Part shown: one piece after another, positions 1-64,000 of the stretch
Numbering within the stretch: the first letter of the stretch is position 1
How the letters are laid out: each line of letters begins with the position of its first letter
NCBI GenBank assembly: GCA_905220665.1
Contig: CAJNAR010000042.1
Location: 1 to 64,000, forward strand
Direction: 5' to 3'
Length of the DNA stretch: 64,000 nt
Source: Albugo candida
Taxonomy: Eukaryota > Oomycota > Peronosporomycetes > Albuginales > Albuginaceae
Notes under the pieces: generated by a model
The model's input: the letters and a program-made list of their open reading frames with translations, nothing else
The model's database searches: none
Told to the model about the DNA's origin: nothing
Program-made: the position numbers and the translations under genes

Positions 1-3000
1 AAAGATGAAAGTTTCGACCATCACGTGAAGCATATGGAAAACTCTTCAAAGCATTTTTTTCGCCCTCCGGATAGTTCTTGTCGTCGCGTGCCGATCGAAA
101 ATGTTACAAAAAAATGTGGTACCGTGACATCGAACCCGAGGGAGATTATTGACGAATTCAGAGATCATTGGGGTGGTGTCATGGGCTCTGTTTATAGCTC
201 CGAGACCGACTCATATGATCCAAGTGACAGAAAGCAAAAAAGTTACTCGATTCGATTCAAGTTTCACTTGCCTCAGCAGAGCAAGAACGTCTCTCCACTC
301 GGTTAAGTACGACCGAGATGGCGGAAGCGATCAAGCACATGCGGAGTAGTGCTTCTCCAGGTATGGATGGACTACCAGCTGCATTTTATCAGCTTGATCC
401 GAAAACGTTTGGCGAGTGTTTGAAGATCGTGTTCGAATTTCAGCTAGAAAGAGGAATTTTACTGCGATCACAACGTCACTCAGCAATCACACTTTTATAC
501 AAAAAAGGATCACGAGGTGATCCTGGCAACTATCGACCGATCGCACTACTTTGCGTCGATGTGAAAGTACTTTCAAAAGTGTTGGCGTATCGATTGCAAC
601 GTTTTTTGCCAAAATTGATCCATCAAGATCAAAAAGCATTTGTGCGAGGAAGGTCAATGCATCACCATATTCGACATCTGACCGACATACAAGACTTGGT
701 CACTCATCGTGGGGAGGAAGCTTATGCGACTTTTCTCGACTTTGAGAAAGCTTATGATCGAGTCAATTGGACGTACATGTTTCGCGTTTTGGAAAAAATG
801 GGCGTTGGAAAAAGTTTCATCGACTGGGTTCGTCTTTTGTACAATAACAACAAAGGCGCAGTTGATGATTAATGGAAATATCACACCGTCCATTACACCA
901 CAACGTGAAGTGAAACAAGGTGATCCTCTCTCAGCATTACTTTTTCTGATGACGATCGAACCTATGGAGAATTTACTTCGTCAAACATGAAGAACATGGC
1001 ATTTGAATTAATGGCAGACTGTCGCAACTGGATTATTTTTTGCGGACGATTCGAATTGCTTTCAGAGACACCAAATGGTGTTTTGACGCAACTCGAACTC
1101 GTCCAAGTCTATTGCGATGGATCGGGTGCGAAACTCAACTTGAGTAAATCATCCTTGCTCTCGTTGAATCGGACCAAGCCATGTCCACGTATTCCCAATT
1201 TGACCATAATGGGTCTGGAGGATTCGGTCAAGTATTTGGGTATTCCGTTCGGCCAGAAACCAACTCACTCGATGGTTTTTTCAACTCTCGACAAGCGTTT
1301 TTACGATGGGTTTGGTGTATGGTTTCGACGAGCAAGAACTGTTCGTGGTCGACTACTGGTTGCGCAGACGATGATTTTATCACGTTTGTGGCATTACACG
1401 ATGCACGTAGACATACCAGCAGCGACAATTCGACAATAACAATCGATGTTAAATCGCTTTGTGCTTGGTCGGAAACACAAAAAAGATTCAAAACATGTTC
1501 ACCTACTCAGCAAAGAGTTTTTATATCTTCGCCGACAAGATGGTGGACTACAAGTTCCTTTTTTGGTGGGACGACTAAAGCTACAACGTATTCAATTCCT
1601 TCAGCAGTTCGCATCCGATGCGTCAACAATTATTCCTGCGAATTGGACAACTGCTTCGACGGAATTATTACAACTTATTCAACCTCCCTTTGGACCACAC
1701 AAGCCGATGGATATATTCACCATCGCACCAAATCGACATGGAAAAATGGTTCAATGGGAGAGCATATCATCATGGTGGAAAAAAGCATTTGAAATGTGGC
1801 ATCAGATGAATTGGAGCATTTCAATATCAGATTTAAATGTTTCACAACGCCGTGAGTACTACATGGAACAGCCGATGTGGTTTCACTGCGACCAAAAATT
1901 ACATTACGAAGCTGCTACTCGGTCATCCGAGTACACAGAACGTTTGGTACAATCTTGGCATGGTGGATGAACCACATCGAACATTTCGAAAAACGTTCGC
2001 TACGCTTTTCAAGATTTGCAGTCTTCAAGACTTTTTTCGAGAAAGCGACAAATGGCCAACGAAGGAAGATTTCGTCGCCAACTATTTCAACAACGAAGAG
2101 CTGAACACATCGGATATGGCTGAAGAAAAGTTGCTGAGTCGACTTTACAATGAAGTCACTCAGATTCTCCAGCGTATTCACTTGACGATTGGTCTCATCA
2201 CTTGGATTACACCAACCACAAGTGGCAGAACATTTTATGTGGGACTAAAAAGCAAGGAAAGGAAACATTATTTTCCATCTATTCCACGATCACAACTCTC
2301 ACGAATCGTCTTGAAACCTCCCGAACCAACCAAGAGTCATCCGAAGTCGACACATTGGTCATCACGGGAGAGATCGGACGCGCTGGATTCCGAACGAATT
2401 CGAACTTTTATGGCTACATCACGGCATCTTCGAAAACGTGTGTTACCAATTTTCGAAGATTTACAGTTTCCTCTAGCCTTTCGGATGTTGCCAGTTCGAT
2501 CTCGATTCTGGTTCTTAAAGTATATTCAGCCCGACATTATATTGTGCACGCAGCCTTCGTGTGGGGCAGTGGAATCCGATCAACATCTCTATTTAGAGTG
2601 CGATCACACGGCACAGTTATGGAGGGAGTTACTTCCTAGTTGGGATCAGTTTTTCTCCTCTCGACCACGTTGGACGCATATTGCATGTGCAATCGTACCA
2701 GCACTACGGTCGGAGTGGAAAGAATATTTAGCAATTATATCAGATTTATGGCTTGCATTGCAAGCGGTGACACTGCACTTCGTCTGGACAGATCGGAATC
2801 GTCGTTTGTTCGATCAGCGATCAGCAACTCCGACAGTTCCAGCACTTTCCGTGATCTACACCACGTTTAGTGCGCACGTTCGGTACTTTCGAAGAAAGTG
2901 TTACGACCACGAGGAACGCATTCGGCTTGCAAAGGTTCTGGATCAACTCGCAACGCAAGGATCATTTGGTGGATTTTTCAACAGTCGAAGATCATTGCTG

Positions 3001-3030
3001 CGGCTCCGGCACAGGCGAGTGGAACGGTAA
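1..3030 (+). pseudogene. LINE ORF2 remnant: reverse transcriptase and zf-RVT region
   Basis: This is the C-terminal half of ORF2, in pieces in different frames. Bases 318-872 encode the reverse transcriptase core, with GNYRPIALL, a QKAFVRGR segment and FLDFEKAYDRV. The catalytic FADD is still readable near 1040. Bases 1837-3030 encode a C-terminal zinc-binding domain of the zf-RVT type (LCTQPSCGAVESDQHLYLEC). Frames break near 306, 870, 985 and 1440, where the minus-strand copy shows continuous protein similarity, so this copy cannot make an active enzyme. In the family, ORF2 copies element RNA into the genome by target-primed reverse transcription. Confidence 0.9.
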
Positions 3031-3104
3031 GTGCAACTCGGATCCTAGTCCAAGTTGTCTGGTTATACTCACCATAGTGTGGCGCACATCATTGCGCACA
3101 ACAC

Positions 3105-3215
3105 GGTACTTTGGATCATTTTACAACTCATGGTACGTTGGATCGTTTTACAACTGACGGTACTTTTGGACCCTTACACAGCACACGGTAGTTTTGGATC
3201 ATATTTTTCTCAACT
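3105..3215 (+). repeat. Degenerate tandem repeats in LINE 3' UTR
   Basis: About four imperfect units of 27-30 bp, each starting GGTA(C/G) followed by a TTGGATC-like core and ending near ACAACT, lie between the ORF2 stop and the 3' end of the element. The same repeats occur in the other copy at about 40572-40672, so they belong to the element. Confidence 0.75.
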
Positions 3216-3430
3216 TTTACAACTTTCAACATTTATCCGTTACACGATAGATACACTCTCGTACTGTAGCGGTGGACGCTACCGCACTGCAGTACTAGCA
3301 ACGAGGGACATATTATCATCTCTCACAGGTATTTCGCGAAAAGTTTTTATATGTATATATGTTATTTAAGATAGCCTAGGCAACTAGAAAAGTCAGTTAG
3401 TCTAATTCTAGTAATATAGACACCTTCAAC

Positions 3431-3635
3431 TGATAGATTAGAGACACGTGCCTTGTTAAGGCGTCTCAGATCTTGTGCACTTTGTGATGGCGAATCCCTG
3501 GATCGTTAGGGCCCTTGAACAGGGATTTTAAGCTCTTAAGCTTGTTGCCTCGTTGAGTCGAGTTCTGTTCAGAACTATATTGCTCGTCGAGCAGATATTC
3601 TTCTTCCTGCAAATAGCTATACTAGCTCCGCTACA
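3431..3635 (+). repeat. 3' part of a gypsy LTR next to LINE copy 1
   Basis: This 205-bp stretch is homologous to the reverse complement of 40139-40342, the outer part of the 3' LTR of the gypsy element. Identity is roughly 85%, with the first 56 bp nearly perfect. It ends ...CCGCTACA, the family's LTR terminus. It starts TGATAGATTAGAGA, the counterpart of the 14-bp duplication TGATCGATTAGAGA that flanks LINE copy 2. What follows (GAGAGAATTC) does not look like the family's primer-binding site, so this is a 3' or solo LTR. Sequence beyond it is unrelated to that flanking the other gypsy copy. Confidence 0.88.
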
Positions 3636-5923
3636 GAGAGAATTCTGGATGGCAAGTTTCTCGTCGGTTGAGGATCGAATCACCGCTAATAGATACGGAT
3701 TGGTACAGGGAAAGCGATGGTCATGCTTAGACATTGCAGCAACGCGGTATCGCATAATGTGATTGCGGTAGCTTGGGGTGGAAGCGTAGCATTCTTCTCT
3801 CTGATCATATGAACTTGATGAACTATCTTGCATCTAAATACGAGTAAATGGAATTTCGATTGAGAAAATGATGTTTTAGAACAACTTGAAATAGCCTGAG
3901 TTGGTGCAGACTTACATGGTATTTCCTAAAATTACAGTGTACAAATATTGATAAATACACCGCATTGAGTTCGGGGAGTCTCATGTAAATGTAAGAACTC
4001 ATTTCAGGCAAAGGCAATAGGGGCGATACCCATAACGACTGTCTTAGAAATCGGAGATAGGAAACTTATCTCCTCTTGCATATTTCGCACGCATAATGGG
4101 CCGACATGAGAAATGAGTATTTGAATATCAACCATGCATGCCGTGAAGCCACTAGATTTTGGTCAGGCAAAAATGCACAAGTGAATACACCGTGGTTGTT
4201 CTCATTTGTTATGATGAATGGCTGTACATTTAGCTCAGAAAAAAGCGAATAGAATGGTCAACCATTTTCTAATCGCAACTAGTTGTTGGGAATAAAAAAG
4301 TGGTACGTGATGAGCACCTTCGTGATACTTGACTTGGCAAGACCAGTAACATAGACGGAATGTAATAAAGCAAAATCGAATCGCTGAGTGTCGAAAAGAA
4401 GGCCGTAGGGTGCCACCAGTGGTCTGTATAATACTGGGAAATAAATTTATATCGTGAGGTAGAGAAGTAATCGGTGCTCTTATTCGCTTTCTCGGTGTTC
4501 ATCGAAAAGTATCATTTATTCCATTTCAAGTAGTTGTTTCTAGATGCGATAGTGCCTGCATACCGACAAGAACGTTAAATGATCTTTTAGGCATGTACCG
4601 ATATCAGAGTTAGATTTTGGTTGTGATAACGAATCATTTCTTACGCGTGAAAGAAGGGTGTATTCCTGAGAACAAAAAGATCACGGTAATACGGTAGTGA
4701 TTAGGTCTAAAAAGTGACATGTCATCTCTACATTAGTTGTAGAAGTGAAATGCAATTTTAGACGTATCAGTCTGTGGTTCATTTTACCATGTGACCGTAG
4801 AACTTCATCAACGAATCCATTTTTTCCGATCATGGCTCAACAAACTGAAAGAATCCGTGCGGTTGGAACACAAGCGATTGCCATCTCAAGATTACATTGT
4901 AACATTCGTAAGATTCTTATCAAGTGGTCGACTAAGCTTATGTAGCAACCTTGTTGCTATTATACAACCAAGAGTATGCTATTATGAACCTGACAATTTA
5001 CAAGCAAGCTGCTGTACCTCTATTGTGGAACGTTACTTTCGCAGCAATCTTTATCAAGCAGTCAGCTTGATCATTCAAACTTCATCTCAGCGCAGCATCG
5101 CGCATTTTAACTTCGGTAGCTACATTAGGCTCAGTTTTATAAAAGGATTGTCATATTCGTCTTGTTTTGCGTCGAAGAAACTCCTAAAAAAAATATGCTA
5201 ATAATACTCTCTATCAGCCTGCCTTATTTCCATGAGACGTTATAATGGTGAAGCGAATGCAAAATACAGAAAGTGACAGAATCTTTCCGGTTCTGTTGAA
5301 TTTCGCACTGTTTGTTTTATTGATGTGATATTTGTATCAAGATCTGTTTCATTAGCACTCACCTCAATAGCGAGTTGAGTTCCTCTTTGCTGGAAAAGGT
5401 GACTAATTTCACTTTTTTTTTTGCATTACGCATCACGTTTACTGCTGCCGTTAGGAATAGCTGACTATGATAGTCTTTGTATGTGAAGGCACAAAAAATT
5501 AGTCTTCAAATGTCTTACAAACGTGTTTGATACAACGCCATCCCTTACGCATACATCGTGAACAACCGATTTGTTGAAAGCATGCTTCGAGAAAGTGGTG
5601 ATATGCACTCTCATTCCTTCATCGCTGAGATGCTGTCTACTTCAAATCTGAACACTCTCTTCGATAGACTCGAGAGGACAATTATCAAACCTTGCTATAC
5701 GTATAGCCTGAATGAACCATTAATTGGATATTCTTCCCTTTTGTGGCGAATCAATGTTCTTGTTTTGGTGGATATTACAAACGTGAAAACGGCCATGAGG
5801 TACCTAGAACTCAGGTAGAAAACCTAGTTTCTTGAACGAAGAAAATGTCGCGGTTACGAATTCTATCAGTGGAATAATTCTTTTGAATAGCCGCAGAAGC
5901 ATGGTTTTTTCAGTGTTCTTGGC
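3636..5923. other. 2.3 kb without a recognisable gene
   Basis: Only short open frames occur here, for example 4791-5201 (+) and 5558-5818 (+). None shows a motif, splice-site pattern or family resemblance that I recognise. The stretch separates two retrotransposon clusters and is probably old decayed repeat sequence. Confidence 0.5.
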
Positions 5924-6162
5924 TGTACCTACTGACTACTAGGCTTGTCGCTTTACAAAGAGGAATAATAAGCTATTTGGTTGGTGCCAAATACTGAAGT
6001 GAGTATATTATCCTTTATTCCCTACTAGAACTCTCTCTTCAAGTAGTCTTACCGGAAATGTAACGTCTCTGTCCCTGTAATACCATCCACGCAGTGATTA
6101 GGTCGCTAGAATATATACTCCCTGTGTCCCGATCTCAGCCAATATACATCGCTTCTCAACTA
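5924..6162 (-). repeat. 3' LTR of copia element B
   Basis: On the minus strand it begins TAGTTGAGAAGCG and ends GTAGGTACA. It aligns along its whole 239 bp with 14344-14582, with about 35% difference in parts, so the insertion is old. Confidence 0.75.
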
Positions 6163-6239
6163 TCCTCCTTCACGGAGTCGCACGTACGTAACATTGATTC
6201 AGATAGATCTGCATCGACGCGGAAATTTCCAGTCGATTG

Positions 6240-6790
6240 TGGGTTCACTACTATGGCTAACTCAATGTACGCTTCAGGAGAGCGCTCTTGCGGTGCACCG
6301 AGCAAGTCGCCGATTACATGTAATTACAACAAGCGCCTGGTAGCTGGCTTGGCGAATTGCAAAGTACCTAAAGAAACCGAGGAACTTGAACTTCGACTTA
6401 AGAAAAAAGTAAGTGCAGCAATCGCTACGGGTAACCTTACAATACAAGAAAACCTGACGCTGGTTTTGCTGGTGGTCAAGTCAATCGAAAATGTATAAGC
6501 GGCGGCATATATTTTGCGTTGATGGCAAATTGTGTGATGGACTTGCCAAGAGTAGAACGCCGTAGCACAACCCACCATGGAAGCAAAGTTCGCATCGGCA
6601 GCACACGCGCAAGAAGACTTATTACGGTTACTTGAGGTATTTACTGAATTGGATTTCAAGGTATTATTTCCGATGATTATGGAGATGGATGGATAAAAGC
6701 GGCAATTCGTCAATTGGAAAAGGGAGAAAGCTATACCCGTGCAAAGCATATTGACATCAAGCTGACATTTATTTAGGATAATGACAAAAA
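6240..6790 (+). pseudogene. Inverted copia RNase H segment
   Basis: The plus strand reads as the end of a copia reverse transcriptase and its RNase H: KETEELELRLKKKVSAAIAT, then NRKCISGG, TTMEAKF and AKHIDIKL, the usual order of the STMEAEF and AKHIDVRLKF motifs. Frames are interrupted near 6350, 6480, 6570 and 6700. It sits between the minus-strand RT end (6773) and the 3' LTR of the same element, just where its RNase H belongs, but on the other strand. The simplest reading is a local inversion; insertion of a fragment from another copia element is the alternative. Confidence 0.7.
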
Positions 6791-7330
6791 GTGTGTCTTG
6801 AAATCTCTACATCCCATCCAAAGTGATGCCGGCTGACCTGCTAACAAAGCATTAAGCGCGTTAGGACGCAGTGGGTCTACATCGTGCAAACTGGTGCCAT
6901 AATCAAGTTTAATAGGGGTGGTCACAAAATGTGCATCATAGAGCTTAAAATTCAATAGGCATCTCCTAGATAATCGATTCTTGGTCAAGTTCGTATCCAT
7001 CGTGAATCGAATGAGAACTTCTTTTTCCCAGAAACCTTTTCACAACTACAAGGTCATTGATATACAACTTTGCTGAAAGATTAGACGCTTCTTCAACTCG
7101 CTTCTTTCATATTTCCATCACTAGTAAATCATCGACGTATACTCTCGAGACAGTTTGACCCTTCATCTTAAGCTTTGTGGTAAGGACATGTATCCGTTAC
7201 AAATTGCACAAACCCGATTACAACATCTCTGTGTGCAATTGTTTTGCTTAAAGCCGCTCAGCCTGATTGACCCCATTAAGACAGCCCTTAAGCTGAAGTA
7301 TCACCTCTTCAACTTGTTGCATATCAAGTC
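6773..7330 (-). pseudogene. Copia reverse transcriptase, C-terminal part
   Basis: Read on the minus strand, this gives LQLKGCLNGVNQAERL, then VYVDDLLVM with the catalytic YVDD, then KRFLGKR, and after a frame change TPIKLDYGTSLHDVDPLRPN and LWMGCRDF. These are the ordered motifs of copia RT (SLYGLKQAGRLW, YVDDLLV, FLGMR, TP...D, GSLLW). It continues the RT begun at 11590-11222 after the nested insertion. Several stops make it non-functional. Confidence 0.82.
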
Positions 7331-7708
7331 TGTTAAGCGCACAATCATACCCTGCGAAACATATAAAAATGGATGTGACAATTGCCAGAGACGTTTTCAC
7401 TATTGGCACAGACAAAATACTTTCGATTGGCTAATTTTTGTGTAATGTAAAATGATTGGTCGATATGGTTGATAGATATATTACTACCGCTGCAACGTAA
7501 ACTATACAATATCTTACACGAATCCAATGTTCCACATTTTACCGCTTTCCTGCCTAACACGCAGCAACGTTCAACGACTTGCGCAATAATAACGGTTTCC
7601 GGGCAAAAAATGGATACATAATACACGGACGAATCTGATGGCAACGTTCAGTAAAAATTGCTGCAGTTAACAACCGGACTTGTGGAGTTGAAAATATACT
7701 CGAAAAGC

Positions 7709-8035
7709 CATGGAGAAGGCATTGAATGCATTCGCCACATAAGACTGTGAGATAGCGACAAAAGCATTCTACAAGCAGCGTAACGGGCACTATACAGTTC
7801 ATTACAAATGCGACCGAGGAAGGTCTTACCGCAATCGGATTGGTATAACGAAAGAAACGAGAGCCCAAAAGACCTCGGCAGTACTCGCTACTTGTCCATT
7901 CCACTTAAAAGCCATACAGGCTGATCTGTAGTGGACTTTTCGCGTGGTTGAACAGGATTCTAATCGCATGCTATCCACCTCCAGAAGCGCCCATATTGTC
8001 CACCTCAGACTCGAGTCAGAAAAAGAAACGACAAA
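7709..8035 (+). pseudogene. MULE transposase, FAR1-type zinc finger domain
   Basis: The translation contains HYTVHYKCDRGRSYRNRIG followed by KTSAVLATCPFHLKAIQADL and a WTFRVVEQDSNR segment. This is the C...CPF...W...V.(D/N)HN layout of WRKY-GCM1/FAR1 DNA-binding domains at the N-terminus of oomycete MULE transposases. The usual HNH end has decayed to DSNR, and there is a stop before WTF. Confidence 0.7.
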
Positions 8036-8509
8036 AAGTTGGACTGTATGATGCTGGATTCCCAACGAGAAAGAAGCATTCCAAATCGACAAGCCACAGC
8101 ATAACACGAAAAAAGAAATTTTTTGTTTTCGAGGCACTGAACGTTATAGGAAATTGATCTACACACAATCAGATGTGTGGTCCGAGTCGAGGATAAAGTG
8201 AGTGCACTCTCCGCTCATTATCAACACGATCATGTTTACAACGAAACAAATCATAGTAGATATTTTTCCCTAAGAACAAAGTGTACAACGTCCGCCAAGC
8301 CGCAATTTTTAAAACTTTATAGTCGTACACCAATAGATGCCCTTGTTTTATAGGCTACAGAAACTATACGTTACTTTTATTCAACCGACACCACAAAAAA
8401 TAGGAGAAATAGAGATACCCAGCCAGATTACATTGTGTTTTCGACACCAAACCATTTGTGAAATATAAAGAGACGGTGTTTAAGCACTGAGATTGCACCA
8501 GGTAAGATT

Positions 8510-9440
8510 TAAAACGGGAAAATAACTGCCCAAACAGGGTTTCACCCAGTCAAGCATTTTGACAGTAATACAGAACTGGCGTAAAATGGGTACGGCGGGG
8601 AGTCCCTAGTCGAGAGGAAGACCACCAATGCTCTCAGAAAGGAAACTTAGGTCTATTGGGCACACTGGATGTTGGACCAGCGGGACCCAAAATCAGAAAT
8701 CGCAAAACAATGTGAATATTTTGGCATCGCTAGGCAAAATCTGTAGCGCCATCCATGGAATGGGCATCAAAAGCTGAATTGCCTCCAAGAAGCCTTTTTT
8801 GACGGATAAGCAAAGCTCAAATGATTGAGGTTTGCTCGGAAATAAATAAATTGGACAGTCGAGGACTGGAAAAAGATCATTTGGACCGACGAGTACACCT
8901 GAGACTTTGGCAAGAATTGTTGCCAGGTTGTTGTGTGGCGTCACGTCGAAAAAAAGTTCGTTCGTTTTTGAGTTTTTGGCGCCAACATTATAGGCATGAA
9001 CGGTCGTCGATGATGATCTGGGGTGCTCTCGCTGGTAAGATGATTCTGCGGATGGTAAGGCAACATCGGACTGCCACCAAATACGTCAGACTAATCTATG
9101 ATGCTGCATTTGGACCATGGATGGACGACCAGGATGACAAGAAAGACCTAATATTTATGATGGATAATGGACTAGTCCACAGTACTAGCGCACCAAAGAC
9201 CTGGCGTGAAAAGCGGTCGCTAGCATACTTTGAATGGCCTGCTCAGTGTCATGATCTTTACACCATCAAAAACCTGTGGAAGAATCTTGACGATGCCGTC
9301 CAAAACCGCGACGGGCCAAAAATATCGAAGAATTGGCTACCATAGTTCTGATTAATATCCCAAGCTATCTCTCAAAATACTCCGATGCCTAGTAGAGTTA
9401 ATGTCAAGGTGAATCGCTGCTGTCTGCTGCCAAGGGTGAA
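8510..9440 (+). mobile_element. Tc1/mariner transposon remnant inside the MULE
   Basis: Translated pieces follow the Tc1 order: GRPPMLSERKLRSIG (helix-turn-helix region), KKPFLTDKQ, WKKIIWTDEYT with the first catalytic Asp, SSMMIWGALAG, MDNGLVHSTSA with the second Asp, FEWPAQCHDLYTIKNLW, and IPSYLSKYSDAMPSRV near the C-terminus. The third acidic residue of the DDE triad, expected at the family's NPIEN motif, is replaced (TIKN). That change and the frame breaks make it inactive. It lies between the FAR1 domain and the core of the surrounding MULE, so it inserted after the MULE. Ends are approximate; I found no inverted repeats. Confidence 0.78.
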
Positions 9441-9779
9441 TCAACTGGCTGGTGAATCCTCCCCAATGCCACGCACAATTTTGACGAACACTCCAGTTTC
9501 TGGATACCTGCATAGAAATACCCCTGCAACGATTTTGAATAGACTTCATTGCCAGCCTCGAGCATTGAAAAATTGATTCTTTGTCAATGCTGAGGGGCTA
9601 ATTTAACCCTTACATGAAAAATAACGTGGTGGGATACTAGAGAAATTTCGCAAATTCCAATTGATGTTGAAACAATGAAGAGCGATGATAACGGAAAATT
9701 TTCCCACGCGTAGTTTGTTCATCCAAGATCGTGAGAGATGGCTCGGAGTCACGATGATATTTTTCAGGTGGATGCCACA

Positions 9780-11085
9780 TGAACGCCAAATATTATGAAT
9801 TAATCCACCATAATAAAAAATATAACGAGTATGATAACGATCATATAAATGGTTAAGCTTCCGTTGTTGCATCTCGTTGGGCGCTCGTCAACGTATAAAA
9901 AATTTCATCGCATTTGTTCTTATGGGAAAGGAGAGTCAGTTCTCATACTCCTCACCAATAAGCTTCTTTCGATCGATCGGGATGATCCTCCGCCGAAGGA
10001 ATTGTTTTGTCGTTGATCGCGAGCTGGTGCTAATTCCAGAAAAATAAAAACACTTCCCACCTTTACAAATTCTTTCATTGTATGTCATATTGAAAGAAAC
10101 ACAGTGCATAAATACTAAGCATCGATTTCAAAAGGAGAAGGATACATAGCCTTCATGAAGGAAGGTAGCAGTAAATTATGCAACACCAGAAGGCTCCTTT
10201 GATTAACTATGAACGCTATGGAAGCTTTGCGAATTGCGTGAAGACAGTGCAATCATCATATACATTGTCGAAACTTGGAATATCTACAAGGAAATTTTTC
10301 CGCAGCTTGAACTACCGCATAACGAACTGGCATTTCGTTCATACTGCAACCTCTCGCGGTGGAAGTTATCACCACATGGTTAAGCAATATATACCAACCA
10401 GCATGTGCAACCATATTTCATGCCGCGAGAAATATTCCTAGCTATTGATAATAATCCTACAGACGATGTGGCCGACAGCGTCAACAAATGAATATGCAAC
10501 TATGCACAGCCAACACCTCAAAGAATGATTTTTCAAGTTATCAATTTTGATATCTCTCATTATGCACTAAAAGAAATCTATGAACATCTGTTACGTTCCA
10601 CCAGCCACAAAGAAGCGACGAAGAAGTATGATCTGGAGTATTTCGCACCGTCTCGGGTCTTCCCTGCAAGCAAAAATTACATCACTACCTTCGTCGAAAA
10701 CGAAACTAGCAAATGAGCGACATTGATCCGCGTCGGCACTTGCCTAAGCCTCAGCGACTAAGGAATCTTCGGTTGCTGCTCGTCAAAATTTTCGCGAGTT
10801 TACTTGATCGAATGGTCGCCATGTTTGAGACCTTGCCAGACCATGAGCAGGCTACGACAATCGGCGAACTTCACACAGTTTCGCATCAAATTCCAATAAC
10901 TTTGCAAGAGTCAGTAATTGTGCTCCGCAGAGGGAGGCCACGCCCACAAGATGGATCGCCGCGATGCAATTTATCTGTGTTTGCATATCTGGAACTCAAC
11001 AAAAGCACCAAAATAATGATTTATGCAGAGCTTCTCGTAAAGAAGGGCACCGCTCGAACTTCATACGTCCAAGTACCACTTTGAT
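9780..11085 (+). pseudogene. MULE transposase core and C-terminus
   Basis: Readable segments in changing frames are KLPLLHLVGRSSTYKKFH, FVVDRELVLIP (catalytic Asp region), ISHYALKEIYEHL, and RRGRPRPQDGSPRCNLSVFA, followed by a degraded knuckle ending GHRSN. These match the order of MULE transposases: (RL)PLLHIVG, (T/V)DRE.ALI, then a GRPR...S.R.PS.FE tail. The DNA-binding N-terminus is upstream beyond the Tc1 insertion. Stops between blocks show that it is a pseudogene. Confidence 0.68.
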
Positions 11086-11221
11086 GGATTTGGACTATCC
11101 AAACACGTTCCTGCATCTCACTCTCCACAATGTTTTGAATCTATGGTACCTTTTTCATAAAAGAAATGGAGAGGCAAGTAAAGCCAATCTCTCAGCCAAT
11201 CATATTACTTTTTCATGAATA

Positions 11222-11590
11222 GATCAATCAGAGCTATATTGTTTCTGACAACAGTGAATACGTGTGTGACAATTGTCGCACCATATAGATATTGTTGATA
11301 TCAGACTCCGTCGGTGCCTTGGCGTATGCATTTGACACATAGCCATGTCTCGGTAGCACGCCTCGATACTACAATAATGCCACGATAATTTTGCCGTTGT
11401 CATGTCCATGACAACGGCAAATGTCATCATCGATTTTTCTCCATATGACTGCTCATTACCGCACACTACCGTTCGTGACTTGTAGCGTTTAATGTCACAA
11501 CCCGCATTTGTTTTCGTCTGAAATACCCATTACATTGAAGAGCGCATATGTTCAGTTCGTTTAACGAGTTTCCACGTTTCCTTCGCGATC
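11222..11590 (-). pseudogene. Copia reverse transcriptase, N-terminal part
   Basis: The minus strand reads TWKLVKRTEH, WVFQTKTNAGCDIKRYKSR, VVCGNEQSYG and FAVVMDMTTAKLS, then in another frame DVPNAYAKAPTESD in degraded form. These are the opening copia RT motifs (NTWELV, KWVFK.K.D..G.I.R.KARLVA.G, TFA.V). The similarity stops near 11222, where the nested MULE region begins, and resumes at about 7330. Confidence 0.82.
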
Positions 11591-11999
11591 AGTCAATCAG
11601 GTTCGGATTTTTCTTTACGTTTTCATTCTTCACTTTTGTCGCTTATCATTGCAGCATTCGAGTTCTTTGAGCTTCGTGGTAAACTTCCCAGCTATTTACC
11701 TTATTAATATTTATTTTCACCGTAATGCGTCACCATACCCAGGCCTAGAACTGGCACTAACGATTCATCGGCACGACCTTTTGCGAACCATCTTCCTTAC
11801 CCCCCACATTTTCCTTGAGGTCTCTTGAAATATCCCTTGTGCGGCTCCTTTCGATTTCCAGTACCGCTACTTGTATTTGCAAGCTTCTGATCGCTAATAA
11901 CTCCCTCAAATCCGTCTCCTTCTTTAAGGATGAGGTGCGCATTTGTTTCCTCGCACGAGGTCTTGATATTCTGGATATGCTGCGTGATACTAACCGCTC

Positions 12000-13070
12000 G
12001 GTCTCTCGTAAAGAGTAAATGGTAACCTATTACTTCATCATTCTTGCGAGATTGAGGCCCTCCTCACCGCTTCGATCAAGTGCTTTGTTCTTTGTTGTCC
12101 GGTAGCAGTACACAGTGAGCCGAAAATAACAATATTGGTCCGTCGGAGCTTAGTGCCTGTACGCAACTCAATTGGTGACGCGCGACCAGTGTTTTCTGTT
12201 TCCCATCGTTGGTCCATGCTCCGCCAGATTAGAACTGCCATTATTAATTTTGTATGCTATGTTGCAAACCAGTGAAAGTATTTTTTTTCGTTGGACGCCG
12301 GGTCATCCGTCTTCGATAGCTCTCGGCGAGAACCCTTATTCTTGCAAAACAAGTCGACCAACTTGTATTCACTCCCTCCATCTTTGCGCAGAAAGTAGAT
12401 CAATCGCTTCATAAGGTAGACGAGAAACTGCTCAAAGTTCTACTTCGCCTTGATCTTTGTCCTTGCGAGAAACACGAGGCAATAATTTCTCTTTTGGTCA
12501 ATAAGTCAATCATCTACCGGTACTCGAGTCTATCGCTCGGCGTGATTGGCACCTTAATGTCACTGCAGATGACACCGCCAACTCCATCAATGGGTGCGTT
12601 CCATCATGTTCCCATATATGACTGTATGCTGCGTCTTTTTGTTCACCATGATCACATGAGACACAGGTCGGCCTTCCTTTGTTCGTGAGACGAATTCCAC
12701 TATCAGGGAACCTACCATGCGCTCACTTCTGTCATACGACGTATGAGGGAGCGTGAGTGAGATTCCAGCGGGCTTTCTGCTTGCATAACGAGGTCAGGAG
12801 ACCTCATTGCTCCATCGAGCGCCATGGCAGCAGAATCGTTGGCTTGCTTCATGTGGTCCCCCATGACTTTACCACCAATACATCGTTCGTAACCTTGTCC
12901 ACATCAATACCTTTGGATCCATAAGTGCGGCGGACAACGAAACGTTTACGTCCGCCATACACTCGTACCCCATATCCTTGATCTTTCCATACAATATAAC
13001 ATTCCACGGAGGTCATATGCGTATTATACTTCCCGTAGCGTGACGTAGCGAACTTAAACGTCAACGCAAG
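12000..13070 (-). pseudogene. Copia integrase region, degraded
   Basis: The region between gag and RT on the minus strand carries fragments of the copia protease/integrase polyprotein. 13064-12849 resembles the segment before the integrase, and 12241-12038 carries RASPIELRTGTKLRR and IVIFGS, the end of the integrase core (SPIE.L.GK.P, ...FG). The catalytic D,D,E residues cannot be followed through the frameshifts. Confidence 0.6.
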
Positions 13071-13189
13071 CCATAAAACTAGCTTTTACCGTATGCTGCA
13101 TCCGCATAATCTCTCTTTTCGGAAGCATGCATTCTTTATCGCGCTCTTCTACGTCATGAGGGTGTTTTGTCGCTGCCACTAAGTGAAGA

Positions 13190-14330
13190 CTCGATCCACT
13201 TTCGTGAATAGAATGGAATGTGGATTCCACACCATCTGCTACGGTCAGCCTGAAATTCTTCTCCTCCTAGCTCGGGAAATCGCTTTTGTTGTGACCTTCC
13301 TTATCAAATTGGAATCAAGCATCGGATTTCCTGCTCTCACGCCATGTTTTACGTCTGCGATCCTCATCTCCCATGTTCTCGACAACGACTATTGCTTCCT
13401 TGTATTCAAATCTAGGTGTAGGTTTATTCCTCTGCTTGTCCGAACTAGTCACGTCGGTGCGGATTTAGTCGCGCCTAAGAGATCTCCTAGTAATAAACTT
13501 CACGAAAAGTCATACCTACCAAAACTTCGGGTACCTGATCTGGTAACAGAATCACTCACAGTCATCATCAACATCAGGTAATTATTTAAAGAACCATATT
13601 GTTCTTCTTCGACGCAAAGAGCTTGCATGTCTGGGATCTTGACATCTTGGGGCCGAACTTTATATTCATCCGGTCAATTGAAGAGCAGACTTGTGGATTC
13701 TCAGTGTTCCGGTATCCCTCTAGCTGCGAAAGTATTGACCAGCTTGGCCAGCCAAGTACTTGGAAGAACGCCCTGCTTAATGTCTTCGGACCTAAGCACT
13801 CACTAAATGCTTCCGCGATTCGAGCCTGGCGAAGAAAATATCTTCCCCCGATGAATAGCGCCAATATCAATCTATACTCTCTTGCCTTCCCAGCTCTCAC
13901 ATGCCAGCTTTCAAACCCTGATTCGCCGTACCCCTGGCGTCGCGAACTACGCCGGCGTCTGTGTTTGTCTGTATGCGGCTTCTTGTAACGCCTGCGCGTG
14001 CGTTTCAGACACACTCCTGAACAAGCTTCACTTTGTTACCTATGTCATTCTACATTTTAATGCACTGGACTTGTAGTGCCTTCGTCTTCAATAGAGGTCA
14101 GCGTCATACTACGGTCGAGTCCAGTACGCGCCTCCGCGCAAGTTCGGATGGTGCCGCTACTTGCAGACACGATCGAATCTTGGTCAACCTGTCAAGATTT
14201 TTTTATATTACCGCTAGCTCCGATATCCCCCTTCACATCCTCCATCAATTCTAGCAGCCTTGTAATAGCCTCGCTTGCACCAAATCCTGCAACGGCTCCG
14301 TCATCATCGGCTTGGGACGTGAGCGCATTT
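13190..14330 (-). pseudogene. Copia gag remnant
   Basis: This lies directly downstream of the 5' LTR on the minus strand. It encodes an N-terminal acidic stretch (SQADDDGAVAGFGASEAITR), an arginine-rich middle, and near 13280-13320 a decayed nucleocapsid knuckle reading CFQFDKEGHNKSDF in which the second and last cysteines of CX2CX4HX4C are lost. Position and knuckle point to gag; the rest is too degraded for a domain call. Confidence 0.55.
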
Positions 14331-14343
14331 GAGCAGCTTGATA

Positions 14344-14582
14344 TGTTGGTTTTGAGCCGATGGACGGTCGATTTATCGAGAGAAAGGAAAAGCTACTTGA
14401 TTGGTGGACAATACCGAAGTGAGTATCTTTTCTTTATTTATCCGAAAGAGCTCTATTTTCACGTGATCAAAATTGATATGTATAGTTTCTGCCCCTGACG
14501 TACCATCTACGCCGTTGATTCTGTCACTAGATTGGATGCCCGCTGTGTCTCGAACTCAGCTAAAACATATCGCTTTTAAACA
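14344..14582 (-). repeat. 5' LTR of copia element B
   Basis: Partner of 5924-6162, of the same 239-bp length. On the minus strand it starts TGTTTAAAAGCG and ends AACCAACA. The bases that follow inside (TATCAAGC) resemble the family's primer-binding sequence (TTATCAGAGC). The two LTRs share blocks such as GAGTT/ATCG(A/G)GACACAG and ACTCACTTC(A/G)GTAT. Confidence 0.75.
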
Positions 14583-15547
14583 AGGCACTGTCGGTCGATT
14601 CCTTCCTTACCTTCAGAAGTAATAGATTTATTGTCTCATTTTCTGCGTCAGCGAATAGAAAATATAGATATATCGATAAAGAAATAGTTTTGTGTTATAC
14701 GTTTTTTCGCCCTCAAATTTCTGTATTTCGTAGTATTTTTCTTATGGTAACCTAATGTCGAATCATTACAGCTTCGTAACGCTACAGCAAATATGTAGCA
14801 TCTTTGTGGAAATTACAGCGACAAAAGGTTATGCCGTTTCTATCTCCTCGAAGAGCAATGGTTACGTTCTGGCAAACTCTAGTGTCTCCTAATGTTCTTT
14901 CATTCCGCTAACTCTGTTTATATATTCTGGTATGGGCCTGGACTTCATAGTGGTCGCATAGGTAGGATGTAAGAGAACACGTCAGACGTGATGCTACCAA
15001 ATGATTCAAATTTAGCGTAGCCATTTATTTATTATCATCTATTTTTCTAACTAATATACTTCCTCGCCTCTTCCTACCCACACGTAGCCATCTATTAAAT
15101 CAAAAACCAAAAACCCAGGGGATTCAATTTCAATTTCTGCGGGTATGATGTCAAAAGACATTCTAGAAGTAGTAAACCCTGGCTTGTTGTGTTTCTGAAA
15201 AAGTACCACCGTCAGAGTTCTTGCCGTCACGGTAACTGGAATAGCACGACTACGATAGACGCACACCCGTACGACTGTATCACAACTCTTCTACCATCCT
15301 TGCCTAGTGAAGTTCCATAGGCTTAGTTATATCAATATTCACAAATTTCTCATCTCATACAATTCTTATATTGCGTTCAGCAGCACTCAGAGTTGTGATA
15401 TGAAGCCACAATTCTGTGAGCGTTAATCAGACATACGTACTTGAAAGATCTGCAAGCGAAACATTCCTTATTTACTCCACCAGAAGTAAAAATCAAACCA
15501 TTTCGGCATATCCAACGGCCAAAGCTACAATGCCTTTTGTGAAGGTC
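14583..15547. other. 965 bp between two copia elements, nothing recognised
   Basis: This is AT-rich spacer. The longest open frame (15051-15266, minus) has no recognisable motif. No tRNA-like fold or repeat was seen. Confidence 0.5.
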
Positions 15548-15732
15548 TGTTCTTTTAAGAGGTACTGCTGAAAAAATAGACAAAAGGAAGTGATTCGATC
15601 TTGGCTTATCGCTGAAACCCTAACATAATCAGCCCGGTGATTACGGTGATTACTTAATGGGTCCAGACAGTGGTTGATCGACCCAGCCCTTTATTCCATA
15701 TGCTTCGTCGGTATGACGAAAGTAATCTCATA
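15548..15732 (-). repeat. 3' LTR of copia element C
   Basis: On the minus strand it starts TATGAGATTACTTTCGTCA (probably TG originally) and ends AAAAGAACA. Shared blocks with the 5' LTR include CGTCATACCGACGAAG, GGCTGGGTCGATC and GATTATGTTAGGGTT. Confidence 0.8.
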
Positions 15733-15786
15733 CTCCTCCTCGGTCGTCTCACGCCTTGTTCGTTCTCACGGTCATCAATTCTTCAT

Positions 15787-16300
15787 TTACCTCAAGATGA
15801 AAAGCTCCATCAGCTTCGCCATTCTTGGCACCAGTAAAGCCTTAGTATAAATGTCGGCCATCATTATTCGTGACTCAACATACTCTGATCTCACGATGTC
15901 TCTTTTTTCAATTTCACATACAACCTTTAGTCGTACATCGACGTGTTTCGAGCTGGACATGATGCCTTCCGTATCTATTTTCTGGATAGCTTTCTGGTTA
16001 TCTGTGAATATAGATATTGCACCATCACCGTAATTCCGACCTTTCGGAGTAGCTTCCTCATTCCTAACAGTTCGCGTCCAATGTATACTTCTGAATGCTC
16101 TTGCAGAACCACAGCGCTGCTGTGTCATACAAGGTAAGGGCTTCGTCAGTAAAAGTCATCCTGGCCGTCTTATAGCCAGCAAATCGGATTCGCTCTAACA
16201 TGCAACTGAGACATCTCTCGGGTTCTTATTATTGATTCTTATCTCTAACTTCGTGCTCTTCAAATTCTTCACGTATTGGGCAACCCTTTTCACCAGTTTC
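15787..16300 (-). pseudogene. Copia RNase H, element C
   Basis: The frame 16128-15787 contains IFTDNQKAIQKIDTEG, SSSKHVDVRLKVVCEIE, VESRIMMADIYTKAL and PRMAKLMEL. These are the copia RNase H markers (DNQ.AI, KHVDVR.KF, ADL.TKAL). It lies just upstream of the 3' LTR, as expected. Confidence 0.85.
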
Positions 16301-16339
16301 CAGTCATTTATCGTGGGTCAATGAGTACCTCACTTTATC

Positions 16340-17180
16340 TTGTGCACTGAAAAGCTGATGCCAGGGCTCAACTGGAAATCTCTTAGGGTCGGCTCATCTC
16401 TTGTGGTCGCTTATACAGATAAGAAACCGGATTATCCTTTGTGTAGTTGTTCTCGTCTCCAAACGGAGAGCGTAACCTTTTCGCGTTCGGCAGCCCGTGT
16501 TGATCAAGTTATTCCACAATCGCCGACTTTTGATCTAGCAAATATATGTCTTCATTTAGAGCTACTCGTATTCCTGAAAATTTGCTAACTGGTGTCAGGT
16601 GCTTAATAGACAGAATTCCCAATTTATTCGAAAAAAGTGCTCACCAGTATCGCCTTAGGCGCCATCCCCAACTAGTCGTCAACATAGGTGCCAGCGATTG
16701 TTGTGTCGCCTTCTTTTTGCCTGAATATACAGACACATATCGGTCACGAAACGAATAAAACGAGCATACACTAGCTTGTAGCAGCTCTCTCCGCAAACTA
16801 CCGGCTTACTTCAACCCGTACAGTGACTTCTGAAGCTTCAATGCCAGCTTGTCCTTTGTATCCACACCACGTTTCTTGAGCACATTTTTCTGATTTTCAT
16901 GCCTTGCGGTATCGCCAGTAATATCTCTAGGTGCTGTTCCTTTTATTCCTTTACGTACGAGTTGGGAATGTCTCAATGGCTAGCGGCCACAACCCAACGC
17001 AAACACCAGAATCGCCTTCACTGTAGCTAGATCCATCACCGACGCAAATGTCAGGCCGTAACCAGCTTCGTAGACTTGTTCGTTGCCACAAGCATCCAAA
17101 CGTGCCTTAAAACGTTCGATGACCCCATCGGCATCCGACTTGGTCTTATAGACCCACTTGTTGTGTAGCACGTGAATCTT
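16340..17180 (-). pseudogene. Copia reverse transcriptase, element C
   Basis: 17171-16980 reads NKWVYKTKSDADGVIERFKA, then CGNEQVYEAGYGLTFASVMD, the start of copia RT. Downstream toward 16340 the frame shifts repeatedly and only fragments of later motifs remain. Confidence 0.8.
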
Positions 17181-17568
17181 CTATGGTGCTATTTTCACCA
17201 ACCAGACTCCATTATCCTTCAGTGCATCACCCTCTTCCGTCATCGCGATCACCCATTTATCTTTTAGCTCACTCTCGATGGCTTCTCCATAGTTCCTATG
17301 GTCTGGGCTATGTACACAACCATGCATGACCTGCGTCGCTTCGCCCTCTCGCTTCCTTGACCACAGCTACTGCATCCCTTTTGTGCCCCACTAAACTTGT
17401 ATGGTGTCTATCACGCGTTCAAACCGTAAATTGAGCTCCTATTTACGCCGCTACACTTTCGCAGACGTTCTAATTTGATCAATTTTGCTTCCTGTCCGAC
17501 AACTCTCATGGTTGCTCACCCGGCGATTTTTCGGCTACCATTTTCGTCAATTCTTCAACGTCAGGGTG

Positions 17569-18530
17569 TTAAACGCTTCTGAGCTGCTCGTTCTGTTCCT
17601 TTGTTGGTGTTTCCACGTTTCTGACGTGATGAGCAACCATCACTTTCTTGCCCCAATAAATGTAAACCCGGTATCCTTTGACTTCATCAATTTTTACAAT
17701 AATCACGCCAGTTGTTCCTCGCTCTCCTAGAGATTTGTTTCTTGCGTCACGACGCACCGCGCATGTAGATCCAGACTGAGCAATATCACACAGATCTTGC
17801 ATAGTCCTTGTGCTTAGGCTCCTGTTTGAGATGTAGGCTGCGTATTCCACGAAATCTTCCCAGTAGATTAAGAAAGGTCCACAAACATACACCATCCTAT
17901 ACATAATGGTGAAGTGCATCTTTTCTTCTTTATCATTGCTCACCTGATTTCTTGGTTCACTCACTTTCGCGCGATTCCTCCTACCTTGAAAAATAGGTCT
18001 AGCATCCGGTATTCACCTCCTCCATCAGTACTCAGCACATGAATCCGACAGTTAAACTAAGCTCAGAGAAAAACATGAAGTGCTTAAACTTCTGGGCCGC
18101 GACGTCCTTAGGCTTGGCGATGAGAACACTGCAATAGTTCGTTCGATGGTCGATAAAGTTCACCATATTTTGATTCCCCAGTAAATCTCTCCTGGTCGTG
18201 GGTCCTTTCAATTCGAGAATATTACTTCTCCAACAACATCGATATTTCCGTTTTCGCGCGTATGTTGTCTCGGTTGCTTATTCTTCATCGGTTTTTTTTT
18301 GCGCACAGGCAAATCAGTTCAAATACCCACCTCGTCTATTATCAGAATATTAGAAGCTGGATCCTTCGCAATACCGATGATCTTGTCAAAATGAAGATGT
18401 TACAAACGCCGATGGATATGCATGAGGTATCCTTTTTGTACGTCCTGATAAACTTCAAATCCGTTTTGGGTCAACCTAGACATTGGAACATCAACGGCAC
18501 GCAAACAATTCTTGTCGTCTAGTATACGAA
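17569..18530 (-). pseudogene. Copia integrase, element C
   Basis: 17964-17569 encodes an integrase end with EYAAYISNRS, AVRRDARNKSLGERG, GYRVYIYWGKKVMVAHHVRN and KEQNEQLRSV, the typical ILNRSP ... SLG.RG..GI.VG..D..KGYRVY order in oomycete copia. The core between 17990 and 18530 is broken by frameshifts. Confidence 0.75.
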
Positions 18531-18533
18531 CAA

Positions 18534-19960
18534 TCAAGGTATTTTCATCGTTTCGACGTCGAAGATGACCGGCCCACCATCTATTCCGGGGACCACACAG
18601 CTATATAAAACGCCATATCCTGTTGCCTCCAACAAAGCATACGTAACGATGCTTCGTTTAAGATACGTATTATACTGTACGTTTGAATGCTGAACCCTTG
18701 TCATTCTTCCCATCACTGAAGTCGTTATGATGGCCATCGTACGTTTTCGTGATCCGTAAAGCTTCTCCGTCTGCAGCCACACACTCGCTAGTGTATTAGT
18801 GACTTTATTCAGAGTCTTAAATTATTCATTAGGTGACGACTTGATCCTCTGCTTAGTATCCAGTATGATTGACCAAAAGTCTTGTCCTTCACTGCTATAA
18901 CAAAGTGGCTTCTGATCGTTTTGAACGATCTCGCCTATTTCTGGACATCCTCTGTTCACATGACCAGCCTTTCAGCATTTGAAACACGTTCTTGGTTCAT
19001 TCCTTTCGGAATGTACCACGTTGACCAAGTCCTTCCCACTTTTTTCAAATCAATCTCGGTTGAATGAGCAAAGTGAGCCATCTCATCAGCCTGTCTAAAG
19101 TAGTCAGTAAAAGCTAGATTTAGCCTTGAAATCAGCGTCACTCGCATTGCCGGGGCTTTGTAGTGATCAATTTGTTCGGAATGAGGCTATCGACAGCTCC
19201 ACACGTCTCGCTGACCTCTAGAAGATATAGGTAATGCTCTGTCCAGCTTCTCTTGGCGCTATTTTTTACAGTGAACCTCTTCATATTCTGGGCAGGAGTA
19301 ATCTCACTGTTGAACGTGTGGCGCAGACGCTGTATCGCATGCTCGAGAGTCTGTTTCTCCTCTCTCCTGTCTTAAACTTGTTGATTGTATTACCTCTTGG
19401 CCACTCCCTTCACAAGATACCCGAGGGCATCGACCTTCACATCCTGTGACCGCTGAAACCCACCCACACGCACGCTCCTGAAACTGCATTTTCCCTTACG
19501 AATCGCTTGCCCCATGACAGAACCCACTACCCAATCCCAGACATACTTTCTTTCCATCGCATGTGTGTTCTCCAAGCTTTCTCTGCCTCGTGTCAGGCAC
19601 ACGACCAAAATCCGCAACTGGAGGATGTACCGGGTGATTCATAGTTGGCAGTTGGTACACCTGCGGCGCCTGCACCATCTAAACAATCCTTACCGCCTGT
19701 TCGTACACCGGCTGCTTCGTACCGAAGTATGTAGCCGTCGATAACGTAGGTGTGACGGCTCGCGGCGGCGTCATGTCTAGAGCCCAGCGATGCACGGACC
19801 TTCCTTGTCCCAACGATGATCCAAGTACGCTTTTTTCGTCCCTTCATCTGCTCTTCCAAATCCCGTCACCTTTGCGACTCCACTAACCGTTTCATGCGCT
19901 TTCCGAGGACCGTAAGTAGACTCAGCAGCTTATCCTGACTTTCCTTCGAATTATCATGAT
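18534..19960 (-). pseudogene. Copia gag and protease, element C
   Basis: Gag pieces include VPDTRQRKLGEHTCDGK and GLGSGFCHGA (about 19650-19500), the same gag signature as copia A (PDARQSKLNNR...GLGRGFLSWG). The nucleocapsid knuckle near 18990-18945 reads CFKC, stop, KAGHVNRGC: all CX2CX4HX4C ligands remain but a Gly codon has become TGA. 18782-18534 is the protease-to-integrase linker, with VQHSNVQYNTYL and GGPVIFDVETM. Confidence 0.75.
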
Positions 19961-20076
19961 TATTGACCTCTATTTTCTCTTTCAGTGGATCACCAACCCT
20001 TTCGCGACCGGTCGCTACACTCGACTGCTCGCTGGATTATTCCGCAGCAGCAGTATTCCCAACTGGGTTTATAACC

Positions 20077-20258
20077 TGTTTTATCAGGTGCGTACTGCGG
20101 GTAGAATAAAAGAAAGGAAAGGAAGGGTTTCATATATTGGCTTATCGCTTGAACCCTAACATAATCATCCGACGAGTACATATTGCGTCAACAGAGTGGT
20201 AGATCGACCCAGCCTTTTCTATAATATTCTTCGTCGGTATGACGAGAATATTCTCACA
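20077..20258 (-). repeat. 5' LTR of copia element C
   Basis: On the minus strand it starts TGTGAGAATATTCTCGTC and ends CTGATAAAACA. It is the partner of 15548-15732. Confidence 0.8.
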
Positions 20259-22716
20259 AAAATCACGTCTGAATGTTCGCTTCAAACCGTTTCAATAATG
20301 ATTAATCCATTTTTAGAGCCGAAACGATATCCATACCGCCACATAGTACCGCTGCCGAAGTGAATTTTCAATTATCATTGCCTGAAATCCATTTTACCGA
20401 CAGTCCATTTATACGCAAGCTTCAAGATGCGCGGCATCTAACAAAAGGCAAAAGTTAGCCACAGAAGACACACAACAAGATTAACAAAATTTAAGGCTTT
20501 ATAATTGAAATCATGTCGGTGCTGAGATCGTCATCGGCATTTACGATTCTCGTTGAACGATATCTCTCTCTATCAGGACACTGGAGAATCGATTCTGACT
20601 TTTGTATCGAGAGTGTAAGCTTCTCAAAGTATTTCAGCTCGTTCTTTTACGTCTACAAACCAGTAATAATTACATATCTAGATTGCTGAAAAACATTCTG
20701 GCGCATGTTCAAGATTCACTACGCATCGCCCGTGATGTAGAAGCCCCAGAGAGCATCATGATCTTATGATGACTATCGGACGCTTTTGTGAATTATGCGA
20801 AAAAATGGATGGCGAATTTCTAAGATGGGACGAATGATGTTTCATATTCACAATGTTGTTGTAGAGAGAGCAAGCGAAGCATACGGTCTTTATACTCGTA
20901 AAATGCGGAAGGAGTATCACAACCCTTGACCGCGTATTTTCTGAGCTTAGATAAAAGAACTTTGACCGGTTGAACGCCTCTCTGTCATCAAAATCAGATC
21001 ACGGGGGGCATTAAAACTCAGCAACCAAAGCTGCTACACTCATACATTCTAAATAAGCAAGGACGACGTCATATGCGATCGGTTGAAGGCGTTCATGGAG
21101 TAATGTAATGCCTGGAATTAGCGTAAAGCTCGTTGAAATATTTAGGTGACCTAGTACGAGGACCATTTCGTGCCCGGTATGGACATGAACTTGAAGTCTA
21201 TTTCACAACGTTACAGCGTCCATCGGGAAATAATTCGCAGTGTTCAAAATTGTATCGGAATGCAAATGGCTATTGAATGCTGTATGAAGAAGCTCACTTT
21301 TTGCACTTAACACCATACAAGACGCTAAAAATCTCCTCAATTCGATGCCATCTAGTTGCAAGTATCCCGAAATGCAGTGAATGGAATCTTTGTAAGTAAG
21401 TCACAGTACAGCCTCCAGCACGTGGAACAAATCCGAAGGCAATCGATCGAAATGCGGGTCGAATGTTTATGGATAGAGAAGCACAAAATGCTATGGTTGT
21501 TACATCAAGAGGAGCTCATAGGCTTGACCGGGAGAAATCAGTTGTTCAATGCGTCTCAAGTCGTGTGCTTATAAATAGATAGGTGCGATCGGGATTAGAA
21601 AATTGCAAATACAAATTTGCTGGTCGGAAAGCCTTACATGCTTGCTCGGCGTTACCATCGAGCTGTCCAATCCATCTAAATCAGAGGTAGTCAAAATATC
21701 TCTTGTGTACGATAAATAAGGAATCGCTTTGGGTTCAAACTTAATTATCGAGCGCAGGCTTCTGGAAGCATTGATTGGATGGACAGGTTGATCTCGACGA
21801 GCCATTGCAGCTCGGGAGTAGCGATGGTCCCATACTTGTCCAGCACAAAATTACGTCTTATGAAAAAAGTGCGACTACGAGCTGTACGTGACGAGCAAAG
21901 ACGGCTGTAGAATGTCTACAACTAGGAATGTCTGCTTCGCAGCCAAGTAGAATACAGATTGTCACCACTAAGCACGGTTGCCAATCGAGGTATACTTCCG
22001 TGCTGGTGAATCAGCGATCCATCGAGATTGAAAATGGGTAGATTAATACGCTTGTACCTTTGCTTTTTATCTTTCCTCGACCTATGGTCATATATTTTTT
22101 GACGCACTCAGCTGTCTAGTGGTGTGCTTGTGCTACGCATTATTGATATATTTTCGAGCTTGTATACTCTATCAGCAAGTATAATATTACAGAATTAAGA
22201 AATGGTATGCGTATCGGTCGGTACTAATGAAGTGATGCAAATACAGAACCAACATAGTATTCCTGAACAGATAATAAGTTTTCGGATGCCTCGTAATACC
22301 GGGCAGTTTTTCGAGACGTAACGCATTCTGTCGGCTTGTGTTCTTATTCTCAAAGACTTTATACCATTGGAGTTCGTCATGATGAATGTATGTCGACAAT
22401 ATCTACTCACTACAAGATGACCATTGCTCAGAATATCAAGTGTAAACCAAAAAACTCATTGAAGGGGGTGAAGTTGACACTGTTTTGATATCATGCACTC
22501 ATCATGTCATTTGTGATGATGGACTTCTGGTACATAGAGATTCATGTTGGACGGAAGAAGACAAGTATTCACAACAATTGACATAGAATCATAACAGACA
22601 TACGGCGACAGTAATTCGGATAAATGTATTTATAAAAATATCTTCGACTGTTGCGTGAGTGTCACAGTCACTCCTGACCGACTTTAGAAGCTTCGCGATC
22701 TCCTTTGAAGAGGCGC
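20259..22716. other. 2.5 kb without a recognisable gene
   Basis: Short open frames on both strands (21356-21574 +, 21805-21569 -, 22107-21922 -) have no recognisable domain. Some stretches between 20680 and 21560 look like shredded coding sequence, but I could not assign a family. The last 100-200 bp presumably contain the promoter of the PIH1 gene. Confidence 0.45.
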
Positions 22717-24111
22717 ATGAACTTTGGTATTCTGAACAATAAGCGATCACAAAAAGGACTCGCTCTGTCTTCCGCTGAACTCAAGTTTGAAAAAGCACAT
22801 CATCATGCTAGAAGCATGGGTATAGATATTGATGAATCTGATAGTGCAGCTCGGGGTATATGGGACCGATTGAGTGAGCTTTCAAGGTCAGATCCTGAAG
22901 GGTACCGAAGGTTTCTAAAAGATCATCTACTAGATGATCATATCGCTAATCGTAATAGCGATAACGACGGGCTAGGTACTTTATTTCCTCGACCAGGATA
23001 CGTGCTAAAATGCCGCAGTATCCAGCCGGGTGATTCGTATCCAGTCAAACTTTTCTTGAATATCTGTACCCATCAAGCAATCGATCGTCCAATCAATCCT
23101 AACTCTGAGAAATCTGTTCCAGATGACCCCTATAAAGTACCAGTAACCAATAATCTTCGTATTCCACTATTGGTTGGACCTCTAAGAACGCATTGTGACA
23201 CAGCCGGATCTCGATACAAAGCGATTGACGTGGTTTTCAATTCGTGGGTTACGAGTCGCTGTGAATGGGATCAAACATTTAAACGAGAAGTTCTAAAATT
23301 AGCAGCTGAATGGGCTCAGCACGATGCAGGTATATCTATCACCTCTACACCAAAATACATCAACTGTCGATATAAAGGGGGAATTCATATTGGTAAAGAT
23401 ATCATCACTGCCAAGTTACGCGTAGACGAAAGTGGAAAAGTCATTGATACAAGTTTTGATGGCAGAATAAAACCCGATGAAAACGGGATCGCCAAGACCC
23501 CGGCGGATTTAGTGAGACAATTGCAGGATGCCAAAGAGAATGAAAGTAACCCATCCACGATAATCGATTTGCACTTGAACGTTAAAGATCACGTACATCA
23601 GAAATCAATATCGATGAAGCCTCTTATTGAAATCGTGGAGTCAAGTACACCTACCGATTCCCGGAATGATGATGACGCTACAAAGTGCTGTAATGAAGAA
23701 TCGAACCATAATGCCCGATCGTCCAAGGAACATCAAAGTGGACCAGTTTGCTACAAACCAACCAAGTCGGAGTCTGTTATGAAAAAAGGTTTTTTAAGTA
23801 AAGGCACCGATCCGAAGCTCTACCCGTCTGGCTCCAATGAAGGAAGAAAACCATCAGCGCTGGTAAATTTACTTTCACGAAGTAAAGTTGTTGACTTGAA
23901 CCAGTTGAGTCCGGCAGAAACTCGTCCGAAGAAGTCTTCTGGAGATAAAAAAACGAAGTACGACATGGACCACGAGTTTGAACAACTTTGCCATGATGCT
24001 GATCCAGAGTTGTCAAATGGTCAACTTGACACATATTTACAGAATGATCAAGGAGAGGTCTTCCAAACACCATTCCTAGAATTATCCAACTTGATCCGTA
24101 CAGTTAGCTAG
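22717..24111 (+). CDS. PIH1-domain protein (R2TP / dynein-assembly cochaperone family)
   Basis: Single-exon gene of 464 codons. The first in-frame ATG is at 22717; an upstream TTG is less likely. Residues about 45-66 (RGIWDRLSELSRSDPEGYRR) form the helical leader common in PIH1 proteins. Residues about 86-235 form a PIH1 domain: FPRPGYVLKCRS, VKLFLNICTHQAIDRP, LRIPLLVGPLRTHCDTAG, YKAIDVVFNS, FKREVLKLAAEWA and NCRYKGGIHIG. The C-terminal 200 residues are polar and probably disordered, with no CS domain visible. PIH1 proteins act with Hsp90 and RUVBL1/2 in assembling large complexes, including axonemal dyneins and snoRNPs. Which subfamily this is (PIH1D1, PIH1D2 or other) is inference; the layout resembles PIH1D1 most. 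It converges on the channel gene at 24765. Confidence 0.88.
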   Translation: MNFGILNNKRSQKGLALSSAELKFEKAHHHARSMGIDIDESDSAARGIWDRLSELSRSDPEGYRRFLKDHLLDDHIANRNSDNDGLGTLFPRPGYVLKCRSIQPGDSYPVKLFLNICTHQAIDRPINPNSEKSVPDDPYKVPVTNNLRIPLLVGPLRTHCDTAGSRYKAIDVVFNSWVTSRCEWDQTFKREVLKLAAEWAQHDAGISITSTPKYINCRYKGGIHIGKDIITAKLRVDESGKVIDTSFDGRIKPDENGIAKTPADLVRQLQDAKENESNPSTIIDLHLNVKDHVHQKSISMKPLIEIVESSTPTDSRNDDDATKCCNEESNHNARSSKEHQSGPVCYKPTKSESVMKKGFLSKGTDPKLYPSGSNEGRKPSALVNLLSRSKVVDLNQLSPAETRPKKSSGDKKTKYDMDHEFEQLCHDADPELSNGQLDTYLQNDQGEVFQTPFLELSNLIRTVS

Positions 24112-24764
24112 TCCGAAAGTACGAAAGACATGAAAGGACATGATGAAGTTTCTGTTTCTTTGTCTGCTGTAACACTCGAGCTTTATCGTGGATAATGTGT
24201 ATGTTTTCGGACCAATCAAATGTTCAAGAAGATATACAAAAAAGGTTGTGTACCGTTGTGCAAATATATATATATCTGTGTTGTAAATATCACCCAGGAA
24301 GCGTTGAGATTGCTTCGCATGAGGCATTGCAAAGTTGCTTGATCAACAAAGACTTGAATTTCCGCCTGAGCTGCTTTTAGTATCTGCATAATTGATAAAG
24401 ATACGCTCAATCGAAAATCAATTTAACTCTAAAACACGGGCCAGAATCTTGCCGATTCATGTAAATAGTACATGCCTAACGATGTACTTGATTGCGTGTG
24501 ACACCTTCTCCCTTCTCGAATGCTTTCTGAACGGAAACGGGGTTTTGTTGGAAGCACTTAATTAGGGAGCAAGCTTACATAAGGAGCAAACTGCGCGTAT
24601 ATAACGCTGATATTAACGAAACCATTTTTACAACAGCGAGTCAGTAAATATTAAATAAATAGGCACATCACACGAAAGTATATGCTAAACCTCAGTGACT
24701 TATTTTATAAGGAATTTTTGGATACAATCAAGACTAGTCGAGGCATACTCGGCACGCTTGATAA
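24112..24764. other. Intergenic region between convergent genes
   Basis: 653 bp separate the stop codons of the PIH1 gene and the channel gene and hold both 3' UTRs. Several AATAAA-like motifs occur near 24650-24660. No further gene was seen. Confidence 0.6.
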
Positions 24765-26238
24765 TTAAATGCGTTGGATTCCAACGATGTCTTGTAATCC
24801 AGATTGGAAGGGTGATTCAGATACATCGGAATTCTCATGTTGAATAGCTGAATCATCGGTGAATGGCGAGTAGTGGGATAGATCATCCAATCTGTGTTTT
24901 GATATCACTTCAATCCCCAGCTCCTCCATGATTTCCATGATGGCGAGCCAGACCTCTGACTTTATCATTGCATATTTACGAAAATCTAATTCTTCAACAT
25001 AACAATATATCCGAAGCGCAAAGAGTTCTTCCATGGCAACAAATGAGAAATGCTTCCACTTTTCCCCTATTTGCTGATCCAATGTATTTTCTTCGTGAGA
25101 CGTTATACCGATATAAAGTGTTTGAAGCATTGATTCTATCCTTTGCACACATGCACGAAGGTTTTCGACCAGGGTCGACTTCGCAACATGAACTATAATG
25201 TCAAGATCTCGTTTTGGACGTTGAGAATAATTGATCATGGGTTTGTAAAGGAAGAAACTATTAGGAACGTATACTTCTGTGCCTTCCACGGTGATAATAG
25301 TTGTGTACCGAAGTCGAACTTGATGTACGAAACCTTTTGTATGTCCGATTTTGATGAAGTCATCCAATCTAAGCTGCGAGTTAAAAGCAAGGAAAAGTCC
25401 TCCAACCACATTGTGAAACTATAGCAGCACACAATGGGTATATGGCATTATGAAGTGCAGCACATAGAGCCACTTACTGATGGAACAAATCCCAAAGCTA
25501 TCGCGATACCTATGACTCCGAGAACCGAGTATTTGAGAAGCTCTCGATCTCCCAAGATTGATGAATAGATTATAAGCGCGATTATCAGCAAGGTTGTCAA
25601 TCGAAAAATCTTGACTGACTCGGAAATTACCATATGACGAGATGTGTCGTGTATACATTTACTCAAATCCAACGGGATTGTATTTGCATGTCTCAAAGGC
25701 GTTCTTATAGATGCATCCGATGTAGTCCGTCCAAATCGTCGTATTGCACCCTGTATACAGGAAAGTCATAACCAGTACCGAAAATGAGTAGGGAGGCTTA
25801 TCTTACACACTCGACAACGTTGAAAAGAGAGTAAAGCCATGCAAGAAAGAAGATACCCCAGATATATCGCGGGAAATTGCAAAAAAAAATCTCCAACTCC
25901 GAAATTGACAGCGCTAATAGCACCAAAGATGCTGATATCAGATACGCACTAGTTCCTGTACAATGAACTCTGAAATCATATGCAGTCCTATATAAACAGA
26001 GTACGTCAAATGCGATGCAGATTGATTTTATTCGGATAAGTAAATTGCCATACTGACGAATGAAGGGCAGCTTTGTCAGAGTGAATATCACTAATCGCAC
26101 AAGAATGCGTGGTAAGAATGTAGCAAAAAATACAAGTACAGCGGCCACAGAGAGGGATGTAGCGGTCGAATTACGCCACCACTCAGAGAGGCAAGATATT
26201 GCAACGCAGTTTGTGTCACAATCGCTAGACTTGACCAT
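24765..26238 (-). CDS. MscS-family mechanosensitive ion channel, 3 exons
   Basis: Exons are 26238-25807, 25750-25478 and 25418-24765, joined in frame (144+91+217 = 452 aa). Introns are 56 bp (GTAAGA...TACAG) and 59 bp (GTAAGT...CTATAG). The ATG at 26238 has an in-frame stop just upstream. Exon 1 encodes about four hydrophobic segments (near residues 27-50, 68-88, 98-120, 124-143). Exon 2 adds LTTLLIIALIIYSSILG and the pore-lining helix SVLGVIGIAIALGFVPS. Exon 3 continues with FHNVVGGLFLAFNSQLRLDD and the beta domain (VRLRYTTIITVEGTEVYVPN), typical of MscS (PF00924). Such channels open under membrane tension and relieve osmotic stress. The C-terminal 40 residues are polar. No frame defects were seen, so it is probably functional. 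Confidence 0.9.
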
Positions 26239-26941
26239 GATTCGCGATGATTATGGCTATATTTGTCATTTTGCATACGAATCACATATAAAGTGTGAAT
26301 TCTTGGATTTGTCTAGGATGCATAATAAATAACAGCTTAAAGTGATAAACCACCGAACCATCATTAAATGGGTAAAGCGAATTTATTCCAGTCTAGCCTA
26401 GCTCTAGAATACGAACGAGCGAATAGGGACCCTTGCCTCCTGGTATGGAAAATGAATTCTTAGTGCTTACCAATCATTTCATCGGCATGATCAAAACAGA
26501 TACCTTGGCATATGCGCATACCTATTACTGTGACACTGCATTTGCATAACAATCACATTGAACTTAGTGTGTAAATAAATGTTTGTGTGTGCTGAGGCCT
26601 AGAAGAAAAATCCATAGATAGGATTCAATGAGTGAGTGTAGCATAATTTTCTTTCAAACTACGATGAGGAAACAGCACTCGGTTAGTGTTCTTAAAGCTT
26701 CATCCATTTGTATGCAGTACACAGTGCATGAATAATGTCATTACTTGTACGGTAAGATATAATGCGTTTGATTACGGGATGTTCTGTCTGTTAAAGGTCT
26801 TCTGACTAGCACTTATTCTATACAAACATCCATTTGGCTTCTTCCTTTTTTCCGTAGATGAGTATTTCTATCTACCTCGATCGTACAACCTTTGAATTCT
26901 GGCACGCTCAAAGCTCCGTTGTGCACTTTTAGTTTTACTAC

Positions 26942-27232
26942 TTGGGCCCGGATAAGTTACCGAACCAATGCGCAATTTCATGTTGCGCTATTATCGCGGA
27001 TTCCAAAGACAACGGCGATATTCCGGTGAAAAGTCGGTCGAGGTCGATTATTGTCAGCGAAAATGATCAAACATCCATATCAGAAGATATGACGTCCTAT
27101 TGTAGCGTCTATTTAGGCTACTCCCACTACAATGCAGCGAAACAAAAGATAACCACTTATCTTACTGGTTTAGAAGGCGAATTAGTGCAGCCTACATCGA
27201 CATATCAAGTATATCGGATCTTTCGGAATTGA
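26942..27232 (+). CDS. Possible hypothetical exon (uncertain)
   Basis: An open frame of 96 codons starts at a TTG, not an ATG; a TTTTAG just upstream could serve as a splice acceptor. The product is hydrophilic and I recognise no family. It may be an exon of an unannotated gene or simply chance. Confidence 0.15.
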   Translation: MGPDKLPNQCAISCCAIIADSKDNGDIPVKSRSRSIIVSENDQTSISEDMTSYCSVYLGYSHYNAAKQKITTYLTGLEGELVQPTSTYQVYRIFRN

Positions 27233-27525
27233 TGACATACGTATGATAGTGCTAGGATCAGTCCTTTCAAGCTTGCAAATGATATGCGAGACAATGCATT
27301 GCTTCTACCCTTTAGATTTTTTGGTTTGATGAAGCACTTCCCTAGTCTCATTTTCTTCAGGCCTTTGTCGACGGCTAGCCATTTCTGCTTGAGAACTTCA
27401 AAAGCAGAACAATTTTCTTCGTAGGTAATCAAAATGTGCTTGAATGAATATTTAGCACGGAGAAACGATCCATCTAATGTGCTATATGAAGCGTTGTATT
27501 TGCAGAGGGTACATCTAAGAAGCAT
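27205..27525 (-). CDS. Hypothetical 106-aa basic protein
   Basis: An ATG-initiated frame encodes a basic protein with one CX2C pair near the N-terminus (RCTLCKYN) and a lysine-rich middle (KGLKKMRLGKCFIKPKN). I recognise no family. It sits in the host-gene island between the channel and the ubiquitin-like gene. It overlaps the end of a weak plus-strand frame by 28 bp; at most one is likely real. Confidence 0.25.
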   Translation of the reverse strand: MLLRCTLCKYNASYSTLDGSFLRAKYSFKHILITYEENCSAFEVLKQKWLAVDKGLKKMRLGKCFIKPKNLKGRSNALSRISFASLKGLILALSYVCHQFRKIRYT

Positions 27526-28087
27526 GCGATTATGTGATACATAGAAATCGTATCACACTCGATCTGATCAATGCTGCACCACGTCGCACATCTGAAGTAA
27601 TACCACAACCATCTTGAATTTCGGTGCTCTGTTTTTCCTCTGAAAATAAAGTCATCCCAACTCTTTTTTTTTACGATATGTTAAATTGTACCGTGGACGG
27701 GCAATTTGTACTATCTGCTAGCTGCATCCAACATCGGCAATGATCATCCAGATAACGATACATATTATTCCAAAACAATACCCGTCAATTTTGCCTTATT
27801 GGAATTAGAACAATTCCCAGCAACTACACTTCACTGATAGCATAATCATGCTAAATACAGGTCTGTGCAGATGAAAAAAAAGGCTTGTAAAAAGCAGGGT
27901 CATTATGATTTGTCAAAAAATCGAAGTGTTATGATGTCTACCATTACAGAACTGTTTTTCGATCCAGTGGGAAGTGTCAGAACACGTCAATGCATCAAGA
28001 AAGACAATATAGGGAGCATGAAAGTTTTCATCATTCAATGTTATCGTTCTGTTGCGGGTGATTAAGAATCTAGCATACATACAGCAC

Positions 28088-28504
28088 TTAGAGGCAACAC
28101 AGCGGTAATATGCAGCCAAAGGGTAAAAGAAGAAACACCAGCGGTAAGGTGAGACCGCATGTGCACAGGCTTAGCGACAATAGTAACGTGATGATGAGCC
28201 ATAAAAGAAGTGATATTGTGTAGCACCCTCCTCGCATTCGCATGTTGAGATGTAGAGTCGCATTCTCCGGAATGCTATACTCGAAATAAGTTCGTTCGGG
28301 TCGTACCGGTCTTCCGCCGTATAAGAGGTACGCATCCATGACATTCCATCTCAATTCTGTCGTAACTTTTTTCAACAAGCAATCGATACGTTCCTTCGGG
28401 CTGTCAACCACATATTTATGTAGCCGATTATTCTAGAAGACAATTTACTAAATGATAATTCCTTCCAATTTGATTACACTTACATTGACAACGAATAGCT
28501 GCAT
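28088..28504 (-). CDS. Ubiquitin-like protein with hydrophobic C-terminal tail, 2 exons
   Basis: Exon 1 (28504-28484) is a 21-bp microexon encoding MQLFVVN, the same opening type as ubiquitin. A 51-bp intron (28433-28483, GTAAGT...TTCTAG) follows. Exon 2 (28432-28088) encodes the rest, 121 aa in all. Residues 1-76 match ubiquitin in length; the end reads ENATLHLNMRMRGG with Gly75-Gly76, and the middle reads LLYGGRPVRPERTYFEYSI, like ubiquitin's LIFAGKQLEDGRTLSDYNI. Residues 77-121 start with Cys and are almost wholly hydrophobic (TISLLLWLIITLLLSLSL, then LPLVFLLLPFG), suggesting one or two membrane segments. In ungapped alignment Lys48 is Arg and Lys63 is Glu, while Lys29 is kept. Membrane-tethered ubiquitin-folds (Dsc3, TMUB, MUB types) are known; conjugation after tail removal is speculation. 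Confidence 0.82.
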
Positions 28505-30075
28505 TTCGAGTTATGGTCGACTGTACAGATCAACTTTATCTAACTGCTAGAGAAGAGATTGGATGAAATATTGCCAAATGCTCACCAACTGTAAGGAACA
28601 TGGGACAGGGAATGTAATACTTCATGCAGAACAGATGGGGCTATGTTGGAACTAGTGTCTCGAAAACATTTCTCAGAAGAAAACAAGACGTAACACCCAT
28701 GAACAGAAAACACTTGAATTCAAAAAATTCAACTTTCTAGCTTGCACATTATTCTTTGACTTGTCTATTCACAAGCTCTAGCGCAGTCGTACTAATCAGT
28801 ATGCTTGTGACAAGTGCTTTGGAGCACATCTCAACAATACTTCTCAGATAGCTTTTACAGTTCCTTCGTGTTGGATATCAATGGCACATATTCCACTAAA
28901 AGTTGTCGCATTTCATAAACGACTTTAATGCTAGATAGTCCGATCGGTCATCACGTAAGATTGTAAGATAAATTCCGAACTCACACTGCACCCATGCGGG
29001 CAGAATCGATAGCAGAGAGAAGCGTATGATGTGTGCTCTTCGTTTCGAGTCTAGAAGGTGGCAATGACCGTGCGTGTTATAAAGTTATTCGTTGTCAGTA
29101 ATATGTTTTAATTTCGTTTATCTCGACTTCATATGTATGTATATGCAGTATTACCGAAAAATATATAGAAGGGATATGGGTCGATTATCCTCGTGTACAG
29201 CAAGCAAAACTATACAAGTGATAACGCCGAAGCGAATCCAACATGAATGACAGCTACATTGGCCTTGGTTATGCTCACCTTGAGTCAATATTAGGTCTTC
29301 ATTCAAATTTCTCGATTTCTGAAAATAAATATTTATTGTGACCCTAGACTATATTAATTAATCAAGTATTATTAGGCTATTATTGAGATAAGAAAGGACA
29401 TGTCTCACCAAGATCATCTAGTATGACTTCGTAGATTTGGTACACACCACCTTCCATCTACTTGTAATCAGGATCTATAGAAAAAGAACACAGCAAATAC
29501 TCGAACACGAGATCGTCTTACAATTAATAACCCTATTTTCAGAGTGCTTCAATTGTGAATGTGAGTGATTTTCTCATTTCAAAGTCAAATTGATTAGGAA
29601 AATCTGAAGGGATTGCGATTATATGATACTTGTGCGCTCCTTGAAGACACGTTTGAAACGTGTCACTATTCTCACAAATGCATTAGATGCAATCGTAGAA
29701 CGTTTTCTCGTCGCGACCGACTAGTCATCTTTCTCAGCATCTGACAAAACGTTGCCTGAATATATAGTTGAGAAATCCTATCTCATCCAGCAAGAATGAC
29801 CCATATTTATCCGATCAAGCTCATAGCGAACTTTACCACGGGTCAAAGATCGAATCACGACACATCGGGTCTGTTTGTGTTGATACACAAGTTTATGTGC
29901 TAAAAAAGCAATAAACGGGCATAATGCGACCCGTACTACAGTATATGATTATTTTCCGTGTGATGAACATCAAGATCAACAGCTTCATCGTAATTATTTT
30001 TTTCAAGTGAAATCACGTGGCAACGCAAAACACTTTTCTGATTCACCATCCACTAACAGTGTGAATAAAAGAAGG
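28505..30075. other. 1.6 kb without a recognisable gene
   Basis: AT-rich sequence with no open frame of note. The first 100-200 bp presumably hold the promoter of the ubiquitin-like gene. Bases 30068-30075 are the left target duplication of the next element. Confidence 0.5.
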
Positions 30076-31067
30076 GGATCGTATTCAGCCCCCACCTTTT
30101 CTTTGATCAGCCCCCAGCCTCCTTAAATTAATGGCAAGTATGGCTTCTGATTGGTTTAAAAAATAGAACAGAATAAAAAAATAAAATCACGGGGATCTTA
30201 ATTCAGCCCCCACCCCCATAAAGAAACAGATTACATTTTTTGTACTCCAAAATTGGATCTCTGTGTCAATGGGTTAGTTGTATTGTATGCTGATTGTGCT
30301 GTCAACAGTCATATTTATCTGACAATCCATTCGTTACAGGTGTTCTCCTCCTAGTGGATTTATCAGTTACCTCGCCTGCAAAGGCCAACTTGCTGTCACT
30401 GTGCAGCGAATGCAAAGCAGCGAGCTATAGTCCAAGTGCAGCTTGAATTCATGCTCTTAGAGGTGATCGAAAGATTTTTCTGCGCGCAGCTTTCTACAGT
30501 ATCAGCAGCAGCTTAGTGATGACCGAGACTTTTTAGTTTTGTAGACTCTGATCAAGTGAAAGTAATTGCGACTATGTACCATCAAGTGCAAGTACCTGAA
30601 ACTTCAATTTACTTATAGGCGTGTTGACATCCACAATAGGCTATCCTTGCGCCCATGATTTTCGTCATAAGTGGTATCACTGTCTGGAAATGATTTTAAA
30701 CAGCAATGGTGGCTGGTACACCAGCAGCACCAACATCACCAACAACACCTGCAGTAGTAGATTTAGATATAGACCTAGATTAAAAAGTACAAAATTTGCT
30801 GAAAGCGAAGTATTTCATGATTATAAGTTTTTATTCCGTTGCATTTATTAAGACCAATCATAGAGCATTATTACCATTAATTTATGGAGGTGGGGGCTGA
30901 ATGACGCTTCCCGTGATTGTATTTTATTTATTCTGTTACAAAAAATTATAAAAACAGGAAATAAAAGGAATACTATATTTATTTAAACCAATCAGAAGAC
31001 AGGCTTTCCATCAATTTATGGAGGCTGGGGCTGATTAAAGAAAAGGTGGGGTTGAAAAACGGTTCCC
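30076..31067. mobile_element. Non-autonomous DNA transposon with long terminal inverted repeats
   Basis: The left end (from GGGGATCGTATTCAGCCCCC) and the reverse complement of the right end (GGGAACCGTTTTTCAACCCC) are similar for about 160-200 bp, sharing CACCTTTTCTTT(G/A)ATCAG, CAGCCTCC and TTCTGATTGGTTTAAA. An inner pair of CAGCCCCCACC blocks lies about 125 bp inside. The flanks are TAAAAGAA and TTAAAGAA, a probable 8-9-bp target duplication with one mismatch in eight. No transposase is present inside. The long inverted repeats and duplication length suggest a MULE- or hAT-mobilised element. A partial second copy of the end lies at 58026-58122. Confidence 0.82.
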
Positions 31068-31483
31068 TTAAAGAATCATGGTGAGTAAAAGCACTTAAGT
31101 GCGCATAGCTGAAGTCTTATTCCTAATTGTGTACCTTTGTATACAATTGTTTGATAAAATTCGCTTGGTTTATTTGAACATATATCAATAGGAGCGCTAT
31201 TGATAGGTGCTGCTATTCATACTACTTCAAAAATCCGCGCTGTCTTAAAATGATGGCAACGGATGTTCATCACCAATTACACCAATCTTTGGTATACTCA
31301 AGAAGTCTAATACGATCATCGAAGTTACTGATGGTTCCTTGATTGAAAAATCAAATAGAAAGAAATTACTGAACAAATGATCCTGTACATGTAGGGTCTT
31401 AATCCTAACAAAGTTTGTTACCGCCTATTACAAGTATGAATGGTCCGGTACAGGCAAGAGCAAATGCACCACATACACTTCTA
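31068..31483. other. Spacer before copia element A
   Basis: 416 bp including the right target duplication of the preceding transposon (31068-31075) and the left 5-bp target duplication TTCTA of copia A (31479-31483). No gene was seen. Confidence 0.5.
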
Positions 31484-31677
31484 TATTGGAAGAGTAACAG
31501 GCGCTGTGAAAGCTTTGCTATCGACCTACCACTTGGGAGTAGCTGTAGTTTCTACCCTTGGATGGTGTAGAAAAACCAGGCGAACATGATATGTAACGAA
31601 GAGACGAAAGTGTCGTAGCGGGTAGATAACGACAAATAAAACTTCTACATTTTGCAGTCGCATCATTCCTTTGAACA
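31484..31677 (+). repeat. 5' LTR of copia element A
   Basis: Starts TATTGGAAGAG (probably TGTTGG originally) and ends CATCATTCCTTTGAACA. It aligns over its length with 35959-36150. Confidence 0.92.
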
Positions 31678-31690
31678 GTTTGTGAGCATA

Positions 31691-32815
31691 ATGGATAATG
31701 CCGCCCGCGCGGTGGAGCCCACCGCGGGGCCTAACACAGTTGCTGGTCCCGAAAATGTCGGTAGTCTACAAGGTGAAGACTTAGAAGTTAAGGCAGAGGC
31801 GATGCTACGGAACACGGATGAAGGCTGTTGGACCTCCTGACGAGACTAGCGGAGCGAATGGCCAAGCTAGAGGCGTCACAAGAGACCAAGGACAAGCTCA
31901 TGGACACGGAGTTCAGCCTGTTAATCGGGGTGCTCTCGATGTGACACCGTCGAGGTCTCGGTCGCCAAACCTGTCTCCAAGAGCATGCTTCGGGGTGAAT
32001 CAATCTGGGTATGAAAGAGCGGCTGCAATGTCTAGAGAGCACAGACTCCGCAGCCGGGTTTGCCACAGCACTACGTGCCACCTCCAATGTACCAGCAGCG
32101 GCCGGTACCGCAGATCGTCTCGTGTGCGATAGTGCCTGATGCAAGACAGAGCAAGCTGAACAATCGTCACTATGTTGAAAAGGAGCTTTACCAGGGTCTA
32201 GGAAGGGGTTTCCTGTCCTGGGGGAAGACGTTTGTGCGGGAAGTCTTTTTTTAAAGAAAGAGCGAGTGGATTTGCGTGGACAGAGGATGTCAAGATAGAC
32301 GTACTTGGACACAATCTCGCCGGAATGGCCAAGCGTTACCATAGCCGCCAAATTAAAGGTTTGAGCAGACATTGGAGTACGCCATGCAAAGGCTTCTTGG
32401 CTTCTTCATACGTTCGCAACGAAGACCTCTCCACCATAGAGCATGAAACTATTTACGATCCCCAACCCAATAGTCCCAATCGGAGCTGGACCGAATAGCA
32501 TTTTTACCTGGTCGCAGTAAGCGAGGCATATGGTGGGGCAGACAACTTTGTACAGGACTGCATTGTCCAGTATGCCGACCCATCGATGAGAGTATCAGTG
32601 CTGGGGGTCTGGAAGTTGATCAGGATTATATACTTGCGTCAAGCAGAGGAATCGGCGCACTTCTCGCAGTCGACGGGGTTAGAGCTATGCGGAAAGAATA
32701 TTGGAACAGACTCATGAATAATTTACGAAACGTGCGCAAGATTTGCAAAAGTGTTACATTTGCGGAAAGACGGGACACATACAGGCTGCGTGCCACGGGA
32801 ATAAGGCGGACAGAT
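31691..32815 (+). pseudogene. Copia gag, element A
   Basis: The first ATG after the LTR is at 31691. Frames change repeatedly; 32060-32254 gives VPDARQSKLNNRHYVEKELY and GLGRGFLSWGKTFVREVFF, and 32232-32498 gives FKERASGFAWTEDVKIDVLG. The nucleocapsid knuckle CYICGKTGHIQAAC at about 32752-32793 keeps all CX2CX4HX4C ligands. Gag forms the particle that packages element RNA. Confidence 0.85.
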
Positions 32816-34200
32816 AAACAAGCTATGACGTGGATTTTGTGCTTGCAGTGGGCGACAGAAGCGCTGACCAAGGCCATTGGATATTTGACGCAGCTCGAGC
32901 CGTCACTTGGTAAGCGATGAAAGAATGGTCGAGGACCAGAGGACTTCCAAGGCTACTCGTCGCAGCTGACGGAGGCCGCCTGTGCGTCAAGAAGCGTGAA
33001 GCGTCAACAATCACGACCTCAGTGAAGGGCAAGTTGGACGTCCAATATTCCGAGAACGTCGAAAAAATCATTATTTCGTTTGTCATTTCAAAGGCCAAAG
33101 GGTTCGGGATATCGTACATAGGTAAGCAGGGGTCGTCCCCAACATGAACAGTGGGATGGCCATCTTTGAGGTCGAAAAGATGAACATTTTGCTCGCTGTG
33201 CGGTCTCATGGGAGCGAACGCGTCATCAGGTCAAGGGATGTGCTAATTACGGTGCTGGTACAAGCCGAAACCGAACGTAGTAAAAACGTGCAAAAGGGAT
33301 CGCTTATTAGCTTCCACAGAAGTCTTGCGCACCTAACTACGACACAATTATTCGCAAGGCCAAAGATCTAGCTTGCGGAATCGAATTGACCGACTTGATG
33401 CGTGACCATTGCCTATCTTGCGCCAAAGGAAAGCATATCAAGAAATCCCAGTCGAAGAAAAATTCTGGCGAAAACCCATCTGTTGATGCTATCGGGGGGG
33501 GGGCGGCATCTGCTCTGACTTAAAGGGTCCCATGACGCCTCGTGATTGACTGGGAAATTGCTAAATGGTAAACTTTGTGAATCACAGAGCGAACTACTGT
33601 CATGTTATCTTGGCGAATACAAAAGATGCGGCTGCCCAGAGGTTCAAACAATTCATGGCATTTTTCGAATGGAAATTCAATTGTCGCATTCACGTTCTCA
33701 GGGCATACGGAGCTGGTGAAGATCAGCATCTGGATCTTTCTTGCTGGGACACAAGAATTGTTCGACAAATTAGCGAACCAATAAAACTAGCCTGTAATCG
33801 CAAGGCCGAGCGAATGCATCGCACCATTATGAATATGGTGCGGAGCATGACGTTCGCAAGCGGTCTTCCAGTGAGGTTCTAGGGTGATGCGGCTGAATAT
33901 GCTTCCCAGATACTCAACCGAAGCCCAAGCACGGCAAACGCGGGTCGACAATCAACTCTGCAAATGTTGACGAAGATGATACCTGTGTTTAGCGACATTG
34001 TGGTTTTTGGATCAACATGGACTGTGCACCAGGACGCGAAGAACAAGTCATTGGGACCGAAAGGTAAGAAAGGCCTGATTATAGGCAATAGGATGGATAC
34101 AAGGGGTCCTAGTTTACATACCAGGTACCAAGGTCATGGTGGTTACCAAACACGTTAAGAACGTGGAGACAATAACGATGCAGCAGAACGATCACCAGCT
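32816..34200 (+). pseudogene. Copia protease and integrase, element A
   Basis: The protease region reads GHWIFDAARAV where D(S/T)G is expected, so the catalytic motif is lost or frameshifted. KAKDLACGIELTDLMRDHCL and SCAKGKHIKK follow as the zinc-binding region before the integrase. The core 33565-33882 reads VNFVNHRANYCHVILANTKD, FNCRIHVLRAYGAGED and KAERMHRTIMNMVRSM. The family's second catalytic Asp (RTDGGGE) is replaced (RAYGAGE), while the Glu of KAERMHR remains. 33964-34158 is the C-terminal extension. Confidence 0.82.
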
Positions 34201-34499
34201 GCGGGCGCAGCACGAAGAAGATATTGAAGGTGTTCGAGAAGATTTAGCTCCACAAGAGACGACACAAGCGACAGTTCAGTCCAGAGAGCGCAAATATCGC
34301 ACAAGAACGAGTGGATGGGCGCGAGAGGCATATGGAACCAGATCGACAACCAAAAAGATTCGAGATGGAAGTCGGAGGAGCACACCATTGTGGTGATTAA
34401 CATTCGCGAGAGTGACCCAAAAAACTACAGTCAGGCCAAAACCGGCCAAAAGGATAAGCGGGGTCGGATGAAGAACTGAACACTTTGCAAGAAAATGAT

Positions 34500-35450
34500 G
34501 TGTGGAAGCTGCAACTACCGCCACGAGGAAGTCACATTTTGTATACTACATGGGTGTTCTAAACTAAGTTGGATGCAGATGGTGAGATCGAGAGATTCAA
34601 GGCGATGCTGGTTGCCTGCGGGAGCGAACGAGTTTTTGCCGTAGACTATGGTGTGATTACTTGCCCTGCGTGGGGGGGGGGTACGACTGGACATGGAGAT
34701 ATCACTAACGCGTACGTGAAGGCGAACAAAGAAGAAGATTTGGAGCTTTTTCTCGCTGTACCTCACGGGATGGCTGCTTGAGATGTGATGTTCAAGAAAA
34801 CTTGGTGTTGGTGTTCAAGGCAGCGACAAACCGGCATTACGGCTGAAGAATTCCTTTTACGGGCTTTAACAGGCGGGTCTCCTTTGAAGCAACCTATTAA
34901 ACACAAAACCGGAAGAAAACAAAATGGGTTCATTTGCTTTTTGTCGGACTCGTCCCTGTATTTTAACTTGCGACGAGGGAGAGCTAACCACTGTCGGGGT
35001 GTTGTGGACGATTTTTTGGTCACGGCGTCTAGCCAAACCAAAGTGGGATAGTTCTTTGTATATATGAGCCTACTGTAGATCAAGGACTTGGGTGGAGTTA
35101 ATAAGTTCTTGGGCATGCGTGTGGCCTTGAAGGATAACGATACGTACAATATTGACCAAACCGCGGCTATCGAGGAGATGCTGGCTCAAAATGAGCTAAT
35201 GAAAGCAAATGGCGTGAAGGTGGCTACCGGTTAAGATGGTAATGACCATGGAACAAAGACGATGTATTTGTTAGTAAAACGGGGTAAATAGGGCGAGACA
35301 ACTATACGAGATTTTCAGTCGCTAGTCGGTAGTCTTCGGTGGATTGCTCGATGCTCAACACCTGACATCAGCTTCGCGGTTCACAAAACAACGAGAGGTA
35401 CTCACCAACCTAGGGTCATCGATTGGAAGTTGGCTAAGGTCATTGCTCGA
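34500..35450 (+). pseudogene. Copia reverse transcriptase, element A
   Basis: Motifs include TKLDADGEIERFKAMLVACG near 34565-34620, AYVKANKEEDLELFLAVPHG near 34710-34770, and GVVDDFLVTAS near 35000-35030 in place of YVDDLLV, then KFLGMRVAL near 35105. Stops and a run of nine G residues near 34672 break the frame. Confidence 0.83.
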
Positions 35451-35890
35451 TATTGACAAGCTGGAGCGAGTCAGACTTCGAAGCAGAAAAAACGATCGCA
35501 AGTAAAAACTGGTGGGGTACTTACGATAAATGGAGTGATCTTGCAGTGACTATGCAAAAAACAGACTGGAGTGTCCCTGTACACCATGGGGGCAAAATTT
35601 ACCTTGGCTATCGCACGTCAGAAGGGAGCTGCTGGGATTGCGAGAGATGCTAAAAGAGATTGGTCTTTCTATGACGGAACCAATAAGCATGTTGTGTGAT
35701 AATCAAGCAGCAATCAAGCAGTTCTAGTGGGAAGGAATCATGTCAAATACGAAACACGTGGATTTGCGCATGAAGTTCATCGTCCATGATGCCAAAAGAG
35801 GTATAGTGAAACCTGAATTCATGGAGTCGAAGCTCATGGAGGCGGACCTATTGACGGAAAACTGCCGGCAACCCCAAAATGGTGGAGTTG
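35440..35890 (+). pseudogene. Copia RNase H, element A
   Basis: Read across frames: WSESDFEAEKT, ELLGLREMLKEIGLSM, DNQAAIKQF, SNTKHVDLRMKFIVHDAKRG and SKLMEADLLTE. This is the usual copia RNase H order. It ends just before the polypurine tract and 3' LTR. Confidence 0.85.
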
Positions 35891-35958
35891 CGAGGGTCTT
35901 CTAATCTTTAGTGATTGTGTGCAGGTGGGCCGGACAAAGCGCGTCGTCCGAGGAGGAG

Positions 35959-36150
35959 TATTGGAAGAGCAACAGTCGCTGTGAAAGCGTTGCTATCGAC
36001 CGACCACTTCGGAGTAAAACGGCAGTTTCTATCCTTGGATGGTGTAGAAAACCAGGCGAAGATAATTTGTTTCAAAGAGACAAAATCTACGTAGGGGTAG
36101 ATAAGGACAAACACACTTTTACTTTACCACTGGCATCATTCCTTTGAACA
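35959..36150 (+). repeat. 3' LTR of copia element A
   Basis: Partner of 31484-31677. It shares TATTGGAAGAG, TCGCTGTGAAAGC, TTGGATGGTGTAGAAAA and the terminal CATCATTCCTTTGAACA, and is followed by the TTCTA target duplication. Confidence 0.92.
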
Positions 36151-36155
36151 TTCTA

Positions 36156-39100
36156 GACATAGGTAAACAGTATGTACATATGTAGCTCTGATACCTGAGT
36201 TACGTCTTGTGCACATCGTACAAGCAATTGATCAAGTGATGAAACGTTAGTATCTCAACCTAACAACACAAATACACGGCTAACGCCTTGCATATGTATC
36301 TCTCTAGATTCCTGTCCTTAGAAGCATGCTATTTGTTAAACATAATGGCCACTCACGCACTCGCAAACCGACTGATTAAAATAGATGATCTGACAGAACG
36401 CTTCTATAAGTAATGTAAGGCATTCTGCAAGCATCTCTTGGCAAGCAAAGTTTTTGCATAATGTTGGAATCAAGATTGATAACAAACCCTCTTTACTTTT
36501 CTCCTGCACTATCACTGTTATCCATCCTGTTCAACACTCATTGACAATGTAAGTATCCAAAGATCAAGCTGGGAAGTTCAGAGACCGAAGGTCAGGGTAC
36601 ATGAAAGCAAGTTTTCAAGAGATAATTGCAACGATTTGGATTACTAAGAATTATACTTTAAAGGATATGAAAGAGGAAATTAGTAAGAATGGATTTCGAT
36701 TTTATGGCCAGGCTTCCCCGAGTATGCCAACGCACAACACATGAGAACGAATTATTACGAAATTATCACAACAAACACAGATAATTTAATCTTATACAGA
36801 TGTGAAAATCTGTTCAGGAGAACGGGCATTCTCTTAGAAAGCCAACAGCGCATAGTTATATTCCCCCTCACATTATACGTATGATGAAAAGTGTTATGAA
36901 CAGTACGCATATGTCTATCTGGTACCTCCGTATACAACGATTGATCGTGGAGACCTTTAATGAGCTAATTTTTGCTCCCGTCAAACGTATGCGGCGCGTG
37001 GAATCCCAATCCTGAATACGTTGTTTTTTGCTCATACGCTTTCAGAAGTGAAGTATGGATTGAATTGCTTCCTTCTACCAACGTTTGCGCAGTTTTCAGC
37101 GAAGTAATTCCTAGCCGCTTATTTTATTGAAAGAAGCCAATATTTTTTGAAGTCGTTGCATCGCTGCATTGTACGTCCTTGGTCTCTTGAGACCCCTCGA
37201 ACACTTATGGAGCCATCAAAGAAGACCAAAAGTTATGGACGCTGTCTCGGATAGAATTGACAACCTCCGTAAGCTCTTTCGATGCGACTCAAAGCATCCT
37301 TTGTATTCGATTAAGTCATTATTCCTTCACGACTTCTGTTTACGAGGGATAGTATAACATATCCGCACAAAGCTTGAATCACTGGGTGTACTTCACGTAG
37401 AGTATCCCCCGTATTTTCCTTAACATACGTACAAAGCACCCAGGATCCAAGTGTTCTGCTTCCTCTCTGATGCTATCCATTTCATTTGCTTTCTTCGGCA
37501 AAGAATCTAAATCGACATTTGTATTACAAAACCGAGATAAGGCGACGTCCACATTCCACTTTGTTCTATTGGGGAAGTATTATTACTCCTTATGCTCGGG
37601 AAACCTATGTGCTGTGGTGAGTACAAGCATACATTTCCACTTGTCTGTGAACTCGAAAAATTGTCGATTCAAGCGTATGGCAATGAATCTTGCTTATGAG
37701 ACAGCTGCGCAACGTAGAGTTTTGACTGCTTGCAAAGGTTGCAGTTGCAGACCTCCCGGCCATTTTTTCATGTTATTGTCAGCTTGTTGAATTGTTCTGG
37801 TGTAGGGTAAGTACCATGGGCACGAACAAAGTGGACTATCGGTGCTTAGAGCTTGTGGACCCAAAACCTCTCGATTCTCCAATTGCTCATCAGACACTAA
37901 GACGAAATCTTTGGAGGTCGTCCTGTGCCTCTGTTAGTTAAATTAAAGCCTGCGTTTGATACATGGAGTCCAGGAATGTCCAAATCTAGTTGTTGCGTCT
38001 ATTTTACGCATTCATAAGCGCAAACCGTGCTCAGATTCAAGAGAAGTCTTTTAAAATTCGCACATCCTGGAACTGCATCAATGGTTTAGTTCCGTGTGTA
38101 TTTTGATGAAGAAACCATACAAGCGCTCAAACTCATCCAGTCGACGCAACTACGCAACTACCTTGTTACAGGCTCGGTAGCTTGATCGTAGGTCCAATCA
38201 AGCATTTTAGGCTATGCACTATCAGCTGTTTAATCTTCTTACAACGTACATAACGAAGCCTTTGTATGAATCCCGACCAACCAGCATCCAACTCGCATAC
38301 AAATCCATCGCGTACTAGCAGAAAATTCCTAATGAGTTCGAGACTTTTGCTGCATCGAAAATATAATGACTCTATCTCATGAAACTGCGTAGATACAATA
38401 GCTTCATTGATCGTTCGTATTTATGTAAAAGTAAGCGTCATCGCTACCACCATTTGTAGCTTGATGGAACTGTGCATAGTATGCAGCACAGCTTTCAATG
38501 GACAACAAAGTATCGTGGAATCAATAACTTTATGGCCAAATAATTGGTCGAGTGAGAAAATTTAGAAGTTTAGACACTTTAATATTCTCGTTAATATCGG
38601 GTACGGGATGATCGTCCTATTTGGTCGTCGGTCACCTAGAAATTTGATCCAACTCAGATCATGGATGGGATGTCTATGTAAAAAGTCGAAATGTAGACTT
38701 TGTTGCCTGTTGCAGCGTGATGGAAAAGAATCCAAGGTACCCTACCAGGCGCTTCTAGATGTATTCTTGTGCTTACTTCAATCTCTTCTAGAAATTCTTC
38801 TTCATCTTGTGATTATGGCACTTCATGCCGAAGTTACGATATTCAGAAAATGCGTCTTTACGCTCACCCAAGCTCTAACCTATAGAGGTGACGCACATGG
38901 GTAATCTTTATGACCTTACAGGTTCTCAGGAGCACTATCAAGCGTCAAATATCCGACTGGACATTGGTAAATAGCGATGTGTGTGGTCAAAGTCACTGAT
39001 ACGCCATGTGGAAGAGTACTCCAGGTTTCACAATGATGTGAGAAATGAGGGCAAGTGCTCGATTGTAAACCTTCTCATTCAGGCTTTCACTTGCGTATTG

Positions 39101-40133
39101 TGACTGGTTTTATGCAAACGGCAGCGTATAAAACCATTCAACACCTAAATCCCGTTCAACTCGTGATTTGGATTGCCACAATCTGTGACCTTAACGAACA
39201 CTATCGCAGTTCTTGTATTTGCGACCAGTGTAGACGAGCTCATTTTAGAAATTTTCTGTGGCGACGCGTCCATCAAAATGAAGTATCCGTTTTCACTGGT
39301 TGCTAATGCAATGTTGAGAAAAATTGAGCGTTCTGCCGAAACTGTCAACACATTTTCGAATACTGGGCTATCATCCTCTTCGAGAAGGGCCTCTCGAACT
39401 CACCCATTGGCGTAATGGTTTTGGAATTCAAGCAACAAGTCAAATATGTCCTCTTGCGTCTCATTTCAGCAAAATGTAAGCTATGTTGTTGTCGTTGAAT
39501 TGCGAAAGCCAAATCATATCATGACAATTCTTTACTGTCAGTCTCTTGAATACGTGTTTCAGTTCTCTTTTGCTGGGAACTAGCTCCAGCATCAATTTAT
39601 TAATATAGCCTGGACGACGACTCTATAAAGTGAAGCATACGTTTTCGGACGCACCGTCAAGAAATGACCCAAATGTTATCGGGTAAGCTGATAAAATAAT
39701 CGGGGGTGTCGCATGTAGAAATCTTTAATGCTTTCGAATTTAAAAACTCGATATAGTGCTCATAAGAAACTCAGCGAAAACTTACAAGCTCGAGCGCCTC
39801 ATTTCAATAGCCTTATCATATTGTATATACTACCTTTGTCATCAAAAATCAGACGAAACAATGTATTCCTTCGACACTGAGGTTGTTCTGGTTGAGGTAG
39901 AACCTCCGCAGCATTGTCTCGAAACCCTGGTATGACGATCCGAAACATTTTTACACTATTAGAATTTTTGCGTTTCACGCAATCAGTAGAAGCTTGGACC
40001 TCTGTTGAGAACATTCAGCAGTGAAACGATTTGGACCACACGAATGGATTCGAGCCAGAATTGCTGAACAAGAACATTTAACATCCAAGGCTCTCACGCC
40101 TTTTAAAGCCTCAAAAGAGGCTCCTCGCGGGGA
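36156..40133. other. 4 kb of unassigned sequence between retroelements
   Basis: Apart from the dispersed repeat at about 37080-37625, I recognise no gene here. Open frames at 38608-38904 (+), 39055-39306 (+) and 39351-39145 (-) have no motif I can name. Bases 40134-40138 (TCACG) are the left target duplication of the gypsy element. Confidence 0.45.
37080..37625 (+). repeat. Dispersed repeat, copy 1, with coding-like remnant
   Basis: About 540 bp match the reverse complement of 56935-57500 at roughly 70%. Shared pieces include TGGTCTCTTGAGACCCCTCG, GAGCCATCAAAGAAGACC and TTGTTCTATTGGGGA. In both copies the translation can be followed (MDAVSDRIDNL here, MDAVPDKIDNL in the other), so the ancestor was probably coding. 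I do not recognise the family. Confidence 0.7.
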
Positions 40134-40138
40134 TCACG

Positions 40139-40342
40139 TGTAGCGGAGCTACTATAGCTCTTTTCCAGAGGAAAGATATCTGCTCGACGAGCAATTTAGT
40201 TCTTTAGCGAACTCGACCCAACGAGTAACAAGCTTAAGAGCTTCTGGTCCTTGTTTAAGGGACCAAACGATTCAGGGAAGCGACAACACAAAGTGCACAA
40301 GATCTGAGACGCCTTAACAAGGCACGTGTCTCTAATCGATCA
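40139..40342 (-). repeat. Gypsy 3' LTR, outer part
   Basis: On the minus strand this is the end of the 3' LTR, finishing ...CCGCTACA. Its inner 14 bases (40329-40342, TCTCTAATCGATCA on the plus strand) are one copy of the LINE target duplication; the other copy is 47468-47481. Confidence 0.95.
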
Positions 40343-40571
40343 GTTGAAGGTGTCTATATTACTAGAATTAGACTAACTGACTTCTCTAGTTGCCTAGGCT
40401 ATCTTAAATAACATATATACATATAAAAACTTTTCGCGAAATACCTGTGAGAGATCATAATATGTCCCTCGTTGCTAGTACTGCAGTGCGATAGCGTCCA
40501 CCGCTACAGTACGAGAGTGTATCTATCGTGTAACGGATAAATGTTGAAAGTTGTAGAAAGTTGAGAAAAAT

Positions 40572-40672
40572 ATGGTCCAATACTACCGTGTGCTGTAAAA
40601 GGGTCCAAAAGTACCGTGAGTTGTAAAACGGTCCAACGTACCATGAGTTGTAAAATGATCCAAAGTACCGTG
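40572..40672 (-). repeat. Tandem repeats in LINE 3' UTR, copy 2
   Basis: The same four imperfect 27-30-bp units as at 3105-3215, read on the minus strand; GGTAC.TTGG-like starts recur. Confidence 0.75.
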
Positions 40673-40725
40673 TTGTGCGCAATGATGTGCGCCACACTAC
40701 GGTGAGAATAGCCAGCCAACTAGGA

Positions 40726-43700
40726 CTAGGATCCGAGTTGCACTTGCCGTTCCACTCGCCTGTACCGGACCCGCAGCAATGATCTTCGACTGTTGAAAAA
40801 TCCACCAAATGATCCTTGCGTTGCGAGTTGATCCAGAACCTTTGCAAGCCAGATGCGTTCCTCTTGGTCGTAACACTGTCTTCGAAAGTACCGAACGTGT
40901 GCACTAAACGTGGTGTAAGTGACGGAAAGTGCTGGAACTGTCGGAGTTGCTGATCGATGATCGAACAAACGACGATTCCGATCTGTCCAGACGAAGTGCA
41001 GTGTCACCGCTTGCAATGAAAGCCATAAATCTGATATAATTGCTAAATATTCTTTCCACTCCGACCGTAGTGCTGGTACGATTGCACATGCAATATGCGT
41101 CCAACGTAGTCGAGAGGAGAAAAACTGATCCCAACTAGGGAGTAACTCCCTCCATAACTGTGCCGTGTGATCGCACTCTAAATAGAGATGTTGATCGGAT
41201 TCCACTGCCCCACACGAAGGCTGCGTGCACAATATAATGTCGGGCTGAACATCCTTTAAGAACCAGAAACGAGATCGAACTGGCAACATTCGAAAGGCTA
41301 GACGAAACTGTAAATCTTCGAAAATTGGTAACACACGTTTTCGAAGATGCCGTGATGTAGCCATAAAAGTTCGAACTCGTTCGGAATCCAGTGCGTCCGA
41401 TCTCTCCCGTGATGACCAATGTGTCGACATCGGATGACTCTTGGTTGGTTCGGGAGGTTTCCAGACGATTCGTGAGAGTTGTGATCGTGGAATAGATGGA
41501 AAATAATGTTTCCGTTCCTTGCTTCTTACTCCCACATAAAATGATCTGCCACTTGTGGTTGGTATAATCCAAGTGATGAGACCAAATCGTCGAGTGGATA
41601 CGCTGGAGAATCTGAGTGACTTCATTGTAAAGTCGACTCAGCAACTTTTCTTCAGCCATATCCGATGTGTTTAGCTCTTCGTCGTTGTAATAGTTGGCGA
41701 CGAAATCTTCCTTCGTTGGCCATGTGTCGTTTCCTCGAAAAAAGTCTTGAAGACTGCGAATCTCGAAAAGCATAGCAAACGTTTTTCGAAATGTGCGATG
41801 TGGTTCGTCCGCCATACCAAGATTGTACCAAACGTTCTGCGTATTCGGGTTACGAGTAGCAGCTTCGTAATGTAATTTTTGGTCGCAGTGAAACCACATC
41901 GGTTGTTCCATGTAGTACTGACGGCGTTGTGAAACATTTAAATCTGATATTGAAATGCTCCAATTCATCTGATGCCACATTTCAAATGCGTGTTTCCACC
42001 ATGACGATGTGCTGTCCCAGTGAACCATTTTCCCATGTCGATTTGGTGCGATGGTGAATATATCCATCGGCTTGTGTGGTCCAAAGGAAGGTTGGATAAG
42101 TTGTAAGAATTCCGTCGAAGCAGTTGTCAATTCGCAGGAATAATTGTTGACGCATCGGATGCGAACTGCTGAAGGAATTGAATACGTTGTAGCTTTAGTC
42201 GTCCCAACAAAAAAGGAACTTGTAGTCCACCTTCTTGTCGACCAAGATATAAAAAGTCTTTGCTGAGTAGGTGAACATGTTTTGAATCATTTTTGTGTTT
42301 CCGACCAAGCACAAATCGATTTAACATCGATTGCCACTGTCGAATAGTCACTGCTGGTATGTCCACGTGCATCGTGTAATGCCACAAACGGGATAAAATC
42401 ATCGTCTGCGCAACCAGTAGTCGACCTCGAACAGTTCGTGCTCTTCGAAACCATACACCAAACCCATCGTAAAAACGCTTGTCGAGAGTTGAAATAACCA
42501 TCGAGGGAGTTGGTTTCTGGCCGAGCGGAATACCCAAATACTTGACCGAATCCTCCGGACCCATTATGGTCAAATTGGAATACGCGGACATGACTTGGTC
42601 CGATTCAACGAGAGCGAGGATGATTTACTCAAGTTGACTTTCGCACCCGATCCATCGCAATAGACTTGGACGAGTTCGAGTTGCGTCAAAACACCATTTG
42701 GTGTCTCTGAAAGCAATGTCGAATCGTCCGCAAAAAATAATCCAGTTGCGACAGTCGTGCCATTAATCCAAATGCCATGTTCTTCATGTTGTCGAAGTAA
42801 ATTTCCCAAAGGTTCGATCGTTATCAGAAAAAGTAATGCTGAGAGAGGATCACCTTGTTTCACTCCACGTTGTGGTGTAATAGATGGTGTGATATTTCCA
42901 TTAATCATCAACTGCGCCTTTGTGTTATTGTACAAAAGACGAACCCAGTCGATGAAACTTTTTCCAACACCCATTTTTTCCAAAACGCGAAACATGTACG
43001 TCCAATTGACTCGATCATAAGCTTTCTCAAAGTCGAGAAAAGTCGCATAAGCTTCCTCCCCACGATGAGTGACCAAGTCTTGGATGTCGGTCAGATGTCG
43101 AATATGGTGATGCATTGACCTTCCTCGCACGAATGCTTTTTGATCTTGATGGATCAATTTTGGCAAAAAACGTTGCAATCGATACGCCAACACTTTTGAA
43201 AGTACTTTCACATCAACGCAAAGCAGTGCGATCGGTCGATAGTTGCCAGGATCACCTCGTGATCCTTTTTTGTATAAAAGTGTTATTGCTGAGTGACGTT
43301 GTGATCGAAGTAAAATTCCTCTCTCCAGCTGATATTCGAACACGATCTTCAGACACTCGCCAAACGTTTCCGGATCAAGCTGATAAAATGCAGCTGGTAG
43401 TCCATCCATACCTGGAGATGAACTACTCCGCATGTGCTTGATTGCTTCCGCCATCTCGGTCGTACTTAACCGAGTGGAGAGACGGTCTTGCTCTGCTGAG
43501 GCAAGTGAAACTTGAATCGAATCGAGCAACTTTTTTTGCTTTCTGTCACATGGAACATTTGAGTCGGTCTCTGAGCTATAAAGAGAGCCCATGAAACCAC
43601 CCCAATGATCTCTGAATTCGTCAATAATCTCCCTCGGGTTCGATGTCACGGTACCACATTTTTTGGTAACATTTTCGATCGGCACCCGACGACAAGAACT

Positions 43701-44907
43701 ATCCGGAGGGTGAAAAAAATGCTTTGAAGAGTTCTCCATATGCTTCACGTGATGGTCGAAACTTTCATCTTGGTTGTATTTCGCCATTGTTTTCGACTGA
43801 AATTCTAAATTGTTGGAGACTCGATTCGTAAAAATACCGTGACTCATTGGTGTCTTGGATGCGATATCGAGCTACTGCGACTTCCAAAACACGCTGGCTA
43901 GACTCAACATCACGTCGGCTATCTTTTGCAGCCTTTTTTTCAATGCTTTGAAGCTGTTTCTTGATTTTCGTCTTCCATCTTTCCCACATTTTACCGGGAT
44001 TCGAAGTTGTCCGTAAGTGTTCGAGCACCAAAATCGCTTCCAATTTGATTGCTTCGACAACTTTAGGATATTCAAATAGTCGTAATGAACATTTCCAATA
44101 TCCTCGACCCGGAGATTGAGTTGGATTTGCAAAAGTTACTTTTTGTACCAGATGATCTCCCGCTTGTCGTGGACGAAAATACTCAGAGGTTTTGTATACC
44201 ATATTGAATAGCTCTTCCGACATGCAGATGTAATCAAGTCGATTCTTGCGCGGTAATCGCCCTGTAAATACTTTTTCAGTCGGATGTTGGATTCGCCAAG
44301 CGTCTACCACACCCAACTGTGAAAGCCATTCCAAACACGCTAATCGACTTGGTTCGTGTCGAATTGTTCCACTCGAAGCATCGATAGCTGGATCGAGTGG
44401 CGTGTTGAAATCACCAAATACGATATGTGTTGCGGTCGATTCGAAAGTGTTGGAAAGCAATAACTCATAAAAACCCACTCGTTCCTCGGCCTTGACCGGT
44501 GCATATACATTGTGAATATACACCGGTGCATCGTGAATGAGAAGACGCAGAACCAAATAGCGATTTCGAATGCTTCGATCGGTGAGTTCTTCAGCTGTTG
44601 TATAACCGGGAAAGTCCGAACGAAGGATTGTCATGACGCCGCCACTGCGGTTTTGAGTCGGATGGAGAAAAGCACTGTTGTGACCATTGACAAACATTTT
44701 GTGCTGCATTTTTGAGGATAATAAAAATTGAAATGATTCCAGTTGGTTGTGATCGTGAAACTTGGTTTCTTGAACACAACAAATGGAGTGTTGTGATAGG
44801 ATGTGGTCGATAAAAAGATGACCATTTTTATGAATTCCATTAACATTCACCGTGAGTGCTGAGACATTGTTCCACGTTGAAATAATCGAGGAGCCCTTAG
44901 CATTCAC
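40726..44907 (-). pseudogene. LINE ORF2: endonuclease, reverse transcriptase, zf-RVT
   Basis: The frame starts in the overlap with ORF1 and spans about 1390 codons. Endonuclease motifs: SALTVNVNGIHKNGH, CCVQETKF (Glu), YIHNVYAPVKAEERVGFYEL, HIVFGDFNTPLD, RLDYICMSEEL and a DH near 44150 (44907-43765). Reverse transcriptase, 43847-42570: GDPGNYRPIALL, FLDFEKAYDRVNW, GVKQGDPLSALLF and the catalytic GLFFADDSTLL. The C-terminal zinc domain (LCTQPSCGAVESDQHLYLEC) lies at about 41250-41150. One-base indels shift the frame near 43800, 42590, 42130 (a G lost relative to copy 1) and 41600. The protein would nick the target and copy element RNA; this copy cannot. Confidence 0.93.
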
Positions 44908-47375
44908 GCTGAAGTGGACCAGTAATCAACCTCATTTCACCATCTTGTTGTGAGAGGTGAAGTGTTGTGTGCTCCTCTGGAAAAAAGCTGAGATTGACGG
45001 AAAGCTCAGCGATGTCACCATGAAGAAGTCCACGCCATCTACCTCCAAACCATTGAGACCAACACTTTATCCCAACGTCGGAGCGGAAGAAGGATATGAT
45101 CACATTGGTTGGAAGTAAACGACAATGATGACCCGGAATCCAGATCACTGGTCCATCGGTGAGATATTGGATCCAGTGGTCGTTGGTGTAGAATGTCGGA
45201 GCAGTACACATGAATAAAAGTTCCAACAACGCGAGAGCTTTCGTTGCTCGAGTCAAACCGATAACGATGTCCGGCACTGACGTCCACCACGACATTACTT
45301 TCTCGAACAGGACAGATCGCTTGGAGGGAACTTTTCCACCAACGTGGCGACTCCATCGTGTCGCAAACGTAACATCTTCGCCGAGATTGTGAGTTGCAAA
45401 AACGCGATTTATCATAAGTAGATGAGCCACTTCATCCAAAGCTTTATCATTCGACTCCATACACGAAAGTAGCACACCATTCATCGTGATCGGATGATCA
45501 AGTGCCGCTCGGATGATTTTGTCCGGATTTGTGCAGAACTGGATTAGCTTCCGCACATGAGGGATGCAAGAATCCGCTTGAAGCAGCTTGTCCGGTCGGA
45601 GTGAGTGAAGGGCATTTTTCGAATCGATTTCCATTAGCTCCCCTATTTCACCAACTCGGGTTGGTCGCTCCGATTTCTCGATCGTTGTATGCCGTTTCTG
45701 ATAAAAGTGTGCCGCCTCTTTCGAGGTGGCCACCTCTTGTGGCATCCGTGCTTTCACGGGGATGATTTGAACGCGATTTCCATTCTCCGGATTGGCAACC
45801 GCTTTTATTTTTTCGATCTCCACTTCCATAGTTGCGAGCACAGAAAAATAATTACTCGTCGCTAGTTTCGGAAGCGCACGAGGTGGTGCTTTGGAGACCA
45901 TTTGCTCGAACGGCTCCACCCGGTTACGTTTTCCACTCGTCCAAGCCAACTTCATGGATACATCCCCATCCCGCTATACCCGTGGTTGTGAGTATGACTG
46001 ACTGGTCAGTTGGAGGATGCGAGGAGACGGCTGGAATAAGGCTGATGCCCCTGGTGGTGTGATAGTTGGGGAAGTATTGAGCTCCAACGAGATTTGATCG
46101 GAGAGCTTCCGATCAGGTTTCCTCGCTTGCAATTCTTGACTGAGAACTGGCTTCACCACCTTTTGTGGTGCCACCACGAGCACCGTTGGCGCGTTTGTTT
46201 GTTTTGGTTGCTGTTTGGGTTTTTGTTGTGGTTGATTTTGATTGTGGTTTTGCTTTTTCTTTTGCTTGTTGGATTGTTGTTGCCGTGCTCCCGTGGTTGA
46301 TATAGCATACAAATCCAAGCAATAAGGACCACGTTGACCAAAACGTGGTCGTTCCGATGGGATAGGAGCGTTTTTCCCTCGCACAGGGTAAAGCAACTTT
46401 TCGTATGCAATTTGTTCGCATACTTTACCGATGCGGACCAGCTGTGGAGGGCACGTAGGAGTACTAAAGTACACTCTCCACGTCGACATCACGACACCCT
46501 TGCACGGAACAGTTTCGCGGAAAGTAGCAAAGACGACTGGACATCCTAGACTGTGAAGGGAAAGTAAAATCGGAATCCGTTCTTCCTCCACGCCCACTCC
46601 AAATATATCCAGGTAGTATTTGGATTCGAGAGAATCGTACTCCCGAAAAAAGTATTGAGACCCGAGGATGGTTATCGGCTGGCACTCCAGCTGTTGACAA
46701 GCATCCTCGGTGGGAACCATCACTCGAAGATTGCCACCAGGCATCTTTGATACTTGAGCAATGGCTCTGCTCTCCAATAGACTCTCGAATACTGGATTTG
46801 CCATGATCTTTCATAAGGGAAGACAGGATTTTCCCGTTTGGTGTACGCAGCAACGCTTGACCTGATTCCAGAATCATGGGAAAGGTGGCCTTGGAGACCT
46901 TAAAAGGCTTCGCTGCCTCCAATCTTTCAGCCAACACCGACCACGCGGGATGTTGTCCATCAGCATACAATCGCATGATAGACTCGATGTCCGAGGCTTT
47001 CGGCTTTGGGAGCTCCACGCGAAATTTTGCCCGAGCTCTAGCCTGGTCCTTACGTAAGGACTCCTGCGACTTGATTATTTCTGCCGAAGTGGGACCTTTG
47101 GTGTCGTCCACACTTGCAGTTGCCTTTGGGTCATCCTGTGACGAGGCAACGACAGTACCGCATGTACCACCTGAACCACATCCTACACCGGTAGTTCCGG
47201 TATTACCCTTTATCGTCACACTGGGGGTGGGGGTACTTTCCACGTCATCACATAGGGGTGATGACTCATCAACAAACATGCAATCACCCAAAACAGGGTG
47301 ACTCATGAGGGTTGCCACGTCACTACAAGTGGACGCTAGCACCCTTGGTTGTGTCGATATGTCGACTTGAACCAT
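44897..47375 (-). pseudogene. LINE ORF1
   Basis: About 826 codons, starting at an ATG at 47375. One frameshift near 46805 joins the first part (to ...RTPNGKILSSLMKD) to the second (MANPVFESLLESRAIAQVS). One in-frame TAG at 45974-45976 precedes the last part. The middle contains a Gln/Asn/Lys-rich stretch (about 46300-46200, QQQSNKQKKKQNHNQNQ), suitable for RNA binding. No CCHC knuckle was seen, unlike many plant and oomycete LINEs. ORF1 proteins bind the element RNA in the ribonucleoprotein. The end overlaps the ORF2 reading frame by 11 bp. Confidence 0.8.
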
Positions 47376-47467
47376 TGTTTTTGAGAGGAAAGAGTTGAAA
47401 AAAGTCGTTTTTTCGAGGTGTTTTTACTAAATTAGCGGGTTACTTAGTATCCGGCAAATTGAGACGT

Positions 47468-47481
47468 TCTCTAATCGATCA
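47468..47481. repeat. LINE target-site duplication, right copy
   Basis: TCTCTAATCGATCA on the plus strand, identical to 40329-40342; the bases on either side differ. In the LTR sense this is TGATCGATTAGAGA. Confidence 0.93.
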
Positions 47482-47661
47482 AAAGGGGAACTATTATTTG
47501 AATATTTTTATCTAGAAGAGTGCCTTACGCTAAACGTACCTAACCTAGGTACAAATGTCCGGTGGTTGACACGCGTCAGTTCCCAAAGCGAATAATCCAA
47601 AGCGTCCCGAATGTGTACCACACTGCATAACGGTTACTAATCGACGTGTAACCCTGTAACA
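47482..47661 (-). repeat. Gypsy 3' LTR, inner part
   Basis: On the minus strand it starts TGTTACAGGGTTACACGTCG and runs to the LINE junction. It aligns with the corresponding part of the 5' LTR at about 90% plus one indel. Confidence 0.95.
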
Positions 47662-47674
47662 CTCTCCCCCACCA
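47662..47674 (-). other. Gypsy polypurine tract
   Basis: GGTGGGGGAGAG on the minus strand lies directly upstream of the 3' LTR, the usual primer for plus-strand DNA synthesis. Confidence 0.85.
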
Positions 47675-47834
47675 GCCTGACGTTACCACAAACGTCAATC
47701 GAATCATTTTCCTCGAAGAGGACGTGGTGCGTAAACTTAACCTCTCGGTTGTACAAAGCATCAAACACCATGTCATCGCCATGGTATGAGCCTAAGGCTC
47801 TTTCCACTTACCTGCAAACCGCTATCCCACATCA

Positions 47835-48674
47835 CTACTGGCAGGAAGCGCCTTTAGTTGCAGGATGAGCCTGTCTGTGATGTTCAAAAACATCCATGGC
47901 ATATGGGAAATCCTGCCGAAGGGGTATCTCATACTCCCATGAGTTCTCTGACTCGGGATACCCTCGCCACTTCGTCAGATACTGATTTTGGCCATGACGA
48001 CGACGTCGCGCGAGAACCTTCTCAACATGGAAATGTAAGTTCCCTTGCTTGTCAAGCAACGCCGGTGGTGGTCGTTGTATCGGTGGATGACCAGAAGAAT
48101 CTGGTTCCCGAAGTGACGTGTCTTCGCGGGACTTTGGGTTAGACCCATCGTACGCTTGACGCGGTACAGACTCTCCTTCAGGCGTCGGAGCATGTTCAGA
48201 CCCGGGTTGGGCCTCATCTTGACATCCTTGTTCGGATGCAGCAGCTTGTGGCAAGGCCAAGTGACGCGGCGCAAGCGCCCCAAAGTCAACGTGGGACGGA
48301 TCCCGGTACGGCTTGAGTAGGCCAACGTAAAATCCGGAGTGTGTGCGCAATTTGCGCGGAAGGTTGAGAGTGTAAGCAAGGCCCTTTTTCGCCATGACCG
48401 TGAATGTCCCAATGAAGCGTGGTCGCAACTTTGTCTCGAAGACAGCTGACACTACATTTGTAGGTAGGTTTTTAGTACTGAGTAATACCTGGTCTCCGGC
48501 CTCATAACTTTCAATACAACCTCTGCTGTTAGCATCAGCTTGCTCCTTTCGTTGCTCTTGGCTCTCAGCCATTGCATCCCGCGCATGTCGTAAGACATTT
48601 AATCGCGTTGCGAGATACTCGCTGACCTGTTTCTTGGCAGTATCAGGGCTGACATCAGCAAGCCGATCAGCCAT
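47835..48674 (-). pseudogene. Gypsy integrase C-terminus and chromodomain
   Basis: The 279-codon frame has the integrase tail (YEAGDQVLLSTKNLP, KLRPRFIGTFTVMAKKGLAY, then LRTHSGFYVGLLKPY) and near residues 218-270 a chromodomain: FHVEKVLARRRRHGQNQYLT, then KWRGYPESENSWEYE. The aromatic cage positions are occupied in part by Tyr and Trp. Chromodomains direct chromoviruses to modified histone tails. It overlaps the upstream integrase frame in another phase, so a frameshift separates them. Confidence 0.9.
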
Positions 48675-49453
48675 CTCTCCCCACCAAGTCCTAAACCACG
48701 CAGAGATAGCGTTGACTGAACGCGAGGGTGGGTGGGTCCGTTCACGTAGAACGGAGTATAGCCGGTAGAGGCATGATCAGAGTTGGATAACGCAAACTCA
48801 ACCACAGGGAGCATAGAGCTCAAACTCCGAGCCGTATTAGCGCAAATGCTGCGTAAGATATCACCAATAACGCGATTAACTCGCTCAGTTTGACCATCGA
48901 TCTGCGGAAGATCCGCGGTGGACATATCAAATCGGGTGCCAAGCAACTTAACGATGGACTTCCAAAACTGCCCCGTGAAGCGGGTATCTCTGTCAGAGAT
49001 AATTGCCACAGGTGAACCGTGTTGACGGAACACTCGATCGATAAACAGCGTAGCTGTACCTGCACCATAGATTGCTTCCGGCACAGACGCTAAATCACCC
49101 ATCTTGCTCAAACAGTCAACAAAGACCACGATACCCGTGTTGCCTTCCGAATCTTTCGGTAGGCCATACACAAAATCCATACTAATGGACTTCCAACACC
49201 CTGTGGGTACTGGTAACCTAGCTAGCGGTGTAGCCGCATGCGCTGAGGGTTCAACCCGCTGACACGTTTCACACGTACGCACGTATGGGCTTACCCATTT
49301 ATAAAGTTTGGGCCACAAATAGTTTTGGCTCACTGAGCTATAGGTCTTCTCACGACCGAGATGACCACTCAACCCAGTATCATGTGCCTCATAGAGAATT
49401 CGATACTTTAACTCATCATCATGAGGGACAACGATGCGAGGACTATCCTCCAC
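48599..49453 (-). pseudogene. Gypsy integrase core
   Basis: The H2C2 zinc finger reads HDTGLSGHLGREKT and CETCQRVEPS. The catalytic core has SISMDFVYGLP (Asp), AIISDRDTRFTGQFWKSI (Asp) and DGQTERVNRVIGDILR (Glu), so all three DDE residues are present in this frame. The enzyme inserts element DNA into the genome. The C-terminus continues in a different frame at 48674. Confidence 0.92.
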
Positions 49454-49796
49454 ATCCGTTCAGTAGCACAACAGTCCTTAATCGATGAAATATTGATGTA
49501 GCCTCGCACGTTAGCGTGCCGACAATTCTATGTCTGAGTTTGTGAACTCCTTGCTTCCAAGCGCACGTAGCAATGCTGCACACTGTTCATCCTTGGTATA
49601 AGCCTAACGGATTAAATCAGTGATTGAAGACGACAGTGTCGTAACATGAGAAAGCTCATAATCAGGCCTGCGGGATAATGTATCAGCCAAAGCATTTTGC
49701 TTGCCCGGCTTATACTTCACTTCGAAGTTGTATTCAGCGAAGAATGAAAGACAACGAGCCATTCTCTGAGAGAGAAGGCTACTGAGTTGCAGTGCG

Positions 49797-50334
49797 TTAT
49801 GACGTATGATCCATGCAAATCACGAAAGGCATGGAGCCTAGCAGATGAACTATAAATTTGATTAGAGCATACTTCATTGCAAGTAACGCTTTGTCGTGAA
49901 CCGGGTAGTTCTTCTTTGAAGCCTTGAGCTGGCGGGATTCATACGAGACAACGCGCTCACGGCCAAAGGTATCTACTTGAAGTAGAGAACAACCTAAGGC
50001 AAAGTCAGATGCGTCACAGACGACATTGAATGGCCGCTCAGGGTCTGGCAAAGCCAACACCGGGGCCTGAAGTAGAGTTTCCTTGCCAGCACCATTGCAC
50101 ATCCTTTTTAAGGAGATCGGAAAATGGCCGAGCCATATCGGCGTAATTCTCCCTGTACTTATGCAAGTAGTTGGCGAGGCCAAGCCACTTCCGCAAACCA
50201 TTTGGGTTATTCGAAACCGGCCAATCTACTATGGATTTCACCTTAGCGGTATCCACTTTAAGGCCTCGCTTTCCGATGAAGCAACCTACATGTATTTTGA
50301 GGCGTTGGCATACAACTTGTTCGTGCGCATGCAC
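49797..50334 (-). pseudogene. Gypsy RT thumb/connection and RNase H
   Basis: 50334-50038 contains GCFIGKRGLKVDTAKVKSI and GLRKWLGLANYLHKYRENYA, the segment after the RT palm. 50201-49797 then reads FNVVCDASDFALGCSLLQVD, VSYESRQLKASKKNYPVHDK and ALLAMKYALIKF, the RNase H start with the first Asp and the Glu region. A frameshift separates the two parts. RNase H removes the RNA strand during reverse transcription. Confidence 0.9.
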
Positions 50335-51268
50335 CCGAGCACAGCTCGTAAATGGTCAACGTGATTTTTCACATCAGACCGACCGTTCATGGCACGACTA
50401 TGGACAAAGATGTCATCAAAGTATGGTTGTGCGTAGACTCGATGAGGTCTGAATAGTTGCGTCACCAGACGATTGAACGTAGCCAGAGCATTGCATAGAC
50501 CTTTGGGCATGATAAGCCACTCCCATAGCATCCCAGTTGAAGTAATTACTACGCTGAGTGGTATGTAAGCAGCTCGCATGAGCAATTGGTAATGATCATC
50601 GACTAAGTCAAGTGCACTGAACATGGTACAACCTACCATATTGTTATGAAGCACATCCTTCCTAGCAATTGGCGTCTGAGCCGAAATGGTGGCTGCATTA
50701 AGCTTATTATAAGCGTGGACAATACGCTAATTTCCATTGGGCTTTTTGACTCAAAAGTTTAGCTTGGAATGAGAAATTTTCTACTCTCACACACCATTCC
50801 GGCCGCGTGCTTTGCACGAAAGAACTCGTCAATGACGTCACACTGTTCCTCGGGTAAAGGCCACTGCCGTGTAACGCAGTATTTTATTCCCGGAACTATG
50901 TCAATTTCATGACGAACACCTCTATCAGGAGGTAAGACGGACGAAAAATTCTGACATAACACGTCTTGAAACTCCTTCACCAAATGATAGTACGGATCCA
51001 TAGGAACTTTCAGACTGTTCCTCGGGTAAAGGCCACTGCCGTGGGCACTAACTGCTAACTTCGTATCCTCAAGAAAGTATTCGTCCATTAAAGAGGATGA
51101 GTTCAGCTCAACATCGGGTCGAATGACCACTACTTCGGATAAGCCACCAACCTTCAAGACATCTCCGAGCTCAAAATGCGACATTTCATCTAGCTCTAAC
51201 ACCGCGTTCAGCGATAGGAGAGCCATCAGGCCGACTTGACCATCAACTGAGCCAGTCACTCCATTCAC
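50286..51268 (-). pseudogene. Gypsy reverse transcriptase
   Basis: 51268-50759 gives RHEIDIVPGIKYCVTRQWPL and PEEQCDVIDEFFRAKHAAGM, the start of gypsy RT. 50654-50286 gives the palm, with FSALDLVDDHYQLLM, PKGLCNALATFNRLV and the catalytic motif YFDDIFVHS. Motif 1 between them is frameshifted. A 30-bp repeat occurs at 50842-50871 and 51014-51043. Confidence 0.9.
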
Positions 51269-51507
51269 AATTGTCTACAGCTCTTCGCTGGCATCACTCT
51301 GTGACATAAAAGACGCTTTGCGTCTCGCAACCGCCATCTTGAGCCGTTGCCGTCTATCTTTGGAGACCATACACCTCATAGAGGCTGAAACATTCGTGTT
51401 CTCAAGGCAGTTCGTTCTGCAACCTTACGTTGCTCTATACGAGAGCCGATGTCCCAACCGACATCCGACTAAGAATCAGATAACTTGAGTCCATCATCCA
51501 GCAATAG

Positions 51508-51765
51508 TTACGTGTCACTCCACGTGCATCAACGGGGCATAACCCTGGATGCCTTGTCTTCTCACCAACAATGTCATTACCAACACTAAGTATGGTGCCC
51601 TCTCGGCCGACCTCAGTCTGTAGAATTTACGTGCCACTCCACGCGCATCAGAATAATGACATCCTTGTTGACTCGGCATCTCGCGAAGAATTTCATTACC
51701 GACATTCAGTGGTGCCATCACGGCCTACCGCAGTCTGTGCATGTTTACGTGCCACTCGACGCACA
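51508..51765 (-). repeat. Tandem repeat of about 120 bp in gypsy pol spacer
   Basis: Units beginning ACGTG(T/C)CACTC(C/G)ACG(T/C) on the plus strand start at about 51508, 51629 and 51745. The first two are followed by matching CATTACC(A/G)AC and CCGCAGTCTGT-type blocks. In translation the repeated piece resembles D(A/V)RRVARK...GTT. It lies between protease and reverse transcriptase. Confidence 0.65.
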
Positions 51766-51980
51766 TCCTTAGAGCTCAGCTCAGGATGTCTCGGAACTAG
51801 GTTATCAATGCTATCAGCATTTAGTGACTCAATATCACAATAATTATCACTCAATGGAGTACGTGCCGTATCACTTGTAGTTAGCGAGCTGCCCTTGGGA
51901 CTAATGTCGTCAACATTGGAGTTAATTAACTCAGACATTCCAATGTCCAGCACAAAGACATCCTCTGTCAGTGGATCGCG

Positions 51981-52535
51981 TCAATAGCGTTTCTGTTGCC
52001 TATCAAAGGTGGGTTCATGGCTCGCCAAAGCTTCACTAGGAACGGTGCGCGTTGCGCCTAAAGTCTTAGACCTCCACTCAATCCATGGCTCACGGCGTTC
52101 AAACCAGGCCATACCTAGAATGAGATCATATCTCGAATTTAGGTTTAGGACAAGACAGCGCTCAATTCTGTAGAAGTCCAAAAACTTTACGGTTAAGTTC
52201 AACGGAACTTTAGGCACGTTGATACGAATCCCAGTCGCTAAGCGAATAGAGATCGAATCCCCCTCATGCGCTTTATGCGCCTCAGTGTATTGCTGACTCC
52301 CTTCTAGGGAACGACGTCGAGCGTAATTGTTTGACGCTCCGCAGTCGATAAAAATCGACCATGGCTTATCAAAACCATACCATGTCGCCTCTGCGATTAA
52401 CAAGCCTGGCTTGTATCCACGCTCCGTGCTAGTAGGCATAGAGCTCTTTCGGACTAAGCCCTGCTCACCTCCACCCCCTGAAGGCCCCACAGAGCCTAGT
52501 TCTTCCCCGGTAAGGAGCCCCGCGCCTACTGGCAC
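51981..52535 (-). pseudogene. Gypsy aspartic protease
   Basis: The active-site segment reads WSIFIDCGASNNYARR, with DCGA in place of the more common D(S/T)GA. The second signature, DLILGMAWFERREPWIEW, matches the ILGM.WL...P.IDW end of retropepsins in this group. The protease cleaves the polyprotein. The frame overlaps the end of gag. Confidence 0.85.
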
Positions 52536-53564
52536 TGGATGTTTCCCCTCGCCATACCAGGTTTCTTGTTAGTAGCGGGTACTCGACTCATATAATCCTG
52601 GCGCTGTTTGCGCAACGAGCACCCGGGACGCAGGTGGCTGGTGCTCCCGCAAGAATAGCATCGACGAATGTCGCGATATTGCTCAGCAACTTGAAGCTCG
52701 GCTTCTCTTTCACCTTCAGCGTTGGTAAGGTCCATAGGATCAGGCTTACAAGAAGCTTATGTACTCATAGAGCATGCTCTCGCAGAACTTAGGTTATACC
52801 CATTCCAACCAAGTCCAGACGACTTAAAGTTGTGCTCAGCATTCTGAGCCATTTCGACCACTTCATCAAAGCTAGACGGTGAACTCGAAAGACTTCTGTT
52901 CTGGCAACGCCAGTGAGAAGCACTTCCATGAACACGGTCACATGGTTCACATCACCTCAGGAAGACGCTCAGTCGGCATAGCAGCTATGAGTGTTCTCAA
53001 CTCTTGGACAATGCGACAATGCGTTCTTACCCTAACGGGTAGATAAGAAGCGTGATCTCACGCGAAATGCCTGATTAGGCGGCGCAAAGACGCGCGTTAG
53101 TTACAACTTCAGCGAATCCCATGGGGGGAACGCTATGTCCAGTGAGCGTACCGCACGTCAGTGCCCATTCTCTAGGTCTAACATCGAGCTTCTTGACCGC
53201 CAGCGAGACCCGCTGATGCTCAACCGAGATCATGACAGACTTCATAAACATTTCTATCTCACGGATCCAGAGAACTAAGTTTTCACCCTCTTTCCCAGAG
53301 AAGTGACGGACGTCCAACTTTACTGGACGAGGCTTAGCATCTTCGTCTGGAACAGACACAAAACGTCTTGGCAAAGCCGACGCCATTTGGTGTTGGACAT
53401 GCCCTAAAAGGGACGTATCATACCGCATGAAGCCCTCAAGGCGTGCAATTTAATACGTCCGGGCCTTGCGAAACAAGGAACTCCACATATTCGAGGCCCA
53501 CAGCTGCAGTCATCTTCTCAGGCGCAACCCTTCGAGCCTCAGAGAGGGGAGTGGGCTGTTCCAT
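52526..53564 (-). pseudogene. Gypsy gag
   Basis: The first ATG after the primer-binding site is at 53564 (MEQPTPLSEARRVAPEKMTA) but meets a stop after about 43 codons. 53428-53075 carries the capsid region (VKLDVRHFSGKEGENLVLWI, REIEMFMKSVMI). 52735-52526 ends in the nucleocapsid knuckle CYSCGSTSHLRPGC with all CX2CX4HX4C ligands. About 340 bp between 53070 and 52740 are degraded. Confidence 0.85.
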
Positions 53565-53609
53565 CCTTACAGAGGATCAGTCTTTACAAACTCAAGTGTA
53601 GATTGACTA

Positions 53610-53621
53610 CTAGTGCTACCA
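53610..53621 (-). other. Gypsy primer-binding site
   Basis: TGGTAGCACTAG on the minus strand, two bases inside the 5' LTR. TGGTAGCA fits the 3' end of an initiator-methionine-type tRNA, a common primer in this group; the tRNA identity is inference. Confidence 0.65.
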
Positions 53622-53623
53622 AG

Positions 53624-53978
53624 TGTAGTAGAGCTACTGTAGCTCCTTGCCATAGGAAGGCTATCTGCTCAACGAGCAACTTAGTTCTTTAAAGAGAACT
53701 AAACTCAACGAGTCAACAAGCTTTGAAGCTTAAGGTCCTTGTTCAAGGGACCTAACGATTCCGGGAATCGATCTGAGACGCCTGAAGCAGGCACGTGCCT
53801 CTAACTCTAAAGGGGAACTGTCCTTTATCTAGAAGAGTATTTTACGCTAAACGTACCTAAGCTAGGTACTAATGTTCGGTGGCTGACACGCGTCAGCTCC
53901 CAAAGCGAATAACCCAAAGCGTCCCAAATATGTACCACACAGCGTAACGGTAACTAACCGACGTGTAACCCTGTTACA
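53624..53978 (-). repeat. Gypsy 5' LTR
   Basis: 355 bp, starting TGTAACAGGGTTACACGTCG and ending ...CTCTACTACA on the minus strand. It is uninterrupted, so it shows the LTR without a LINE. At the LINE target position it reads CCCCTTTAGAGTTAGAGGC instead of CCCCTTTTGATCGATTAGAG. Confidence 0.95.
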
Positions 53979-53983
53979 TCACG

Positions 53984-54911
53984 TTATCCAGTCATTTCAA
54001 ACAATTAAAACACGCCTAGATCCCAACCAACAAGCTTGCAATTACAACGTCGTACTCCTGTGCGAGACTACTTAGCTCATAGCTTCAAGTGTGACGCCAC
54101 ATGATTACATGCACTCCCAATTGAAACTTCATTGACGATCGAACGGATCAAATAATCCGATATCCTCTTCCTATCAAACCTTAAGAAGCACTCTTTCTGA
54201 TAGTTTCATATAAACCGAGAGCTGCGCCGTATTTACAAGACGTTTATACGTTTGAGCATCAATGAATTTGTAATTGTTTCATCTAGCATCGCAGTAATTT
54301 ATGAACTTGGATACGTCATTTAGATAGCATACCGACGTTTCAACAGACTCAGAAAAAGTTCCAATTGATTTAGATGTTTGTCTTAGACGTTCTTTTGTAC
54401 TTAATTACTAATAGTGCGCGTTTCAACCGTTCATGAACTATTCCGATTCTCATGGAGACTTTTTTATATGATGGATCGTAATGGATGCACGAAATATGAT
54501 CGGAGGCGTACAGAACTCAAACGTCAATGATAATGACAGGCACACGACTTGAGCTGCTTCAAAGAAATATCACAAGATTTTCGCACTTAAGTACCAGCGC
54601 TGATTAAAATATAACAATTATTCGAAACGCTTCTTCAGCCTGGAAATGGCATGAGAGAGAATCTCAATAAAACTAAATCTGAAGATGTTTTATGCAAATA
54701 GTAAGGCCAAAGCAAGCTCAAATTAGTACGTGAGCGGCGAGAGGCGTTCATGAAGTGCGATAAGTTCCGACACGAGTGTATAACTCGTGCAAATGACTTG
54801 TCAATAATCCTGAAGCGCCTAAGGACTTTCCTCTACAAATCCTTTGGCTATTCTAGCCCTGAAACCAGCGATGTTGTACCATTCTGTGAGACATATATGT
54901 ACGTACATATA
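53984..54911. other. 0.9 kb without a recognisable gene
   Basis: AT-rich spacer between the gypsy target duplication (53979-53983) and the next transposon. No open frame with a motif was seen. Confidence 0.5.
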
Positions 54912-56051
54912 TAGGGAATTGCTAAACTCACCCTAGCTTTTTACTGGAATCATCCCATGCATTTTTTAACCAATCATATTTCATCATTTTAGTCAATCGT
55001 TTTTGATTGATTTGATTGAAGGTGAACTTGATGCAGGACGCAACCTGCAAGTTCTGGCATTATGCCCTGTTGCTTGACAAATACTGCATCTGGGAAGGCG
55101 ACGGGTTTGTGGATTAGAGATCCGAGTTTGATTTTCTGCCTGGACATATCAAAAAGCTTAAGGATCTCTTTGTGTTGAATGATTGCGTGAACCTGATGGC
55201 CTGTCTCTTCCCCTTATTGTCGGAGGGTCTTGGATTGTTATGTTTCTGTTTGCATTGCTCGCGAATTGAATTGTAAATGTGATATTGCCGATGAGGTAGC
55301 TCAAAAGTTAGCAAGTCAAAACTTTACTGTCTTTCTTGATTATTATTGTAAATTGGCAATGATAGGGGGATGGGGTTTTCTCTCTTGATCCAACATTGTG
55401 AGTCAAGGTCTTCTTTTGCAAGTGGAGTGTTTTGTTGAATTAGCTGATTTAATTTATGTTCACATGATATGCCCAGGTCTGCTGAGGTAAACTGATGGAA
55501 GTGGTTATTGGTGATTCGCTGTTGTTTTGCAGGCTAATTGATACTGTTTTCGGGCTATATTCAATGCATGCTTTGCTATCTCTCGTCGAACTCCATGCCA
55601 CGTTGGATTTTCTAAATGTTATTGTGTTCACGTAGATGGCCTGAATTGCATTGGTAAGCTGAATTTTGTTGAATTGATTTGCGCAAGAAAGCCTGATCCT
55701 ATTGTAAACAGACAGCAAATCCCGTGAATTTTTACCGATGTATTTTTTCAAATGTTGGATGCATCCTTTTTATAAAGTGTTACCACTATTGGAAACCGCA
55801 TACAAGGTCGCACACAAAGACTTCCTGTTCAAAAGGTATATTGGGAACTCCTTAACAACTATCTTATGTCTCTTTACAACCTTTCACTGCCTACGACTCT
55901 CCACGAGATGGTGATCTTCCACCAGTGGAGATCTTCAACTTACCGTCGCTGTATTCAGTTGATCCGGTTGACTACAGATATCAAATATGATTGGCTAAAA
56001 GTAGATGGGGTGAGTTGAGGAGAAAGCGAGGGTGAGTTTAAGAATTCCCTA
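54912..56051 (-). mobile_element. Internally deleted MULE with terminal inverted repeats
   Basis: Ends of about 75 bp are inverted repeats: TAGGGAATTGCTAAACTCAC at left and TAGGGAATTCTTAAACTCAC from the right strand, with CCAATCATATTT shared further in. The flanks are TATATA-rich, so the target duplication cannot be delimited. The minus strand inside encodes the transposase C-terminus only: KKYIGKNSRDLLSV (55750), then QDPPTIRGRDRPSGSRNHST and the knuckle CSICQATGHNARTC (about 55110-55070). The N-terminal and core parts are absent, so this is a deletion derivative. Confidence 0.82.
55045..55751 (-). pseudogene. MULE transposase C-terminal remnant
   Basis: 55751-55449 and a second frame down to about 55045 encode SRDLLSVYNRIRLSCANQFN, RKSNVAWSSTRD, then RGRDRPSGSRNHSTQRDP and NPQTRRLPRCSICQATGHNA. 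The last is an intact CX2CX4HX4C zinc knuckle of the type that ends FAR1-like MULE transposases. In-frame stops interrupt it. The DDE core is missing. Confidence 0.78.
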
Positions 56052-56934
56052 TATATATGCTGCTCAATGAAGACGCCTACTTTGGCATTGTCGATTAATG
56101 TATAATCTCAATCCCATGAGATCGAATTGAAATTATTTTATACAGGGAGGCCTTTGAAAACAAGCCATAGCAAGCACACTTCATCTCATTTACGGATTTC
56201 TGCGAGGAAAGGATCGATTTGGAAACAAGTAGGACACCAAGCGATAGATAGCTGCACAAATGTTGCATCCGTACATTGAAGGCGGTTTAAAAACGGAAAA
56301 ATATGATAGAGAGTCACATCGTCCAATCCATCTCAGCATTATATTTTGCGATAATGGGAAAGATCACGTGCTCGCTTGCACCTGCCATCAAACTCTACAA
56401 TCTGACCAAAGCAAGTTACGTCGTTTTTTATGCATCTGATTATCCATCTGGTTTTTATATTGAGTGAAAAAGGAGCAAGGCCATTGGCACAGTTTCATCG
56501 ATTAAAAAGCTCTATGTAAGAATTATGAAAACTTCATTTAACTTCGAGCAGCTTTGTGTTTATCAACGGAGACGAATATTTTAAATCTCATGGTTTATGA
56601 GCTTGATTTATGAAGCGAAGGATTCGGAATACCTATCGTAGTTTCATTTTACATCCCACGAGCCATTCGACTCGAGACGCTTTGATCCACAACAAGATAA
56701 TTCAAAGAAGAGATGGCCCCATTGCTTATTCAAGGACATGTTACGTATTATAAAAACAGTGCTTCAAGACGCTGCACATGACGATCAAATAAGCTGGAGG
56801 AGTTCTGCAACTAAAGGAAAATCTAAGTATCCAGCGAGAAGAGATATTGTCTCCATGTTGAGTAGTAGCGTCATTAAGCTAGTCCTATTGCGATACGATT
56901 GAGTCCTCAAGTTGTTCAGCTCTCAAAGCTTAGT
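56052..56934. other. 0.9 kb without a recognisable gene
   Basis: No open frame with a recognisable motif and no clear repeat was seen. Confidence 0.45.
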
Positions 56935-57500
56935 GAACAGGAACGCTTGCACACAGGTTTTCCGAGCATAAGAAGTGATAAAATGTCCCCAATAGAACAA
57001 AGCGGAATAACGACGACGCATTATATTGGTGGTGTAGAACCAAAATGTCGATTCACATTCTACGTGAAAGCAAGCATATGAAATGGAGAGGACCAGAGAG
57101 GAAGAAGAGCATTTGAACCCTGGGTGATGTGAAAGTGCTGAAGTAAATACGGGGATACCCAATAGTTAACGTGAAGCACGCCCAGTGACTAAAAATTATG
57201 TGCGTAGATGTTGTACTATCCTCGCAAGGCATAAATTTGTCGTGAAGGAATAATCCCTATATCGAATTCAATGGATGATTCTAGCCACATTGAAAGATCT
57301 CAAGGAGGTTGTCAATTTTATCCGGGACAGCGTCCATAACTTTGTCGGTCTTCTTTGATGGCTCTGTAAGCTGCCGAGGGGTCTCAAGAGACCATAGACG
57401 CATAATGCAACGATGCTGGGACTTCAGGAAATATTGGTTTCTCTTAATACAGTAAGCGGCCAGGAAATAATTCGCTGAATACTGCACATACGATGGAAGA
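56935..57500 (-). repeat. Dispersed repeat, copy 2, with coding-like remnant
   Basis: Matches 37080-37625 in reverse orientation. The frame 57511-57281 reads SQHRCIMRLWSLETPRQLTE and VMDAVPDKIDNLLEIF; 57162-56923 continues with a hydrophobic segment. Two copies with the same reading frame suggest an ancestral coding element, whose family I do not recognise. Confidence 0.7.
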
Positions 57501-58025
57501 AGCAGAAGCAATTCTATCCATTCATTACTTCAAAAAGCAAAGCGCATGAGTGAGAGGAAAAACGTTTTTAGAAGCCACTCCTCTCGGCATTTCACCCACC
57601 ACGTTTTTTTAAAAGGACCAAACATGAGCACATTTTGAAGCGTTTCACGGTCGATCGTTGTATTAGGCGGTACCGGACAGCTATGGACGTATTGTTCAAG
57701 TAACTTTTCATCATACTGTTATAACGATGGTGAAGATTGGTATGTGCGATTGAATTTCCTACTTGATGGTGATTCTACTGAGCGCCGCAGACATATTTCG
57801 CCTTTTTTCCAGATTATTCCTTTTGTGGTCGTTGTGATACTTCTGTACGAGTGTTTGCGCCAGAGAGCTCGAGAGAACTTTCTAATTAAATTTAAATCCC
57901 TTCTTGCCGATTTCCTCTTTCTGTACCTTTCTATCTTATTTTCCATAGCGGAAGCACTGCAATTAGTTCGCCAATTTTTGCTTATATCTGAATCTTGAAT
58001 TTCTCAGCTTCAGATACATATTAAT
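57501..58025. other. Spacer, nothing recognised
   Basis: 525 bp; the frames at 57744-57998 (+) and 57946-57719 (-) overlap on opposite strands and neither shows a known motif. Confidence 0.45.
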
Positions 58026-58122
58026 AGGGAACCGTTATTTAGCCACCAGCTTTTTTGTACTCAGCCACCAGCCTCTATGATTTAACGGCAATTGTGGCCT
58101 CTGATTGGTTTAAATAAATATA
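58026..58122 (+). repeat. Half of a transposon end related to the element at 30076
   Basis: AGGGAACCGTTATTTAGCC, then CTCAGCCACCAGCCTC and CTCTGATTGGTTTAAATAAA match the terminal repeats of 30076-31067 (right end, reverse complement). Similarity stops exactly where the next MULE begins at 58123, as expected if that element inserted into this one. The other half was not found. Confidence 0.75.
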
Positions 58123-58415
58123 GGAAATTGCTGCGGACATATCCCTATTACAAATATACCCCTATTTTGGTAACTTCAATCAAGAAAATTGAGGAGTCTA
58201 TCTCCTGGCACATACCCGATCTCTCAACCTCTCTGGCCACCACTCTGTCCACCGCTCCTGGTGCCATGTTCTCAGCTGCTAGCACCTCAAATCCCCAATT
58301 AACTACCCAGGATACTCTCCAGCCTACTCCATCCACCTAATCCAACACTCTCGCTCTTGCTTCTCTTCACGCATCCAGTTCTGATATTTTTCCTGCAAAT
58401 ACTACACCTCTAGAT

Positions 58416-60410
58416 TTGGTGAAAAACACATCCATTAATTCTCGAATCAGTATTGATGAGGCAGTAAAACGACGTGCACTATCCAATGGGTTCGTTATAA
58501 GCATAGCCCGTTCAAAAGACACTACGGTTAATTACGGATGCGGCTTGGGTTGTGTTTGCAGAAATAATAGGAGATTAAAAAAAGGTACCCACCGGCGGGT
58601 ATCTTCCAGCCGTTAATCTGGTTGCCTCTTTCGCTGTGTAGGTGGGATGAGACTAAGAGTTTGGTTGTTTGATGACGTTCGCTCGGTGCGCAACCATGAG
58701 ATTGCTATTGACCTCAGTAGCCATCTAGGTGCCAAAGAATTTTCATCGCTGCACCTGCAACAAGTAGCTGTATATCAATGGGCAACTGCCCACCAAGAGA
58801 TATTGCAAGTATTTCGAGGCAGATGAGATGCCGACTGAAGGGCCTCGAGTTGCGGTCATAACAAAAGACATCAGCAACCAAAAAGCTTCTATGCGAAAGC
58901 AATACCTTGCAGTCCGCACATCTTTGAAGACCTTAAAGGATGAGCTTGGTTCTGGGATAAATGGCACCACATTTCTAAATCTGACCAAGCAGGTCACATA
59001 AGCCATCTCGATGTCAGTCACGTTGCATCAAAATATCTGGTTGATAAATACCATCCTGTGTTTGTGATTGACTGCACGTACAAACTGGTATGGTCTGCCA
59101 CTTCTTCATATTGTCGGGATGACCTCACTGAACCATTCCTATTCCGCTTCCATGGAATTTTTCCCTGATGAGAAGGTTGGTGACTACATATGGGCACTTG
59201 ATCAAAACAAGAATATTACGTTGCCATCAGAAAAACTGCCTGCTTGCCTAGTAAATGACAGAGAAGTAGCATTGATCAATTGCATGGAAATTGTTTTTTC
59301 TGGGATTTCTCATTCTCTTTGTTTTGGCATAAGAATAAGACTATCTTGGCAAACTGCAAAAGAGAATTTCTATCCGCATATGCTTGGAACAAATGCATTG
59401 CCTATTGAAATACTATTGTTCACTGTTCTATAGTCAGCAAGTACAAAGATCTATGGGATAATTTCAAAACCAATCTGAGGAATCCATGCAAATTGCATTG
59501 CGTATCTGTGCAACACTTGGATACCTTGAAAAGAACATTTTATGGAGGCATGGAATCGAAATCATCTTCATCTCGGACAGACCACCTCCTCTCGAGATTA
59601 GGGTGCACATTCATTCCTAAAATTTCCACACGTCGACAGGTAACCTTCAACAGGTGGTAGGCAAACTTAACATTGCTATTGAACACCATCTTGATGCAAT
59701 CCGAGCTGGTGAGGCAGCAGAACGACTAAAAAGATCCACAAATACCAGGATACCATTCTTCAGTTTCTTGGGTGTATGGTGTACAGCTTCGCCATCGAAA
59801 AGGTATGATTATTTTTCTTGCAATAGGTCCTAAATGATAAAGTCTCACATCTGTGCCATTCATCCATTTTTTAAGATTTTCACCCAGTTGGAGGCTGTAA
59901 AAGCATTACAGAAAGCTGGGAAATCACTCTCCTAACTTTGCCTTTGCGCGGAATCTTTCACATTTGGCTTGTCTTGCCCACATACTCTGCAAGCAAAACT
60001 ACAGGCCAACGATTCGCTGACCATAGATGACTTGCATTCATTTTGGATCTGGTTGAAAGGAAGTCTGCAGAATTCTGTACAAAAAGATATCAATAATTGG
60101 GAGGACACACACTCCGAGCTCCATGAGGTGTAAAATAGTGCTCCTCCCCATGAAGAAGCTCGTTTGCACTCAGCGATTGAAGATATTTTGGCTGAGCAGG
60201 ACATTCTTCCACCACATCTCGTCAAAACGCGTGGGCGATCTGCACAAAAGCAGTTTGGAAAATGAAACAAGGTGATCCATCAGCATTTGAAAACCATACA
60301 TCTGGAAAAGGAAAAACAAATGCCTAGCTTGTGGCAAGCGGGGGCATAAGAGAAGAACGTGTGAAAATTGCGACAGGTATAAAGGGCATCAGTGTGGAAT
60401 GGTATTGTTT
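58416..60410 (+). pseudogene. MULE transposase with FAR1-type domain and zinc knuckle
   Basis: Blocks in order: ISIDEAVKRRALSNGFVISI and ARSKDTTVNYGCGLGC (58440-58610, FAR1-type start), DLSSHLGAKEFSSLHLQQVA (58700-58770), HPVFVIDCTYKL (59050, catalytic Asp), LPLLHIVGMTSLNHSYSASM and VGDYIWALDQ, then LVNDREVALINCMEIVF (second Asp region), SKYKDLWDNF and GDPSAFE. Near 60325-60390 comes CLACGKRGHKRRTC, an intact CX2CX4HX4C knuckle followed by ENCDRYKGHQC. It contains several stops and frameshifts. A MULE transposase cuts and pastes its element by DDE chemistry. Confidence 0.85.
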
Positions 60411-61086
60411 GATTCATCTACATACTTTCGCTGTCGTTATTCCAGGATACAACAAGCAATTCAGCTAATGACAAATCGTTGAGGAGAAGTACAGGGACTT
60501 GGCTCCAGAGGTGAGTCATTTCAATTAAAGAAGTTTAGTTGACAAAGCCGGTAACTTAATCAAGGATAATAATATCATATTATGATAATAACTTTCTGGT
60601 TTTTTCTTCATAACAGTAGGGAAGGTGATGTTGACGAAAATTGAGACCTGCGCGAAGCTATACACCCATTGCTTGACGAGAACATGTGGCTAAATATTCA
60701 AACAATAGTGTCATTTTTGCGTACCTACACGCCTACACTAATTGCAAAAAGCATGTGGATGGTAACTTCTTTATCATTTATAGATCCTACTACGTTTGTG
60801 AAGCTGCGCAAGGGAGGGATATTGGTGTAGGTGCACCACCAGCTCATGTGGTTATGCCAATATGCCGCGTAAACTACAGACTCTACAGAAAACTTAGTTA
60901 CAATCAGCAGAGAGCGTTGATTATAAATTGCAATTATGGCTGGATTTTTTTCTTTTCTGAAATGCCTGCCTACTAGGATGCTTTTACTTTGCATACGATA
61001 AGTGCAGCTTTTCTTATGGTGTTACTGCCACCATCTAGAAGTGGACTTGAGAGCAACGGACATGGCGGGTCGAATGTAGGGGGCAT

Positions 61087-61207
61087 GTTTGTAAGTTTTA
61101 ATTTTAGGGATAGATAGACTCCTTAATTTAATTAACTGACGGTCCGAAAGTACTGTGTATGTTTGAAAGTTTTATTTTTAGGGATAGATAGACTCCTTAA
61201 TTTAATT
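61087..61207 (+). repeat. Direct repeat of about 47 bp at MULE right end
   Basis: GTTTG(T/A)AAGTTTTA(A/T)TTTTA followed by GGGATAGATAGACTCC and TTAATTTAATT occurs at 61087-61133 and again at 61161-61207, just before the terminal repeat. Only one unit would be expected in the inverted repeat. Confidence 0.75.
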
Positions 61208-61689
61208 GTCCGCAGCAATTTCCTTTTGCAAAGTACATAAATAATCTTACGTTTCTAACTTATTACATGCATACACACCCTAAATTATTGCTCCAACAAC
61301 TTCAATCGAGAATTTATTTACACAGTGTGTTTCAACTATGATCGGCTAATGCCAAGGACATTTTCCATTCTCCACGTTCTACTCTTACTTTATATAGTAG
61401 CAAATGCAATAGAGATAGCACCTTTTTCATGTAAATTGTAATCATCGGCAAGCTGTTCAGATGCAATATTACCTCAGGTGGATGCAACTAGGAAGTACCG
61501 CGCCACCTGTGAGGAACGCAACTTTGGCTGACTCAGATCCAGGTCAAGCTCTAGTAACTAGATAATTTTCCTAACACATTTTACTTTCGGCGTTGCTGCA
61601 TAATAATTGCTGTGTGTTTATGACGCAGAATAGCTCGACAACACAAAACTGGCAATGAATCGTCTATTAATGATCAGTGTTTAGCTCAC

Positions 61690-61755
61690 TTGAAGGTATC
61701 TACATTGATAGAATTAGCGTTAGACGTAAATGACTTCTATTACTTCGAAATATAG
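61690..61755 (-). repeat. Possible third LINE 3' end, diverged
   Basis: TTGAAGGTATCTACATTGAT and AGAATTAG...TGACTTCT resemble the terminal 60 bp of the LINE (40343 onward) at about 75%. The adjacent LTR sequence is not clearly recognisable. It is too short to be certain. Confidence 0.4.
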
Positions 61756-61780
61756 ACTTAATTATTTGTTTAAAAAAGTT

Positions 61781-62688
61781 GTGGGAGTAATATTCGAATT
61801 AGGCATGACGTAATCTAAATTAAAAAGAAATGTAATTAAAAAAAAATTGTCCCTTGTCGGATATCGATACCCATTATTTATTGTTACAAAGAAATTGCGG
61901 AAGTAATAATTTGAGGCCCCTCTTCGATTTGTACGCCCCCCCCCCGTCTCCCGGATTTATAGCCAATCGAAAGGCTGGAAAAGATTCCTCGCGTCGCGAA
62001 ACTGCTCGGACGCGTAGGTTCCCTCTGTTACGAATCTGTTCGAAATAGATTCGTCACTTTAATGCTGATGTTTCGCCTTCTCACACACTTTTAACAATGA
62101 CCGTAACTTGTACACGACCTTGGCACTTTGAGGATACGACACCTCCTATTCTTTCTAATAATTTTAATTCGAGGGTATAATAACTCGAGCAATCTTCAAT
62201 ACAGGATACGGGAAACACCTCTACAGACCGTCTTGTGTCTCTCCACATACTCTTGACGCTGTTCAAGCCATCCAGCATTGCGGAATGTTTTTTGATCTAT
62301 CATAAAATTCTGTTCCTCAAAGCATCATACACTATGCTTACAGCCTTCTCCGATCAGCTGGAATCTTGACCAAGATCATGTTCCTATACAGCCACAATTC
62401 GGAGTGATTGATCAGAATGTCTGCTTCAAGGAGTCTGAGACCAATTTTCTTTCACGGCTAGGCTGAAGGCTTTTTGATTGGAACAATACTTAGATGTGGC
62501 ACATTTCTCCCATTTGCTGAATTCGGTACATGCTCTTGTGCTTTATTGGTTGATTTCATTCGTTTGAGTGTATACGAGTCATTCAGACAGGTTCTCCCGC
62601 TTTTTCACTGGAAGAAAGCAGTGGGCTAATTCAAGTAGGCATGATGTAATTTAAATTGATAAATAAAAATGTAACTAAAAAAAAGTGG
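61781..62688. repeat. Pair of direct repeats about 840 bp apart
   Basis: 61781-61852 and 62621-62688 share GTGGG, then A(A/G)TAGGCATGA(C/T)GTAAT-type sequence and an A-rich end (AAATGTAA(T/C)TAAAAAAAA). They may be tails of short retroelements or ends of a decayed element. Between them I see no gene; a run of ten C residues lies near 61937. Confidence 0.55.
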
Positions 62689-62984
62689 TCGGGATCTCAC
62701 TGCCCTAAAATAAAGTAATATACCAAGGCTGTATACTATACGTACGGATAGACACATGCCTAGGATTATAACGAGGAAAACCCAGTCGTGGGTGAAAAAC
62801 CTCTGATCAATAATGCACTATGTAGTAAGGATGATGAAGCATACAATTACACGTCCCTTATCGCACAGGTTCCTACGATTATGGCCAAAATGGTACACAT
62901 TCTACATCTCCTTCAGTGCTTTTCCATTTTCTCAGTTGCTTGTTGCGATGGGATCCGCTTCTTCTGTGGGCGCCCATTATTGTA

Positions 62985-64000
62985 TCAAAATAGATGAACC
63001 GTTTCACACACCTCTTGTGAGGACATTTTCAGCACGATTTGCATTATGTTATCGTTGGATCTCTCAGAATAGGCGGCCGCAAACGTCGATGAGTTCCAGG
63101 AGTCATAAAAATACACGAACATGTTACGCAATTCTCTAGAATGCTTTGATGCTAATAATGCATAAATCAAACGCGATCCAGCAACTTCGAAGTAACCACA
63201 CGAGCATCGCACAACTTTATCGTGGAATTGAACTGCAAACTTCTCCGGAATACTCCCCACCCTTGAGCGGATTGCGACGATGTAGCAACAGGTCGAGCAT
63301 TCCTCAATTTCACCCCACCTCGCAGCGGCCACTGTTTTCTCCAGTTTTCGTGATGCATATGGAGTTATTACTTCCCAGCCTTTCACATTACTGTTATTTG
63401 CAGCCCACTTGCACGCCATGTAACGTTCAAACCCATTAAGCAGTCGATGATAGGAGACTCCGATTTCCTTTCAACACGCTGTTTACCGCTTCCACGTTGT
63501 TTGATGTCAAAGTGTTTTATCTTGGACATGGTGAGTAAGCTGTTGAACAGTTCTCACGACCAATCTCCTGAAGCCACACCAGCGAACTTGTTTTTACATT
63601 GGCGATATTCGATCTCGCCATCTCGTACTCCACCGTTGTTCGTGAACGAGCCAATATCCAGGCCAAATTCTTCAACAGCTTGGACTTGTATTTCCTGGTA
63701 ATATTTTCCATCAAATTCCGGAAGCAGAAAATGTGGAACGTCTGGTGCCGATATATGCATAGCTTTCATAAGTCCCTTCTCTCTATCCGATATCACGAAT
63801 GCTGGGGATGGATGGAGGTGCGAGAGTTGGAGGTCCAAAAACCAGCTCCAGTTATCTTCATTTGGAACTCGCTGTTTCGTTTTCGAAAGCACCCAGCATG
63901 GAGAATCCTACCGATTGATGCCTTCATTAACGTGCCGTCCACAGATATCCCACGCTCGCTGTATGACTTATATGCCTAAAGCCCTTCCCGGAAAATATAC
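62985..64000 (-). pseudogene. MULE transposase remnant with SWIM-type finger, cut by window edge
   Basis: The minus strand reads, from the right edge: VDGTLMKASIGRIL (first catalytic Asp), RVPNEDNWSWFLDL, SPAFVISDREKGLMKAMHIS (second Asp region), and, after frame changes, WAANNSNVKGWEVITPYASR, KFAVQFHDKVVRCSCGYFEV and AGSRLIYALLAS. The last resembles a SWIM zinc finger CxC...PCxHA in which the second pair has decayed to RLIYA. The protein order is that of Mutator-type transposases of a different subgroup from the FAR1-type elements here. The element continues beyond 64000. Confidence 0.78.

Follow-up and report, generated by a model that had tools for sequence, protein, structure and literature searches.

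Two copies of a LINE in the genome of Albugo candida end at the same base, and in the same orientation, of LTRs of one gypsy family, which raises the question whether this LINE selects the LTR of another retroelement as its target. Both lie in the window, i.e., the whole 64,000-nucleotide stretch that was analysed; it runs from the first base of contig CAJNAR010000042.1 (C42) onward, and copy 1 was read from its 3' part only. Copy 1 passes directly into the LTR sequence TGATAGATTAGAGA, while copy 2 is enclosed by a perfect 14-bp target-site duplication, TGATCGATTAGAGA, a feature of APE-type LINEs of the L1 group (Table 1). At both copies the terminal CTTCAAC runs straight into the target sequence, without poly(A). 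The LINE bodies are 95.7% identical (136 mismatches over 3434 aligned positions), the LTR flanks on the 3' side are 85.4% identical over 205 bp, and comparison of the flanks of the two copies gave no match beyond the LTR. The other LTR of the gypsy element carries no LINE at the site. The common position and orientation, the repeated word around copy 2, the unrelated sequence past the LTRs, the empty LTR and divergences of about 4-5% for the LINEs and about 15% for the LTR flanks had been described in the original prediction and were confirmed. Its proposal of a site-specific LINE was borne out with respect to specificity, but the site appears to be tRNA genes, not the gypsy LTR. The exact 14-mer TGATCGATTAGAGA occurs three times genome-wide, and its third occurrence, on contig C33, lies in no LTR or LINE as far as its surroundings were read. 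Elsewhere in the window, an ORF of 468 aa (22705-24111) encodes a PIH1 N-terminal domain (E 7e-20), and two 71-bp repeats, 86% alike, stand in tandem at 61063-61207.

Table 1. Features of the two LINE copies and of the associated gypsy sequences, in positions of the window.
Feature	Position	Strand	Basis or remark
LINE copy 1, 3' part; 5' part beyond contig start	1..3430	+	
3' junction of copy 1, TGATAGATTAGAGA, LTR sequence	3431..3444	.	
LTR flank of copy 1	3431..3635	.	85.4% identity to copy 2 flank
Part of gypsy LTR, 3' side of copy 2	40139..40342	.	
Target-site duplication, 3' side of copy 2, TGATCGATTAGAGA on minus strand	40329..40342	.	
LINE copy 2, 7125 bp; 5' start ACGTCTCAATTTGCC, 3' end CACCTTCAAC	40343..47467	-	
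Reverse transcriptase ORF piece, copy 2	42570..43847	-	PF00078, E 1.1e-33; best solved relative human LINE-1 ORF2p
Apurinic-type endonuclease ORF piece, copy 2	43765..44907	-	PF03372, E 6e-9; solved relatives LINE-1 endonuclease entries
ORF1 region, copy 2, two overlapping ORF pieces (45974-46804, 46464-47375)	45974..47375	-	no Pfam match
Target-site duplication, 5' side of copy 2	47468..47481	.	
Rest of the gypsy LTR, 5' side of copy 2	47482..47661	.	
Gypsy pol 3' part: integrase and chromodomain ORFs	47835..49453	-	
Other LTR of the gypsy element, empty at LINE site	53624..53978	.	limits approximate, from family matches

The reading frames of copy 2 are fragmented into pieces, in which the PF03372 endonuclease precedes the PF00078 reverse transcriptase. 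No Pfam match was found in the C-terminal pieces 40726-41625 and 41135-42130, which follow the reverse transcriptase, where a restriction-like endonuclease would lie; the endonuclease recognised is of the APE type. Judged from its domains the element is an APE-type LINE, and similarity searches make it L1-like: the best solved relative is human LINE-1 ORF2p (E 1e-10 to 2e-9 for the endonuclease, 3e-43 for the reverse transcriptase). Unlike human LINE-1, which is not known to target tRNA genes, it ends in CTTCAAC, with no poly(A) at the window copies; a poly(A) or simple tail is common, though not universal, in L1-group LINEs. A 599-aa piece of a copy on contig C149 has 52 relatives, mostly oomycete proteins among those with organism names. 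Its top match is 85% identical; among the organism-named matches the highest identity is to Albugo laibachii proteins (up to 72%), and the best E-value belongs to a Peronospora destructor protein (50%).

The original prediction expected most 3' ends of this LINE to join LTR sequence. A search of the 38.9-Mb genome with the 30-base LINE 3' end (up to 3 mismatches) found 426 places, with 0 for the backward-read control, and the 3' flanks of all 100 listed ends were examined; as zero-mismatch ends taken in the order of the contigs, they are biased towards younger copies. The LTR contains 2 of the 100, both from the window; most of the copies examined thus sit at unrelated sites, the outcome that the original prediction had named as its refutation. 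A pattern joining the LINE 3' end to the LTR site (up to 3 mismatches) occurs at 10 places genome-wide (control 1), of which two are the window copies, three are LINE junctions of the tRNA type and five are unrelated; it revealed no third LINE-LTR junction. All 31 other LTR copies that align across the site are empty (42 LTR family matches were collected, of which 30 gave loci, some overlapping others). LTR targeting as a family-wide rule is thereby refuted.

The site is also a poor one by the standard of the family. In a target profile built from the other 98 flanks, the LTR word of copy 2 reaches the top 1.6% of window positions and scores 3.3, compared with 0.5 for the copy 1 word TGATAGAT and 10.1 for TGAGCTAC. 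The notion that the site is the best target-like word within the LTR was rejected, as it ranks 12th among 828 LTR positions. A tRNA hidden in the LTR was likewise rejected, ARAGORN calling no tRNA in the window or the LTR. LTR breaks on contigs C17 and C2 do not represent further LINE hits, since these LTRs are continuous across the site and broken elsewhere, and the LTR on C156 is truncated, with no LINE start in the 361 bp read. At C17:92300-94750 (L151, L152) an insert of about 2.4 kb interrupts the AT-rich part of the LTR copy, and repeated ATATGGTTTATATACC-like words, oppositely oriented, are present at the two ends of this insert.

The 3' flanks themselves point to another target. Among the 100 listed flanks, which were selected by the LINE end word CTTCAAC and hence provide no independent test of the tail, 94 start with TG, 81 with TGA, 56 with TGAGC, 36 with TGAGCTA and 4 with TGTGCTA, so that 40 of 100 start with one of the last two words. 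TGAGCTA is the reverse complement of TAGCTCA, the core of the tRNA A box. An inverted tRNA pattern (T loop, D arm, acceptor 5' strand) leading into the LINE 5' start was found at 13 places genome-wide (0 for the reversed control), and ARAGORN called an intact tRNA (Ile, Lys, Phe, Asn or Tyr) in all 12 of these junctions that were fetched, the one on C74 not being among them. One such tRNA-Ile gene with a LINE lies on the window's own contig, just past the window (65.58-65.65 kb). LINE and tRNA gene face each other head-to-head, 5' end against 5' end, and in the occupied genes surveyed the LINE begins at a fixed position, at most about 3 bp (0 to about 3) away from the tRNA, as is characteristic of a site-specific LINE.

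Occupancy was assessed in a tRNA survey that yielded 65 matches (a sample of the best, 63 out of 1851 candidates having been scored). Of these matches, 32 lie on contigs C134 and C196, which, from the density and the mirrored arrangement of their tRNA matches, are probably organelle contigs and were left out; in the remaining 33 genes the 5' ends were read, and the A boxes were entered by hand. A full LINE 5' end, matched by script, was present at 15 of the 33 sampled genes, and one truncated LINE (C3) and two SINEs were recognised by eye. Within this sample a LINE or SINE occupies 18 of 23 genes with the A box TRGCYYA and 0 of 10 with other A boxes (Fisher P 3e-5). At least nine of these ten look like ordinary nuclear genes; one of the 33 (C5, empty and without the motif) is organelle-like. 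The surveyed types with a LINE are Lys, Phe, Ile, Asn, Thr, Met and Arg, those with a SINE Asn and Cys; the junction pattern added, from outside the 33-gene survey, Tyr genes on C59, C74 and C160 and a further Ile gene on C180, which gives eight tRNA types directly adjoined by the LINE (the seven of the survey and Tyr). From these sequence patterns we consider it very probable that the LINE family, with its APE endonuclease and L1-like reverse transcriptase, targets tRNA genes at the A box. Against this reading, five genes with the A box TRGCYYA are empty in the 33-gene sample, and the LTR site fits the target profile of the family poorly.

The specificity is leaky. A LINE 5' start follows within 45 bases downstream of 30 of the 100 listed 3' ends and a SINE follows 10, while the remaining 60 are followed by neither and mostly do not lie at a recognised tRNA end. 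Nevertheless, 21 of the 46 TGA sites among these 60 are TGAGC, compared with 4.3% in the window (P 6e-17); part of these 21 could represent solitary insertions into tRNA genes or into tRNA-derived repeats, which makes this enrichment outside tRNA genes an upper estimate. The endonuclease thus seems also to use other sites beginning with TG or TGA, enriched for TGAGC. Insertion at tRNA genes was seen for the main group of the family (L016, L022), whose 94.5-95.2% identity to the window copies over 2.7 kb makes the two parts of one family. Among the copies compared, the subgroup of the window copies occupies six distinct sites, including TGAGCTA (L011) and TGAGCTG (L015), and none of them was placed at a tRNA gene.

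We read the LTR site TGATCGATTAGAGA as a secondary site of such a tRNA-directed LINE, either hit once and then copied or hit twice; this is an interpretation, and as far as the sequences go the choice between the two is about even. Two members of the window subgroup, L012 (C153:474457-475653) and L014 (C70:31545-32741), share the same 3' flank and represent a duplicated locus or a haplotype pair; they were used as a yardstick for true duplication. A segmental duplication of the window copies including both flanks was rejected, with the outer flank 19% diverged against 4.3% for the LINE and nothing alike past the LTR.

The chances are even that a single insertion was transferred from one LTR to a second by ectopic gene conversion (or LTR-LTR recombination), in which case the identical position would be trivial. 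The two copies lie on one contig, 37 kb apart, group as sister LINEs (support 0.994) and have 14 private alignment columns in common. Their common open-frame changes, 2 synonymous and 6 non-synonymous, are as in a dead stem. Moreover, the LTR flanks are 98.2% identical over the 55 bp proximal to the LINE and 80.7% over the next 145 bp, a pattern found in no other of 291 LTR pairs with an outer identity of 77-85%, of which only this one has an inner identity of at least 98%. However, the inner part may simply be conserved in an LTR subfamily, since the empty LTR L057 is 98.2% (inner 55 bp) and 88.3% (outer) identical to copy 2, and 96.4% and 78.8% to copy 1. It also counts against conversion that no frameshift common to both copies was found over 2.7 kb, disregarding a gap at the edge of the alignment (column 17), whereas L012 and L014 share four indels, three of them frame-shifting, though on a longer shared branch (0.022 vs 0.008).

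Two independent insertions, as originally proposed, at a secondary site offered repeatedly by the multicopy LTR have a little less than an even chance. The divergence of the outer flanks and the exclusively private frameshifts make them plausible, and the site starts with TGAT, a class seen at other sites as well (e.g., L112 and L117). Yet TGAT words start only 7 of 100 flanks, both window copies included, which makes a double hit at one LTR position unlikely by chance; the copy 1 word TGATAGAT has a low profile score, and the sister relationship with its common changes, like the flank pattern, also fits gene conversion.

At the tRNA genes the duplication comprises tRNA nucleotides 1-14, in some cases extended by one to three bases. 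An inserted LINE thus has an intact tRNA gene at its 5' end and is followed, past its 3' end, by a repeat of the first 14 bases of that gene. The same tRNA-derived word was present on both sides in 9 of the 11 tRNA-adjacent elements with both flanks read, i.e., in LINEs on C149 (Lys), C157 (Lys), C160 (Tyr), C168 (Thr), C180 (Ile), C184 (Phe) and C3 (Met) and in SINEs on C29 (Asn) and C185 (Cys); the two ends were attributed to one element by their spacing of about 7.0-7.1 kb, the C3 LINE being truncated and the SINEs short. The two exceptions, which speak against the tRNA reading, are C74:17414-24569 (Tyr vs Phe) and C30:130550-137601 (Lys vs non-tRNA sequence), and their mismatched flanks suggest LINE-LINE recombination or misassembly. 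Head-to-tail LINE arrays were observed, and on C180 the tRNA-Ile word occurs at four successive 3' ends.

These arrangements can be accommodated by the following mechanism. The endonuclease would recognise the A box as DNA and nick the tRNA sense strand after A14 (TAGCTCA^), the freed 3' end would prime reverse transcription of the RNA end ...CCUUCAAC (...CUUCAAC), and the second strand would be cleaved at or near base 1 of the tRNA. The duplication would thereby rebuild the whole tRNA gene, which could then be hit again, and repeated hits on the restored gene would produce the head-to-tail arrays. As to the presumed order of arrival, each new copy would land between the tRNA and the earlier copies, and arrays would grow outward from the tRNA. 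A SINE with a similar 3' end enters the same sites, presumably by means of the LINE enzymes. On balance we favour this scheme in full, with the A box as the target word, cuts staggered over exactly tRNA nucleotides 1-14, and an intact gene left each time at many tRNA types; the targets would be inexhaustible, and LINE and SINE together would occupy most of the permissive tRNA genes sampled and supply their 5' flanks, a near-harmless niche for which searches of the open-access literature gave no description in any LINE. Pairing of CAAC with GTTG of the D loop was rejected as a requirement: Thr genes with GTGG and Arg genes with ATGG in its place carry insertions, and at the LTR site TTT stands there.

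Recruitment by Pol III factors, as in TRE5-A and Ty3, in place of recognition of the DNA sequence, is an unlikely cause of the association, although tRNA genes are the ones hit and, according to PMC5911963, the TRE5 ORF1 protein interacts with TFIIIB. The junction is fixed to the base and not spread over an upstream window, and the TGAGC core is common to many sites without a recognised tRNA. It is this enrichment, together with the absence of insertions from all ten sampled genes with other A boxes, at least nine of them ordinary-looking nuclear genes, that favours DNA sequence over Pol III factors as the signal. Finally, specific targeting of the gypsy LTR at TGATCGATTAGAGA by the LINE, or at least by the window subgroup, is very improbable. 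In its favour, two copies share base and orientation between unrelated non-LTR flanks, the LTR flanks have diverged more (14.6%) than the LINEs (4.3%), and L012/L014, one duplicated locus of the same subgroup, lies at TGATTGAT, which resembles TGATCGAT and TGATAGAT. Against it speak the lack of an LTR match in the flank of that locus, the census, the single pair of junctions, the 31 empty LTRs and the profile rank.

Several elements associated with tRNA genes have been described. The non-LTR elements LIN15_SM, LIN25_SM and NeSL-1_TV are related to the NeSL clade, with a restriction-like endonuclease. The first two (from planaria) and the third are described as specific for tRNA-Arg, tRNA-Glu and tRNA-Pro genes (PMC4640811), with one tRNA type listed for each, whereas the present element is of the APE type, with the LINE at eight types and the SINE at Cys. 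TRE5 and TRE3 of Dictyostelium resemble it as L1-type APE-RT LINEs near tRNA genes, TRE5 also in its opposite orientation upstream of the tRNA. However, TRE5 integrates 40-54 bp upstream, apparently via TFIIIB, and TRE3 40-150 bp downstream (PMC5911963); at 0 to about 3 bp this LINE falls outside both ranges, its junction coincides with the tRNA 5' end, its duplication falls within the gene, and whether a gene is occupied depends on its A-box sequence. Nearly the same place is taken by NLTR-A of Dictyostelium purpureum, which lies 2-6 bp upstream of mature tRNA sequences, but it has an RNase H domain, and the passages on it mention neither a duplication within the tRNA nor A-box dependence (PMC5006619). 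Dewa of zebrafish is likewise a sequence-specific LINE tied to tRNA genes, but targets the spacer of tRNA-Leu (PMC3706591). Several Dada DNA transposons are described as inserting at tRNA nucleotides 8-13 in the A box, with duplications such as TAGCTC (PMC8869645, PMC3706591); they differ in their DDE transposase, and a 6-bp duplication inside the gene would not rebuild the whole tRNA. Both LINEs near or in tRNA genes and the A box as a Dada target are thus already known. An APE-type LINE whose duplication restores tRNA genes of many types was not found in searches of the open-access literature, nor was any treatment there of Albugo LINEs with tRNA genes.

A central question for selfish elements is how multicopy genes can serve as targets and yet be left intact. 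R2-like and Dada elements insert within the gene copy itself, while TRE5 and Ty3 integrate outside it; in the present family the gene would be restored by the duplication, and this would account for the tandem LINE arrays as well as for the frequent occupation of permissive tRNA genes. The endonuclease is open to experiment, as its apparent word (TAGCTCA^) is unlike that of human LINE-1, and the many tRNA genes whose upstream sequence has been replaced by a LINE end constitute a natural experiment.

The SINE is about 330 bp long and was observed at L019 (reverse complement, about 2650-2985), C29:161.52-161.85 kb and C185:178.19-178.52 kb. It starts with GACCCCGTCGGGGGGCC, contains the B-box-like GGTTCGAATCC and ends with CACCCTTAAC; it has tRNA target sites in common with the LINE and a similar 3' end. 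The pattern ACACCCTTAACTGAGCTA occurs, with 2 mismatches, at 155 places (control 1), part of which are LINE ends. A second repeat, containing CCCACCCAAGCAATAAGCTTGG and GTTCGATC, was noticed by eye in the 3' flanks L023, L069, L081, L111, L116 and L192, at TGAGC words and in both orientations, and by the same visual comparison it looks like another multicopy secondary target.
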